Shown in pieces: positions 1 to 64,000 of a stretch of 64,000 nt of DNA. Source of the stretch: Polytrichum commune. Its lineage: Eukaryota; Streptophyta; Polytrichopsida; Polytrichales; Polytrichaceae. The stretch lies in contig OX485808.1 of the NCBI GenBank assembly GCA_950295325.1, forward strand, positions 3,226,501 through 3,290,500, written 5' to 3'. The notes under the pieces were generated by a model. The model worked only from the letters and a program-made list of their open reading frames with translations, was not told the origin of the DNA and made no database searches. The stretch's first letter is position 1, and each line of letters opens with the position of its first letter. Position numbers and translations under genes: made by a program.

Positions 1-1538
1 TTACGTGCTCAAAGTTTGTTAACCATTTCTATATTCACTAGTCAACATTATTGGGGGGGGGGGTGGCTATATGAGAACATATATGATCTCTACATGAGAA
101 CCCGTGATTGAAGAGCCAGCCTCCTGGTTTCGAGGAAAGAGAGTGTAGTAGCCTAGCCTTCACATGGCCCTTAAGGCTTCACGGTTTTACTCACTACTAC
201 AAAACTTTGAACTTATCCTCTTCTTGAAAATAAGTACACTATAAGGTGTACGAGCATATGACTTTATACTTTTGGGCTGTTGGATGGGATCGTAAATTGT
301 TGAATGCGGTGGGCAATTGTAAATCGTGAATTGGTATGCATATGTATTCTAAGTGTTGAACATCGGAGTTGAGATGTAAAAGAAAATATTATTGTATTCA
401 CTTTAAAGCTATCACATGTGTCCTCACAAGTGTGTTGAAACTCTGATGAAGATTCGCCATGCACATTTTGGGCTTCAAGATGTCATATGGAGGGCTTTAA
501 GACTACTTCTTGATGTTTTAGCTAAAAGTCTCAACAACGGTTCTATCTATTAGCAGTTCATTTGTTATATGCATTATTTCGTTTGGAGCATCCATAAATG
601 TAAAATAAAGTATAAAGAGACATGAGCTCGTGTAATTGACTTAGACTCAAATACATACCACGTATCTCTTTCAACATAGTCACGTATGACTTTTAATAAG
701 TTATACTAGATATAACTCAATACCATAAACCAAACAAAATATCATTTTAAGACTTGTTGCTCAGGTTTGTACAAATCGGCACGTACCTTGAATAAACACA
801 CCCACGATCAGTTAAGAATTAATCACTAAACCTAAGACAATGTTCTTGTTTTGAGGACACCCTGAACAATCTCATTGTAAAATGTGTGTTTTTGGTGTCT
901 ATTATGCGCTACAATCCTCAACATGTCCAAGCCTCTTACAAAAGGGTGTTTAGTACTAATAGATTCAAGCTCATATAACATATTGTGAACAATCTAAGTT
1001 ATCTAATATTTATGATTTTTTATTACCCTAGTTGGCTAATTGATTTAAAAAGCCTTGGTAAAGCATAATTGACAGTGCTCAATGATGCCGTCAATGGTTT
1101 TGGAAGCATGTCACATGAAACAACACTTGGCTTGTAATATTCTTTTGTCAACCTGCAAGTAATTCCATCAACAACAAAACTGGGTATCCTATGACCATGC
1201 TGATTTTTTTTACTAACATTCCTTGGGAATTTTTTTCATGTACAGATTTGTTTTCGGGCATGACAAAACAAATGTTTTTTATAGGGCAATAAACATTTAA
1301 ATTTTCTTGGTAAATTTTCTTGTAAATTGGATTCACGGTAAGCATGCGAACCGTGAATGTGTAACCTAAGGCTTAAGATGTGTAATGTAAATGCAGTCCA
1401 ATAAAATTTGTTGACTTTCGGGACTTCCTTTCATATATTTTATAAAGTGACTATTATCAGAAGTAAACAACTACGGGAGAGTTTTGAGTGTGGTGTTGAT
1501 GTGAACACATGGGAAGTGCCACCTCAACAAAAACACAC
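1..1538. other. Intergenic, no gene recognised
   Basis: AT-rich. A run of 11 G is at 53-63. Only short unsupported frames on the minus strand. No repeat shared with the rest of the window was seen. Confidence 0.6.
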
Positions 1539-1541
1539 TTA

Positions 1542-2022
1542 GGGCCACTTCACACATGAGCCAAGAGCCTTGACCATGAAATTGTGTGAGCCCGAAAGAA
1601 AGTGTCCAAAGGCCGTCCCAACACACCTCCAAAACTCTTGTAGTGTGGTCACAGACCCTCAAGTGTAGTGCGAAGTCATATGTGACCAGGCCCTCAACCA
1701 AATGCTATTTCAACGAACGTCTATTCATGCGGGTCTTCACACATGATAAAATAGAATAAATCAACGGTTGTGAACATTCAAAGTGCCATGGTCACCCGGT
1801 TTTGTATCAGGCCTACCTCCAAGAGGTGGTTTTTGAAAATAGTCCAAATGACAATGAAATACTTGTATACATGAAAATTAAATGGATCATGTGTAAAGTC
1901 TACATCCGTTGGTCCCTCAAGTGTAGTGTGAAGCAAACTCGGACCGGTTCCGCCTTTTCCACCAATGAGAGTGCTTGAAGTGTAATGGTCACGGGCTCTC
2001 AGTCTTGTGTGTGAAGTGGCCC
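1542..2022 (-). mobile_element. PIF/Harbinger-like MITE, family 1 copy A (481 bp)
   Basis: Begins GGGCCACTTCACACATGAG and ends with the inverse GTGTGTGAAGTGGCCC. It is flanked by TTA at 1539-1541 and 2023-2025, a three-base duplication typical of Tourist/Harbinger elements. It is the same sequence as the copies at 9750, 16264 and 24976 but inverted. No coding capacity is seen. Confidence 0.88.
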
Positions 2023-2025
2023 TTA

Positions 2026-5000
2026 GCTCTCTACACATGGTTGAATACACAGGGTACTAAGGTCAGTGGCATGAGGGACCGGTCAATGGCATGAGTAATC
2101 GAACACCGGTCCTTCAAGAATGTTAGAAATATCTAGCAAGGTGTCCTCAATGGAGTACATACTATTGATTGTAATCTTCGTGTAGATTGTGAGAAAGTGA
2201 ACTAAAACCCATATCCATTTTATACAATTTATAATTGACCACAATTCAATATTGAATTAGTCGGAGTTGAGAACGGGCAATCATCTATTGTAATGAAGTG
2301 GGAAAGTTAAATCACTTTCTTTCCAACTAGCAAAGCATATGATACATGTATGCACATTGAGCAAATGTGTGCATACAAGACGCATGTGTATGTGTGAGGA
2401 TTTGAATAACTATCTTTTGGAATAGCGTAGTTGGATATGATTTGTCTGCATATTGGTATCATTATGAAAGTACTAAGTATATATCCCCTTTTGTTGGGCA
2501 TGGGAGACGTGTATTGGAACTGAAATCTTGACCAATACAAAGCTATCAATGCAGTGTTCTTTAGTTTTCATTATTGCCGATGGCAATGGCATATTTTGTT
2601 CAAAAAGGAAATGTTTCCTTGGACAATAAATAAATAAATTTATGGGTTGCCCAAAAATATGGAGGTAGGCCTATACATAGGCCTATAAAACCACATTACA
2701 TGCTTCGCCTTTCGCTGCTTTACCCAATGAGTTGGTGATTTTGGATTAGCTATCGAGTAAAATAGGTTTGGAGGGTCCGCTCACATGAGCATGCTCATCA
2801 AACATACACAATCTTGAATGACCTTACCACAACTCCTTACACGTGGAACGCAAAAAGAACAATAGGTCGGCTTTGAAAGGAAAATAAGTGTGACCCACCC
2901 AACTACCCTTTGTTTTATAGCATGACCCAACAAACATATAAAATGCCCTAAAATTTGAGCCAATAAAATTAAAAATAAACTCATCACCCAACAATTGATT
3001 CTTTTGCAACAAGATATCCATTGCTTGTACAGGGGAATGCACAAGGTTGAGCAATAATCCGAGACTTCTAACATGTGGAATTTGCATTACGATTGGTACA
3101 CTCAAGATAGACTATCATGTTGTGGTAATGTAGAACGCACCTTGGACTCTCCAAGGGGAACTCATATTAAGCACCCGATTCCAACACCATTCCTCTCCCT
3201 CCCCCCCCCCCCCCTTCCCCAGCCAAATGAACAACTACGTATTACAACATGAACACTACTTACACTATTATTAAGAAAAAAAACTAAAAACACATCTCTT
3301 CAGTCAAAGAAGACAAAATGTCAACGAAGAACAATGTCCATTTTGGGAGGGGGGCCATGTGACTAAGAAAGGTCAAATGAGGATCGAGACTTTGACCGTT
3401 TATGAAGAAAAGAACGGATATGCTCCGATTCATGTGATGTTGATGTCGTTGTGTTTGTAACGTAATTACTAACCCAAACAAAATAATTGGATAAGTTGTC
3501 CGGATTAGGTAAGAGACCGTAGGAGCTCAAGGTGGTCATGATAGTCCTCTCTTCGACCTTGAGGTTATGGAACGTCCGATTGAAGTTGAGATGTGTTCAC
3601 ATCGACTTCGCCTGTTGCCTCACGTGTCTCTTGGAGGAGATCTTAGAAAATAAGTGAGAACAATCTTATAAAATGTTGGTATTGTCTGTGGTCACTATCT
3701 CAACATGGGAAAAAATCTAAGTACTGCATGGGAGTAGAGTCCTTTAGACTCCGGATTGTCGCTAGGGTACCGTAGTCACGATAACATAATGTTTCAGTTG
3801 GAATAGAATACATTTGTAAACTATTGGGCAATGGGTTCACGATGTTTACGTAAACTCATTCATTGCGGAGGTGGAATTGTAGTGAATTATATTAGAGGTT
3901 GGAAATGATCGCTTTTAGAAGAGTTGACTCTGGAAATAGCATCAAAGATCTCAAAATAGTGTAGTAGATTATAGGGGAGTTGGTTTTTACTAGAGCCTCT
4001 CTTCCATCCGTGATGGATGAATTTACATAGACGCCACGAATCTCAAGCCAAACTGTTGTCGCGTTGTGTACATCCAACTGAGTCATCGAATTTATACCAA
4101 AATGGTGTCAAATATATCACCTACTTAATCCTCAATAAAAGAATAAAAACTTGGTCAGAGACAAGCACCAATAACGCTGCCACCGTAGGCGCCCCTTGTT
4201 TTTACACAATATCATTTCAAAAGGAATACAAAACCCTTTATGATGCATCATGGATAACCATGATTAGAATAAGGGTAACCTGCTCATATTCATGTTGGTG
4301 CATGAACACCAACATTTCCTTTTCTTTTTCTAGAATATGTATTTCAAGGATTTTGTGGTCGATCAACTTCATGGTCCCAAAATCCCTCTACGTTTGCATC
4401 CATGGGTATCACATAATAAGTATAGCTAATGACAAACCTTGGCCTTGGTATGAAAAGTCACGAGCAAATATTTGAATTCATTTTTGATATCGCACTTGAC
4501 GATTTCTTGAGGGTGAGTGAAACGCTAAAATTTGTCAAATCATGGTTTTATATGGCCACCAAAAATATTGTTGCTCGCCTACTGTTTATTTCTTCTATTT
4601 TTTTTTACTATACTTGTTCAAAAAATCAATATCGATGTCAAATGTCCACCTGACATTTCCACGTAATCGCATTGAATTCCTAAGCTAATATTTAGTTTGA
4701 AATGAGAAGAATCAACATGTACCCTTCTCGAGAAAGCAACAAACCTCCAAGATTCAAGGTTGAATATGAAAAAGGGTAGGGATAGGGTTTAGGGTTTTAG
4801 GTTTTCTCAAAATGAGCACTATACGCTCATTATTCTCAAGCGCACGGAATATCTCCGGCATGCTCAATAATGTCATGCAATCCACAACGAATAGTGCTTT
4901 GTAATCTATGGTTGACCTATATGGCACACTTGGCCCCTTGCAACCGGTTTGAAGAAATTCCTATACTACCATTGAGTTTGAAATGGAGGAAACACGTGCA

Positions 5001-5270
5001 AAAAACACACATACAAGAAGCATTGGACGGACACATACCCTTCCCCGTTGAAGGAATGAACCTCCTAGATTCAATGTATAATATGACAAGGGTAGAGTAA
5101 AGCTTTCCCCAAACAAGCACAATCCCCTTGTCCTTCTAGGGCCCACGGAACGTCTCTCATGCATGTATGCTTAGTAAAAGCTCTGCAACCATGATGGTTA
5201 AGGGTAGATGGGTATTGAATGGTTGCCTTTTTCCAAATAATCCACTTTCTCACAAGATACAAAAACACAC
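2026..5270. other. Intergenic, no gene recognised
   Basis: Holds the 14-C run at 3201-3214 and a single telobox-like AGGGTTTAGGGTTTTAGG near 4784. The 152-codon plus frame at 4017-4475 has no recognisable motif and unusual composition for a protein, so it is not called. Confidence 0.55.
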
Positions 5271-5274
5271 AACC

Positions 5275-5545
5275 CGTACGAGATGGTTAGCGAATCCAAA
5301 TCGAGACCCTAGCCACATCGATCACAAGTTTTGGAGTTCACATGAATATCTCATTCATTATCAACCCAAAGATCCCCATGCTCTTTGAACGAGCAAACAA
5401 CCCCCATTGATTACTAAAACTAGATTGGTCATCATATTTCAAACATGTAGTCCGATCTCTTTTGAACATGTGTCTTTTTGGTATCCATTATGGGAGGCAC
5501 ACCTAACCACTTACAACACTCGTTTAATTATAGATGTATGTTGAA
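5275..5545 (+). repeat. Dispersed repeat family X, copy 1
   Basis: Shares with 28455, 46735 and 55310 the order GAGATGGTTAGCGAATCCAA, a stretch ending CATATCTCATTCATTATCAA, then TGTAGTCCGATCTCTTTT and GTGTCTTTTTGGTATCCATT. No coding sequence; class unknown. Confidence 0.6.
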
Positions 5546-5584
5546 AACAAGTAACTGAATTAGAAAGCACATCTACCTTAACTA

Positions 5585-6317
5585 GTATTGTTATCCCTCT
5601 TTAGTATGACGCGTTTGGGAAACACACACAAAAAAGTCGTATTACCGAGGTGTCGTCTTCTCATTAATATGACAAATGGCGTAAAGTTGTTGAATTATTG
5701 AGGGAATACGAAAACATAAGAAATATGAGCTTAAAATATATAGACAACGAGTTTAAGCAGTTTAGATGGTATGAATTAATAACTTGTAACTCCAAACAAA
5801 TACAAATATTCTCAAGAGCTCTTGAAATAGGAGTACAAAGATCTTCAGTGTTGCCTACCCAAGTTAGCAACTACCATCTTATTTAAATTCCCTACTAACT
5901 TTTGAAAACCAATAACTTCATTAACACCAAACTATAAAGAGTTTTCTAATAAGAAACTAGACAACAACGATGTGCGGCGTTGAGCAACACACTAGGCAGG
6001 AGACCACTCCGACCCTAACCATGTCCATTGTGCATTAGCAACCCTAATCCTCACTAAGTTCCCAATAGTAAGCAACGTTCCCAAGTAGTTCCCAAGCGAA
6101 AAATGGATGCATTTTAGATGTACATAACATAGATGGAAAGGAAGGTTAGCATTAACTACCTCTTTGATATGGCAAACCGGGGATTCTAAATGTCGCGTTA
6201 TCGAGCGCCGGAGGTCATGTAAAAGAGGGAGTCGTGAAATGTCACGAAAACGTGTGGTAATATCATCGAGGGGTGTCGTATAAACTACACGAGTGTCGTG
6301 TTAACGAGGTTAGAGTG
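5585..6317 (+). mobile_element. pogo-like non-autonomous element, 733 bp (copy R1)
   Basis: Homologous over its length, with indels, to the inverted copy at 30857-31561. TA is present at both ends (5583-5584 and 6318-6319). The right end, read inward, is CACTCTAACCTCGTTAACAC. The interior has repeated motifs of the type CGAGGTGTCGT and GTATGACGC near both ends, like the subterminal repeats of pogo-derived MITEs. No coding sequence is recognised. Confidence 0.72.
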
Positions 6318-6777
6318 TATTTCGTAACCTACAATCAATGTCCATGGCTCCGAATATTGCCCAAGCTTACTAAGCAATACACGAGACCCGGTGCATGGAG
6401 CGGCCATTGGTTACTTTTGGGTTGCCCTTGTACACCAAGAGAGGTGGTACAAAGGAGGCCTCAGATTTCGGTGCGATTTATCAATTGATCGATCGGGAAG
6501 AGTGCTTCACAAGCACACGAGGATCGGGCAAGTGCCTTTTGCCCCCTCCGTGGACCAAGTCTCAAGATCTACGGACGTCGTAGATCTCGGGGGTGAATTC
6601 TACCCAGGACAAAGATTCTGCAGTGGCGATGGCCGTTCTCGAACTCCCCGTATGGTAAAGTACACAGAGAAAGTCTTGAGGGAAAGGCTGGGGGGAAAGG
6701 CCTACTAAGTTAAAGTCCCTCCTGAGTGGGGTGCGGCGGCAGCCACAGCCACAGCCCCTGGCCCAAAGGGCCTGTCA

Positions 6778-7130
6778 AGGTGTGTGGGTGTTATGTGGTT
6801 CGTGTTTTCCAAGGTTCAAAAACTTCTGTCGATTAGATTTACACGACGAAACCCTCGTGTTGGATGAGCAACTCCACGATGAAACATATGCAAAAACCCG
6901 GACTGGAAATCGGATGTTCCCTGCTTTGGATCTGGTTGTCGGAAGTGCATGTTTGTTGGTCTTTTAACTGGATGTATAGGTATTTTTTCCAATTGTGTTT
7001 CACTGTTGAGTGTAGAGTAGTTATCGATCTTTGAAGACGTAGTCCGATCTCTCCTTTAAATGTGTGTCTTTACAATGTTTGAACCACGTATTAAACAAAT
7101 GTAGCCACTTTTGTGTTGTTTGCCTTAAGT
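6778..7130 (+). repeat. Dispersed repeat family Y, copy 1
   Basis: Shares with 51520 the order GTTATGTGGTTCGTGTTTTC, GATTAGATTTACACGACG, GAAACATATGCAAAAA, a gap, GAGTGTAGAGTAGTTATCGA and ACGTAGTCCGATCTC. The last motif is also in family X, so X and Y may be parts of one larger element. Confidence 0.58.
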
Positions 7131-8962
7131 TGCCATCGGCATGGATTGATGGTGTTGCTTCATTCTTGAGTTGGTCTAATTTTGTATGTATGTGATTGTG
7201 AAATGACCATTACAAGGATTAGAGGCCCCTTGACTGACGACTACTGCCTTCTTTTGAAGGTGAACACATGGAGTATGTGCAAACGAGCTGGCCAACATCT
7301 ATTCTCTTACCCTCACAGGCAAGCCCCTAGGTTCCCACATCGTTGGGTTGGAAGTGCCAAATTCACTTGGATAAACCCCCCCCCCCACTATGATTGAGTG
7401 GATCATAGGTGGTAGGGCACACCATAAATCCAATGCTAGGAAGGTCACTCGTGTTTGTTGACAAGTTTTAGTATGGAGATTGGAGAGAAAATATCAACCC
7501 TCTGAGCCCACCGATGGACAAGATTAAGTAAGCCAAGTTGTCCTAATAATTGTCATGAAGAACCTTAGTATCCTTAAGCTTATAGTGTTTGCATATTTCC
7601 ACCACATTACACGCCTATCGCATACACTTTGAGCACATTTGTTTGAGCACATTCTCAACTAATTGAAGTTAATTAGTGTGAACTCCACAATATAGAATCA
7701 TATCCACTCCATTTAGATGTTTGACACAATGTCGACTTTCTTAGGGTTACAAACAAATCTATCCTAATAAATCTTCAAGTGAACCATATGACACTAGATA
7801 TCATATGTAGTGTGCTACCTAGTAAGACCACACAATCCCCCTAGTGAATGTGAGTTGAGCACCGAGGTGGATCCACAAATCCCAACCTCTAAAATCTCCA
7901 CTCATTGAAAAAGGGTAACACATCACACATTTTTTCTAGCACCTACTACCTAGTAGTTTTTGAATGTACTTTGCTTGAATTAGGGTGCATTTCCATACGA
8001 GAAGCAGAAAACGAAACTATGATGATGTCACCGAGAATCTATGGCAATTCTTGATATGCGCCCCACAACTTCCACCTTGTAATACGTGTTTCGTATAAAG
8101 TGGAATGTTGATATGCAATGTAGTTGTAGAATCCAAAGCGACAATAGAGATGCCATTAAAAGGTCGAATAGAGGGTGAAACACAAGGGGAAAAAAATCCG
8201 ACTTTCATAGGCAATTTCATAAAGCTTGTCTCCATGGTGTTAGGACCTATAAAGAAAGACGTGGTTAAAGATTATTTTCCTCCTATTCGGCTTCGTTGGA
8301 GTATGATTCCAAGTTAAATGAACATGTAAATTGAGTTTGGGAGCTATGAGGGGAGTGAAATCGGTGGGCCAAGTATTATGCTTGTAACCAGAGTGTTTGC
8401 TGGAACCATAGAGTTTTTGACTAACAACTCCAATGACAAGATGCACCTCCAATGGATGGTTTTGGCTCTCATCCTTGGATGGATAACTCTATTGCATGGC
8501 ACAAATTCTACATTCCAACCATGTGATGCCATGACCTCAAAATTTCATTGTGGTGTAAGTTTTAATTATAGTTTTTTGGCGGCATCAATACTCAAAAATC
8601 ATTTGTTGTCCAACTTTAAAATATACAATATGATTTATAGAATCATATTCACATAGGGGTAAGTATGTTACAATTGTAGGTAGAATAACCTGATTTTCAA
8701 GAGACCTACATACATGTTATTCACCAGCAAGTCCAAATGTTTTGGGAAAGACACCTCTTTGTCAAGTGTTAATTAAGTAGTTAACAATGGACGGGCTTTC
8801 AGTCCATGACCATCATGTCTATACAACTCCCTAGATGCATGAAAAAATTAGTGTCAAATATTTGACCATGGGTTCCGGTCAAGTATCTTCCATCATACAT
8901 ATAGTTATGAGATTTGTGACGAGAATAGCACTAGCTTATTACTAAGGAAAGAATAGCCCCAC
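7131..8962. other. Intergenic, no gene recognised
   Basis: Short frames only (70-92 codons at 8105 and 8378, plus strand), without motifs or splice-supported extension. A run of 11 C is at 7377-7387. Confidence 0.55.
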
Positions 8963-9281
8963 TACACTCTAACCTCTCTAATACCACACTTTGTGACAAC
9001 CAAAGTGCATGTGATATTAAGAAGGTGTGTAGTGTTAACATGGATGCGTGATAAATTAGTGTAGCATGTGACATTATGGAATAACACAAAGTCAACATTA
9101 CACTAATGACATTGATGACAGCGTGATGCATGTGAGGATGTGGTTTGAATTCTTTGGTGGATTATTTATCATCAAAACTCATGATATACGGGAAAGAATT
9201 ATGACAACAAGGAGCTGAGCACATCCATTCCCTAAGATTGGGATATAATAGAGGGAGTGAAATTATGGAGGTTAAGGTGTA
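8963..9281 (+). mobile_element. pogo-like MITE, small family, copy 1 (about 319 bp)
   Basis: The ends are inverted: TACACTCTAACCTCTCTAAT at the left and, inward from the right, TACACCTTAACCTCCATAAT. A subterminal hairpin (CTAATACCAC to GTGATATTA) follows the left end. The same sequence recurs at 42770-43068, and related ends bound 40647-41119. TA duplications fit pogo/Tc1-mariner. Confidence 0.65.
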
Positions 9282-9749
9282 ATTAGATATTTTCCTCTTT
9301 AAATAGTTAACTTACGTATTTAGGCTAGTGAACAATTACAGTAGCAACACCCAGGGGAATGATCACTTACTTTCCAGATTCAAAATATGCAACATGATTT
9401 CGAATATGCTATCAAATATGATATGATATGAGCATACATAGAATAACCAGTTCTTCAAGAGATCCACCGGTTTTCCAACAGATCCACCAGTTTTTCAGCT
9501 CCAATAGTTTGGGAAAGAGACCCGTCTCACTATTTTAGTAATAAAGGATCATGGGCTAAATAGTAAGTTTCAGTGCATGATCATTATATCTGCACTCCTA
9601 GATGTGTGAAAAAATTAGGGTCGGAATATTCTATTATGTCTTAATTAGGTTGGGAATCTTCCCCCAAGCATTTAGTATGCGATTCTTGATGTGATTAGTA
9701 CTTGGAAGCAAAGATTAGCCTAATTGGATCTTTCCCTCTTGGAGATTAA

Positions 9750-10247
9750 GGGTCACTTCACACACGAGACCGAGAGCCCATGACCATTACACTTCAAGCA
9801 CTCTCATTGGTGGAAAAGGCGAGGCCGGTCCAAGTTCACTTCACACTAAGCTTGAGGGACCGATGGAGAATGTGAATGCAAGATGGATGTAAAGTCAACA
9901 TGGATTCCTACATGGCATCAAATGGATCATGTTTCATGGTCACTTGCATTATTTTCAAAAACCACTTCTTGGAGGTAGGCCTAACACAAAAGCAAGAGAC
10001 CACGGCACTCCGAACGCTCATAATTATTGTTTTGTTCTATTTTATCATGTGTGAGGATCCACATGAATAGAGTTCATTAAAATAATATTTGGTTGAGGGC
10101 CTAGTCACACATGACTTCACACTACACTTGAGGGTCCGTGACCACACTACTTGATTTTGGAAGCGTGTTGGGACGGCCTTTGGACACTTTCTTTTGGGTT
10201 CTTACAATTTCATGGTCACGGCTCTTGGCTCATGTGTGAAGTGGCCC
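9750..10247 (+). mobile_element. PIF/Harbinger-like MITE, family 1 copy B (498 bp)
   Basis: Begins GGGTCACTTCACACACGAG and ends TGTGTGAAGTGGCCC, flanked by TAA at 9747-9749 and 10248-10250. The interior matches copies C and D through the segment CACTCTCATTGGTGGAAAA and the segment GGCCTTTGGACACTTTCTTT. Short open frames inside are not coding. Confidence 0.9.
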
Positions 10248-10830
10248 TAAGCTAGTGAGCATGTTACTATACTAAATAGTCCTATTAGTGTGGATGGAAA
10301 ATTAGCATACAAATCGTTAGCATGGGCCACACTAATTTGTAGTCAAGGTGGAAAAAATCCGGGTTAAGTCTTCATGAAGACCTCCGACCAACACATTAAT
10401 TACTAGTCATAGGACAATAGTGGCACAAAATCAAATAACCACCCATGCATCCAAATATCCACTTTCGATGCCCCAGGTTAAATCACATCCGTGTTCGGCT
10501 GGGCACCACCCCTCCCATGCCTCCTTCACTACTTGGTGTTCCTATCCGCATATGTGTGGGAACTCCTTGTTGGGAATCAATGTGACAATAGCCAGTCACT
10601 GAAGCCATTTAGGTCCTTTGGCATGTGAAGGAACTCCATCAATTAACTTGGGAATAATGAAAGTGATGTTAACTCGATTATTTGTAATTTTGATTTGGCA
10701 TTGTCATGTTGGTTCCCGACGAGGAAGAGTGCCCACGCAGGTGCGGGTAGGAAGACCGGACAGTGAAGGAGGCGTGGGAGGGACGGGGCCCAGCTGAACA
10801 CATATGTGATCCAGCCCCGGGCACTTTCGA

Positions 10831-10975
10831 TAATCATAACTAAATCTAGGATAGTCCGTTTTTCAATCCAATGTTTGCATATGTTTCATCTTAGATTTGC
10901 TAATGCAACACTAATCAACAGAAGTTGGAGGACATGGAAAACGAACCAAATAACACCCACATATATACCTCGTGA
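10831..10975 (-). repeat. Dispersed repeat family Y, partial inverted copy
   Basis: Contains TTTGCATATGTTTCATCTTA, GCTAATGCAACACTAATC and CGAACCAAATAACACCCAC, the inverse of the first half of copies 1 and 2. Confidence 0.58.
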
Positions 10976-12939
10976 GAATTAGCATGAGCTCTAGAAATTT
11001 TTGTGGCCCGTAGTGAGTTAATAGGACCATTTAGCGTACCTATTAGGGATTCTAGAAGGGAATGATAGGGTCTTAAGTTCAGGTGGGCGACGGCGACGGC
11101 CTCATTCATTCATCCAGTCATTCACCGTTCATTTAATGCTGGCATATTCATTGAGTGACGGCGACGGCGGTCCCTTCCATTGAAGACAAACAGCAGCCGG
11201 AGTCAGCTGTCCCTAATTCCTCATTCAAAAGTACCAATATTTTTACTATTGGCACTTCTAATAGATTGTTTAGAATTTAAGTCAATTATATTAAGTATCT
11301 CATCAAACTTCTTGAGATTGAGATTGAGGTTTTGTTAGTTAGTTAGGGATAGACATCATGTTGATTTTTGAGTCATATTATGTGAGCACGCAGTCCAATA
11401 TTGTTTAAACACATGTTTTTATAGTGTCTTTTCTTGGATCAAATATAGGTGTTCAAATTATTGCTATGCTCGATTTAGGCATGTTTATCTTAAGATGAAT
11501 TTTTGAAGTAATCATTGTTTTATATCATAATGGTAGGATCGAAGGTGTATCTATTTCTCATGCTTAAAAAGTAGAAGAATGATGTGTATATTTGAAGCAC
11601 ATGTATTTTTGGCGTTTTTCTTCTTCTTAAGAACAAGCTTAGACATACATCACTCAAAAACATGTGTCCAAATGAAAGGACCGACCACAAAAGGTCCATT
11701 ACATTACATTGGTTTTAAAATAACGATGTTAATGTGCAATTTGCAAAATATATGGGAGGTGATGTGGCACTTGAGTATGGGTAAAAGAATTGGATAGTGT
11801 GACCCACGTTTTTCACAATATAAGGAATGTGGTTCTATTGTGGCCACTTTCAAGTTTGTTGACAATTTTTGATTGTAGGATAGGATTGGTAATTGGTCTT
11901 GTCCAAATGTTTGAATGCAAATAGCAAAGATTGTCATATCAAATTTTAAAATAAGAGCTCAAAGTGAAGATCTTTTCTCACTTTAAAGTTTGATTACATA
12001 GGTTGTCCACCTCTGAGAGGGACATTATTCTACAAGGTCCAACCAATTTTTGTGATGTTTGTTTTGGAATTGGTGCCTACAAAATTGACAACACCATTGT
12101 CCACCTTGGTATCCCAATGATAGCCATATCTTCTCTTCCCTCACTCTTATCACATGGTAGGCCCTCTAAGTTGTGTAAATTGTTGCACCTAGAATGGGGT
12201 ACGGCCACGGTTGTCCTACGAACAAACACTTTATTCACTCCGGCCCCTAGTAGGGACCGGAGTTCTTCTTCTTCTTCTGCACCTAGAATGATTATTGTAT
12301 TTTGAGGTCAAAATCTAATCTTATGGTACCACATGACTTTTGAAGCTTGTTCTTAACCACAAGCCTTGCAAGATACCACTAAAGTACATGTTTTGTTCAG
12401 AAGAGTGACCACAAAAGGCCCACACTAAATATGTAGGCGGGATGCGGGTGGGGTGGGGGTGTTACTAATTCTTAATTAGATACCTATTTTTGAATGGTCG
12501 GTGGTTAGGTGGGGATCCATGAACAAACACCGTTCAATACAAATTTACAATGTTGAAAAACAAAAAACGGGACTATGTCTTCAAAGCTTTTCAACTACTC
12601 TACGCACATTAGTCAACGCAATTAGGAAGGAGGGGTGTGGGGAGGCAATGCTCCTTTTTGACCGGTCCACCTTCATTTCATTTGATAAGTTGTTTTTTGT
12701 GCCTTTCAATGTGACGGACAACATCAAAACCTACCTTTCAAATGACCGCTTGAGAAAATCTTAATATTTCACACAAAATTCAAGATGAACCCATATTCAT
12801 TCAAAATTAAATGTAGAGAAATGTGAACTTCTTACAATATTTAGTTCAAATTAAGAACTCTTTGATATCTCATGTTGTGTCATAACTCATATACTACCCT
12901 TCAATTCATATTCTCTACCTCTATCCCACATGATGGTAT
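10976..12939. other. Intergenic, no gene recognised
   Basis: A GGCGACGGCGACGGC-like GC patch occurs near 11085-11170, repeated twice (GACGGCGACGGC). Otherwise AT-rich without coding signals. A short phrase, AGTGACCACAAAAGGCCCAC, at 12404 recurs at 43135. Confidence 0.5.
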
Positions 12940-12999
12940 TCACATCAAAGCATCTTAAGCGTTCAACTTCAACGAAGCTCACGAGTGGCTCTTGATGGA

Positions 13000-14930
13000 T
13001 TTTTGTTTTGAAAATCCCCTTTCACAAATTGGAATACTTGAAGGAATGACAAGTAATTTTGCCAAAGTTTCATGAGATGTGATCAATTGGTCACCACTTG
13101 TTGATGCCCCCACAAAATTGCCATGCCTCGTAAAATGATTTGTTTTCACATTCATGCCTCAAAGTTTCTACAAACTCAAGCAACTCTGCTCTACTTACAT
13201 TGCTTCCAGCCGCCATCAATCCAAATTTTATGATCAGTCTCTCCAACCATTGCTCTGGCATAGTTATACAAACTTCTTCATCGCTTGGATAATACTATGG
13301 ACTGAAAAAATCTGATGTATTGAAAACATGTAAATTGGGAAACCTTTTATTCAAACCATCCACATCTGCTTGCACATACATAGCTCCCATCATCTTGCAT
13401 TTTTCTAGTGTGTCCTCCTGATAAAAAATTTGTATGTGATGCATAGGATGATGTGTGCCTTCAACATCATCATTGGCCTTCCATCTTACTATACCATCCA
13501 CCCAAGCTTGGGACGAAAATGAACCCAAATTCTTGGTTCATCGTGCAAAGTTAGGTCGTGACCACATAAAAATATATCTCTTCAAATAGAAATTGATGAT
13601 ACCAAAGTAGATCCAACTGCTAAAATATCAACCAAGCCATATTGAAATTTCAATTTAATTTATTTAGTTCCGCCAACATATCCACAAACCACCACATGAT
13701 GAAACATTAGTTGAAACTAGAAGGTCATAGCTTGATGGTACCAATATGAACCTTTCACTTGGAAAACATCCAAATTTGTTGGCATATAGTACAAAATCCA
13801 ATCCAACACTTGACCTCGAGAAAGCCAACAAACTAAATGGAATTGCAAAATAGCCAATGGTTGTAAATCAAATTAGATCATCAAACTTTTGAGTTGCTTG
13901 CGTCAATTACTACTTCTCTTTACCCACTCAAACTTTTTGTTAGCAAGTTGATCCAAAATCAACAATTTTGGTATAATTTTGACTCCATCGCATATATACA
14001 AAACTTCTCAATTTGCAATGCAATGAGTGTTGACCAAAGCGGTCACATCATGCCTCAAAGGGGTCATCAATCCATGACGACAACATGTCATTGGAGCTGC
14101 TCCATTTGAACCTAAAACCACAAGTTGATTAGTATTCCACTATATTCTTTCCAATGAGCTTTGTTGTTGTTGCGAGATGCATATTTTCTCCCGTAGAATC
14201 TTCAATTGCTAACAATTACACAAAGGATATAGTTGCTGCTCCCTTCAAACTCAAATAACAACAATAAATTATTCAATATTGTTCCATAGTTGGGCTCGGT
14301 TGATTCGTCAATCATGAGAGAAAGATAAAAATGGAATTTTGATGCATTAGATTGTACAAATTGTCTCAAATGATACAACCCATAAAAATCCAATCCAACT
14401 ATATTTGTGATGTAGGATACGTACTCATCATTCACAGGCATGTCAGAAGTGTTCAAAAGCTTTAGTATTTGATACTCTTTTAAAACTAGTGATAGATAGA
14501 ACAATATTTATTGTAAAAGATAAGATTTTCATGCAAGTGATATTCTTTGCATGGTCTTTTCAATAGCATTTTGAACTTAACGAGTAATATAAATAAAACC
14601 ATTTGGAGTAAAGTGAAGGGCCTTCTATGTAGCCACTGAGGACTTGTGATCATTGCTATTCTTGCGATCACGTATGGATGTTTTTCTGCATACTTTTGCA
14701 ATATGCTTCCAAACCCCATGGCGAGTTTACACAAAATTCCTCACACTCAAAGCATTCTATATAACCACATATAGACCCACCATGTGGTCTCATGTGCATG
14801 AGCCATTTCTTGCCAATTTTCTAAGATGATCTAAACTTCCTTTCATATGTTCGTACACAAGCTTTTGTGGGTGCAAGTTGTTGAACTTCTTGGGAGTCTC
14901 ATAAATCATTGTTGGAAGGGGAATGTTCAC
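13000..14930 (-). pseudogene. Decayed hAT-type transposase (ZNF862/DUF4371-like)
   Basis: Several minus-strand fragments, broken by stops and frameshifts, line up in the order expected for a hAT-like transposase. From the N-terminal side: a Cys-rich stretch near 14790-14730 (ICGYIECFECEEFC), a block at 14504-14202 containing FYLSLMIDESTEPN, which resembles the conserved first catalytic Asp region (SLMIDEST), a block at 13528-13230 containing DGLNKRFPNLHVF followed by YPSDEEV, and a last piece near 13010-12940 (FVEVERLRCF) that may be the decayed dimerisation region. No long open frame remains. Terminal inverted repeats were not found, so the element limits are approximate. It could instead be a domesticated-type ZNF862 relative. 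A protein search would settle the family. Confidence 0.55.
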
Positions 14931-15479
14931 TATTTGAAAGTGGTTTATTCACTTGAGTTTGTGATGCAATTTGTACAAACCCATCCTTGATTGATTAGAG
15001 TGTAAGAAAATGAAAATGAAAAACATCAATAAAATAACATAAAGTAAAATAACACATAAAAAACAACTTATATGGTAAATTTTAAGTAAGATAATATAAA
15101 TATTAATCTTTGCATATTATTCACAATTCAATCATGCATATTAAAAAGAATTACATAGTCAATATCTCCATAACTCATGTAGCTTAGAGGAAACTATTTA
15201 AAATATGCTCCTCTTGAGAAGGTTCATGTCTCAAGAACCAAATAAAGATGTCACAATTTGTTGGTGAGGATCAGGCCCCATTGGTTTGCCCAACCTTGAA
15301 TTACTTTCCAATGCTATCTTGAGGTTGATTTGATAATCTAGTCTGGGTTGCAAGCAAGGTAAAGTGGACAACTCTTGATCCTTGCATAAGTTTGAGTGAC
15401 AGTGATTCAAAACAATATACTAAAGTATATTAAACATATTTGAATTTGGTGAAAAAATCATAATTATTTTAAAACATTG

Positions 15480-15480
<1 letters not shown>

Positions 15481-15514
<34 letters not shown>
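15481..15514. repeat. (TA)n microsatellite
   Basis: About 16 TA units ending at the TA target site of the pogo-like element. Shorter (TA)n tracts are at about 24956-24973 and 53618-53635, and (CA)n at 27880-27900. Confidence 0.9.
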
Positions 15515-15517
<3 letters not shown>

Positions 15518-16137
15518 ATCTCCCGCTTAAGTACGCACTTTGGACCGGAGCCGTTGGTGCGCACTTAGTTGGTAGGTAGGTGTGTACTTTACTCATATCG
15601 TTAGTGTTCCAGATTGGGCAAGTCGAAAAAAGTAACTGTTTAATACCCATCTAGCTTAACCCCGAAGAATACATGTTAGGATGCTCACAAAGCTACTGGT
15701 TTTGTTCGATCCCCTTCCCATTGAGGCTTGATGTTGACGGACGAGCTTCGACGACCTCAGAAGAAGAACCACCTATCGATGACGAAATCCAGTCTATCGA
15801 GACATTTGCTGAATCTAAAAGTGCTACCGACTTCAACGGCTTTGAAGCTCTACACATCGCCGTCCTCGACATCGACGACCAATTGCTTTGCTCGGATGTT
15901 CAAACAGAAGTTAGACGGATGTATCATGAATTGTGACGATTGTTCGAGACGTTTCAGCGGAACGTTCACAAACCGACATCGAATGTTAAGCGTAAAAGAT
16001 TCATGCGTTCACGACAAATGGCCTTGCATGACATGTTCAAACGATACAATACAAACCCTGATTTTTGTCAAAAAAATTTGCGCACTTACCGGGGATGTGT
16101 ATTTAAACGGGTGCGTACTCAAGAAGCGGGAGATTAC
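15515..16137 (+). mobile_element. pogo/Tigger-like element, 623 bp, with remnant transposase C-terminus
   Basis: The ends are inverted copies: GTAATCTCCCGCTTAAGTAC at the left and, reading inward, GTAATCTCCCGCTTCTTGAG at the right, each flanked by TA, the usual pogo target duplication. The left TA is the end of a (TA)n tract at 15481-15514. Inside, one frame from 15673 to 16200 reads an acidic stretch (EEEPPIDDEIQSIETF), a helix-rich part ending YHEL, an in-frame TGA at 15934-15936, then RLFETFQRNVHKPTSN and KRYN. Acidic and helical tails of this kind occur after the DDE domain of Tigger/Jerky transposases. The DDE domain itself is missing, so this is an internal-deletion derivative. Superfamily from ends and TA duplication is firmer than the protein assignment. 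Confidence 0.7.
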
Positions 16138-16263
16138 TATAGTGTGGGTGACACTAACTACACGGGCGGTTTCCAATTAGTGTTGAGCCAGACAAACTGA
16201 CTGGGTTGGTGACACTAACTACAATGTGTTTAGGGTACTGACGGTGCATTCAGCTCAAGTTAA

Positions 16264-16766
16264 GGGCCACTTCACACATGAGACTGAGAGCCCATGACCA
16301 TCACACTTCAAGCACTCTCATTGGTGGAAAAGGCGGAGCCCGTCCAAGTTCGCTTCACACTACGCTTGATGGACCAACGGAGTATGTGAATGCAAGATAA
16401 ATGTAAAGTCTACATGGATTCCTACATGGCATCCAATGGATCATGTTTCACGGTCACTTGGGACTATTTTCAAAAACCACCTCTTGGAGGCAGGCCTAAC
16501 ACAAAACCATTGGGAGACCATGGCACTCCGAACGCTCACAACCGTTGATTTATTCTATCTTATCATGCATGAGGACCCACATGGATAGAAATTCATTGAA
16601 AGAGCATTTAGTTGAGGGCCCGGTCACATATGACTTCACACTACACTGGAGGATCCGTGACCACACTACATGATTGTGGAGGTGTGTTGGGACGACCGTT
16701 GAACACTTTCTTTTGGGCTCTCACAATTTCACGGTCACGGCACTTGGCTCGTGTGTGAAGTGGCCC
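16264..16766 (+). mobile_element. PIF/Harbinger-like MITE, family 1 copy C (503 bp)
   Basis: Begins GGGCCACTTCACACATGAG and ends CGTGTGTGAAGTGGCCC, flanked by TAA at 16261-16263 and 16767-16769. It is the longest of the four copies in this window and starts 126 bases after the pogo-like element ending at 16137. Confidence 0.92.
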
Positions 16767-16805
16767 TAAGGTATGTGGGGAGGGATGTGGCTGGGGTTGC
16801 GGAGT

Positions 16806-16828
16806 GGGGGGGGGGGGGGGGGGGGGGG
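16806..16828 (+). repeat. Run of 23 G
   Basis: Unbroken homopolymer, 37 bases after the TAA duplication of MITE copy C. It can form quadruplex structures, and its exact length is uncertain in most sequencing methods. A run of 14 C lies at 3201-3214. Confidence 0.95.
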
Positions 16829-16989
16829 CTTGTGCATTGAATTTTGTGACCAGTCTCTCTCTCGTGTGTGTACGAACGGCAGTCTATGGTGGAGTGGCTC
16901 TGGAGCAGCGGCAGTTGGTGGGGCGGTTCTGGGCAGCTCAGAGAGAGCGAGCGACCGACTGTGCTGCCATTTGCATGTGCACACTGTTG

Positions 16990-17205
16990 CACAGTGATTG
17001 GGGAGAACCGCTGGTTGAGTTTGAGAAATAACCGGTTGGAGTTGTTCAAGATTGCAGGAAAATTAACTGATCGTTTCAGAGGAGTTTATAGAATATACCC
17101 CATTTTAATAAAGGAAAACCGGAGGATGTCAACATGTAACTGGTTGGACTTGCAAACACTAGGATCTCAACTGATTAGTATGCCCAAAAATCTCCCCCAC
17201 CACTG
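16990..17205 (+). mobile_element. hAT-like MITE, copy H1 (216 bp)
   Basis: Begins CACAGTGATTGGGGAGAACC and ends ATCTCCCCCACCACTG. The eight-base target duplication CACTGTTG is present exactly on both sides (16982-16989 and 17206-17213), the length used by hAT elements. The interior contains GGATGTCAACATGTAACTGG and CAAACACTAGGATCTCAAC, shared with H2-H4. Confidence 0.85.
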
Positions 17206-17332
17206 CACTGTTGTCAAACTTGCTGGGAAGAGGGGAAGGGGGAAGTGGTCTACCTTACATTTTATCGCTCTAGACATTCAAGCCACACGTCACTCCAGGC
17301 CCTAAGTGAGTGAATGCAAACGGCATGTGGAG

Positions 17333-17536
17333 CAGTGATCGGGGAGATTTTTGGGCATAATCGTTTGAGATCCTAGTGTTTGCAAGTCCAACCTGCTACA
17401 TGTTGACATCCTCCGGTTTTCCTTTATTAAATTGGGGTATATTCTATAAAGATCTCTAAAACGATCGGTAAGTCTCCTGAAGTCTTCAACTTCAACCAGT
17501 TGTTTCTCAAACTCAACCGGTTCTCCCCGATCATAG
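17333..17536 (-). mobile_element. hAT-like MITE, copy H2 (204 bp)
   Basis: Inverted relative to H1, 127 bases downstream of it. Ends CAGTGATCGGGGAG and CTCCCCGATCATAG. The eight-base duplication ATGTGGAG is exact on both sides (17325-17332 and 17537-17544). A (TAGG)n microsatellite lies 37 bases further right. Confidence 0.88.
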
Positions 17537-17575
17537 ATGTGGAGAAGTGGAAATGGACGTTGATGTCGCTTTGGA

Positions 17576-17598
17576 GTAGGTAGGTAGGTAGGTAGGTA
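17576..17598 (+). repeat. (TAGG)n microsatellite
   Basis: Six tandem TAGG units 39 bases beyond hAT-like copy H2. Confidence 0.85.
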
Positions 17599-17599
17599 G

Positions 17600-19235
17600 T
17601 CTAGTTTGAGGGGGTTCATAGTTGAGCATGAGGTTAAACGTGTCATTCGAACTTGATGGCGTCCTACGTGGCATTGGCGTGGTCCAAGGATCCGCCTCTG
17701 TGCCCTCGCTGCGCATGACTGGCCAGACCGCGGCTCTACGACACTGACCCGGTCCGGCCTCCGTTCCCCAACGTTGACGGAGCTCGCCCACGACGTCCCA
17801 GCTCTAGCGGTGTCGCAACCCTTGCTAACTTTCCTTAACTTATCTTGACCGCTTTCCAACTCTAGCAAGTGCCACGAGCACTAACCTGCACATCCCACAC
17901 ACGTGCATGGTTAGCTCCCCATACCGTGGACCTCCAAGCTCATGGCTTGGTCACCAAACTCTCCTACACATGCATTCGGCATTATTCCCTTAGTAGGTAG
18001 CCAATGGTTAGATGTGGACTTCCCATCCATGGAAGTCCACTTTTGAGTTGATCATCGTGTTGCCAAAGCAACACTATAACAACCCGAAGCATAGTTGCGA
18101 AGTGTGCTCTAGGTGGGGTCGGTCGGCAAAGCCACCTCACCCATATAATCCTCTAGGGACTTTGGACAGGGCCCCTACCCCACCGTCACGTAGCCTTTTG
18201 TCTCTCTCCCAAGGGTTGGGGCCAAGTAGACATTATCCCTTAGCGCGCTGGGGTTAGAAGCCCCCAACAACTTTAGATCACCATAACTTCTTGTGATCTT
18301 TGACGCTATCAAGCGACCACTCTATTGACATCTATTCTTTGCATAAATGCCGATGAACTCCTCACTTGCCTCATTCAAGCAAGTAGTGACGAAGTTATGG
18401 CTGTTCAAACCTCAACAGTCTTGGGCGCTACTCCCAGGGCGCTCTCCCTAGGCAGCGCCCCACTCAAATTGCCATATCTCTTAGCTTACACATCCGATTG
18501 AGGTGTTCTTTGGCATTCTAGAATCCAGACGCCATAAGCCACTCATAGCTCATGGCCTTACCCTCGTGACTCCTAGACTCTGTGGGTGGGAGGCGTTCTC
18601 AACGCCAGGGCCCTCGCCCACACTAGGATCATTTGGGCCCTCTCACCAATGGCACCACAAGTCCCAGGTGTCAGTACTCCGGGGTCCCCCTTGTGCCCAT
18701 GATGTTGCGGGCATTCCTCATGGAAAGGTGCGCGACATGCAACGTGCACTTTCATCGACAAAGATCGATGTTGTTGTTTCATCACTCCAATGGGACGTGT
18801 TGCACTGCGACATAATTCTAATGGAATGTGTTGCATCGTACCGGGTGGGACATCATCAATGACCAAGTCCTTCATTACTCAAAGCAATCATCGATCTGCA
18901 TGTTCTTCTAGTTGGAAAGATGGTTTAGGTTGCAGTTGTTTTAGTCTCACACGAGTGCTCCGCCTCCCATTTTGTGTTTATGTTGTGGTGAGTTGTTTGA
19001 GGAAGTGAATCTATTGTGGTTTGGGGTTTAGGGAGTGTTTCTGCTACGGCAGTCTCTCATGCGCGTGCGTGTGTTCAAGATTTGAAGTGCGTGGTTTTGG
19101 GTTTTCAATGTTTAAGCTATGTCCAACGAGAAAGACTTCATGTGCTGTCATGTGGATCAAGGAATTTATTTATGATAATAAAGTGAAGCACCCATAAGAG
19201 GACAATGGACATTCATACTTACAACATAATTTGAC
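17600..19235. other. Intergenic, moderately GC-rich, no gene recognised
   Basis: Several overlapping frames exist on both strands (188 codons minus at 17302-17868, 119 codons plus at 18503-18862) but none has a motif. The 188-codon frame runs through hAT-like copy H2, so its 3' part is transposon sequence. Confidence 0.5.
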
Positions 19236-19238
19236 TAA

Positions 19239-22200
19239 GGGCCCGGCCGCACCAGGGGGTGTTGGAGCGGGACCGACAGGGAGGAGGGCCTACACGGAAC
19301 CCCCAAACCGGGTAAGAGTGGGTAGCAGGGCCGATGTGGCAGTGCTGTGCCAGGGGCCACACAGGGCGGCTCTGTGCCGGATATGGCGTTGTTCATCCAC
19401 TACTTTTTGTTGGGTTCCAACGTTCCGAGGGCTCTGGGGCATCGCCGACTGCGAGGGTTGTCCGCTCTTCGGGGTTCCTGCGACTGTCTCACAAAATCCG
19501 AACACCAATTGCTGGAGATGGAAGAAGACAACACGATTGATAGCGAGCTGCGGGGCCTAAATTTCGGGTGATAAACTCATTGTTCTTTTTGTGTGGTTGC
19601 TTGCCTTCACAATGGAGCAGCTGTGGATTTTGTGCGATACATGCTGTGTTTCGTTTGCTTGGGCAGGGTTTTGTTGTGGGTGTTGTTATCCGCGTTTAAA
19701 GTAACTGACCGACATGTTCTGTTATGCCCTGTGTGTTTTGGACGTTTCGCAATGTGTATGCAGGGCGTGGGATTACTGGCATGGATATAAATTGTTTTGC
19801 TACGCTTTTTATACCCATTCTCTGCCGCACGAGGCCGAGTTTCGGGCGTCCAAATTGGGTGCGTGTGCGTCCCCCCTCCTGGATTTTGTTTGCTTTGAAT
19901 GTGGTATCTTTTGTTGCTACGTTTTTTGCTTCCATGCTGTGATCGAGAGGTCGAGGTCCCCTCATGAATCTACTGGTACAGGCCAGCTTGTGTGGAGGCG
20001 ACATCGTGCGTCCAGTACTCCCTCGCACCATGCCCTCCGCGCCACATGCGTGGGACTCCTCCCCCTTGTCGAAATGTTTTGCAAATGGGAGTTACAAGAG
20101 GACTGCAGCAATCTGCGGGCACTCATGCTCCGCTTCGACTCCGAGGCTGCCTTGGAGACGCACGTCCTAGGCCGATCTCTGTTGCTGATGCTGCGTGATG
20201 ATGATGTTGGGCTGGAAAATCTCCCGCAGCGCCCGATTTCCGATACTCATGTGAACCCCTTTGACGCCATTAGAGGCAGGCTTGCCGCAGTGGACCTCGC
20301 ATTTCGGGGTTTTCATGCACAGGTGCACGTAAATGTAGATTTTTTTTCCAGAAAACACAGTTGCATGGATGCACATGCTGGCATTCGTCGCAGCAGTTTG
20401 CCTGTTTTCGGTCTTGTGGCTGCAACTTTCCCTGGAATTAAAATCTTGCTTCACAGTTTATTGGACCCCCTTTGGTGCACACTCTTGTTTGTGCGCCGTC
20501 CCCGTGATGGTGTTTGCATTCAATTTTTTTGTGAATATCTTTTGACTTGGATTCCTCCCCCCTCGTGCCCTCAATGCCCACTTCCAATCGGCCTTTCGTG
20601 GCTGTAAACTTCCCACCACAATGTTGCCTGTGATCATTGATGCACACTGAACCCATTGTTCAGCCGCGTCCCCAGCTGCGTGTGGCCCTCTTCGGGATAG
20701 TCGGTGGCTGTGGTCGGCATTGGCCCCCACATGCATGTCCCACCTGCGTCCTGGATTTATTGTGCCATTTCAAGCTTGCTTTCGGGTGCCTGTCATGCAT
20801 CGATAGGGTTGTCTAATCCTTGAAATTCACAGTCTCCCTTTCAGAGGCATGTGCGCATGCCCCTAGGAAACGTGTAGGTTTGAGTTCGGGCATTGGTTTG
20901 CATTTGTGCACGCAACAATCCCCGCAAGCCTCGTCCATCATGTTCTCTGCATGTACTGGACTGTAGAAGCCAGCTGTTGCTTTTCAAAGTCTTTCATTTT
21001 ACCCTTGATGTGTGTCTGGGATTGCTTCAGAACTTCCCTGCATACGGGGCAGGGAATTCCAGCCCCGCATTTCGGCCCCCTTGCTTTCATGTTTTTGGGA
21101 TATGCGGCACATGCACAATCCTTTGAGCATACAAGCAGAATAGATGGAGAACATCACATTCACGCAGAAGCCCATTCACCCCAACCCAATAACCGTTTCA
21201 CATTCCCAATTTCTACCATCTATACACATGCAACATCCAGGAAACATAAATATGCATATGTGCATGCAGATCAGCAAAAGGACTCGCATTCGTGCATGAC
21301 TCAAAAACTTTGTATTCTCTGCCGGCTCAAAATGACAGCCATGTTGTCTTGCACTTTGCATTGTTCTGTAATTGCACATCAGAAGCTGTGGCCCACAGTC
21401 GTGCCACAAATGCCACAAAGAGAAATGCCAAAACCCCAAGCATGGACACTGCCTACTCGGGGGTGGATGTGGCAGTCAAAGCGACAAGATACAAAAATTG
21501 CACCCAGTAACACCAGCCACAAGAAGAGGGCGCACAAACCGGGAGAGAGAACGCACAACGACGGAAAAAATGAGGCAGACACAAAGGCAGAGTGGGGTTG
21601 CGCTACGGCATTGCGATGCGCCGACCCAAAACGTTCAAAGACACCATATTGCCAAATATCGCGCAACGACGACAGAATTCCATGCCCCACCCACACCCCA
21701 CCCTTACCGCACCATGCCCGTTGTGGGTCCTTCTGAACATCCGAAACCCACAAAAATTACCCCCAATCCACTCACCACATTTATCTGCTATGCAGGTCTT
21801 GAGGCGCACCAAAGCACAAGCGTCCCCGCCGTTGCTCCTGAAGAGACGCAGAGTTTCGAACGTGGGATCCAAACCATACTTGCACACTGGACCTGCGACA
21901 TGCACAGCGAGAGTCCACGCCGAACGAAGCTCCCGCGCGAACCAATTCGTGTAGCATGACGCAAACCCTCAGCACCGTCCCCGCGGTGACAACGACCCTG
22001 TCCACTCTGACGACGACCTCCTGGACAGAATTTGTCCGCACTTGCGCGTTCTCATCCGCAGTGGTTCCTAACGTTGCTTGCAGGCAACGTTACAAAACCC
22101 TGCGTTCTGTGTGCTAAACTCCGATTTCCGGGAGCCACGTGGCTCCAACAGCCTCTGACACACCTAGAGGCGGGCCGCTATGGACCCACCGTGTGCGGCC

Positions 22201-22269
22201 TCTGTTTCAGCCTAAAAGTCCGGTTGCCTCTCCGGTCCCGGCCTGTGACCCCCGGGTGCGGCCCCCCCC
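19239..22269. mobile_element. GC-rich 3.0-kb element with Harbinger-like ends
   Basis: The left end reads GGGCCCGGCCGCACCAGGGGG. The right end, read inward, gives GGGGGGGGCCGCACCCGGGGG, and similarity continues imperfectly (GGGACCG in both). TAA flanks at 19236-19238 and 22270-22272. The block is visibly richer in G+C than its surroundings, with abrupt edges. Open frames are present on both strands, the longest at 19714-20607 plus, but none gives a convincing transposase. A minus-strand piece at about 21126-20937 reads GPKCGAGIPCPVCREVLKQS, which looks like part of a RING-type zinc-binding exon, so a captured gene fragment is possible. Element status rests on ends and duplication; content is unresolved. 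Confidence 0.6.
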
Positions 22270-22272
22270 TAA

Positions 22273-24955
22273 GTGAACAAGGCCGTGGGAATGCTAGCGT
22301 TCCAGGATCGTTTCTCCATTGTACTATTATGTTAAACTTGCAAGGGAAGTTAGGATTTTATTGTTCTCTTTGCACAAAGTCTTTCAATATGTCCCAAGGA
22401 ATTGTTGCAATTTGGGAGTCAATGTAGGATCCCTTCCATGTGGTCCTATGAGGTAGCCAATTGAGATTACCATACCGGATTAAACCAGGTTCATGGTTCT
22501 ACAACGTGTCTTTCTGTGCTTGCAGGAGTGTCGCCTCCCTTTGTGGACCGTAGGGTATATCGGGGTTGGGCTTGTCGTCTTGAAAGGGAGAGGTTTCAAT
22601 AGCATCATGTAGCACCATTTTCCTTGCAAAATAAGGCAAGATTCTAGAGTGAGAGGAACTACAAAACATAATCACCCCTAAACCTAAAATTGTTGTGAAT
22701 CAAGATCGTATTCTAAACCACCTAACTCTAAATGGTGTGAAAGGCATGGAAGATGTAGTACTTAAAGTGAATAGCAAGCAAACCTTGCTCACACGAAGAT
22801 TGGGAGCAATTGTAAACCCGGTCCTTCAACTACACGATTGGTATGATGCGTTGCAACCACACGCTGGATTTGACATACTGTTGGCATATGCTCTAAGTAA
22901 TGTCCTGCACTCCCATCCTGTTATTCTAGCCGAATCTCCTAAACTCGAAGAGCACTTTAGTTGTACAAGGAATAGTGGAAAACATATGGAGTGCATGAAA
23001 GAGACTACAATACCCTTAAAATGTTGCCCTAAACTCTTTAATTGTCTTCATTTTTGAGGACCCGCAAAACGAGGACAATTTGAGATGGCCTTACAACACA
23101 CAATGAAGGTAGGACGTTATACGTGTCTTCAATAATGACGACCCGGAAGCCGAGGAGATTTTGAAATGGTTATACATGACAAAGCAAATTGTAGAACGGC
23201 GATGAGACGACATGTGAGGGGAAGGAGTCCACCCTCCAAAATGATGGAAGTAGCCTTACTGTGAAGATTGCTAAAACATGATCAAGGTAAGGAAGAACAA
23301 GCTCCCATTCATGTTGATGTAAAAACAACCACCAATGTGCTTTATTGTTGATAATAGTAGTAGTAATTTATTTACTAAATTTATATGAAGGGAGGCAAGA
23401 CAACATACAAGAGGGATATGTTTTGGGTTGCAATTATTAATCTTCTCCTTCTCTCTAATTTCTCCCTTCAAACATTATGCTTTTTTCACTTGTGACTTTT
23501 GCTCCAATTAAGAAAATTCCTAGTGATACTGGTATTCAAATCGATGCACCCCCCCCTCAATTTAGTCCTTTTCAAGTTCTCCAACTTCTACCGACCAAAA
23601 TTACGCAACAAAACTTGTGTTTTGTGATGAAACATCAACGAATATCAAAATACATATTGACTATTCCTTGATTTAATTATGGTTTTTGAAAATGCATGTG
23701 TGCCTATTGTTAAATTGAGTACCTAGATCCCCCAACTATGTAAACTATTGAGTCTAGAATGGTCGATTAAATTTGAACACGTAGTCCAACATCCTTTAAC
23801 ACCCTAAACACATGTCTTGTTGGGTGTCCATTCTTAGATCTAACCTAATCACACATCACTTGAATGTAAGTGCCCGATTAAGATAAACCACCAAATAGGA
23901 CTCGCATACATTTGTCATGTTATGAGTTAGTTTTTTTCTTTTTTCGGTTGAAGTATTTCACCCGAAAGTGCCTCGAAAGGATACTACTTAAACAGCACAG
24001 GAAAAGGCCCAACAAGCTTCCCAAGGCACTTCAAAGTCCCACGGGATTCAAATACAGAAGACGACTAATGATTAAAATGCACTTTCGGAATGTTCCCTTG
24101 CAATATGATGTAGTAGGTCACAGGCGCTTTTTGTAGGCTTGCTGTTGGGCATTTCATTGAGCTCATTGATAGGCACTAGAAAAGGCGGGCACACATATTG
24201 ATTCAACCTCCTGGTAAAGAAAGTCCAAGGAGGAAATTGATTCATCAATTTTTGTTACATACCCCTTTTCCCCAAAAAAAGAAAAAGAAAAAAAGACGAA
24301 TGTCCAAGCAGAGACAAATTAAGGTCCTGGATAATAATAGTTCCATGAGCATTTTGCCAGGTGCCCGAATCTTGAGCTCCAGCCTTGAATTTCGAACTTA
24401 CAAAAAGATCATACTTAATTATTGTCACACTGACTTTACAAAAGCCCAAAGTGTGAACACTACAAGCATTCATCGCTTTTGTAGCAAGCAAAACAACTAA
24501 TACGAATCTACACTAATTAATGTATTTAGTGCCATGTGGTATTCTATGTCATTGTGGTGGCTTTTCTAATGACACTTGTTATGAAAAAGTTAGTAAAAAC
24601 GAATGTGATCTTGTTGTGCTTTTAGTTCATCCAACTGCTAATTATTGAGATTGAGTTTGGTGTATACTAGCAGCATCCTAACATTTATGGAAATGAAATT
24701 TTGTCATGGATGATTGAAATTTGGATGGAAAAATCACTTAATGAGTGACAAGTATTTGCGCGCATTATAAATCTGTAGTGCCCAAATGATGGTTACAAGG
24801 AATGACAAATAATATCAGGTTTACATTTAGTGTTGGTGACACTACACATGCAGTTTACAATTATTGTTGAGTAGAAAAAATATGGAATTGGTGACACAAT
24901 ATGCAATATTTATTGTAGTTACATGGGACAATGATAACTCATAGTGACAACAATC
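22273..24955. other. Intergenic, no gene recognised
   Basis: A 120-codon plus frame at 22695-23057 is the longest and shows no family features. A piece related to dispersed family X (ACACGTAGTCCAACATCC, TGTTGGGTGTCCATTC) lies at about 23720-23880. Confidence 0.5.
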
Positions 24956-24975
24956 ATATATATATATATATATAA

Positions 24976-25462
24976 GAGCCACTTCACTCATTAGATTGAG
25001 AGCCCGTGACCATTACACTTCAAGCACTCTCATTGGTGGAAAAGGCGGAGCTGGTCAAGTTTGAGGGACCAACGGAGTATGTGAATGCAAGATGGATGTA
25101 AAGTCCACATGGATCGAATGGATCATGACATTGAATGGATCATGTTTCATGGTCACTTGGACTATTTTCAAAAACCGCCTCTTGGAGGTAGGCCTAACAC
25201 AAAACCGGGAGACCATGACACTCCGAATGCTCACAACTGTTGATTTATTCTATTCAATCATGTGTGAAGCCCCGCATGATTAAAAAAATCCTTGAAGTAA
25301 CATTTGGTGGAGGGCCCGATCACATCTGGCTTCACACTACACTTGAGGGTCCGTGACCACACTACATGATTTTGGAGGTGTCTTGGGATGGCCTTTGGAC
25401 ACTTTCTTTTGGGCTCTCACAATTTCATGGTCATGGCTCTTGGCTCGTGTGTGAAGTGGGCC
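24976..25462 (+). mobile_element. PIF/Harbinger-like MITE, family 1 copy D (487 bp)
   Basis: Begins GAGCCACTTCACTCATTAG and ends GTGTGTGAAGTGGGCC, flanked by TAA at 24973-24975 and 25463-25465. The left TAA lies in a (TA)n tract. It has more changes in its ends than copies B and C and a short internal deletion after the CACTCTCATTGG segment. Confidence 0.88.
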
Positions 25463-25836
25463 TAAAGTCCATTGACGTGGGTCGATTGCACGGGAAGTGG
25501 GTATCAATAAACATTAAAATTTTGTGTTGAACTTTTTAGATCTAAGCTTTTTAATTTTAATTTCATTTTTAGCTGCCTGAATTTGAAAAGAAAGTACATG
25601 GTTGAAACTATGACAATCAAAAGTAATCCTAGGGAATGCCAACATGCACTTACAAAATGCCGACAACTAACACTAGCATGAGTCTCGGCTCCCGATACTG
25701 AACTGGAATGGTTGCATAAATTGGAGAGAGGGAATTTTGTGTATGAGCGTACCTCTCATCCATCCAACATAAAAACTTGAACCCTTATAGGCGTGTGGCC
25801 GCTTCATGTCAAATGACTTGGACTAGACTACACCAC

Positions 25837-25986
25837 TTATGGTATTTGGTGTCACTTGTAATATCTTATCAAGTAAAGTCTTCTGATGTTTTATAATGTC
25901 CAAACGACCAATTCCACTTTCGCCAGGACAAATCAAACTCTTGGATTGCGTGGTCCCAAATAGTAAGTGACACTAAATACCATAAA
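25837..25986. mobile_element. Short MITE (about 150 bp) related to the one nested in H4
   Basis: Left end TTATGGTATTTGGTGTCACT and right end, inward, TTATGGTATTTAGTGTCACT, 19 of 20 matching. The interior has AATGTCCAAACGACCAATTC, also found in the nested element at 36679-36885. No clear target duplication. Confidence 0.62.
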
Positions 25987-26170
25987 CAATGTAGTTCAAA
26001 ATCTCATCGGAGTTTATTATGATGTCAAATAACCAAAAAAGACAACTCCTAGTTGCAGAATATGTCAAGGTTTTTATGTTGGATGAATGGAGGGACACTC
26101 ATCATTTGAGACAAAGTCTACAACACCAACATTGTGTCATTGGAGGTCCATACTTAACTAATGTTGCCAC

Positions 26171-26395
26171 CAATGTCCAGGGAACTTTTTGGGCAAAATC
26201 GGTTGCGATACAAATGTTTCCCAAGTCCGATAGACTAAATATGGACATTTTTCAGTTTTCCTTCATTAATTCAAGGTATATTCTATAGATTCTTCTAAAA
26301 CGATGGACAATTTCCCTAAGTCTTGAACTTAAACCAATCAAATCTCAAACTCAACGTGCCCATATGTAACTAGCGGTCGGATCTCCCCATTCGTA
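26171..26395 (-). mobile_element. hAT-like MITE, diverged copy H5 (about 225 bp)
   Basis: Same order of motifs as H2: TTTTTGGGC near the left end, TTTTCCTTCATTAATTCAAG, TATTCTATAGATTC, CTCAAACTCAAC, and TCTCCCCATTCGTAG at the right end. The eight-base duplication is no longer clear, so this is an older copy. A (CTT)n tract follows directly. Confidence 0.65.
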
Positions 26396-26400
26396 GATGT

Positions 26401-26414
26401 CCACCACCACCACC

Positions 26415-26445
<31 letters not shown>

Positions 26446-26462
26446 CTTCTTCTTCTTCTTCT
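26401..26462 (+). repeat. (CCA)n-(CTT)n microsatellite
   Basis: Five CCA units followed by about 15 CTT units. The minus-strand frame with poly-Glu across it is a product of the repeat and not a gene. The tract begins five bases after hAT-like copy H5. Confidence 0.95.
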
Positions 26463-27937
26463 TTCACTTTGATGATCGATGTACCGGAGTAGATAATGTT
26501 TTTTCCACCATAGTCCGATATTGGTCCAAGTGAATCCACCTCTCACAGCTCTTCATAAGTTCGGCTATACTTAGTCCTATTGTTGGTCCCATTGTACTCC
26601 ACATACACCACTCATGATGCAATGCTCAATCCACCACGGTTCGTTGTCTCCACTTTTGATTTTTGGGGCACACCGCACGTGCCACTCTTGCTACTAGCTC
26701 GTTACAAGGTCCATTGAAGTGGGAAGACCTAATGTGTACTTATAAGATATTGCATGTGGGCCTTATGTGGTCACAATTCTTGATTGGACACCCGTATTTG
26801 AGTCAAGGTACATGGCAAGGCTTAAAGTCAAGAACGGGCAACCGAAATGCATGCGGATGATGAGTTTGGCTTACGTCTCATGAAGGCTCTACGGTTCATA
26901 AACCTAAGTCACATGCAAAAATAAGCCTAATGAACCGCACTAAGTTTCATGAAGATTTTGCACTTACATATATATTGAGGGAGGTTGGTTGGATTAGCTC
27001 ATGTGTGGTCTTGGTTGTTAGTGGTATTGCGAATTCATTGAGTCCCAGTTGGTAGCCGTCATTGTTACACAAAAGATCGCCTTTGAACCAAATGTGGCTT
27101 TGGGTTGACACTTCATTGTTTCATAGTAGGAGACGTTGGGGCAGCCAAACCCTTTGGGTCCAAGTAGTTCGAGTGGGGTAGCGGACTTGTCATGAAAACA
27201 AACACATAGCATCACTCAAAGACACCTAAGTGCTCCTATTCCTATAATTAAGAGGCCTACTAGGTCTCCCAGGAATCACCCACCTTTATTCCCTACGGCG
27301 CTGTACTTGCAGAGATGTGGGGAGCAATGGTTGGGTACCAACATATTTTTTATTTAAAAATAAACAATTGCTCCAGTTAGTGAACCTGGACATCACCCAC
27401 CTAACTGGCCCACCCATGTAGAATGAATAATACTCAACTTGAGTACTTTTTGTTTTGCAAGGGTGGCCCAACATATAGGGGAATAATCCATACATGATTC
27501 ATGGCACTAGGGGTTCAACACCCTAGTGCTAAGTAATGTATACACTCCCGATCTAGCATTTGATGCTTAAAGATTACATCGAAAACTCTATTTCAGTTGA
27601 AGGTGTCGAGGCAAATAGGAAGGTGACTTTTGATTTGGGAAGTAAGGATGTCTCCTAGATGTGGGGTCACTTTTGATGCCAAATCTTGTTGCAATTTGTT
27701 CTAAGGTAGATGGGTCTTAAGTGGCTTGTTTTCGTACCTGGACCCCTAGATTTGACTAGTATGTGGTTTGGTGAGGATCAAAGAGAAAACATCATAAAGA
27801 AACATGTTTAAAAGATGACCACATCTTCAAATATTAATGACTACTCTACACTCAATAATGAACACAATTGGTCGGACACGCACACACACACACACACACA
27901 TATATTCAATTAAAAAATCAACAAACAAGCACTTCCA
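26463..27937. other. Intergenic, no gene recognised
   Basis: No motif, repeat family member or RNA gene recognised apart from the (CA)n tract at 27880-27900. Confidence 0.5.
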
Positions 27938-28105
27938 ATAACCATAACTAAATCGGGGGAGGTCCGATTTTCAATCCGATTTTTGCATATGTTTCATGGT
28001 AGGCTTGCTAATGCAACACACGTTTTTTTTGGGTGTTAATCTAATCGATAGAAGTTGGAGGACATGAAAAACGAACCAAATAACACCCACATACCTGAGT
28101 CAGAA
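27938..28105 (-). repeat. Dispersed repeat family Y, second partial inverted copy
   Basis: Contains TTTGCATATGTTTCATGGTA, TTGCTAATGCAACACACG and CGAACCAAATAACACCCAC. It is nearly the same as the copy at 10831 apart from an inserted TTTTTTTTGGGTG stretch. Confidence 0.6.
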
Positions 28106-28454
28106 TGTTTACTTCTAAGCTTTTCAACTGGTCATGTGTGCTTTTTGGATGATCACGGACTCTGACTTCATCTTGTACTAGTTAGCTTTTGAGGTGTTCG
28201 TATAAGATTGAGAATAAACGACGGCCAGAGTTCTGTCCTTTGTTTGAAATTGACATTCGAACTTTTTAGGGTTCATCATTGTCATTGGGTTTAAAGATTT
28301 TTTTTCTTCCTCCTGTGGTGGATACGATCGTCAAGGTGTTGTGTACCAATTTTTCTCAATCATAAAATTTTCTCTGGACTGCATCCAACTAAACTCTGCA
28401 GCCACTCCAGTAAGGTAGATGGGTCTTAAAATGGTTACTTTTCCCAACTAGCCC

Positions 28455-28790
28455 ACTTTTCCTAGGATATGAAACACGCAATTAGCATGAGATAGTTAGC
28501 GAATCCAAATTGAGGCCGTAGTCACTTTCCTCATTATTTTTGGAGCTCCCATGCATATCTCATTCATAATCAAAGTGAAGATTTTCCGCTAATTGAATGG
28601 TAATATAGGTCCCCCCACCCACCCAATTATGTTGACTATTGAACCTAGAATGGTTATCGTATTCTAAGTATGTAGTCCAAACTCTTTTTAACATACGTCT
28701 CTTGGTATCCGTTCATGGAGCCACACCTAACTACATACCCACTCAAGTATAGGTGTCCAATTCAGATATGTAATTGAATTAGGCAACTCT
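28455..28790 (+). repeat. Dispersed repeat family X, copy 2
   Basis: The most complete copy. It begins at CCTAGGATATGAAACACGCA, passes GAGATAGTTAGCGAATCCAA and TATGTAGTCCAAACTC, and ends near AAGTATAGGTGTCCAATTCA. Confidence 0.62.
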
Positions 28791-29290
28791 ACCTTAATTC
28801 ATTAGCTAAATCTTCCCCATGGTTTCCGGAAGATCGCAAAACTGATCTCCAAGTCCATCATTTGATAGTAGAATAAAACTTGTAAACAAAGGAGATCGAC
28901 GATTTTTGAATGCAAAAAGGGAATAGTGGATCCTCTGCTAATTTGAAATGCAATTTAGTGGCTAATATACAAAGCTCCGCGATATGGGTAGTCTGTACCA
29001 CTTGAGTAGCACGATGATCACAGTCAAATCGCTGACTTCATCAAGACTATGGAAGATAATACACTGATTTTTTTCTTTCAAAATGGTGCTAGCTGGAGCA
29101 TTAATTAATTGGTTTGCATAACACGCAAAGCTAACTGCAGGGGGTAAGTTAAGGAAGTTGTTGTAGGGATCCGCTCAGGGAAGGAAGGAGTTCAAGGAAT
29201 CTCTTGAATCTGTCTACAAAAGAACTCTATTTCCAGGTACTTATGGTAGCTACCGGTCACCAGTCTATGGAACAAACCTGAAATTCTGAG

Positions 29291-29516
29291 CTATGATTGG
29301 GGAGAACCGGCAGTTATTTACAGATGAACCAGTTGAGTTTGAGAAATAACCGGTTGAAGTTCAAGACTTCAGGAGAATTACCGTTCACTTTAGAGGAATC
29401 TATAGAATATACCTTGAATTAATATAGGAAAACCGAAGGATGTCAACATGTAACCGGTTGGACTTGCAAACACTAGGATCTCAACCGATTATGCCCAAAA
29501 ATCTCCTCGATCACTG
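29291..29516 (+). mobile_element. hAT-like MITE, copy H3 (226 bp), 45 bp below the UGT stop
   Basis: Ends CTATGATTGGGGAG and CTCCTCGATCACTG, with the exact eight-base duplication ATTCTGAG at 29283-29290 and 29517-29524. It is the most complete copy. The UGT stop codon is at 29562-29564 on the minus strand, so the element probably lies in, or defines, the 3' untranslated region of that gene. Confidence 0.9.
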
Positions 29517-29561
29517 ATTCTGAGCCCAGCATCATGTAATAGATAGTGATTCCATTGATTA

Positions 29562-32500
29562 TTAAACTTGTGGTGCCTGCACTTTGGGTTTTGTGCACTT
29601 GCATGAGGCTGTGGTGGAGGAGATGGGCATTGGGCAGATATCGTTGAAACACTTTTCGAAGTTTGCCCTGGACGATCCGCCATCAGCTATGGCACTTCTA
29701 GCTACCTGTCGAAGCTCCAGCATATTTCTTCTCGCCGATTTGCCTTCTTCGCCATCCATCATTTGTGCAACCACCCTTTCGATCTCGCTCTGTTTGATCA
29801 TTCCCTCCGCATCCCGGTTGAATCGTAACCCAATTTTCGCGGTGTCCACAATGAACCTGCACAAGCAGAGCGAACAATGAACTCGGCTTCCTGGGCAACT
29901 CAATGGATCACGTTTGGAGAGTGAATGGAAGAGACCGCTCCAATGTTGCCACTAATGTGAAAAACCAGAAGAATTATAAGCCATATATGCTCTTAATGTG
30001 AATGGGTGAATGTTCTCACTTATCCTGATCATGTTTCACCAAGCGTCGGTATAAGGGTACTTCCGCCCTTTCGGGAGGTGGTCACCATGCCACCCATGTG
30101 ATATTATGGGGTTGTTTCATCTTTGAGTTGGTTGGATTCTATATGAAATGTTGAAAACGGGCATCATCAGTATTAAAGGGACCTAGAACAATATCGTCTC
30201 CTTTCAAAAGTGGACAACTCAAAGTTAGTCCACACCTATCTCTCTTAAGGGCAAATCTTTAGGTCCCACATGGTTGGTTGAAAATATCTGGTACATTTAG
30301 ATACCCCCACTATGACTGGGTGTAACACGGGGGTGGGGGGTTTAGTGTGCACCAAAGATCAAGTGCAAATATTTGGGTCTCACATGCCATTACTATTCCG
30401 GCCATAGGCAACCTGACTTCGGAGTTACGCATGGAATTAAGATTAAGACCTTTGGTTTAACCCACCACTACAAGCATATGAATCTTGGGCAATTGACTTG
30501 TGCCATTGAAGATTTGACCAAAGTCATTGGAAATTCTGCAAATCTTATGTGATACCACTATCTTCAATTGTAGATTTTCCATATTTTTCTCACCGTCGGA
30601 GGACGATTGAATATGATTCATTTGCTGGTAGTGTGCACCCCTTACTGTAGAATATATATATATATATCCACATTGATGAAAGCATGTGATTTTGGAGAGG
30701 CAGGTGAACTGATATTGGAATTTAAGAGTTGCAATTTAACTTCCTGGTTGTGGGTGACATCATGTTTCGTTGGTTTGATGTGCACTCCAGAAACTAGGAT
30801 GAAAGATACTTGCAGGAAAAGCTAAATATTTGCAACAATATATTATATCGATGATACAGTCTAAGCTCATAAATACGACACTCGTCTGTACTACACCCTC
30901 GATATTACGACACATTTTTGTGCGACTGAAGTTTTTAATCCAAAACTCCCTCTTTTATACGACTATGACACTCGACAATGTGACATTTGGAATCTCCGTT
31001 TTGTCATATTAAAGAAGTGGTTAATGTTAACATTCCTTTCATCTATGTTATGTTCATCTAAAATACATCCATTTTCACTTGGGAACTACTTGGGAACTTC
31101 ACTCATCATTGAGAACTGAATGAGAATTAGGATGATGTTGCTCCACCTACAGTAAAGCTTAGTGATGGTAAACGTCATGCATCATTGTCGTTTAGTTTTT
31201 TTTAGAGCACTCTTTATATTTGGGTGTGAATGAAATTATTAGTTTTCAAGAGTTAGTAGGGAATTCGGCGAAGATGACAGTTGCGAACTTAGGTAGGCAA
31301 CACCAGAGACCTTCGCACTCCTGTTTCAAGAGTTCTTGAGAATATTTGTAATTGTTTGGAGTTATAAGTTACTATTTCATACCATCTACATTGCTTAAAC
31401 TCGTTGTACATATAGATTCAGCTCCTATTACTTACGATTTCGTATTCCCTCGATAATATGACAACTTTACACCATCTGTCATGGTAACGAGAAAGACGAC
31501 ACCTCGATCATACGACGTTAATCGTGTTTCTCAAACGTGTCATACTAAAGAGGGAGAACAGTACTGGGTTGTGGAGGAGAATTGAAACCTCATGTTTGTT
31601 TTTTGGTCTGCCCAAAATGGCCATGTGAGCATCGGAACTCCTGTGCACAGGGCCTCGAGTGTGGAATTCCACCCACAGTGCGACATGAAAGCCCCCGTGG
31701 ACTTGTGTGACAGGATTTGCAATTGGGGTGCCCAGCCTCTGATCAGCATGCCACGGCCTCGTATCCGTTCTTCAAATCCTGCACTTTGTCCAAATCACTG
31801 TGTTCGTTAATCAGAGGTTTTGGAAAGTCTCGAAATAAATGCAAATGGTTTAGTATTCAGTTCGATTTCTTATTGTGTTGTTGACATGAATTTGTGCCAA
31901 GCTGGTCAGTGCCGTCCATGCAAATCATTTTATTAAATCACATTGAATATATTTTTGTGATTTTTTGTTCTATATTTGAAAGCCACGTCTCTAAATAGTC
32001 TCAAAATCATGAAAAAGTCTCCGATTATCGAATATAATGAATTTTGTCAGCTCACTCAGAATCACCCAAATTATATCTCATTTCCATGTTGAGCCTTCAA
32101 GAAAGTCCATCCCGCACGTGTGAAATCTCTCAAACTGACAAGAATCCTCTGTGTGTTTTGTCTGTCTTTACACATGCACCTCACGGGTATTCGCCAGTAG
32201 TTAAAACCTTGGAGACTTGTGAATTGTTTTACAACTAGTACTGTTTTGGCTACTACTCCTAGTAGAGTACGACTGTTATAGAAACAAACATATTTTCCCT
32301 ACAGGGAGGCGCTCTCTAAATTTTGATTAGTGAATGATTCCCCATAGATCATTTTTAATATTTTCTTAACAAGCTAAGGTGGCTACATGAATGTAAAGTG
32401 TTTTTTTTGGTTTAGTCTTTTTTGGACTCTTTGGCTAGTGGATGATCTTCGAGCAAACAACCCTCTTATATTTGCATCAGTACAGATGATTTACAATAGG

Positions 32501-35500
32501 TTTCGCCAGTGACAAATCTCAGCACAATATTTGACATTATTTCTAGTGTTAACTAGGATTGAAGTAAATATGGACAAAAGGCTCATCCAAAATCAACAAT
32601 GCACCTAAGACTTTTTTTTTGCCCAGTTGAGACGTACTTATTGTGAAACAATGTATTTGGAGAAAGAAACTAGAGAAATTATGATGACGTTCCCAATCAT
32701 ACATACTTTGAGTAGGAATCTGACCAAACATTCTCTCTGGATGCGTACTTTTTCACAAATAACACAACGTGCATGCAACTGAAACGTGCTATAACAGGAG
32801 ATGCAATTCACATCTAGAATTTGTTGCTGCCATTTCTATCATAAAATCCACCGAGAAAACTGAACGTATTAAAATGATCAACACTTGTGAATAAGTCTAG
32901 ATTTACTTAAAACATACATAGTTTGCTACACTTGGTAGTCATTTAAAGGGAGAGGGTACATTATATGGTCGCAACGTAATAAACATTTGCAAGCCCGGAC
33001 GCAAGCGACCTTCTTCAACGAGATGCGCAGTTTGTGATGTGTACCTGGGGGGATGCACTCCTTGCCGGAGGGCGGAGATGAGTGATCGTGGATTTTGTTG
33101 ACTTGCGGGAGTCCGGGAGGTCGATGCACCCACAAGAACAGGTATGGGCTGGCTTCAAGCGCAAGAGCCAGCTCCCTCACCTGCTCTTCGGAGACGATGG
33201 TAGTCAGGCTCCCGAACGATATGTAGAGCACCGAGTGTGCCTCTTGAGCGTCCAGCCACCTCTCCGCCTCCGACTTGTCGTTCTCGTCGCCGCCGCGGTC
33301 GTCGTCGGCTACTAGCGCACGGGCCTCGCCTCCCCACGCACAGTCGGGGACCATGGGGCCGATCGGAACCAACCTCGGCACCTGCAACACATCCATGGCA
33401 TCGTGAAACACAAGCGTAGGCCATGCCGCCAATTCATCGACGACGGTTCCGGAATCAGAATACCGTAGTACCATAGCTGGTTCGTTCAAAAATAATTCTA
33501 AAAATAAAAAATGTAAAAATTATGAAATTATGAAGACAGAAAAACGAAAATAAAATAAAATAATTTTTGCAATCTTTTGGTGTTTCTAAGCCATTTAAGG
33601 TCATTTTTACTGATTTTTTTGCTAAAAATGAAAATTGAGAAATTCAGTTTTTTGAGAGGCGAACCTTATTTTTTCAAAATAAATAAATATTCGTTCGCCA
33701 GGGGACGAACCAACTATTGTGTTACGGTAATCGAGACACTTTTGCAATGGAGCTCGCTAAAATGACCCCTTGTTGCCTGACTTTAGCTACGTCTAAAAGT
33801 TCTTTCTAAATTAAAATCACAGTCGGGCGGACCATTGATCGGGTCGATCGGAACCAACCTCGGCACCTGCGAGACATCCACGGCATCGTGAAACAGAAGC
33901 GTGGGCCACACCACCAATTCATCAACAACAGTTCCGGAATTGAAATAAACGGGACACTATGCAATGGGACTCGCTAAAATGCCTCTTTCCTGCCTGACTT
34001 TAGCTTATGCCCCCTCCCCGCCTGATTTTAGCTAAGCCTAAAGGTTCGTTCTAAAACCACAGTCGGGGACCATGGGGCGGATTGGAACCAACCTCAGCAC
34101 CTGCGACACTTTTGCAATGGAACTTGCTAAAATGCCCCCTTCCTGCTTGACTTTAGCTTAGCCTAAAAGTTCATTCTAAAACCACAGTCGGGGGACCATC
34201 AGGCCAATTGGAACCAACCTCGGCACCTGCGACACATCCATGGCATCGTGAAACAAACGCGCGGGCCATGCACGCCGCCAATTCATCGACGACAGCTCCG
34301 GAATCAGAATATACGAGACACTATGCAATGGAGCTCGCTAAATGACCCCTTTCTGCCTGACGTTAGCTTAGTCTAAAAGTTCGTTCTAAAACCACAGTCG
34401 GGGACACTCGGAACCAACCTCGGCACCTGCGACACATCCATGGCATCGTGAAACAAAAGCGCGGGCCATGCACGCCGCCAATTCGTCGACGACAGTTCTG
34501 GAATCAGAATAAACGAGACACTATGCAATGGAGCTTGCTAAAATGACCCCTTCCCGCATGACGTTAGCTTAGCCTAAAAGTTCGTTCTAAAACCACAGTT
34601 GGGGGACCATCGGGCCGATCGGAACCAACCTCGGCACCTGTGACACATCCATGGCATTGTGAAACAAAAGCGTGGGCCATGCTGCCAATTCATTGACAAC
34701 AATCCCGGAATCAAAATAAACAAGACACTATGCAATGGAACTCGCTAAAATGCCCCCTTCCCATCTGACTTTAGCTTAGCCTAAAAGTTCGTTCTAAAAC
34801 CACAGTCTGGGGACCATCGGAACAGTGCCGCCAATTCAGAAACCAGAATAAACAAGACACTATCCAATGGAACTCGCTAAAATGTCTCCTTCCTGCCTGA
34901 CTTTAGCTTAGCCTGAAAGTTCGTTCCAAAATCATGGCCTCCACAACATGATCGATGTTATCTAGTCCTGAGCTTAGTTTGGCGAAGGACGTGGCATGGT
35001 TCAAAAGTGGAGGTTTTAATCCTCGAGCACTGACCCTCCCATTGGTACGTAGAGATGAGGCAAGAATGTAGGACCTTTAAAAGTGTTGCCTCCAACCCTT
35101 GTGATTCGTTGCTTTTAGTCCTAGCTATGAGGGCGCAAGGAGCTACATCAACAAGAAGCGATGGTCAGATAGATGGGTGGTAAGGCACTTGGGGATGGGA
35201 CAAAAACTATCCAACATGTCATTGCTTGGTAGCTAAAACGATGAAACATGTGCGAGAGCTACTTAACTAAAACCTACTCGAAAATCTCCACAACAAGTTC
35301 TTGTAGGTGCATCAGGATAGCTGGGGTGCCTCCACCATAATTGACAGAGCTTTACCATTGATCTACTTTGCCTTACCACTCAACTACTTTACCATCGCTT
35401 TTTGCTAATGAAACTCCTCATGCCCTCATATCTAAAACCAAGAGCAACCAATCACAGGAGTCAAAGATGACACTTTTGGAAGTCCCACATTCTTGCCTCA

Positions 35501-38500
35501 TCTCTAAATACCAATGAGAGGGTCAGTGCTTGAGGTTTAAAACCTCCACTTTTAAACCATGCGACGTTCTGTGCCAACTAGGCTCAGAACTAGATAGCGT
35601 CGATGGTGCGGAGACCATGTTTTCAAAACGAACTTTTAGGCTAAAACACCATATTCGAAATTTTGGGAGATTTCCAGTCTCCCAATTTGATGACAGTTTA
35701 GGTGGAGTCGACCTAAAATGTACCCAGTGGGTACATTTTAGGTCGACTCCACCTAAACTGTATTTTCCCAAAATCATGGAATTTTCCCAAAATTTCGAAT
35801 ATGGTGTTCTAAGTAGGGTTCTACTAAAGTCATGTGCGAAGGGGGCATAAACCCTCAAAAGAGATGGAAACACCTGCATTAAGGTAGGGTCAATAAACTC
35901 CATGATAAAACTGATTTGTTTCTCGTTCCTTTCACGTGGACGAGGCTTGCACAATAAAAATCCCATATTTGAATAGATCAGGTAATAAATTTGCACGGGT
36001 ATATTGCATCATGTAATATCCAGAAGAAAGTATACGACGCATGTGAGCCAGCTGTAGATGGGTTAAGAGATTATTTTTTTCCCCGACCTTGAAATTAGCG
36101 GCAAACATGCCGCTCCTCATGGACTCAAGTGCCACACTCTCGAGCTCCTCAAAAGTGTTGATGAAAATTGTGTCGGATTCCGTGAGCCGCTTGATGTTCT
36201 TGAAGTGGAAGTCGAAAAGCTTGTGGTCAGGCTCCTTGAATGAATCCCAAATGTCCTCCGCATAAAGTGTTATAGAGCCAGGTACAAGGATGAAGTTTTG
36301 TCGGTCGTCACCGCGAAATGGAAGCTTGCCTTCCTCAATAAGAACTGATGCCTGCAACATCAAAATCCACTCCACTTCCTGAGTCGTAATTCCCTGTTTT
36401 ATTAACATTCTTATCTTGTGTGCAAGGATTGTTTCTTAAATTGACCCAACAATGGCGTGTAGTAGTAACAAATTACAACAAAGCTTGGAGCAGTGTCCGG
36501 GGAGAGTTTTGGTCATTATCGGTCAACATCCCAATGTTTTAAATGTCCAACCAACTACATGTTGTGATCTTTTCGGTTTTTCTTTATCAATGTGAAGAAT
36601 ATTCCATAGATTCCTCTAAATGATGGGTAATGTTTCAGAATTCTTGAACTTCAACTGGTTCATCTGTAAGTACAACGAATATTGAATTTAGTGCCACTCA
36701 CTATTTGGAGTTACACAATGCTATATCTTTTCACTATTAAAAAAATTGTTTTACCCAGTAGAGATGTTAATGCTCGATAATGTCCAAACAACCAATTTGG
36801 CCTTTGTTGGCAAAACATGAGATATATAGTGAATAACTATAGCATTGCATAATTCCAAATAGTATGTGATACTAACTACAATAATTAGTGCAGTGGTCAG
36901 TTTTCCCCCTTCATTTGCATGGAGGCCAGGCACCGGAAATGCAGCTCAAATGACTAGGACGAGTGCGTTGATTCCAATGACATAATTGACATGTACATAT
37001 CTAGGTGACGTGATATGATGACAAAGGATTATAAAGTGCAATTTAGGAAGAATAGCTTGCCATTTAAGTGATGATATGTATGACGATGAAATTGGTGATT
37101 ATCTGAAGTCTAAACTATGCAGGTGTTGATTGGTCATTTTTCATAATTGGACATCTATATTTGGTTGGTAACATGGAATTCGTGAAATGTCATATGGCAC
37201 GCAAAAATGCCACAAGTGCCGTTTTCACAAATACAAGGAGGGCCGGCTTGAATTAGTCTTTGGAGATAGCTTTTGCCAACTACATCTGGATGTATTTACA
37301 GAATGCTAATAGCATGTGCAAGTGATAAAGAGGAAAGAAGTCTTCTATATTATGAATGTAATGCTCTTCAATATTACTTCAAACACTCTTCATAGCAATC
37401 AAAACATAACATTTATGATATTAAAAGGCTTCTTCTGTACTCTATGAACTTGTACCATAGGTGCCCATATAAAATTAGTTTCAAAATGCAAATTTTCTCA
37501 AAGTTGAAGTGCACTCCACAAGACTAGAAACTAAGTCGGCCTTGAAAAAAAAACGTCACATGTGACATTTTCACAAATACTATGTTTTGTGTGTGGTGAG
37601 GTCAAGATTAATGAAAAAACTATCATTAAGGCATATGTTTAACAATAGATTGGACTACGTTTCCAAATCATATTAACTATTCCACATTAAATGATTGACA
37701 TAAATTGGAGCAAGCAATACCTACCCGTGCTAAACATGTTTAAGAAGCTCACTTCACTTCAAATCAAACCTAAATGTCTTTGGACCAAGTTGACGTCACC
37801 TTATTGCCCACTATATATAATGTCACAAAAGTGGATATCCTCTCTCATCAGAAGCTTTGAATAATCACTTTGTGACATTATAGTGTGCAGTATGGTGACA
37901 TTAACTCAGTCAGGACAGATTAGTAATTAAGTAAACTGTCATACATGGGAAGAATTGAGCATTGTAAATATTGCAGGGAGAGAGTTGCCACCCTAGGAGA
38001 GTTAGAGACAGTTAGATCTACCCTTGAAGAATTGAAAATCATGACAATGCGTTGTGACTGAGTTAATGTCACCTAACTGCACACTATAATTTCACAAAGT
38101 GGAAATTCTCTCTCAACGGAAGGTTCAATTAATACAAGACATTCGGATTTGCAGTTGAAGAGTCGATGGCGCTCATGCTAATGTGTTTTGACAGAGTTAA
38201 TGTCACCTTACTGCACGTTATATATATAGAAAGTCACAAAGTGGAAATACTCTCTCTCAGCAGAAGCTTCGAATGTTCTCCTTGTGACATTACAGTGCAC
38301 AGTAAGGTGACTCTAATCAACTCGGTTAAAACGCAATAGTAACAGGATCACTTCAATTCAATCAAATTGAGGAGCTGAATTAGAAATGCAGGCATGGGGA
38401 AAAGTTGAGATCAATGAGCAATATTGTGGACAGTAGTGCACACTTACCATGAGTGCGGAAGCAAGAGTGGAGGCAGGCATAGTGAACAAAGTGTGCTTGG

Positions 38501-39020
38501 GGATCCCAAACTTGTCAGCTGCATCTTGCACCCACCCCACAAACATGTCTGCAACAATGCAACAGGGAGTGGGAGACAACCGCTCTATGAACTCCTCCAG
38601 CTTCACCTGCATCTCCTTGTCACTCAGTTTCTGTATCCAATCCTCCATCGTCTCCAGCTTCACCGCAGGAACCTCACCCTCATCTTTCTCCAACAAGGGC
38701 TGGAACCGAATTCTCTGACCGGTCGCATTAGTATCCTTACCCTGCACGTCATGACCCCCATGCCGCAGATTCTCCAAGACATGGCCAGTGCTCGCACAAG
38801 TCACCTTGTACCCAGATGCAACCAGCTTGTCAGCAAATTTGGTGCAAGGCAGAATGTGGCCCGGTGCAGGAATAGAAACGAGCAGAATGTGAGGCACCAT
38901 AGCTGCAGAAGGTAATTTGTTGCCATTGGTGAGTGCCGGAGATGGAGGTGGAGTTTCCATAGCTGCAGGAAGTAAAATGTTGTTGCCATTGGTGAGAGCA
39001 GGGCATGAAGGTGGAGACAT
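29562..39020 (-). CDS. UDP-glycosyltransferase (GT1 family), five exons
   Basis: Transfers a sugar from a UDP-sugar to a small acceptor, probably a specialised metabolite or hormone, in the cytosol. Exons: 39020-38448, 36351-36088, 33381-33045, 31778-31589, 29856-29562. All junctions are GT-AG and the phases (0, 0, 1, 2) agree, giving 552 residues with no internal stop. Visible: N-terminal strand ending in APGH (candidate catalytic His55), VADMF (candidate Asp158), WLD at 321-323, SFGS at 334-337, and an exactly 44-residue PSPG box at 407-450 from WAPQ to ADQ with HCGWNS inside. The final Gln and the Trp at box position 22 are usual for UDP-glucose users. The first 40 residues are an extension holding two copies of a PALTNGN repeat, so Met41 (codon at 38900-38898) is an alternative start. 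At 552 residues it is longer than the usual 450-500, through both termini. The acceptor cannot be told. Donors of introns 2 and 4 are weak (GTCGGG, GTTTCA). Confidence 0.93.
30857..31561 (-). mobile_element. pogo-like non-autonomous element, 705 bp (copy R2), in UGT intron 4
   Basis: Left end CAGTCTAAGCTCATAAATAC and right end, read inward, CTGTTCTCCCTCTTTAGTAT, with TA on both sides (30855-30856, 31562-31563). The sequence is the reverse of copy R1. It ends only 27 bases from the splice donor of UGT exon 4 (31589), so it sits at the very start of intron 4 in the transcript. Confidence 0.75.
31779..33044 (-). other. UGT intron 3
   Basis: Bounded by donor CCAG|GTACAC and acceptor GTGCAG|GATTTG. 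The split codon restores [11 protein letters not shown]. It carries no recognisable transposon, unlike the other three introns. Confidence 0.85.
33790..34935 (-). repeat. Tandem array of six partial copies of the UGT intron 2 / exon 3 boundary
   Basis: Six units of about 125-240 bases (starting near 33790, 34030, 34153, 34373, 34574, 34782). Each joins a spacer (CTAAAAGTTCGTTCTAAAAC) to a copy of the last part of UGT intron 2 and the first 40-50 bases of exon 3, recognisable by GGAACCAACCTCGGCACCTG. Five units keep a CAG|GTGCCGAG 3' splice acceptor equal to the true one at 33382; unit 6 has lost it by deletion and unit 2 lacks part of the upstream segment. The real boundary, with the same spacer above it, acts as unit 0. 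Units differ from each other by scattered substitutions, so the amplification is not very recent. The array sits wholly in intron 2. Confidence 0.88.
34908..35644. repeat. Fold-back element with about 280-bp inverted arms
   Basis: Left arm about 34908-35188 and right arm about 35369-35644 are inverted copies with an estimated 75-85% match by eye. Shared blocks include AAAAGTGGAGGTTTTAA, TAGAGATGAGGCAAGAATG and GGTAAGGCA. The outer tip of each arm is the AGCCTAAAAGTTCGTT motif that also starts each unit of the adjacent tandem array. The loop is about 180 bases. It resembles a long-TIR (Mutator-like or Foldback) derivative; no target duplication or coding sequence was found. Confidence 0.75.
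35645..35808. repeat. Palindromic element with a perfect 33-base stem
   Basis: Outer arms read AACACCATATTCGAAATTTT and its inverse. Inside, 35694-35726 and 35728-35760 are exact inverse copies over 33 bases around one central base (35727), each containing TAGGTGGAGTCGACCTAAAA. Between outer and inner arms the match is weaker. RNA from either strand would fold into a long hairpin. The open frames seen here on both strands are mirror images made by the palindrome. Confidence 0.92.
36491..36916 (-). mobile_element. hAT-like MITE, copy H4, interrupted by a nested MITE (UGT intron 1)
   Basis: Begins CAGTGTCCGGGGAGAG. It follows the family to CTGGTTCATCTGTAAGTA near 36672, is interrupted, and resumes near 36888 with a decayed end reading CAGTTTTCCCCC. 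Flanks GCTTGGAG (36483-36490) and GCATGGAG (36917-36924) agree at seven of eight bases, supporting one original insertion. Confidence 0.75.
36679..36885. mobile_element. MITE nested inside H4 (about 207 bp)
   Basis: Long inverted ends: the left side carries TTTAGTGCCACTCACTATTT and the right side, inward, GTTAGTATCACATACTATTT, both followed by a GCAATGCTATA-like motif. Limits are uncertain by a few bases and no clear target duplication was found. The ends resemble the element at 25837-25986. Confidence 0.6.
37787..37909. mobile_element. Short hairpin MITE, copy 1 (UGT intron 1)
   Basis: The whole segment is a near inverted repeat: AGTTGACGTCACCTTATTGC at the left and, inward from the right, GAGTTAATGTCACCATACTG, both leading to ACTATA...GTCACAAA. 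The centre contains CTCTCTCATCAGAAGCTT. Closely related to the copies at 38060 and 38194. Confidence 0.7.
38060..38125. mobile_element. Half copy of the hairpin MITE (UGT intron 1)
   Basis: Only the left arm (GAGTTAATGTCACCTAACTG) and the start of the centre (CTCTCTCAACGGAAGG) are present; the right arm is missing. Confidence 0.6.
38194..38323. mobile_element. Short hairpin MITE, copy 2 (UGT intron 1)
   Basis: Left GAGTTAATGTCACCTTACTG and right, inward, GAGTTGATTAGAGTCACCTT form the stem. The centre CTCTCAGCAGAAGCTTCGAA matches copy 1. It lies 125 bases inside intron 1 from the exon 1 donor (38448). Confidence 0.7.
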
Positions 39021-39864
39021 TGCTGAGTATGAGTACTGGTTCGAGTCTAAGTCGGTACCAAGGGATGAGTATCACCACCGGGCTCTTGGAACCGACATAT
39101 GCTCGTTCAAGAGTGATCACTTGGAAGAAAGAAAAATGAGGTGAGTGAAATTATGATGATGTTGTAAGTAGTTTGGTGGTGCTGCAGGCTAGTAATGAGT
39201 TAACATGATGTTGTCGGATTGTCTTTTCCATGAATTGTCCATGAGGTGAGTAGAGGTCGGCTATGGGTGGTGCACGCGAAGCTTCACCCAAACTGACAGA
39301 CAGGAGGCCGTCGAGCTGCTCAAACATGCTCATCAGCATTGACAGGCGTTTCAGAGAGTGTTTTTAACCTTTAATTTGAAGAGCCTGCTGTTGCCGAGTA
39401 CACACTGACACCCCAGAAAAAGGTTCCTGGGTGACAGAGTGGGTATAAGCTTAGAGACTGATAATGATAAAGGGAGGGAGCTAAGCTAGCTGCAGCAATC
39501 AAGTACCCCATTCTCGCACAAATGTCTTGTGGCTGGAAGCTAAGCAAGAGAGAGAGAGACAGGAATATTCGGATATGTTAGACATCAATGTACTTCATGG
39601 CCGGCTTGTTCACCTCTCAATGTTTTGGAGGCTCAGACATTGCGATGGGTCTGTGGGGTGGAATGTATACAAAACGATATCTAACTTCCCTTTGATTTTT
39701 GGGTGATCCATGCGGGATCGGGTTTTGTGCAAGCCATTTTGTTAATTTGTACAATGTTGCGCAACATCTATAATTAATCACCACAGAAACAAATAGGAAA
39801 ACACTATGTGACAACTATATATACTACTAAGCTTACCCATGTCCTGGGATGACAAGTGAGATAT

Positions 39865-40575
39865 TCTGACATGGATCATGTACCTTGCTTTTTGACAGAT
39901 GACAATGCACATTTTTTCCAGGTCCGAGTTACGAAAATCCTCACCATTTATACGTTGAGATGATAATAGTTAAACTTAACAATATTCACAACTGGAATCC
40001 AGTGGATCTAATGTCATATTTGTTTGTCAACTTTGTGACATTCTAAGTTTCTACTGACAAAGTGTCATATTTGTGAAATTATTGTGCTCAATAAGTTGGC
40101 ATCAACGCAGACAAAATGTCCACAGATCGATGTGCGCAATACTTTCAACTTCATATTGATAACCATCACAAAAACCTGCTAATTGCCACAGATGATCATG
40201 AAAAGATCAGCGTCCAAGTTATGAAATACTCGCAATCATGTCTAGGTAACTTACAACTAAAACTTGTCAACAATTACTGGCCATGTCCACAGATTGATGT
40301 GGGCGATATTTTTTACACTTGACATTACAATCTGCGTGCAACCAATGCAAAATTTTAGGGTCCAAGTTACGAATTCCACAAACTATGTCAGAATGATAAT
40401 TATGATACCAACAATTATGTGACAACTACCGGCCATGTCCACAGATTGACATGCACGATATATCATTTGATCTACATCAAAATCTGCTCGGGACACTAGA
40501 TGACCTAAACCAAATGTCCAAGTCCAGGTTATGAAATCCTCCCGACTTCTACTAGATGACACTTATGTATACCCG
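39865..40575. repeat. Degenerate tandem repeat, unit about 160 bp
   Basis: Three clear units begin with GTCCACAGATYGA near 40118, 40282 and 40438, and each contains a GTCCAAGTTA-like motif further on. A more worn unit, with GTCCGAGTTACGAAAATCCT, lies at about 39865-39960. No open frame follows the period, so this is probably non-coding. It lies upstream of the UGT gene but 0.85 kb or more from its start codon. Confidence 0.6.
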
Positions 40576-40646
40576 TGTGTTGAACAAGATAGACGGAGGC
40601 TGGTGTAGCAAAATCTTGTTCGGTTGATATCCTCATGATCATGAAC

Positions 40647-41119
40647 TACACCCTAAACTTCATAATATCAACTTCCATAATCTCACACACTCTCTAATAC
40701 CCCGAAACCCTAGGGATCGGATCTTCGTAGTTCAAATCTCACTCCTTATTGTCACATTTCTCCCCCTTATATCACGAAATTTGTCACTAATGCAAACTAC
40801 TCAAGAAGTCAACCCACACCTTCACATTGCATCATGTGTCAACATGTGGAGTGCCATCTTCTTCTTGTTCTGTCACTTGTTGAATGTTGGTGCATGTGTC
40901 TGTCACATTGCCTGGGAAGGCCAAATGGAGTGGACCACACTAGCGTAGGTGACGGGAGATCGAATTCAAATTGTCCTCACATCTCCTTTGTGTCATTCCA
41001 TAGTGTCACGTGCTACACTAATTCTATAGTATCACGCATCCATGCTAACACCACAAAACTCCGTAATATCACATGCACTTTGACTGCCACAGGTGTGATA
41101 CTACGGAGTTTAGAGTGTA
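40647..41119 (-). mobile_element. pogo-like MITE, related longer copy (about 473 bp)
   Basis: Left end TACACCCTAAACTTCATAAT and right end, inward, TACACTCTAAACTCCGTAGT; TA can be read on both sides. A hairpin (CTCCGTAATATCAC with its inverse) lies just inside the right end. The interior shares the CACGTGCTACACTAATTC region with the inverse of copies 1 and 2. Confidence 0.62.
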
Positions 41120-42769
41120 CTGCAGAGTAACTGGGCCAATGTGTAGAATAATAGGTAACTCACATACTTGTGGGAGTATTAGAAACTGGGTAGGTGGGCA
41201 TCAAGGCGCCGCATGGGCTATAAATGGAGATGGACACATTGGAAATGAAAGCTGCATACGAAATTTTATGATTGTCCTCCACCCGTCCTCCACGTACCCT
41301 ATATATCTCAACCGAATTCCTGAAATCATGAGCAACCGATTCTACATGAATTTCTTTTCTAGTAAGTCCACTTACACGCGGTATTTTCATGCAAATCCTC
41401 AAGGGAAAGAGGGAGTTATCGTATACGAGTGTACCTCTCATTCATCCAACATAAAAGCTTTGAAATAGTTAGTATGCAGCCTGGAGGTCACATATTTTTG
41501 TTGATTAGTTTTTGTTGATTAGTTTCAAAGACTCCGAATTAGTTTATTTGAGGTCATTTGAGATGAATCGGCAACAAACCTATAGGAGGTTGAGTTTTTA
41601 TGTTGGATGGATGAGAGGTACATACGTATATAGTCATTCCCTCTCTCCATCCTCAAATGAGAGAGAGAGGACACCTACCACTTTTGTTGGCATGAATAAG
41701 GGTCGCTTTGCTTTGATCATATCTACAAGTTCATATTATGTGAACCTCGAATGGGTTAATAGAGTAGAGCGTACAAATCCTCCACTTATAATGTGAGTAA
41801 AATACTCTATGTGTGATTTGAGTTGTTTATATTTGGAGGCTAAAGTAAGTGGCCTCATTGTGGACACATCTAACTCCATAAACTATTGCAGATGTTGGAT
41901 CGGACTGGCAATTGTGTCGTTTAATGACCATGAACGAATTGCACAGACTTACATTGCAAGTTTCAACATGAGGGGTAAACAACCCCCATGGATGGACTCT
42001 TTATACCACGTACAAACTAAGCTAAGTGGAAGAAGGGGTATTATTTGAGGCATTAGCGTACATACTTTACATAGAAGAGAGGTATTATTATTTCTCTAAT
42101 GTGTACATTTAGAAAGGTTATTAAGATTTATGAAGAAAAGGTAGATGTACAAAAGAGGGCCCTACGGCTTAGAGGGAAAATGACAATAGATATGTTACAT
42201 AATTGTGTTACAAGAGATTGTCATTCTCTTTTAAGTGATCACATAGGCTCCTCTCCTAATTGAGTTTGTAATGATGTCTATATCATGAGAACATAGTCCA
42301 ATCTCAATCCTAACGCATGTTGGTTTGTTGGACTTCAATTCTTCACAACAAGCCTCGTCTTGTAGGACATAATAGGTACTACACCACTTTTCCCAATCAC
42401 TGCATGTAGTCCTAATTCTTGAAACACACAATGCTTTGCCAAGTTTTAAAATTAGTGAAGGCTGAATTTTTTATTGAATGATACTATAATCATAAATACA
42501 TGCTATTTACCATACATTTTTCAATAAAATTAGTACATGCTCTAAAGTGCTTGTGGAGTGACAAAAAAATAAATTATATGCAAACACATGCTTGTCAGTG
42601 AATAGTGCCAGAGATGAACAACACTAGTACTATCAATGAATAGTGTTACTTTAAATAATATTTTTAGCAAATAGTACCAAAATGAACAATGATTCCTGGA
42701 TCTTTTGGCGGCAATAATGTCATAGCGTAAAGAAATTTAATATCTTCCTCACTAATTTCCCACGCTCAT

Positions 42770-43068
42770 GACGTCCTAACCTCCCTAATATCATGCTTGT
42801 GGCAACCGAAGTGCACATGATATTAAGGAGGTAAACAATGTTAGCATAGATGTGTGATAACAAAAAGTTAGTGTAACATGTGACATTGTGGAATAACACA
42901 GTCAACACTGCAATAATGACAACGTGTGGTTTGAATTCTTTGGTGGATTATTTTAATGTCAAAGCCCATGAAATATGATAACAAGGAGGGAGATTCAAAC
43001 TGAGCAAGTCCGTTCCCTAGGGTTTCAAAATTTAAGAGAAAGAGTGACATTACAGAGGTTTGGGTGTA
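42770..43068 (+). mobile_element. pogo-like MITE, small family, copy 2 (about 299 bp)
   Basis: Matches copy 1 (8963-9281) in order: hairpin CCTCCCTAATATCATG with its inverse about 40 bases on, the segment GTGTAACATGTGACATTGTG, then GTGGTTTGAATTCTTTGGTG. The right end, read inward, is TACACCCAAACCTCTGTAAT. The left end has lost part of the consensus. Confidence 0.62.
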
Positions 43069-46000
43069 TTAGCCTGCCCTCATTAATTGGGATATTTAGT
43101 GGCTATTCCAAATATCAGTGTCCAATTATGAAGAGTGACCACAAAAGGCCCACAATAATGTATTAAGAGATTGATAGATCTTCCGGATTCATCTGGAGTA
43201 TTCCGAGTCCCAACACAGGATTGTTCCGGCACCATCCGGAAGAGTACTACCGGATTCTTCTGTACAGTCCCGCATTGGTGGCGAGTAATAATGTAAGTTG
43301 GGAGTTGACATCCAACAAAGTTGAAGGCAGTTTGTCCAGTGGAATTTATTGAAGAAAATGTATCAGTAGATACTTTTCATGTAGTATTTTCAAAATATAC
43401 TAGATTCTAGTGTACTCTACCTCTGAGCATGTCATGAAAGGAATGAATTATGAGATATGAAACTCAAAGAATATGAAAAACAAAAAGACAATTTAAGTGG
43501 TATCTAATCAGAAATTAATATAGATAGATCATCCTAGAGAGAACTTGGATTTTCTTTCTTGAACAACAAAATTTTGGGGTGGATTTACATCCTTTGCTAA
43601 ACATCAATGTTTTCCTGCAATCAGACCTAATTCTCTTCTACAGGACCCCGAAATCGAGGAGATTTTAGGGGTTTCCTTCAAAACAAATCAACCCTACCTC
43701 ATCTTCACAAGCTTGATATATAAATAAATAAGTATAGGGGATTGTTGAATCGACCACATACTGGTTAGAACGACCACCAAGACGCATACATAAGCATTGG
43801 CCAAGTTATTTTTAGTTGGTCAAGTTTTTTGATTTTAATAGAAAGTTGATGTCATGCTCCTCTTTGTGTGTGCGATGAAGAAAGAAAATTTGACAGGTCA
43901 TGTGCCTATGCGACACGTCTCTGTGGTCATTTTAACTATGTGGATTGTTTTCACAATCCCCTGGATAAATAAATGTTTAATGAGGATTAAAAAAAGTTTT
44001 TGAATGCTATATGGAACTTGATTAAAATGATATGGCATCAATACAAAGCTACCCACCTGCCCCTCCTCATTCCATTCATTATTACCATTGGTTCTCATTG
44101 AAGGTTCTCACTAACAAACAATGCGATAAGTCACTATTAGAATTTTTTTTCTTCAAATCAATTTGAAGTTGTACATAACACCTACTTCTGAACCAAGCCA
44201 TTTTCAACTTGACATTTAAGTACGTTTCGTCAAACCACTTGTCCAAACATAATAAGGGATGTGTACTTGTGGGGACAAAAACATTAAATGACAACAACAA
44301 AAGCAACAACACAAGAAGCAACTTCAAATGTTTGTATTCCATGTTCAACAACCACCATATTTTTGTAGTTTTGCAATCTAGTGTACATCATATTGATAGT
44401 TGAAACTGTCCATAATTTATGCATAAATCCAATATATACTTAAAATCCTAGTTTTCCATGTTAACAAAAACATTGGTCATTTGTCATAAAATGTAATCAC
44501 AAGAGACATGATGGTAAAAAAACAAATTTGAAAACTGTGGAACAAAGTCAACGGTGTTGATTTAGGGGTTAAATCTATAGACTATTAGTTGTTGGTCTCA
44601 TAGAATCATTAATGAATGAGATTCTATGACTGACTCTCAAATATAAAGCGTAATAAAATATTCTATATACCTTTGGGCTTTTCTTAATGTTTGCCATGAT
44701 TAGCATATGTAGAGTTATATATGCCAAGAAATCATTAATAAAAAATAAAAACTATTTTATAAATTGCTACAAGAGAAAATAATAATACTTCAATGCAAAC
44801 TTGAACACCACAAAGAATGGATTTGCATATGGACATTATGTTGTACAGGTACAAGGAGTTGCATGTGATTCATTCAAGTAGCTTCGAGTATTGGACAAAA
44901 AGTTGATAAAATGTGGCAAAAGGGAAGATTCGAATCATGAGTTCAAGGGAATCTTCATCAAAGCGTGTCTTTAGTGTCCTCTTTCATACTCCCTTCCAAA
45001 AAAAACCTCATGATTTGAATCTTCCTTGTTGCAAAACTGAGTTTTGATTCAAGAATAGATTTTTTGTGTGTTTTCAAGGTCGATTCTTGTGTTTGCACCA
45101 TCCGGAATCGACATCAACCACCTCTATTTGGATGATTTGGTGTCACCTCTTGTTATTCAAAGTCTAGAAGAAGTCCATAATTTAAAGTATACTTAATAAA
45201 TATATAATATTTTGTTTATTTTCATTGAATTCCTGAATTTCTAAGGCAACCATGAGTAATATGTTCTGCCATTCAGAACAAATTAATTGATGACCCCCCC
45301 CCACACACACACAAACACACATTTATGTATATGTGTATATTTACATATTGATTGAGCTTCCATTGGCATAATATTTGGAAAGATGTCATAGGAAGCGAGT
45401 CAACATGGAGTCAATTGACAAACCATTGAATACAGGGGGGCACTTTGCATCTTTGCATGAATACCACTTTGAAAGCATGCATGGCAAAGGTTGGAGCTTA
45501 CATGAAAATTTGGTTGGTTGATAAAGAAAAATAGAATTGTGTGGGGATTGAGCCTTGGCAACTGTCATAATTTCATAGGGAAAGTCATGAAAGCGCGTAA
45601 CATGCAATATCTCCATGGCCCCTCCATGGGAATGAGAACACACTAGTATGTCTAGAACTCATTCTTTATGGAAAAGACTCAAACCTAAAGTCACTCCATA
45701 ATTGCATACTAAGATGCTTATGAGTCGCATCCATGGATGAAAAAGTCTTCAATGACTTTATTGATAAATGCTACAATGTTGCATTGTACATATGATAGGG
45801 GTTGATTGTTAGTCAAAAGTATATTGGTATACTTATGTTGATGACTATAAATGAATGTAAGTTTTTTTTTTCATGTACATATTTTCACTTTTATTTTCAA
45901 CATTGACAATGTATGTGTATTGCTGAATTTTACAAAAAATAAAATGAAATTGTATATAGGGCATTTTTAATGTATATTGCAAATGCATGTAATTTTTGGT

Positions 46001-46734
46001 TTTAATGAAAGGTGTGCATACTACAAGATATAATTTGTCTAGCATATGTATACGTAGTAAGGCAAAGTTCAAATCAATATCCTTTGTGTGCACTCACATA
46101 TAGTCGTACGTGCCTACTATACTAGTCATCCCCCGGGAGTGAACTTGAGCACCGCCAACAAATCCCATGTGCTATTCCTTTCAGACAACAATTCATTCAT
46201 AGCCTCTGGTTTTTGTCCATGAGTGTTTTCATCACATAAACACAAACCATTATGGATTGAGCACTAGGTGGATGTCTCACCACATTGCAACTTGTAAACC
46301 ATCAGCAACTTGAAGATATTCACCTCCTCAAGCCATTTATGCACACCACATTATCTAATTGCTCATCCAAGTGGAGAGCATTGCCAACAACTCTCAATGT
46401 GTTTTTCTCCCCTTAACCATTTGGTGCTTGAGGTGGCGTTCTAGAATTGGGGAAATGGATAACATCCCTAGAACATAATCTTTGTTGTTCTCCACCCTCA
46501 ATCTAAGCCATAGATCTCCATAGTCGGAGGGTCTACAACAAATGGCAACCCAATGGTTTTATTTGGTAGAACTCATATATTAAGTAAATATGGACATATT
46601 TTCAACAATTGGGTGCTTCAATTCTATAGGCGAATATGTTGATACAATTATATTAAGGAAGATGCGTCTACAATGTGTGTGTGTGTGTGTGTTTCATTTA
46701 TTTTATTTTATATTTTTTTCCAACTAACCCACTT
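43069..46734. other. Intergenic, AT-rich, no gene recognised
   Basis: Many stops in all frames. The minus frame at 44351-44082 begins with a Leu-rich stretch, but this comes from a CAA-rich simple sequence. CCGGA-rich motifs (TTCCGGATTCATC, CATCCGGAAGAGTAC) are at 43180-43250. Confidence 0.5.
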
Positions 46735-47045
46735 CTTCTAGGATATGAAGCACGCATCTAGTACGAAATGGTCAGCAAATCCAAAGCAAGGCTAGAGCCA
46801 CTTTCTCATAATTTTTAGAGCCCATAGGAATACCTTATTCACTATCAAAGCAAGGATTCTCATGTTCATCAAGTGCTCAGATAGGTCCCTCCAATGATGT
46901 TGACTATTGAGCTAGAATCATTATCATATTTTGAGCATGTAGTCTAATCTCTTCTAGAGACATGTCTTTTTGGTGTCCATTCTTTGAGCCACACCCAACC
47001 ACATACCACTCAAATATAGGTGTCCAATTAAGATAAGGAAGCAAA
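46735..47045 (+). repeat. Dispersed repeat family X, copy 3
   Basis: Begins TTCTAGGATATGAAGCACGC and ends AAATATAGGTGTCCAATTAA, with the same internal order as copy 2. A (GT)n microsatellite lies 45 bases before it (46674-46691). Confidence 0.62.
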
Positions 47046-49050
47046 TTAAGGATGTATACCTTATACCTAAATTCAAGCGACATGTGTGAATTCTCAATAA
47101 TTACTTGAATCATGTTATGATACTAAAATATCATATATGGTTGAAAAATCAAACATATATTTATTTGATGTTAAATATGCATTAAAAATTAAAAAATTAA
47201 AAAAGATATAATAATGCAATTGTTATCTATGCATATTCTATTGGAGTATGCTACCATACAATCCTATTGGAGAATCCTACAATAAGATTCAACATGTTAA
47301 AATTCAAGGCTTGCAAGACTTACTCCAATTTTACTTAAATACCATTTGTAGCCTCCTTGGGCCTTTTGGCCCTTGAACATTACCTACTACATAACTTTCA
47401 ATTTAATTTCTAAAGCAAACCATTTTTGTCCTATAAATGGTTGAGTAGATGGATGACCCGTCACTATCGTAGTTTATCATCCATTCTCCTCTTGCCAATT
47501 ATGTAGTATATAACAAATCACTCAATCAAGAATGTTGGGTTTAATATCAAACTCATTAAAACATTTTTAAATGTATAGAGGTGCAATATTATCCATAAGT
47601 CCTAGATTTATGATCCAATAATCAACTCGAGTAGAACATTAGACGACTTGCCACTCGGACCCGCAACTTGTCCTCTACTCTCCTCGCATTGATTTCTAGT
47701 CTTCGGGATTCACATGGGGTTGGTAGTTCAACTCCCTCATCGTTGCAAAAGGAAGTGTACATTGCAGCAATCATGATGACGAAGAAACCTGTCTAATCGC
47801 TCCATGAATTCGCTAGAGGTTTAACCAACATAAATGTTCCTGTACTGTAGCAAATTGTTTAGTGAGACTGGGATAGTACATTAATTCTGCTCTAATGATC
47901 TGCTAATGCGAGGGTGAAATGATCCTGTGAGACTAATTCGAACACACCTGCTGAAGAAATGAAGGATCACAAAATGTTTGCGATGCTGGAATTGATGCTT
48001 TGAGTTTGAGGCTCGTGCGGATTTTTCTGTTGTCGAGATATGGAGGTAAGTACAGCTGGTGGCCTAATGCTGACTGATGAGTGGATCTAAACAAACTGTC
48101 TTATGCGTCCAGAAATTCGACGTCTCACCTGGTACCAATGCACCTGATCACACCGGCCACACCGGCCACTTCTGGCACCATCCATCAGCATCTCCGGTTT
48201 GAATAGTGTGAAAAGTGGTGGGCCAGCAATTTCACAGCTAGAACCGGACGGAAAGTTTGGTGTGATCGGAGCATCATGAGAGAGACAAAGAGAATAATCC
48301 AATATACATGTTTGTAATGTAGCACATAGAAATTGCTACTTAATTCTGCTTGGTTGATTCGTTGAGACTTTTGCGATGTGCAGCATCTTAAGAGTTTGAC
48401 ACGTCGGTGACAACGACAATTGAATCTCCAGGTATGCTGCCGCTGATGGCGTTCGATTGTTTGTAGATTCCTCGACTATTTGGAGAAATACCGTAAGAAT
48501 GTTACTTTTAGATTGGTCCAGGTGGCAATTGTGACACTTCCTGTTGCTGTCCTCAGAGATTGCTCATACAGAGGACGACGGAGAATTTGTCTGGCCCTTT
48601 TCTTTAATCCAGGTGCAGGACGAATTATGCACGGAACTTCTTAGGAGTGAATTTCATCGGTAATTACAAGTATTTGTGTACTAGAGAATAGGAGACTGGT
48701 AATCATCGTGATTTACAAGGGGCTCTTGGAATATCACACAGGTAAATATCTTTACGTCTGATGTAAGGTTGGTATCCGGGTCCAATTGGAGCTTAGACAC
48801 AATTGTGAGAGAAATTCTACTCTTGCGAGATGCATAGACATGGCGTTGGACGTGGAACATGTGTTTCATGACCATGGATTTCTTCCCTCGATTGGTGCAT
48901 TGCCACCGTAAAAAGAAGTCGAGGCGGGAAACTCTTGTTTCTTATTCTTATTTTCTTTGGAGATCTAAAGTTTTCTTGATGTATTACCAAATTGACTATG
49001 ATGTTCTACTGATTCCAGTTTATTAATTACCCTGTCTGTGATGGAGCTGC
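47046..49050. other. Intergenic, upstream of the SDR pseudogene
   Basis: No first exon or start codon for the SDR could be joined to the block at 49054. A GACACGTCGGTGACAACGAC patch and several CAG-type acceptors between 48400 and 49050 could be former leader exons but give no matching protein. Confidence 0.45.
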
Positions 49051-49053
49051 AGC

Positions 49054-50376
49054 TGGTGGACAGCAGAGACAGTAGCAGTTGTGAAAGGAGCCAACAAAGG
49101 TGTATAATATGGGATTGTATGAAAATTGGCACTAGAAGGAATTACAGTAGTGTTGACAGCGCGTGATGAGGGACGTGGTTTGAAAGCCACTGACGATCTC
49201 CATGGCGCCAATTTGAAGATGTTGTATTCCATAAGCTCGACATTGCAGATCCCGATTCTGTGACAGAGTTTGCAATCTGGCTCAAACAAACATACGATGG
49301 CCTGGGCATACTCATAATTCCAATAATTTATCTATCTATCTCTTTATGAAATTGTTGTTGGTGTGGGAACATTCGCGAAGTTTTAGAGACCTCGTCGGAG
49401 CCACCTTTGTACTGTTTATGTCTTGCTCTACATTGTATGAACTCATCAACAGATCCACGTCGCCATGGCCAGGTTAACAACCCTGCAGTAACCGGTTCAA
49501 GCCATACATATGATACAGCTGTGTATTGCTTGAGCATCAATTACTTTGGAACAATTAATTCGACAGAGAATCTTTTTCCAATGTTCAACAAATGTGCCGC
49601 AGGTGTGCGTATTATTAACATCAGCTCCACCGCTGGCTTCTTGGCTGTAAGTCACCGTCTTCAGGATCATTGGATTCTTCTGAGGATCTTTTGTGGTGCC
49701 TCCTGTGACTATAGAAACCTTCAGTAGCTCTGTCGTCAAGTATTTTACTCGAAGGAAAGAAAGAATTATGAAACACGTAGTAAAGTTATCTTCAATTGGC
49801 CTAAAACACCCCGTACTAATCGAAATATTGTAAACCTCCAAATGAGGTCTCAGTTTTAGACGATGATTCGGTTCCTATTTGGTGCTGATCATGTGGTCAT
49901 CAATTTCAGAACGTGAATGACGAATATTTACAGCGACATCTCAGTGAGACAAGCAATTTTTGATCAAGACTTCGTCAACAACATTGCAAAGAAGTACGAA
50001 GCAGCTTGTCAGGCTTGCAGCGACGAGGTTCATCATTATGGAAATTCTCCCTACGTTGTCTCCAAACTCCTACTCAATGCGTACACCCGCTTGCTTGCAG
50101 AGAGAATAGCAGATCTGCCAGACGGATCGAAAATATACGTCAACTGTGTGCATCCTGGTGCCGTGGATACCGAAATGCTGCATAAGTACCGAGAGGCCAT
50201 AACTCCCGCAGTCTTGGAAAGAAGACTTGGCTAGTGGAAAACTCGGCAAAGATGCTCTGGTGACTGCAAAGGTGGGCGTTGATACGCCTGCTTGGTTGGC
50301 CCTTCTGCCTCCCGGTGGTCCGTTTGGCCTCTTCTGGTACAAGAGAACTGTCCTGAGCTACTTTTACTGGTCGTGA
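49054..50376 (+). pseudogene. Short-chain dehydrogenase/reductase pseudogene (carbonyl reductase / salutaridine reductase-like)
   Basis: Three exon-like blocks. Block 1 (about 49054-49320) shows TVAVVKGANKGV, the cofactor glycine motif with its Thr replaced by Lys. In-frame TAA and TGA stops follow within the next ten codons, and a frame change occurs near DLHGANLK before EDVVFHKLDIADPDSV. Block 2 (about 49452-49646) has VNNPAV in place of the NNAG motif, INYFGTINSTENLFP and the ISSTAGF strand with the catalytic Ser, and ends at a good donor (GCT|GTAAGT). Block 3 (from acceptor 49909) begins NVNDEYLQRHLS, then changes frame. It continues with the catalytic YVVSK and HPGAVDTEM, then changes frame again after AITPAVLE to finish in VGVDTPAWLALLPPGG and a stop at 50374-50376. 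At least three frame changes and two stops make this a dead copy. The family reduces carbonyl compounds with NADPH. No expressed parent copy is in the window. Confidence 0.86.
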
Positions 50377-51519
50377 CAATCAGGTCATCAACAACTTCTT
50401 ATTGCACAATTACTTTGGAGATGAGTGTTTCCCAGTTCCAACTGTAAATCCTCAAACCGTGATCCAGTTTAATCTACAATAGACCATGCATAAACGATGA
50501 CTGCATCACTGCTCCAAAGTTCCAAAGCCATTTGCTTTCGGAGGTGGCATTTGAGCAGACGGTGCGGGGATGGCCTACAACTTTAATTCATTAACTCATA
50601 TGCACGAATGCCACAGACCGAGGCGGCACAGCCCAAACTCGTTTATTTATGCGACTCGCTATGTGAATATGTCATGTGCTGAAACCCAGTAATCCAGGGA
50701 TGAATCACAACTTCTGACTTACGTTGAAAAGATTGCATGAATTGTCTAGACTCATGCTGTTTTGTGTCGGAGCCAGTGGGTTAAATTATAGGCGCATGCA
50801 GGACAAATGTTTATTTAGGAACTACACCTGTTTTGTGATTCTGTTCAGGATGGAGAAGTTGACGCAGACCGATTAATGCAGCGATTATTCACATCTTGCG
50901 CAACAGAAATTTGGCTATTATGCTAAGCCTGACTAAACCCGACTAAACCCCTCCTTCAGAAATCTATTGCAGTATATAGCCGTTCCAGGTGCATTGAGGT
51001 GCTGCATTCTACATGCTCTCAGATAAACCGAAACTACATGCACTCTTATAGCCCCATGACGACACCTCTAGATCTTTATAAATCTGTAATTACTTTGTGC
51101 TCAATTTGTTCTCAACAGCGTTCATGGCATTAGATACATTATTCCACTAATAGAAATTGTTGTTGCTTAATGTCTCGAATGATGGACATGGACAAGTAAA
51201 AGTGATAATGTCTCAACCCTCAGAATAGAAGTCTCGCCACCAAAAATGTCTAGCTTAAGGTTGAAGAGAGTTTTCGGGGCAGGTGCAGTGCAAGGCAAGC
51301 ATCAAATGGGTGTGCTCCGATGGTTCGGGGTTTATTACCCCTCCCCCAACTTGAATTCACCCCTAGAATCCTAATTTACACCTGTTCTCCTCCATTAACT
51401 CATGATGCCATCGCAAGAAAGATGATATAGGCAAAGGGGAGGGAGGAGGAAATTATCGTATGGTGGGAGGCGCTTTGCTTTTGACGAACTTCCAAGACAT
51501 GAGGTTGACCAAAACATGT
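50377..51519. other. Intergenic, no gene recognised
   Basis: Follows the SDR stop. CTAAACCCGACTAAACCCCTC near 50935 is a short telobox-like doublet. No coding signal. Confidence 0.45.
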
Positions 51520-51860
51520 AAGGTATGTGGGTGCTATTTGGTTCTTTTTCATGTTCTCTAACTTCCACCGATTAGATTTACACAATAATACTCGTGTTGC
51601 ATTAGCAAATTTACAATGAAACATATGCAAAAATTAGATTGAAAATCAAACCTCCTGTGCTTTAGTTATGGTTATCAAAAGTGCATGTTAGTTGATATTT
51701 TTAACCTCCCATTTGTGTTCACTATGGAGTGTAGTGTAGTTATTGACATTTGGAGACATAGTCCAATCTCTTTTAAGCATGTGTCTTTATGATGTTTGCT
51801 CTTTGCTCCTCACAGAACCACATACCAATCAAATCTAGAGGTCCAATTAAGAAAAGTGAC
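51520..51860 (+). repeat. Dispersed repeat family Y, copy 2
   Basis: Same order of motifs as copy 1: GTGGGTGCTATTTGGTTC, GATTAGATTTACACAATAAT, GAAACATATGCAAAAATTAG, GGAGTGTAGTGTAGTTATTG, CATAGTCCAATCTCTTTTAA. Confidence 0.58.
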
Positions 51861-54800
51861 CGCATAACACCTGCATATCTTAGCTGCATTTCGGAAAGCT
51901 AAGACTACTTCTAATGGATGGAAGCGAAACCAAAGCTTTTGAATAGGAGGTTTGTGTGCATTCAAACAAAAATTTGTATATGTTGCTTGAGTAGCCACTC
52001 TGAATATGATTCATATCATGGTTGTGGTCACAAGGTGAGTGAAGGTCATATGAAGCTCAGTTCTGAGGATTATAGAGGAGCTATATGCTACGGATGACTT
52101 TGTGTTGTGTTGCAATTCATCTAAACATTAGTTTGAGTTGTAAATTTAATTTCGGTGGAACCTCAAGATTAATGTTGAGAGTTGGGTCAAGCAAAAAACT
52201 ACACACAACACAAAGTCTTGAGAACTTTTTAGCATAAAACAATCAAGATCTGACTTTAATGGATGTAAACCATACTTTAATGGCTTTTTGAGGCTCAAAA
52301 GCTTGGAGTTTGCCTGCATGTTGGGACTTGTTCACATGAGTGGGACTTGGGACCCCATGTGAATCGGTCCTAGAGTTCATTCCATCGATGAAGTAATGAA
52401 GGGAACACTAACTTATTATGATGCACGAAATTTCAAACAAGGTATTTACCAGTGTTGGTATAGTATCAATTTTTTTATAATATTTGAATATTCATAATGA
52501 GGATTTCAACATTTTGGATACCAACAGGGTAGGGGTACTTGACAATATTTTTTTATTTTTGATGCTATTCAAGTCTATGTACCACGCAAGAACCTTCACA
52601 CCTAGGCAACATTGCCCTAATATTAATATGGTTTAGAATGATATGCAAAGATTCTCTCACCTTGACATACCCCCCAAATATCAATATTTGACTGGTATTA
52701 CAATTTTAATACCTGGAAGTAGATTCTTTGATACCATACTTGAGATCAATTATTGATACCATGCATTCACTTTTATACCAGACCAACATTTTACCTGCTG
52801 CACCTGTGAAACACTTCAAATTTGGAGTACTCAATTATGAGTAACTGATAACATTGGGTTTCCTTGATTTGGTTGTACCCAGAACCAGGGGAATAGCAGC
52901 GGTGCTTCTCAAATGCACTTCAAGCAGCATAGCGATTGTAGGAGAAACTTGCACTTTCTTGCTTATTACAAAGTCATGTCACCTGAATTCAAAGAAATTC
53001 TACCTGGATGGATAGAATTTTTCAGGAAAGATGACAAGAAACAAATAGATCTAATATGAGGATGAGAATTTCAGAAATAAATAGTTGTTGAAAGGAACGT
53101 GAATCCTCAAGTCATCGAGTGCTTTGAGATATTTTTTCTGCTTCGGGAGGAACTTTGGAGCTGTTTCTGCGTGAATATTGTTAGTCCTGGACCTAACTGT
53201 GTACTATTTTGCAATAAAAAAATTGGTACACTTTTAGCTTCGTCCCTCTTTGTATCACTAATTGTTAGATCGTTTTTCTCTCAAGCCAAATGGTCCCAAG
53301 AGTAATTCCTCTGAGCAATAGTTATGTTCTGGAGTACTTGCTTAAAGATGACGGGATCTTCCCCAAAATTCTATGATGTCAATTTAAGCAGCACCCACAT
53401 CTTTCTTTGTTTCACCCTTGGTTTCACACTGTTGATAATGCCAGTTGCAGAGTTCCATGTTCTACAGGCAAACCTGCAATCCCAAAATCCATGTGCAATG
53501 TTTATATCATGTTTTAAAACACGTTAGAAACATTTTTTAGGTTTTTTTGGTTGTTGGATTTCAAGTCCATTTGTGTTGGAAAGTACAAAACCATTCCCAA
53601 TCTGTAAGGTTACTTTTATATATATATATATATATAATCACTCTTTTCTTGTGACAAAACCATACCTATCTGTTATTTATTTGAACTTTCATATGATGGT
53701 TTCCAAACACATTGGGAAATAATTTTCTTGAAATGGTTTTCATACACATTGATCACAAGAAATTGAATGTCTTAGAAACACTAGGTGCCTCACTTTTGTT
53801 GGAGCATAATTCGATATTACTTTATTCAAGCACTAATAGATCACACTAGATCAGATCACTACTAGATATAAGATAAATGTTAACTGTATTAAAGCATGGA
53901 ATTATTGATTCACAATGAAAAATAAATAAATAAAATACTCAGTTTGCTTGTATATACTACCATAATTTTTTTGTTGAAAAAGAAATTGCAATGGTTTAAG
54001 AACCTTGGCATGCTAGAATGAGATTGACCCTCAATTGACCGATATAAAAAAAATTACATTCAAACCTCCACATACTCCAAGCATGCACCAAAAACTTACC
54101 AAGCATGGAAAGTTTAGTACTCAAAACAACCACCTCCAAGCTAAAATTCCTGTTGAATTAAAGGATAACTTTACTTTATTAACATATCTACTGAAAGTAC
54201 TTGTATCAAACAATGTTTCAATTACCAAGTTCAATGAGATGTGCTCAAACCTCCCTCTGTGATTTGACTTCAATAAGCAAGAGCCTTGCTCTTGAATATG
54301 ACTTTGAAAATGTCAATATTGAATAATAGTAGGTAAAACAAAATAACCCAATTCATTGAGCACATGCATAGAAATGATGGCCTTGACATTGTTCAGTATT
54401 GGTGGGATTACGAAAAATAATCAAACACACACACAATTCTACAAAAAACAAAGAGTATAGATGATTTACTTGAGGACATTACCAAAGCAAACAATCTCAT
54501 TAGAAGAATTGATGAATCATAATGGAGCCTACCAGAGAGAGCTGTAGGAAATTCCTATCAATTGGGAGTTGATCGCTGTGTAGTCATAGCAGTATTCCAG
54601 AAGCATTTTAATGAAGCTGGAAATTTCTTGATACCTTGTTGCACAGAAAATTCATTAAAATCCCGCATGAGAATCCTTACCCTTGATTGAACCTTCCCCT
54701 TGCAAAATTAGTCCTTGCAAAATGAATCTCATTGAGTTACACTGTGCCTTGATACCTTCATTTCTTCTGTTGAGTCCTTGCAAAACAAAAATTTCACCTC

Positions 54801-54879
54801 ATAAAATTGTTCTGAGTGCACAAGTAGAAAATTACAAATAAGTCAGGATAGAAAACTGGAATACGCTCTTCGTTTACGT
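51861..54879. other. Region downstream of XRCC1, no gene recognised
   Basis: AT-rich with a (TA)n tract at 53618-53635. Short plus frames (53099, 53324, 54035) are unsupported. The XRCC1 3' untranslated region should occupy the part just left of 54880; no single polyadenylation signal stands out. Confidence 0.45.
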
Positions 54880-57800
54880 TCACGTGTGCTTATATCTGCC
54901 AATGAGCTTCTGTGTGCAATCTTCAACAGCTTCCATGTCCATGACTATCGTGTCATCGCTGTTGTAATCAACTGTCTCCTGTGAGTCCACATCCGACATC
55001 ACCTCTGTTGCATCATCATCAAAATCCTCTTCCTCACTTCCACTGCAAAACATTACAATACCTGAGCAGGAGTTTTACAAATCCCCTTTATTCTATATTC
55101 AGCTACTAGAAAATTAGAATTAGACCTATCATGAATGATTGCAGATTCTTTGGGTTTGTCTGCAAATAAACATCAAAAACAATGATCATACAAGAGAAGA
55201 ACATTTTTTACCTATATGTTTTTGAAGTACTCTACATCCTCAGAAGATTCCCAATTATTGACTTCATATTCATGCTACTAAGGTAGAAGTCTTTAATTCA
55301 GATACTTTTCTCTCTGCACCCACTCCTTGTAGGATATGAAACATGCAATTAGTGTGAGATGATTAGCAATTTCGAATTGTGCCTATAGCCATTTGCCTTA
55401 TATTTTTTGGAGCTCATATGAATATCTTATTCATTATCAAAGTGAAGATTCTTGTGCTCATTAAGTGGTCATATAGGTGTTCAGATTATTGCTATGCTGG
55501 AATAAGGCACGTCTACCTTAGGATATAAAATAGAAATCTGAACAGACCTCCTTTTGGACTAAGACCCTGAAGGAAAGGACAACCCTTGTAATATACAGTA
55601 CATGTGTGACATGGAACAAACAATAATACAGCACCACATTAAGGTGGGGGAAAACCCCTGAATGGAGGTGATTGATGGTCTTACCCCTTTTTCTGCCGTG
55701 AGGCACCCACAGGGGCCTTTGAAGGAGTTATGAAGTGTTTCAGATTTTCCATGTAAATTCCTTTCAATCTTTCAGCTTCTCCAAGCAAACTGCTTCTCAT
55801 GGATTTTGCATATCCATCCTTGCCCTCCTCCATAGCTGATAGCTCTTTCACCGCCCTTGGAAGGAAACCCCAATTTTCAACAACACTCCTTATTCCCTAC
55901 AAGTATAACATCACTCTTTAATAAGCAAAGTGGCATTGTCATCCAAAGAAAACTGGACAAATACACTTTCCCCTCATTGAAATACCAGCATGCACCTGGA
56001 ATGTTCAACCCCTAATTACCTTCATTGCAGGCCAACGAGGGGTAGGGAGGACCACTCCAAAAACTCCACACCAATATGCCCCTTCCAATTGAATATATTT
56101 TGGTTCTTTATGGCTTGGATTTTGATCTAAAGACATTTGTGAAGTTCAGACAAAAACAGAGGAGACCTCTCATAAACCACCAATGGAACTAATTGGCAGA
56201 ACATCATACATTCAGTGAACAGTCATTTGCCTTCCAAGTACAAAGTTGTCTACACAAATCCCACGATATTGACTTGGCATGTAACCTGCAGATTTGATGC
56301 AAAGGTGGTGTTGTTGACCTAAGGAACTCACTTGATTTTCTTGCAGGTTTTTTATAGTATCTTCAAGGCAGAGTAGAATTCCCTGGGCAGCTGTAGATTT
56401 CAACTCCTTAGCTTCTGGCTGGAAAAACACAATTGACAATATTGAGTAGACTCCAGCAACAAGTAACCTGGTACAGGCATCTTAAATCTTTAGTACACAT
56501 TGTACCAGGCAGCTATCATGCTGCCCGGCAATAAAATGTCATGGTTGCATCCATATTTACATTTGTATCCAGAATATTGGAAGTAAAACAACTGCAAATT
56601 GGATGACATGATTTCAACCAACGGGGGGATGTTCCAAGTTTACATCCAATTCTTGGCAGTTCTCAGGCATTATTTTACTTTCCCACCATACTGGGCAGCA
56701 TGATGATTACCCACTTCACTATTGAATGAATCTCATATCGGCTAATAATTGAGCATTAGAGGAGTTGCATTCTGAGTTTAGGGTTCTGAGTTTAGTGAGT
56801 TCTGAATATAGTGAATTTTTCTCAATATAACCTAGAATACCTTTGCATCTTGTTGTTGCAGCCAATCCATTGTAGAAGTGAGATCATCATTTACCCACTG
56901 TCGAATCTCTGCCACGGATCCACAGCTCACCTTTTTCTGTATCGAAATCTCAACCTTGCCTGTAAGAAGTAAATATTTCAAGTTTCTGCCATCATAAGCA
57001 CAAGTGCAAAAAACTAACAAAGAGAAATGTGACAGAAATGTGACAAATTCAATTTTAAGAATTTACCTAAAACAGCATCCACTGCCTGTGATGAACTGCC
57101 TAGTGTTCTCCATGGCTTCGATCCCTTGTTCATAAGGAATCTGCATGGATTCAAAAAATGGGCATACATGAAGTACAAAAGATTAAAGAAATGAGAGGTA
57201 AAGTTGCAACACTTTTTCAACTTTGTCATATAATATTGCTCACTATTGGCTTGGCATACACTCAACTATGGACAGTCTGACAACATAACTCCATGCATGC
57301 CTGAAAAATATACATTTAAGACTACCTGTCTATATCTACAAGTTTTCGCTTCTTATAGCACTCGGGTATCCAATCCTGCAAACATCCCACCCCCCATTAA
57401 CAATGTTGATAATTTACAAGTTGATGAGGTATGCTAAACTAGGAATAAAAATCAAAAATACCCTCAGATATTCTCCACTACATTTAACTGTTGACATGAT
57501 GTTTTGCATAACATGATCTGAATTTTCTTAACAAGTAGCTCAAAAATTTATTGCATGTCCAGTTGGAGCCATCAAGATGTTAGCAACAGGTTTCAGTTAA
57601 AGCAAGAGTTAGAACCTTGGAAACAATAGTGCCGTCATCTCCTTTGACTTGTTTAAATTTTGGTGTATCCATGAATGCACAGACAAGAAGGGTGCAGTCA
57701 TCAGTCCAGTCAGGACGATACCGAGCTCCCATTTCCAAGGCCTCAGTTCTTAAATTTCCTCTCTCAGGATTTTGTATGCCTGAGATCGCAAAAACAACAC

Positions 57801-60593
57801 CTTCCTACACCATTTCGAAAATAACATGTACCTGGTGAGTGTCCATGCCATTGATTGCTTACATAGCATATATCATGTTTAATAGTACTTGGAAATAAAA
57901 AATATTCATGAACATCACTATGCTGATAGTAACCTGTACTTATCAGAATTTTATACAACTACAACCAATCTGACCAAGATTCATAAAAAGCGGGAAAAAG
58001 AAGAAGCCATGAACTCGCTAGTCTTCTGAAAGCCTTGAACTAAATAGTACACAAATGAATATCACTAGATTGCTTCTTGCACATTTCTGAGAATCCTACC
58101 AGAATTTTTGTGAAGTCTTGCTCTGGCACTTTCTTTGGGGCAAGACTTGTATCCGTCGGATCTCCAACTTTCTTACTCCCAAGTGCTGCTCTCCTTGAAC
58201 CTGCAGATGATTGCCCTCTTTCTTTTGATAAAGAAACCCCAGTTTTCTGATTATCATCATCGTTTCCACCTTGAGCTGCATCTTGTTGATTATCAGTCTT
58301 TCGCCTCGTCCCTCCAGTTTCAGGCTGGGCACCAGCATCCGAGTGTTTTTCATTTGACAGGGTGCTACATTTCCCTACACCTGCTTGGTCGACCTTCAGT
58401 TTCTTGGGCTCCTTATTTTTTGTTACATCTTTCACACCTACACTCAGGTGGTTTGTGGTAGACTTGCTGCTTTTCTGGTACTCAAAATTGTCTTTATCTG
58501 TTGATGACTGACTTATTTGAGCAAGAGACCTTTTGTTATTTACCTTCTTTTCATCCTCCAAATCTTGAGTGTCCAAGACTTTTTCAGGCTCCTCTTTATC
58601 TGTTGTTTTCAGATTCGTGCTATCCTTGCGTGGATCTCGGTTAAGCTTACTCAGTTCCAAATCCAACCCAAAATCCTCATAACTATCGCGTTTCACAGCA
58701 TTTGGGTCTACACTTCCCTTCAACTTTTTGGGGGATTTCCCTTTCAGAGGCTCCTCAGGCTCACTTGGCGTTGCCCACGATGGAAGTTTCCTTTTCATAA
58801 CAGTAGTAGTGGGTTTGCCCTGGTCATTTTTCCCATTTTGATCTTTTTTTAGTAGCTTCTTGTTAGCTACAGTAGGCTCGCAAGGAGTGAAATTAATGCA
58901 TGCCAAACCTATGCAAGCACGATGTTCGAGAGTGCCAAAAGGTTGCCGACAATTCACCCTTATCCTTCTCCACCTGAAAAATTAAGCACATGCCCGTCAA
59001 ATTTAGGGGGTCAATCTAACCTCTTCATTGCTTATTTGATTGATCACAAAACTTTTTGAGAGTTATCTTTGTAACCACATCAACAGTAGACTTTGCTTCC
59101 AGTTGGCAAAAACAAAAAGGTAGAAGCAGACATCACAACTTTCACCCAATTTTGAAAAATCTCAACAAAATTAGTCCAACACCACATCCTTGATAAGGTT
59201 GTGATGATGGTACCTCATACTTATACATGAGTCTGAACTTGCTACAAGTCTTACTTGCAATATGGGAACACCATAAGAATAACAGAAGCCACTTTAAGCC
59301 CTACTGGAAAATGGTTTTGATTTTCTTTAGCTTTAGCTTTAAAATCTTGTGGTCAAAACTAGTCTCAATGTCCTTCACAATTTGACCAATGTAATGTACG
59401 GTTTTATCATGTGGATTAAGAATTTTACTTGTGTTGGGCGGCAACTGGCGAGAGCTTGCGAGTATCAATGTCATACACAAACGCTCGGTTGCGGTTGCTC
59501 TTGCTCATTAAATCCTTCACTGACATGACCTGCATCACATGTTTCCACAGTTGCTACGTTGTATTATATGTATGAATACATAAAACTACACCCAGTGGGG
59601 TATATTGCAATTATCTTCTAAACTATGTGATAATTTTGATTGACAATCTGCTACCTAGTAGCAGAATGTGGCACATATTAGAAAATAAGAAAATCACAAC
59701 CATAACATGTTAATGAGAAATTTATTATGTTATTTCAACATTTTATTGTTTCTACATGATAATTTTACCTCAGGAAATTTGTGATGTGTTTATTGCGATC
59801 ATCCATAATCTAACTTGTTATTGCTCGACGACACATAACCTCCTTACAGGGTTTAGGGTTTAGGGTTATGGATTTGGGGTTAGGGTTTAGGAGGAATACC
59901 ACAAGCAGGACAAAAAGTTCATAATTGGCATATTTTCATGACTGATCCATGATACATACCGATCATTGGGTAATTTCAAAATAGCACTCTATGCAGTGTT
60001 TGGAACTATGACATCAAACTAACCACCTCTTTTAACCTAGTCAAGGATTCAAAAGCTTTGCTGAGGACAAATGTGATCAAACTCAAACTGTTACAGATCG
60101 ATATGCATAAATGTACTACTCAAGAACCCAAAAAGAAGATCAATGATGAAAATTGAGGTAAAGAATGAGCAGGAGTAAATTTCGCTCAGCTTACTTCAGC
60201 AGGAAACAAACTCATGTGGACTAAGCACACTAAAAAGAGGGGTAGTTAAAATTGCTGAATTTCTCCTCCAACAACCTGCTGAAGGTGCAGACTAAATCAT
60301 AACTAACCCACCTGTTGTGCAGACAAGAGAAGCTCATAATCCTCAATTTCCTCCCCCTCAGCGTCCTCCCGCAGCCCATGAATCTCCACAAGTGCCGATC
60401 CCGCATTCACCATCTCCACTTTGTGGAATGCCGTGGGCGGCCGTGGTTGCAGTATTAACCATGCGTCATCAGTTGGGGATTCTGTCTGCCATAGCCTGTA
60501 CCTGTCTGGGTTTAACACATTTGTGGCTGGGTGCACCTCATCCTCCGAGGATCCATCTTTTACTACCCATTCAACTTCTTCTTCCTCCCCCAT
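54880..60593 (-). CDS. XRCC1: XRCC1 DNA-repair scaffold with N-terminal domain and one BRCT domain, ten exons
   Basis: Nuclear scaffold of base-excision and single-strand-break repair. Exons: 60593-60312, 59529-59429, 58973-58100, 57804-57616, 57375-57326, 57140-57067, 56959-56841, 56418-56332, 55896-55685, 55042-54880. All introns are GT-AG and phases agree, giving 716 residues. Residues about 1-156 match the XRCC1 N-terminal domain: the segment from VHPATN through YRLWQ, the HKVEMVNAGSA strand, EDYELLL, then WRRIRVNC. Residues about 160-415 form a charged Lys/Asp/Ser-rich linker with basic KKLK clusters. BRCT covers about 416-506 (SGIQNPERG, GARYRPDW, DWIPECY). From 525 on, a helical region and an acidic tail resemble the C-terminal half of plant XRCC1; no second BRCT is present. 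Animal XRCC1 uses its N-terminal domain to bind DNA polymerase beta and its second BRCT to bind ligase III; plants lack both partners. Start chosen as the only Met directly before the domain. Confidence 0.95.
55310..55520 (+). repeat. Dispersed repeat family X, shortened copy 4 (XRCC1 intron 9)
   Basis: Begins CTTGTAGGATATGAAACATG and runs to AGGTGTTCAGATTATTGC, but lacks the middle part with the TAGTCCGATCTC motif. It lies in XRCC1 intron 9 (55043-55684). Confidence 0.58.
59848..59891 (+). repeat. Interstitial telomere-like repeats in XRCC1 intron 1
   Basis: Adjacent GGGTTTAGGGTTTAGGG, a diverged stretch, then GGGGTTAGGGTTTAGG, the Arabidopsis-type TTTAGGG telomere unit. It lies in intron 1 (59530-60311). 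Short telobox motifs are common in promoters and first introns of plant housekeeping genes, but a run of this length also fits a repaired break. A single worn copy is also at 4785-4800. Confidence 0.75.
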
Positions 60594-60594
60594 T

Positions 60595-61080
60595 CAACCC
60601 GAACACCTCACCAACCCTCACAGAGTCCTTGTTTCTTTTTCAAAATTGCTGAAAAATGTTGAGAGTTCAAGAGTAAATCCTTCCCCCATTCATCAACCCT
60701 CAAAACTTCCTTCACTGACTTGATTCCCAAGTCTTCACTTAAAACTCTTCTCTCTCTCTCTCTCTCCTCCCCTCTTACTCATACATAGATACATAACCTC
60801 CCACATTCACCCAAACACCTCACCGAACCTCACAATGTCCTTGTTTCAAAAATTTGCTACAGAACCTTAAGAATTCAGGAGTTGGGTAGCAGAGACATGC
60901 TTCTCTTATTTACGAAGAGTTTGAAGACCCATCTCTCCTCAAACTCCTCCCCCCACATTCACCCAAAACCTCACCGAACCTCACAATGCCCTTGCTTCTT
61001 CTAAACATTCCTGCAAAATGTCAATTGTTCAGGAGTTGGGTCACAGAAAAATGCTCCTCTTAAATTATTCACCAAGAATC
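60595..61080. repeat. Tandem repeats in the XRCC1 upstream region
   Basis: Three related copies carry ACCTCACCRAACCTCACA near 60605, 60815 and 60966, followed by CCTTGTTTC/CCTTGCTTC, a TTGCTRMARAA-like motif and TTCAGGAGTTGGGT or its worn form. A (CT)n tract is at 60747-60767. The first copy begins within a few bases of the XRCC1 start codon, so the repeats make up its 5' untranslated region or core promoter. Which bases drive transcription cannot be seen. Confidence 0.6.
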
Positions 61081-63083
61081 GGGAGACCGACCATACTGAG
61101 AGTGTGTCTAATATGTACTGCCCCGCGTCACTGAGGCGCTGTGAACGCCTGCCGTATGTTCGGGGCTAGGAAGATCTCGGCCGTCGATTACGATCTGACA
61201 GATCTGAAGGTTCTTATGTTCTCCCAGCTTATGGTTTTTCGTCCCCTTAGCATACATTGTGACGGTAGCATGTTGCATTCATTCATGAGTAGGCATAATT
61301 TCAATTCATATGACTTCACAAATTGTTGGATGTCTTGATTGGAAAATTGGAGATCCAAGTGATACCAACATCGACGAAAGTGTTGGAGTGTCTAGGCATA
61401 GCATTTTCTACTAAATTTTTTGGATGGAATCATGTAGTAGATTACAACGATGTGTCATGGATGATGCATTTTTGGGATAATTCAAGAGATGATTCAATCG
61501 CTACAGTAGTGAGATTTGTAGCATTGTTGTTGTTTTTGCAAATTTAACAACACATTTTTATGACATATCTTATGTTTGAAAATTTTGATGAATGGCAAAG
61601 AATAGCCTTTTGCAATCTTTAGGAAAAATTAAAGATGCACAAGTTGAACACATGTCAAATTGTGAGTGGTGAAGGTGCAAGGTGTGTCGATGTTTGTGCA
61701 TTGTACGACAATAAATATATTAAAATTTGTGTCGGGGGTCAGGGTTGTGAGTTATATTCTTCATTGTGGATAAGTAGTGTGTGGGTAGTGAATGTTGGCT
61801 ATGTGTCACTTGGGGTGGTGAATACTACTTATTAAGTAAAAGCAGTGTCTCCGTGGTCCTAAACACTATGTTTTTCTTTGTGTGAAAGTAAATGTTGGTG
61901 AGATAGTATTGGCCCTGAGGACAAATTTTCATGCTCAACGTTGGTGGCTCTGCAAGTTTCGGTGTTGTGGTAGTTTGTGACACACCATCAAATCTCCAAC
62001 TTGCACTAAGATTTTGCACATAAACCCTCGAATTGTCTATTGTGATGATTTGCTTTGAGGACCTTGTTGAGTTGATTGGTAGTCGTCCTTGTGTTGAGCA
62101 TATTCAAACATCTTTGGAGAGGTTGCGGTGCAACCCCTTACTTGCTCGATGTGGAGGTTACATTTTTCTAGGGGAGGTTTAGGAACCATCTCAACTTTTG
62201 GATATGAGTACATTCAAGCATTTTAGTGTTATTGTCGACACTTGTTGTGTTGGGGTTTGCTCACATTTCTCCCTTGGTCAAGAGTTAGCCAAGTGTAGTT
62301 GTTTTGGATTTGGTTGTGATTGTGTTCCATGTTTTAGGATAACGTAAATCCTTCTTTCTTTCTTTTTCTTTTTTTCCTTTCTTTATCCCAATGAGGGGGA
62401 GGATAAGAGAGGGCAAGCCTGCCATGTAGATTTTATTTTTTAAACAAATTTTCTAGGTACGTAGAAGATGACGTGTGTTTTTATGGTGTAGTCTTTTGGA
62501 AATGTTTATGAGAAATTGCATGTTAATTAATAAAAATGTCAACATACAACTGAATATAGGTCTTGATCTAGAAAAGTCCACCCTCTATAAAGGTTACACC
62601 TATAAGTGTTAACCCTCTCTAAATGTGAACTTTCTTCTACTCCCCACATATTGCACACTATAAATGTTAAACGTGTTAGCTGTTAACAAAATGGTACTCC
62701 CTTCTTTGTTAATTTGACTCTATAAATGTTAACGAATGAAATACAACCATAATATGGATGATAAAAACTACACATCCAGTTACATTCCTCTCTCTCTCAC
62801 CATGCGTTAGGGCGAGGCACAAGGCAGCGAGGGTGGGATGGTGGCAGAGCGGCAGAGAATTGATTCCCAAAGCTTGAATTTGCAAGCATGTACAGTACAG
62901 GGATGCAGGGAGCTCCACCCCGAGGAGGAAAAACAAGAGAGAAGCACACAAGATTCGATATTCTCTGTTCCACTATGACCTCCCTTGGCATGTCACTCCG
63001 CCAACTCCTCTTACACGATCAACCACTCCTGATGCTCCCAAAGAATATTCCTTTCTTGTCACGGTCCGCACCCCTGCTTACAG
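61081..63083. other. Intergenic, no gene recognised
   Basis: Near 62580-62740, CTATAAA and TGTTAA motifs recur (CACCCTCTATAAAGGTTACA, CCCTCTCTAAATGTGAAC, GACTCTATAAATGTTAACG). Such spaced motifs resemble the subterminal repeats of pogo-derived MITEs (Emigrant-type), but no matching pair of ends was found. Confidence 0.45.
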
Positions 63084-63086
63084 TAA

Positions 63087-63633
63087 GGGCCAAGTTCCAT
63101 GTGCCGGTCCCGGTCCGTTTTTTAAATGGGTGATAAACGGGTGACATCATCCAAAAAATGGATGATGTCACCCATTTTATGGAGGGGTACTTCTATGTGG
63201 GGTGCCGATTTTTTCGATTTCCTACTTTCTAACTAAATTTGGTGAGTGATAAGACATGACACTTTATGAAGGTCACTGGCAATGAAGGTCACCTAGATTC
63301 TAAAAACATCATAAAATACATGTTCCCTAGGAGTACTCCTCAAAAGAAGGGATTAGAAGAACAAAGTGGCCTTTAGTATCCAAGGGTGTACCCTAGGTGA
63401 CCGGACGATCCGGTCACCGGAGCTTTCTAACCGGCACATGTCCTTCTCGTTACCGTTAGGACCGCCAGTCCTTTGGCACCCGTTCTTGCACAACACAAAA
63501 TGTGGGACACCCATCCATGGGGGGCACCGGTCCTTGGGTGAGAAGGATGGGCACATGGCACCACCCTCTTTTCACCGGCCCACCCATTTATTTTGAAAAA
63601 AACGGACCGGGACCGGCACATGGAACTTGGCCC
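63087..63633. mobile_element. PIF/Harbinger-like MITE, family 2 (547 bp) with long terminal inverted repeats
   Basis: Starts GGGCCAAGTTCCATGTGCCG and ends with its exact inverse. The inverted repeat runs about 37 bases with almost no mismatch and continues imperfectly further in. TAA flanks both sides (63084-63086 and 63634-63636). An internal hairpin lies at about 63139-63173 (GGGTGACATCATCC and inverse around a short A-run). Only one copy is in this window. The ends are so similar that the insertion looks recent. Confidence 0.9.
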
Positions 63634-63671
63634 TAAGATCTCACCTTTGAAGCCTCACAACTTTGGATTAC

Positions 63672-64000
63672 TTAAATAAAGTACAGGCTGCATTCTCCTC
63701 CAATGCTACATTTTGAAAGACCCTAAAAAATGCATCGCCAAGGAAATGCATTCAAGGTTGTGAGCACCTTCTGAGCAGCCCTTAAGGAATGTGCTTCGGA
63801 GATGCTGCCACTCCTTCACAATTGTGTTGTGGCTCTTTGAAGAACAAAAGTGTTCGAACGTTTCTTCACATGGTTGATCCACTTCACATTCAGAGATTCT
63901 CAATTCACATGTGTGAGATCTCACCTCATCCTCAGAAAATCCAAAATAAAGTATAGGCTCAATCCTCCTCCAATGTTACGTTTTCATTGACCTAAAAAGT
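63672..64000. repeat. Direct repeat pair at the right edge
   Basis: AAATAAAGTACAGGCTGCAT with CTCCTCCAATGCTACATTTT near 63673-63716 recurs as AAATAAAGTATAGGCTCAAT with CTCCTCCAATGTTACGTTTT near 63948-63993, a spacing of about 276 bases. The array may continue beyond the window. Confidence 0.55.

Follow-up and report, generated by a model that had tools for sequence, protein, structure and literature searches.

The window, a 64,000-nucleotide stretch of the Polytrichum commune contig OX485808.1, carries the only complete XRCC1 gene detected in this moss genome. The encoded protein comprises an N-terminal domain, a linker and a first BRCT domain (BRCT1), without a second BRCT. As the N-terminal domain is kept while the genome shows only Pol lambda, it probably does another job here than holding Pol beta. 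We favor the reading, with a probability of about 0.58, that it is a docking module of ancestral origin, retained for a task in which Pol beta plays no part.

Structure of the XRCC1 gene

The gene lies on the minus strand (60593-54880), and its 10 exons splice in frame into a protein of 716 residues. All nine introns are GT-AG, the exon phases are consistent, and an in-frame TGA stands immediately 5' of the ATG. The sequence-only reading had proposed these coordinates, ten exons with consistent phases, and an XRCC1 carrying both an N-terminal and a BRCT domain. The splicing bears out the gene model, and Pfam and PDB matches establish a genuine, full-length XRCC1. A genome search with the C-terminal part placed all of its matches (5/5) at the window locus and nowhere else. 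The features are as follows.

60312..60593, minus strand: XRCC1 exon 1, residues 1-94, start of the N-terminal domain, XRCC1_N match
59429..59529, minus strand: XRCC1 exon 2, spliced gene model
58100..58973, minus strand: XRCC1 exon 3, end of the N-terminal domain with its last strands (WRRIRVNC), the linker, and the start of BRCT
57616..57804, minus strand: XRCC1 exon 4, BRCT
57326..57375, minus strand: XRCC1 exon 5, spliced gene model
57067..57140, minus strand: XRCC1 exon 6, spliced gene model
56841..56959, minus strand: XRCC1 exon 7, spliced gene model
56332..56418, minus strand: XRCC1 exon 8, spliced gene model
55685..55896, minus strand: XRCC1 exon 9, spliced gene model
54880..55042, minus strand: XRCC1 exon 10 and stop codon, spliced gene model
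58895..60563, minus strand: XRCC1_N domain, residues 11-154, exons 1-3 (Pfam, 89.8 bits; coordinates calculated by hand, introns included)
58775..58792, minus strand: RKLPSW, residues 189-194, candidate Ku-binding core fitting R-X-X-P-X-W
57355..58111, minus strand: BRCT domain, residues 416-489, exons 3-5 (Pfam; ends converted by hand)
58838..60979, minus strand: segment with upstream region, introns and exons 1-3 as far as residue 173, copied whole or in part in three transposons

The N-terminal domain

The spliced 716-residue protein was searched against Pfam, with matches listed to E 1. XRCC1_N was matched over profile positions 9-146 of 148, with an E-value of 2.2e-25 and a score of 89.8 bits against a cut-off of 21. 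This profile search had been named beforehand as a check on the proposed domain, whose boundary, given as residues about 1-156 on exons 1-3, was right. A PDB search retrieved the XRCC1 N-terminal domain structures 3k77, 1xna and 3k75, which we take to be human, with E-values of 1.3e-15 to 1.8e-15. The moss domain and the solved animal domain are identical at 48 of 138 aligned positions; in a chance control of 20,000 shuffles the mean was 8.2 and the maximum 20. An identity of 35% across the domain suggests constraint on a long time scale, and it is only on that scale that the earlier suggestion of continued selection stands.

The alignment shows several differences from the human domain. Human C12 and C20, presumably the redox disulfide pair of that domain, are replaced by Gly14 and Pro22 in the moss, suggesting that the redox switch is absent. 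Human R109 and Y136 both align with Phe, an observation that we count against our preferred explanation. In human XRCC1, the pocket for Pol beta involves F67 and V86, together with the V303 loop of the polymerase (PMC6614843), and the variant V86R has been described (PMC12190888, PMC8405949). The corresponding moss residues are Leu68 and Leu88, hydrophobic though not identical, and E69 is kept as Glu70. Since the pocket is still hydrophobic, it may still receive a hydrophobic loop from some partner.

The motif RKLPSW follows the N-terminal domain, with an internal Met187 two residues before it. It fits the APLF-like Ku-binding core consensus R-X-X-P-X-W (PMC4831024), which makes it a candidate Ku-binding motif only. 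The pattern also fits residues 447-452, which belong to the BRCT fold and are no candidate; the pattern alone is therefore weak. A domain search of the genome gave no match to Ku, a result that does not show Ku to be absent.

The BRCT region and relation to known XRCC1 proteins

Residues 416-489 match the Pfam family BRCT with an E-value of 9.6e-9, and PTCB-BRCT on the same stretch with 1.3e-6. Two further Pfam rows fall below their own cut-offs, BRCT_2 on the BRCT stretch and NPBW (E 0.35). The best PDB match of the region is BRCT1 of human XRCC1 (2d8m; E 4.6e-28, 101 bits, 50/96 positions identical), and the next is Rad4, at 50 bits. The poly(ADP-ribose) pocket of human BRCT1 consists of S328, R335 and K369 (PMC4538820), and the S, R and K are all present in the moss BRCT1, as mapped by hand on the PDB alignment.

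The moss protein thus has in common with human and other animal XRCC1 the XRCC1_N domain, the linker and a BRCT1 with these pocket residues. In contrast to the animal protein, it lacks a second BRCT, Pfam giving no BRCT match with E of 1 or less between residues 500 and 716. Nor is there a Pfam family for the C-terminal part, which the sequence-only reading had taken for a helical region of plant XRCC1 type.

Plant XRCC1 has been described from Arabidopsis and rice (PMC10573277, PMC6728418). The moss protein resembles AtXRCC1 and OsXRCC1 in its single BRCT, the absence of BRCT2 and the occurrence of Pol lambda alone, as described in PMC10573277, PMC6728418 and PMC10787897. It is set apart from AtXRCC1 by its N-terminal domain and its 716 residues: the review PMC10573277 describes the Arabidopsis protein as about half the human length and devoid of both the N-terminal domain and BRCT2. 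This agrees with what the sequence-only reading had stated for Arabidopsis.

X-family polymerases and DNA ligases

Searches of the genome for the palm, thumb, fingers and 8-kDa domains of polymerase X gave one match each, all within C5:815084-822192. The spliced gene at this locus is Pol lambda, with a best Pol lambda PDB row of 1.9e-58 versus a best Pol beta row of 3.8e-38, and its Pfam domains agree with this assignment. Pol beta, a component of the animal complex, is absent among the results of these four exon-by-exon searches, which to that extent supports, for this genome, the earlier statement that plants lack it. These searches are not very sensitive: among the exons of Pol lambda itself, just a single palm piece and a single thumb piece exceeded the threshold, so a fragmented polymerase gene could be missed.

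The contacts L301, V303 and V306 of Pol beta are not evident in the thumb of moss Pol lambda, where these positions read H, N and K, which speaks against our preferred explanation. They were counted back by hand, without gaps, from the shared S-E-x-x-x-F stretch, for which we assume the Pol beta numbering. Genome domain searches also revealed no zf-PARP match next to any DNA-ligase core match; the layout of animal DNA ligase III, zf-PARP beside the ligase core, is therefore not seen in the moss.

Copies of the domain-coding segment in transposons

Four XRCC1_N matches are found in the genome, that of the window included. The three extra copies are 97.7-98.6% identical to the window segment and keep introns. 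Paralogous XRCC1 genes are ruled out as their source, since the C-terminal half occurs only once; they are DNA copies. Locus L005 contains the upstream region, introns 1 and 2, and exons 1-3 as far as residue 173; L006 the upstream region, exon 1 and an 80-base part of intron 1; and L007 the upstream region, exon 1 and almost the whole of intron 1. All three join a repeated end sequence at the same base, position 60979 of the window. The L005 element is 5,401 bp long, has Helitron2-like ends, and preserves the four splice sites of exons 1-3 and a frame of 206 codons. Because of this copy, RNA reads across the exon 1-2-3 junctions are not decisive for the window gene.

Of nine elements examined, the three in which both ends are seen (C6:40.55M, C1:4.97M and C2:55.65M) resemble rolling-circle transposons of the Helitron2/Helentron type (ends as defined in PMC5148889): they start with a 5' TC, followed by an 11-base asymmetric inverted repeat and then palindromes, and carry intron-bearing gene fragments inside. 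The repeat is GAGAAGAAGTC at the 5' end and GACTTCTTCTC in a subterminal position at the 3' end. The palindromes were read by eye, and one of them also appears when the 3' end is folded. In the other six elements, three of which were not extended, the 3' end was not seen. A Mutator-type capture is ruled out, as the 188-base end has no long inverted counterpart within L005, L006 and L007 as first delimited, and the 11-base inverted match in L005 is the asymmetric repeat beside the 3' end. A canonical Helitron is ruled out as well, the 3' end of the three elements with both ends not being CTRR.

Compared with the window, the transposon exons carry three silent and four amino-acid changes in L005, two and two in L007, and two and three in L006, with shared changes counted in each. 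At a divergence of ~1-2% in most parts, and with no outgroup, these counts are uninformative on selection in the parent gene.

Function of the N-terminal domain

In the proposed mechanism, BRCT1, with its poly(ADP-ribose) pocket residues kept, would bring XRCC1 to PARP-marked breaks, where the N-terminal domain would serve as a docking site for proteins, keeping an enzyme of base-excision or single-strand-break repair on the scaffold. Since Pol beta was not found and Pol lambda is the sole X-family polymerase found, Pol lambda is the leading candidate partner, a tentative assignment. The Arabidopsis enzyme has dRP-lyase and gap-filling activity (PMC10787897). LIG1, a DNA glycosylase and the 3'-phosphatase ZDP, taken together, are somewhat unlikely partners.

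A different possibility, which we consider unlikely, is direct recognition of nicks or gaps by the domain itself, in which case no partner protein would be required. PMC6395731 and PMC3546746 cite early NMR and biophysical studies in which the human domain was reported to bind damaged DNA, and for full-length human XRCC1 the KD values are 54 and 75 nM for nicks and 110 nM for a gap of one base (PMC8405949). However, such binding by the isolated human domain is disputed: PMC6395731 reports no DNA binding by it and maps the binding to the linker and BRCT1.

It is quite improbable that the domain is vestigial and transcribed by inertia, the working protein beginning in exon 3 at Met187, like the short Arabidopsis form. 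The position of this methionine, after the domain and just ahead of RKLPSW, would suit such a start, and the Arabidopsis protein reportedly functions without an N-terminal domain (PMC10573277). Against this, the whole fold with its 48 identities is kept, the reading frame is unbroken and the splice sites are canonical, whereas unconstrained sequence would be unrecognizable at such divergence.

That exons 1-2 come from a transposon or another gene beside a short plant XRCC1 is largely refuted and highly improbable: the transposon copies elsewhere do contain exon 1 or exons 1-3 together with parts of the introns, but the 188-base transposon end does not follow at the window locus, exon 3 holds the last domain strands and the linker in one open frame with fitting phases, and the rest of the gene is at this locus only.

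Significance

In the titles and abstract openings of the open-access papers searched, we found no mention of an XRCC1 N-terminal domain in a moss. The domain may well appear in the automatic annotation of further moss genomes.

Single-strand-break repair is organized around XRCC1 as its central scaffold, and the N-terminal domain of this protein is best known for holding Pol beta. Returning to the docking module, we tentatively propose that the domain has an ancestral, Pol-beta-independent job that is still done in mosses, that Pol beta docking is an animal-side reuse of the pocket, and that flowering plants lost this job or moved it. Gene targeting is routine in mosses, and a plant that has the domain and shows no Pol beta allows a function independent of Pol beta to be tested directly. 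If the proposal is true, the ancestral job of the N-terminal domain could be studied in a moss free of Pol beta.

Gene model and domain content of XRCC1

The XRCC1 gene was rebuilt from splice signals as 10 exons separated by 9 introns, all GT-AG, encoding 716 residues, with an in-frame stop immediately preceding the ATG. The features used below are as follows (window positions).

60593-54880, minus strand: XRCC1 gene
60593-60312, minus strand: exon 1
59529-59429, minus strand: exon 2
58973-58100, minus strand: exon 3

Pfam analysis of the spliced protein places XRCC1_N at residues 11-154 (E 2.2e-25) and BRCT at residues 416-489 (E 9.6e-9). PTCB-BRCT, a related model, covers the same residues as BRCT; two further rows were listed with E no greater than 1, both below their cut-offs. 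Both regions align to XRCC1 chains in a PDB search; the N-terminal domain has 48 identities over 138 aligned positions, and BRCT1 has 50 over 96. As a chance control, 20,000 random reorderings of the moss residues in the N-terminal domain yielded 8 identities on average and 20 at most. Taken together, the splice model, Pfam, PDB and identity control therefore bear out the sequence-only reading of a plant XRCC1 that keeps its N-terminal domain; its coordinates, number of exons, domains and phases are all correct.

Intron 1 contains a short degenerate plant-telomere-like repeat of TTTAGGG units (59850-59892). Elsewhere in the window, a UDP-glycosyltransferase exon is found at 32929-33519 on the minus strand (PF00201, 8.4e-6); two nearby frames, 35935-36435 and 38361-39071, look alike by eye but have no Pfam match.

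DNA polymerase X and ligase genes

All domain searches covered a genome of 407.8 Mb in 64 contigs, with the window at C6:3226501-3290500; C1, C2, C3, C5, C6 and C7 are each chromosome-sized (42-78 Mb). The genome is a plant's, with 58 matches to the chlorophyll-binding family, including a tandem array. For one light-harvesting protein the top PDB matches are chains 8htu (480 bits) and 7xqp (478 bits), the only rows at E up to 1e-133 once an anomalous row without any passing stretch was set aside; we take both to be Physcomitrium photosystem entries, which makes a moss likely. Fourteen LHCII genes with equal domain scores lie in tandem over ~95 kb (C5:1751760-1846160).

The polymerase-X palm, thumb, fingers and 8-kDa domains have one genome match each, all inside C5:815084-822192. 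In the spliced model of this locus, HHH_8, fingers, palm and thumb score above the Pfam cut-offs, and an N-terminal BRCT falls just below (21.1 bits against 21.3). The best Pol lambda row in the PDB has an E-value of 1.9e-58 and the best Pol beta row 3.8e-38; the gene is Pol lambda. The four-domain genome search returned no polymerase-X match beyond this locus that could represent Pol beta. The threshold was passed by little of Pol lambda's own coding sequence: a single palm piece (positions 24-56 of 113) and a single thumb piece (34-63 of 63). A Pol beta built of very small exons could therefore evade the search, although the four domains are concordant. The proposal that plants lack Pol beta thus holds here insofar as the sole polymerase-X locus matched is Pol lambda, at this limited sensitivity.

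Five zf-PARP matches fall at three loci (one match over the cut-off) and nine DNA-ligase core matches at four; the genome domain searches found no locus combining the two, the layout of ligase III. These disjoint loci fit the absence of ligase III stated for plants in PMC6728418 and PMC10573277.

The polymerase-binding pocket and redox cysteines

In human XRCC1, F67 and V86 mark a hydrophobic pocket that the V303 loop of Pol beta occupies, and binding is abolished by Pol beta L301R/V303R/V306R (PMC6614843) as well as by XRCC1 V86R (PMC12190888, PMC8405949). The moss counterparts by alignment are Leu68 (F67), Leu88 (V86) and a conserved Glu70 (E69), and the positions of human R109 and Y136 are both Phe. 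Gly14 and Pro22 occupy the positions of human C12 and C20, which we take to be the redox pair of this domain. Given these residues, the pocket is predicted to be chemically similar to the human one and the redox switch is absent. A beta-like grip on Pol lambda is not supported by sequence, because the moss Pol lambda residues replacing the V303 loop appear polar (ungapped count by hand, Pol beta numbering).

Copies of the domain segment in Helitron2-like transposons

XRCC1_N has four matches in the genome (six candidates scored), and the C-terminal part of XRCC1 is found only at the window locus. The other three are DNA copies that include the XRCC1 upstream region.

L005, C2:55651000-55658400 (copy at C2:55.66M): exons 1-3 to residue 173 and both introns, 98.6% identical over 2,143 bases
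L006, C3:41980600-41988600 (C3:41.98M): exon 1 plus 80 bases of intron 1, 97.7% identical over 748 bases
L007, C2:28491500-28499700 (C2:28.50M): exon 1 plus almost the whole of intron 1, 98.6% identical over 1,447 bases

All three depart from the XRCC1 sequence at window position 60979 and enter one common 188-base sequence, which occurs at 40 or more places in the genome (523 candidates, 40 of them scored, these copies included); among the 40 matches, 38 extend to its final base. Nine elements were examined: the three XRCC1 copies (two extended) and six of the other 37 places (four extended). Both ends were seen in three, at C6:40.55M, C1:4.97M and the XRCC1-bearing C2:55.65M, with TCGAGAAGAAGTC at the 5' end and, on the 3' side, GACTTCTTCTC and then palindromes and TTG. 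The palindromes were read by eye, and one appears in the computed fold. PMC5148889 describes asymmetric terminal inverted repeats with hairpins as a hallmark of Helitron2-type elements, and these 3 of the 9 elements resemble this type in their repeat and hairpin-type palindromes. On extension, L007 gave no match to the 3' end, and it starts with TT, not TC; in L006 the 3' end was not seen within the unextended locus.

NCKAP1 sequence is carried by two further members. The element at C6:33485800-33492000 holds a piece of NCKAP1 (PF09735, 1.3e-22), a SCAR/WAVE complex subunit, and one at C2:30463900-30470000 has a near-identical frame. Near the third XRCC1 copy lies a phloem protein 2 (PP2) frame (PF14299, 2.7e-15; L007 272-952, C2:28491771-28492451). 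Imperfect direct repeats upstream of the XRCC1 start codon (window 60584-60674 and 60949-61062) appear as offset 75-85% matches to the transposon copies.

At 5,401 bp, the L005 element has Helitron2-like ends and keeps each of the four splice sites that join exon 1 to exon 2 and exon 2 to exon 3. Spliced as in the parent, it has a 206-codon frame comprising XRCC1 residues 1-173 with 4 changes and 33 foreign residues. Since sites and frame are intact, it could, if transcribed, yield a free-standing N-terminal domain. Given this similarity, RNA reads that span the junctions of exons 1-2 and 2-3, the first check put forward with the sequence-only reading, may be difficult to attribute to the XRCC1 gene; RNA evidence must extend past residue 173 in exon 3.

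Constraint and the position of the start codon

That identity is still recognisable along the entire domain after the divergence from animals argues strongly for long-term constraint, but does not itself establish present-day function; of the continued selection proposed earlier, the former part is retained. In a rival account, translation begins at Met187 within exon 3. This residue lies beyond the N-terminal domain, two positions ahead of RKLPSW (window 58775-58792, minus strand), and a similar LPSW stretch is presumably found near the start of short plant XRCC1 proteins. RKLPSW fits R-X-X-P-X-W, the Ku-binding core reported in PMC4831024, whose authors list >600 proteins with the pattern and call for validation. 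By itself the pattern is a weak indicator, because a second fit in XRCC1 sits inside the BRCT fold. As a candidate Ku-binding motif, RKLPSW would connect the XRCC1 scaffold with Ku.

A possible additional docking site

Plant XRCC1 has been described from Arabidopsis and rice, and the Arabidopsis protein, in which the N-terminal domain is missing, stimulates ligation as well as ROS1 and ZDP, according to two reviews (PMC6728418, PMC10573277). Human XRCC1 is recruited via poly(ADP-ribose) at BRCT1, with S328, R335 and K369 predicted to bind it (PMC4538820); the moss BRCT1 retains all three equivalents, mapped by hand onto the PDB alignment.

The N-terminal domain would supply one extra docking site. 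We tentatively name Pol lambda as the docked partner, with a probability of roughly one in three; LIG1, a glycosylase or ZDP, taken jointly, are only slightly less likely. That the domain binds DNA itself, as in the nick-binding role proposed earlier, is improbable: the isolated human domain shows no DNA binding in one study (PMC6395731).

A word search found no mention of the XRCC1 N-terminal domain in moss among the titles and abstract openings listed, although automatic protein annotation may show it; several of the listed papers are on mosses and mention XRCC1 once. The moss XRCC1 has an ancestral layout and lacks BRCT2, and no Pol beta is visible in the genome.
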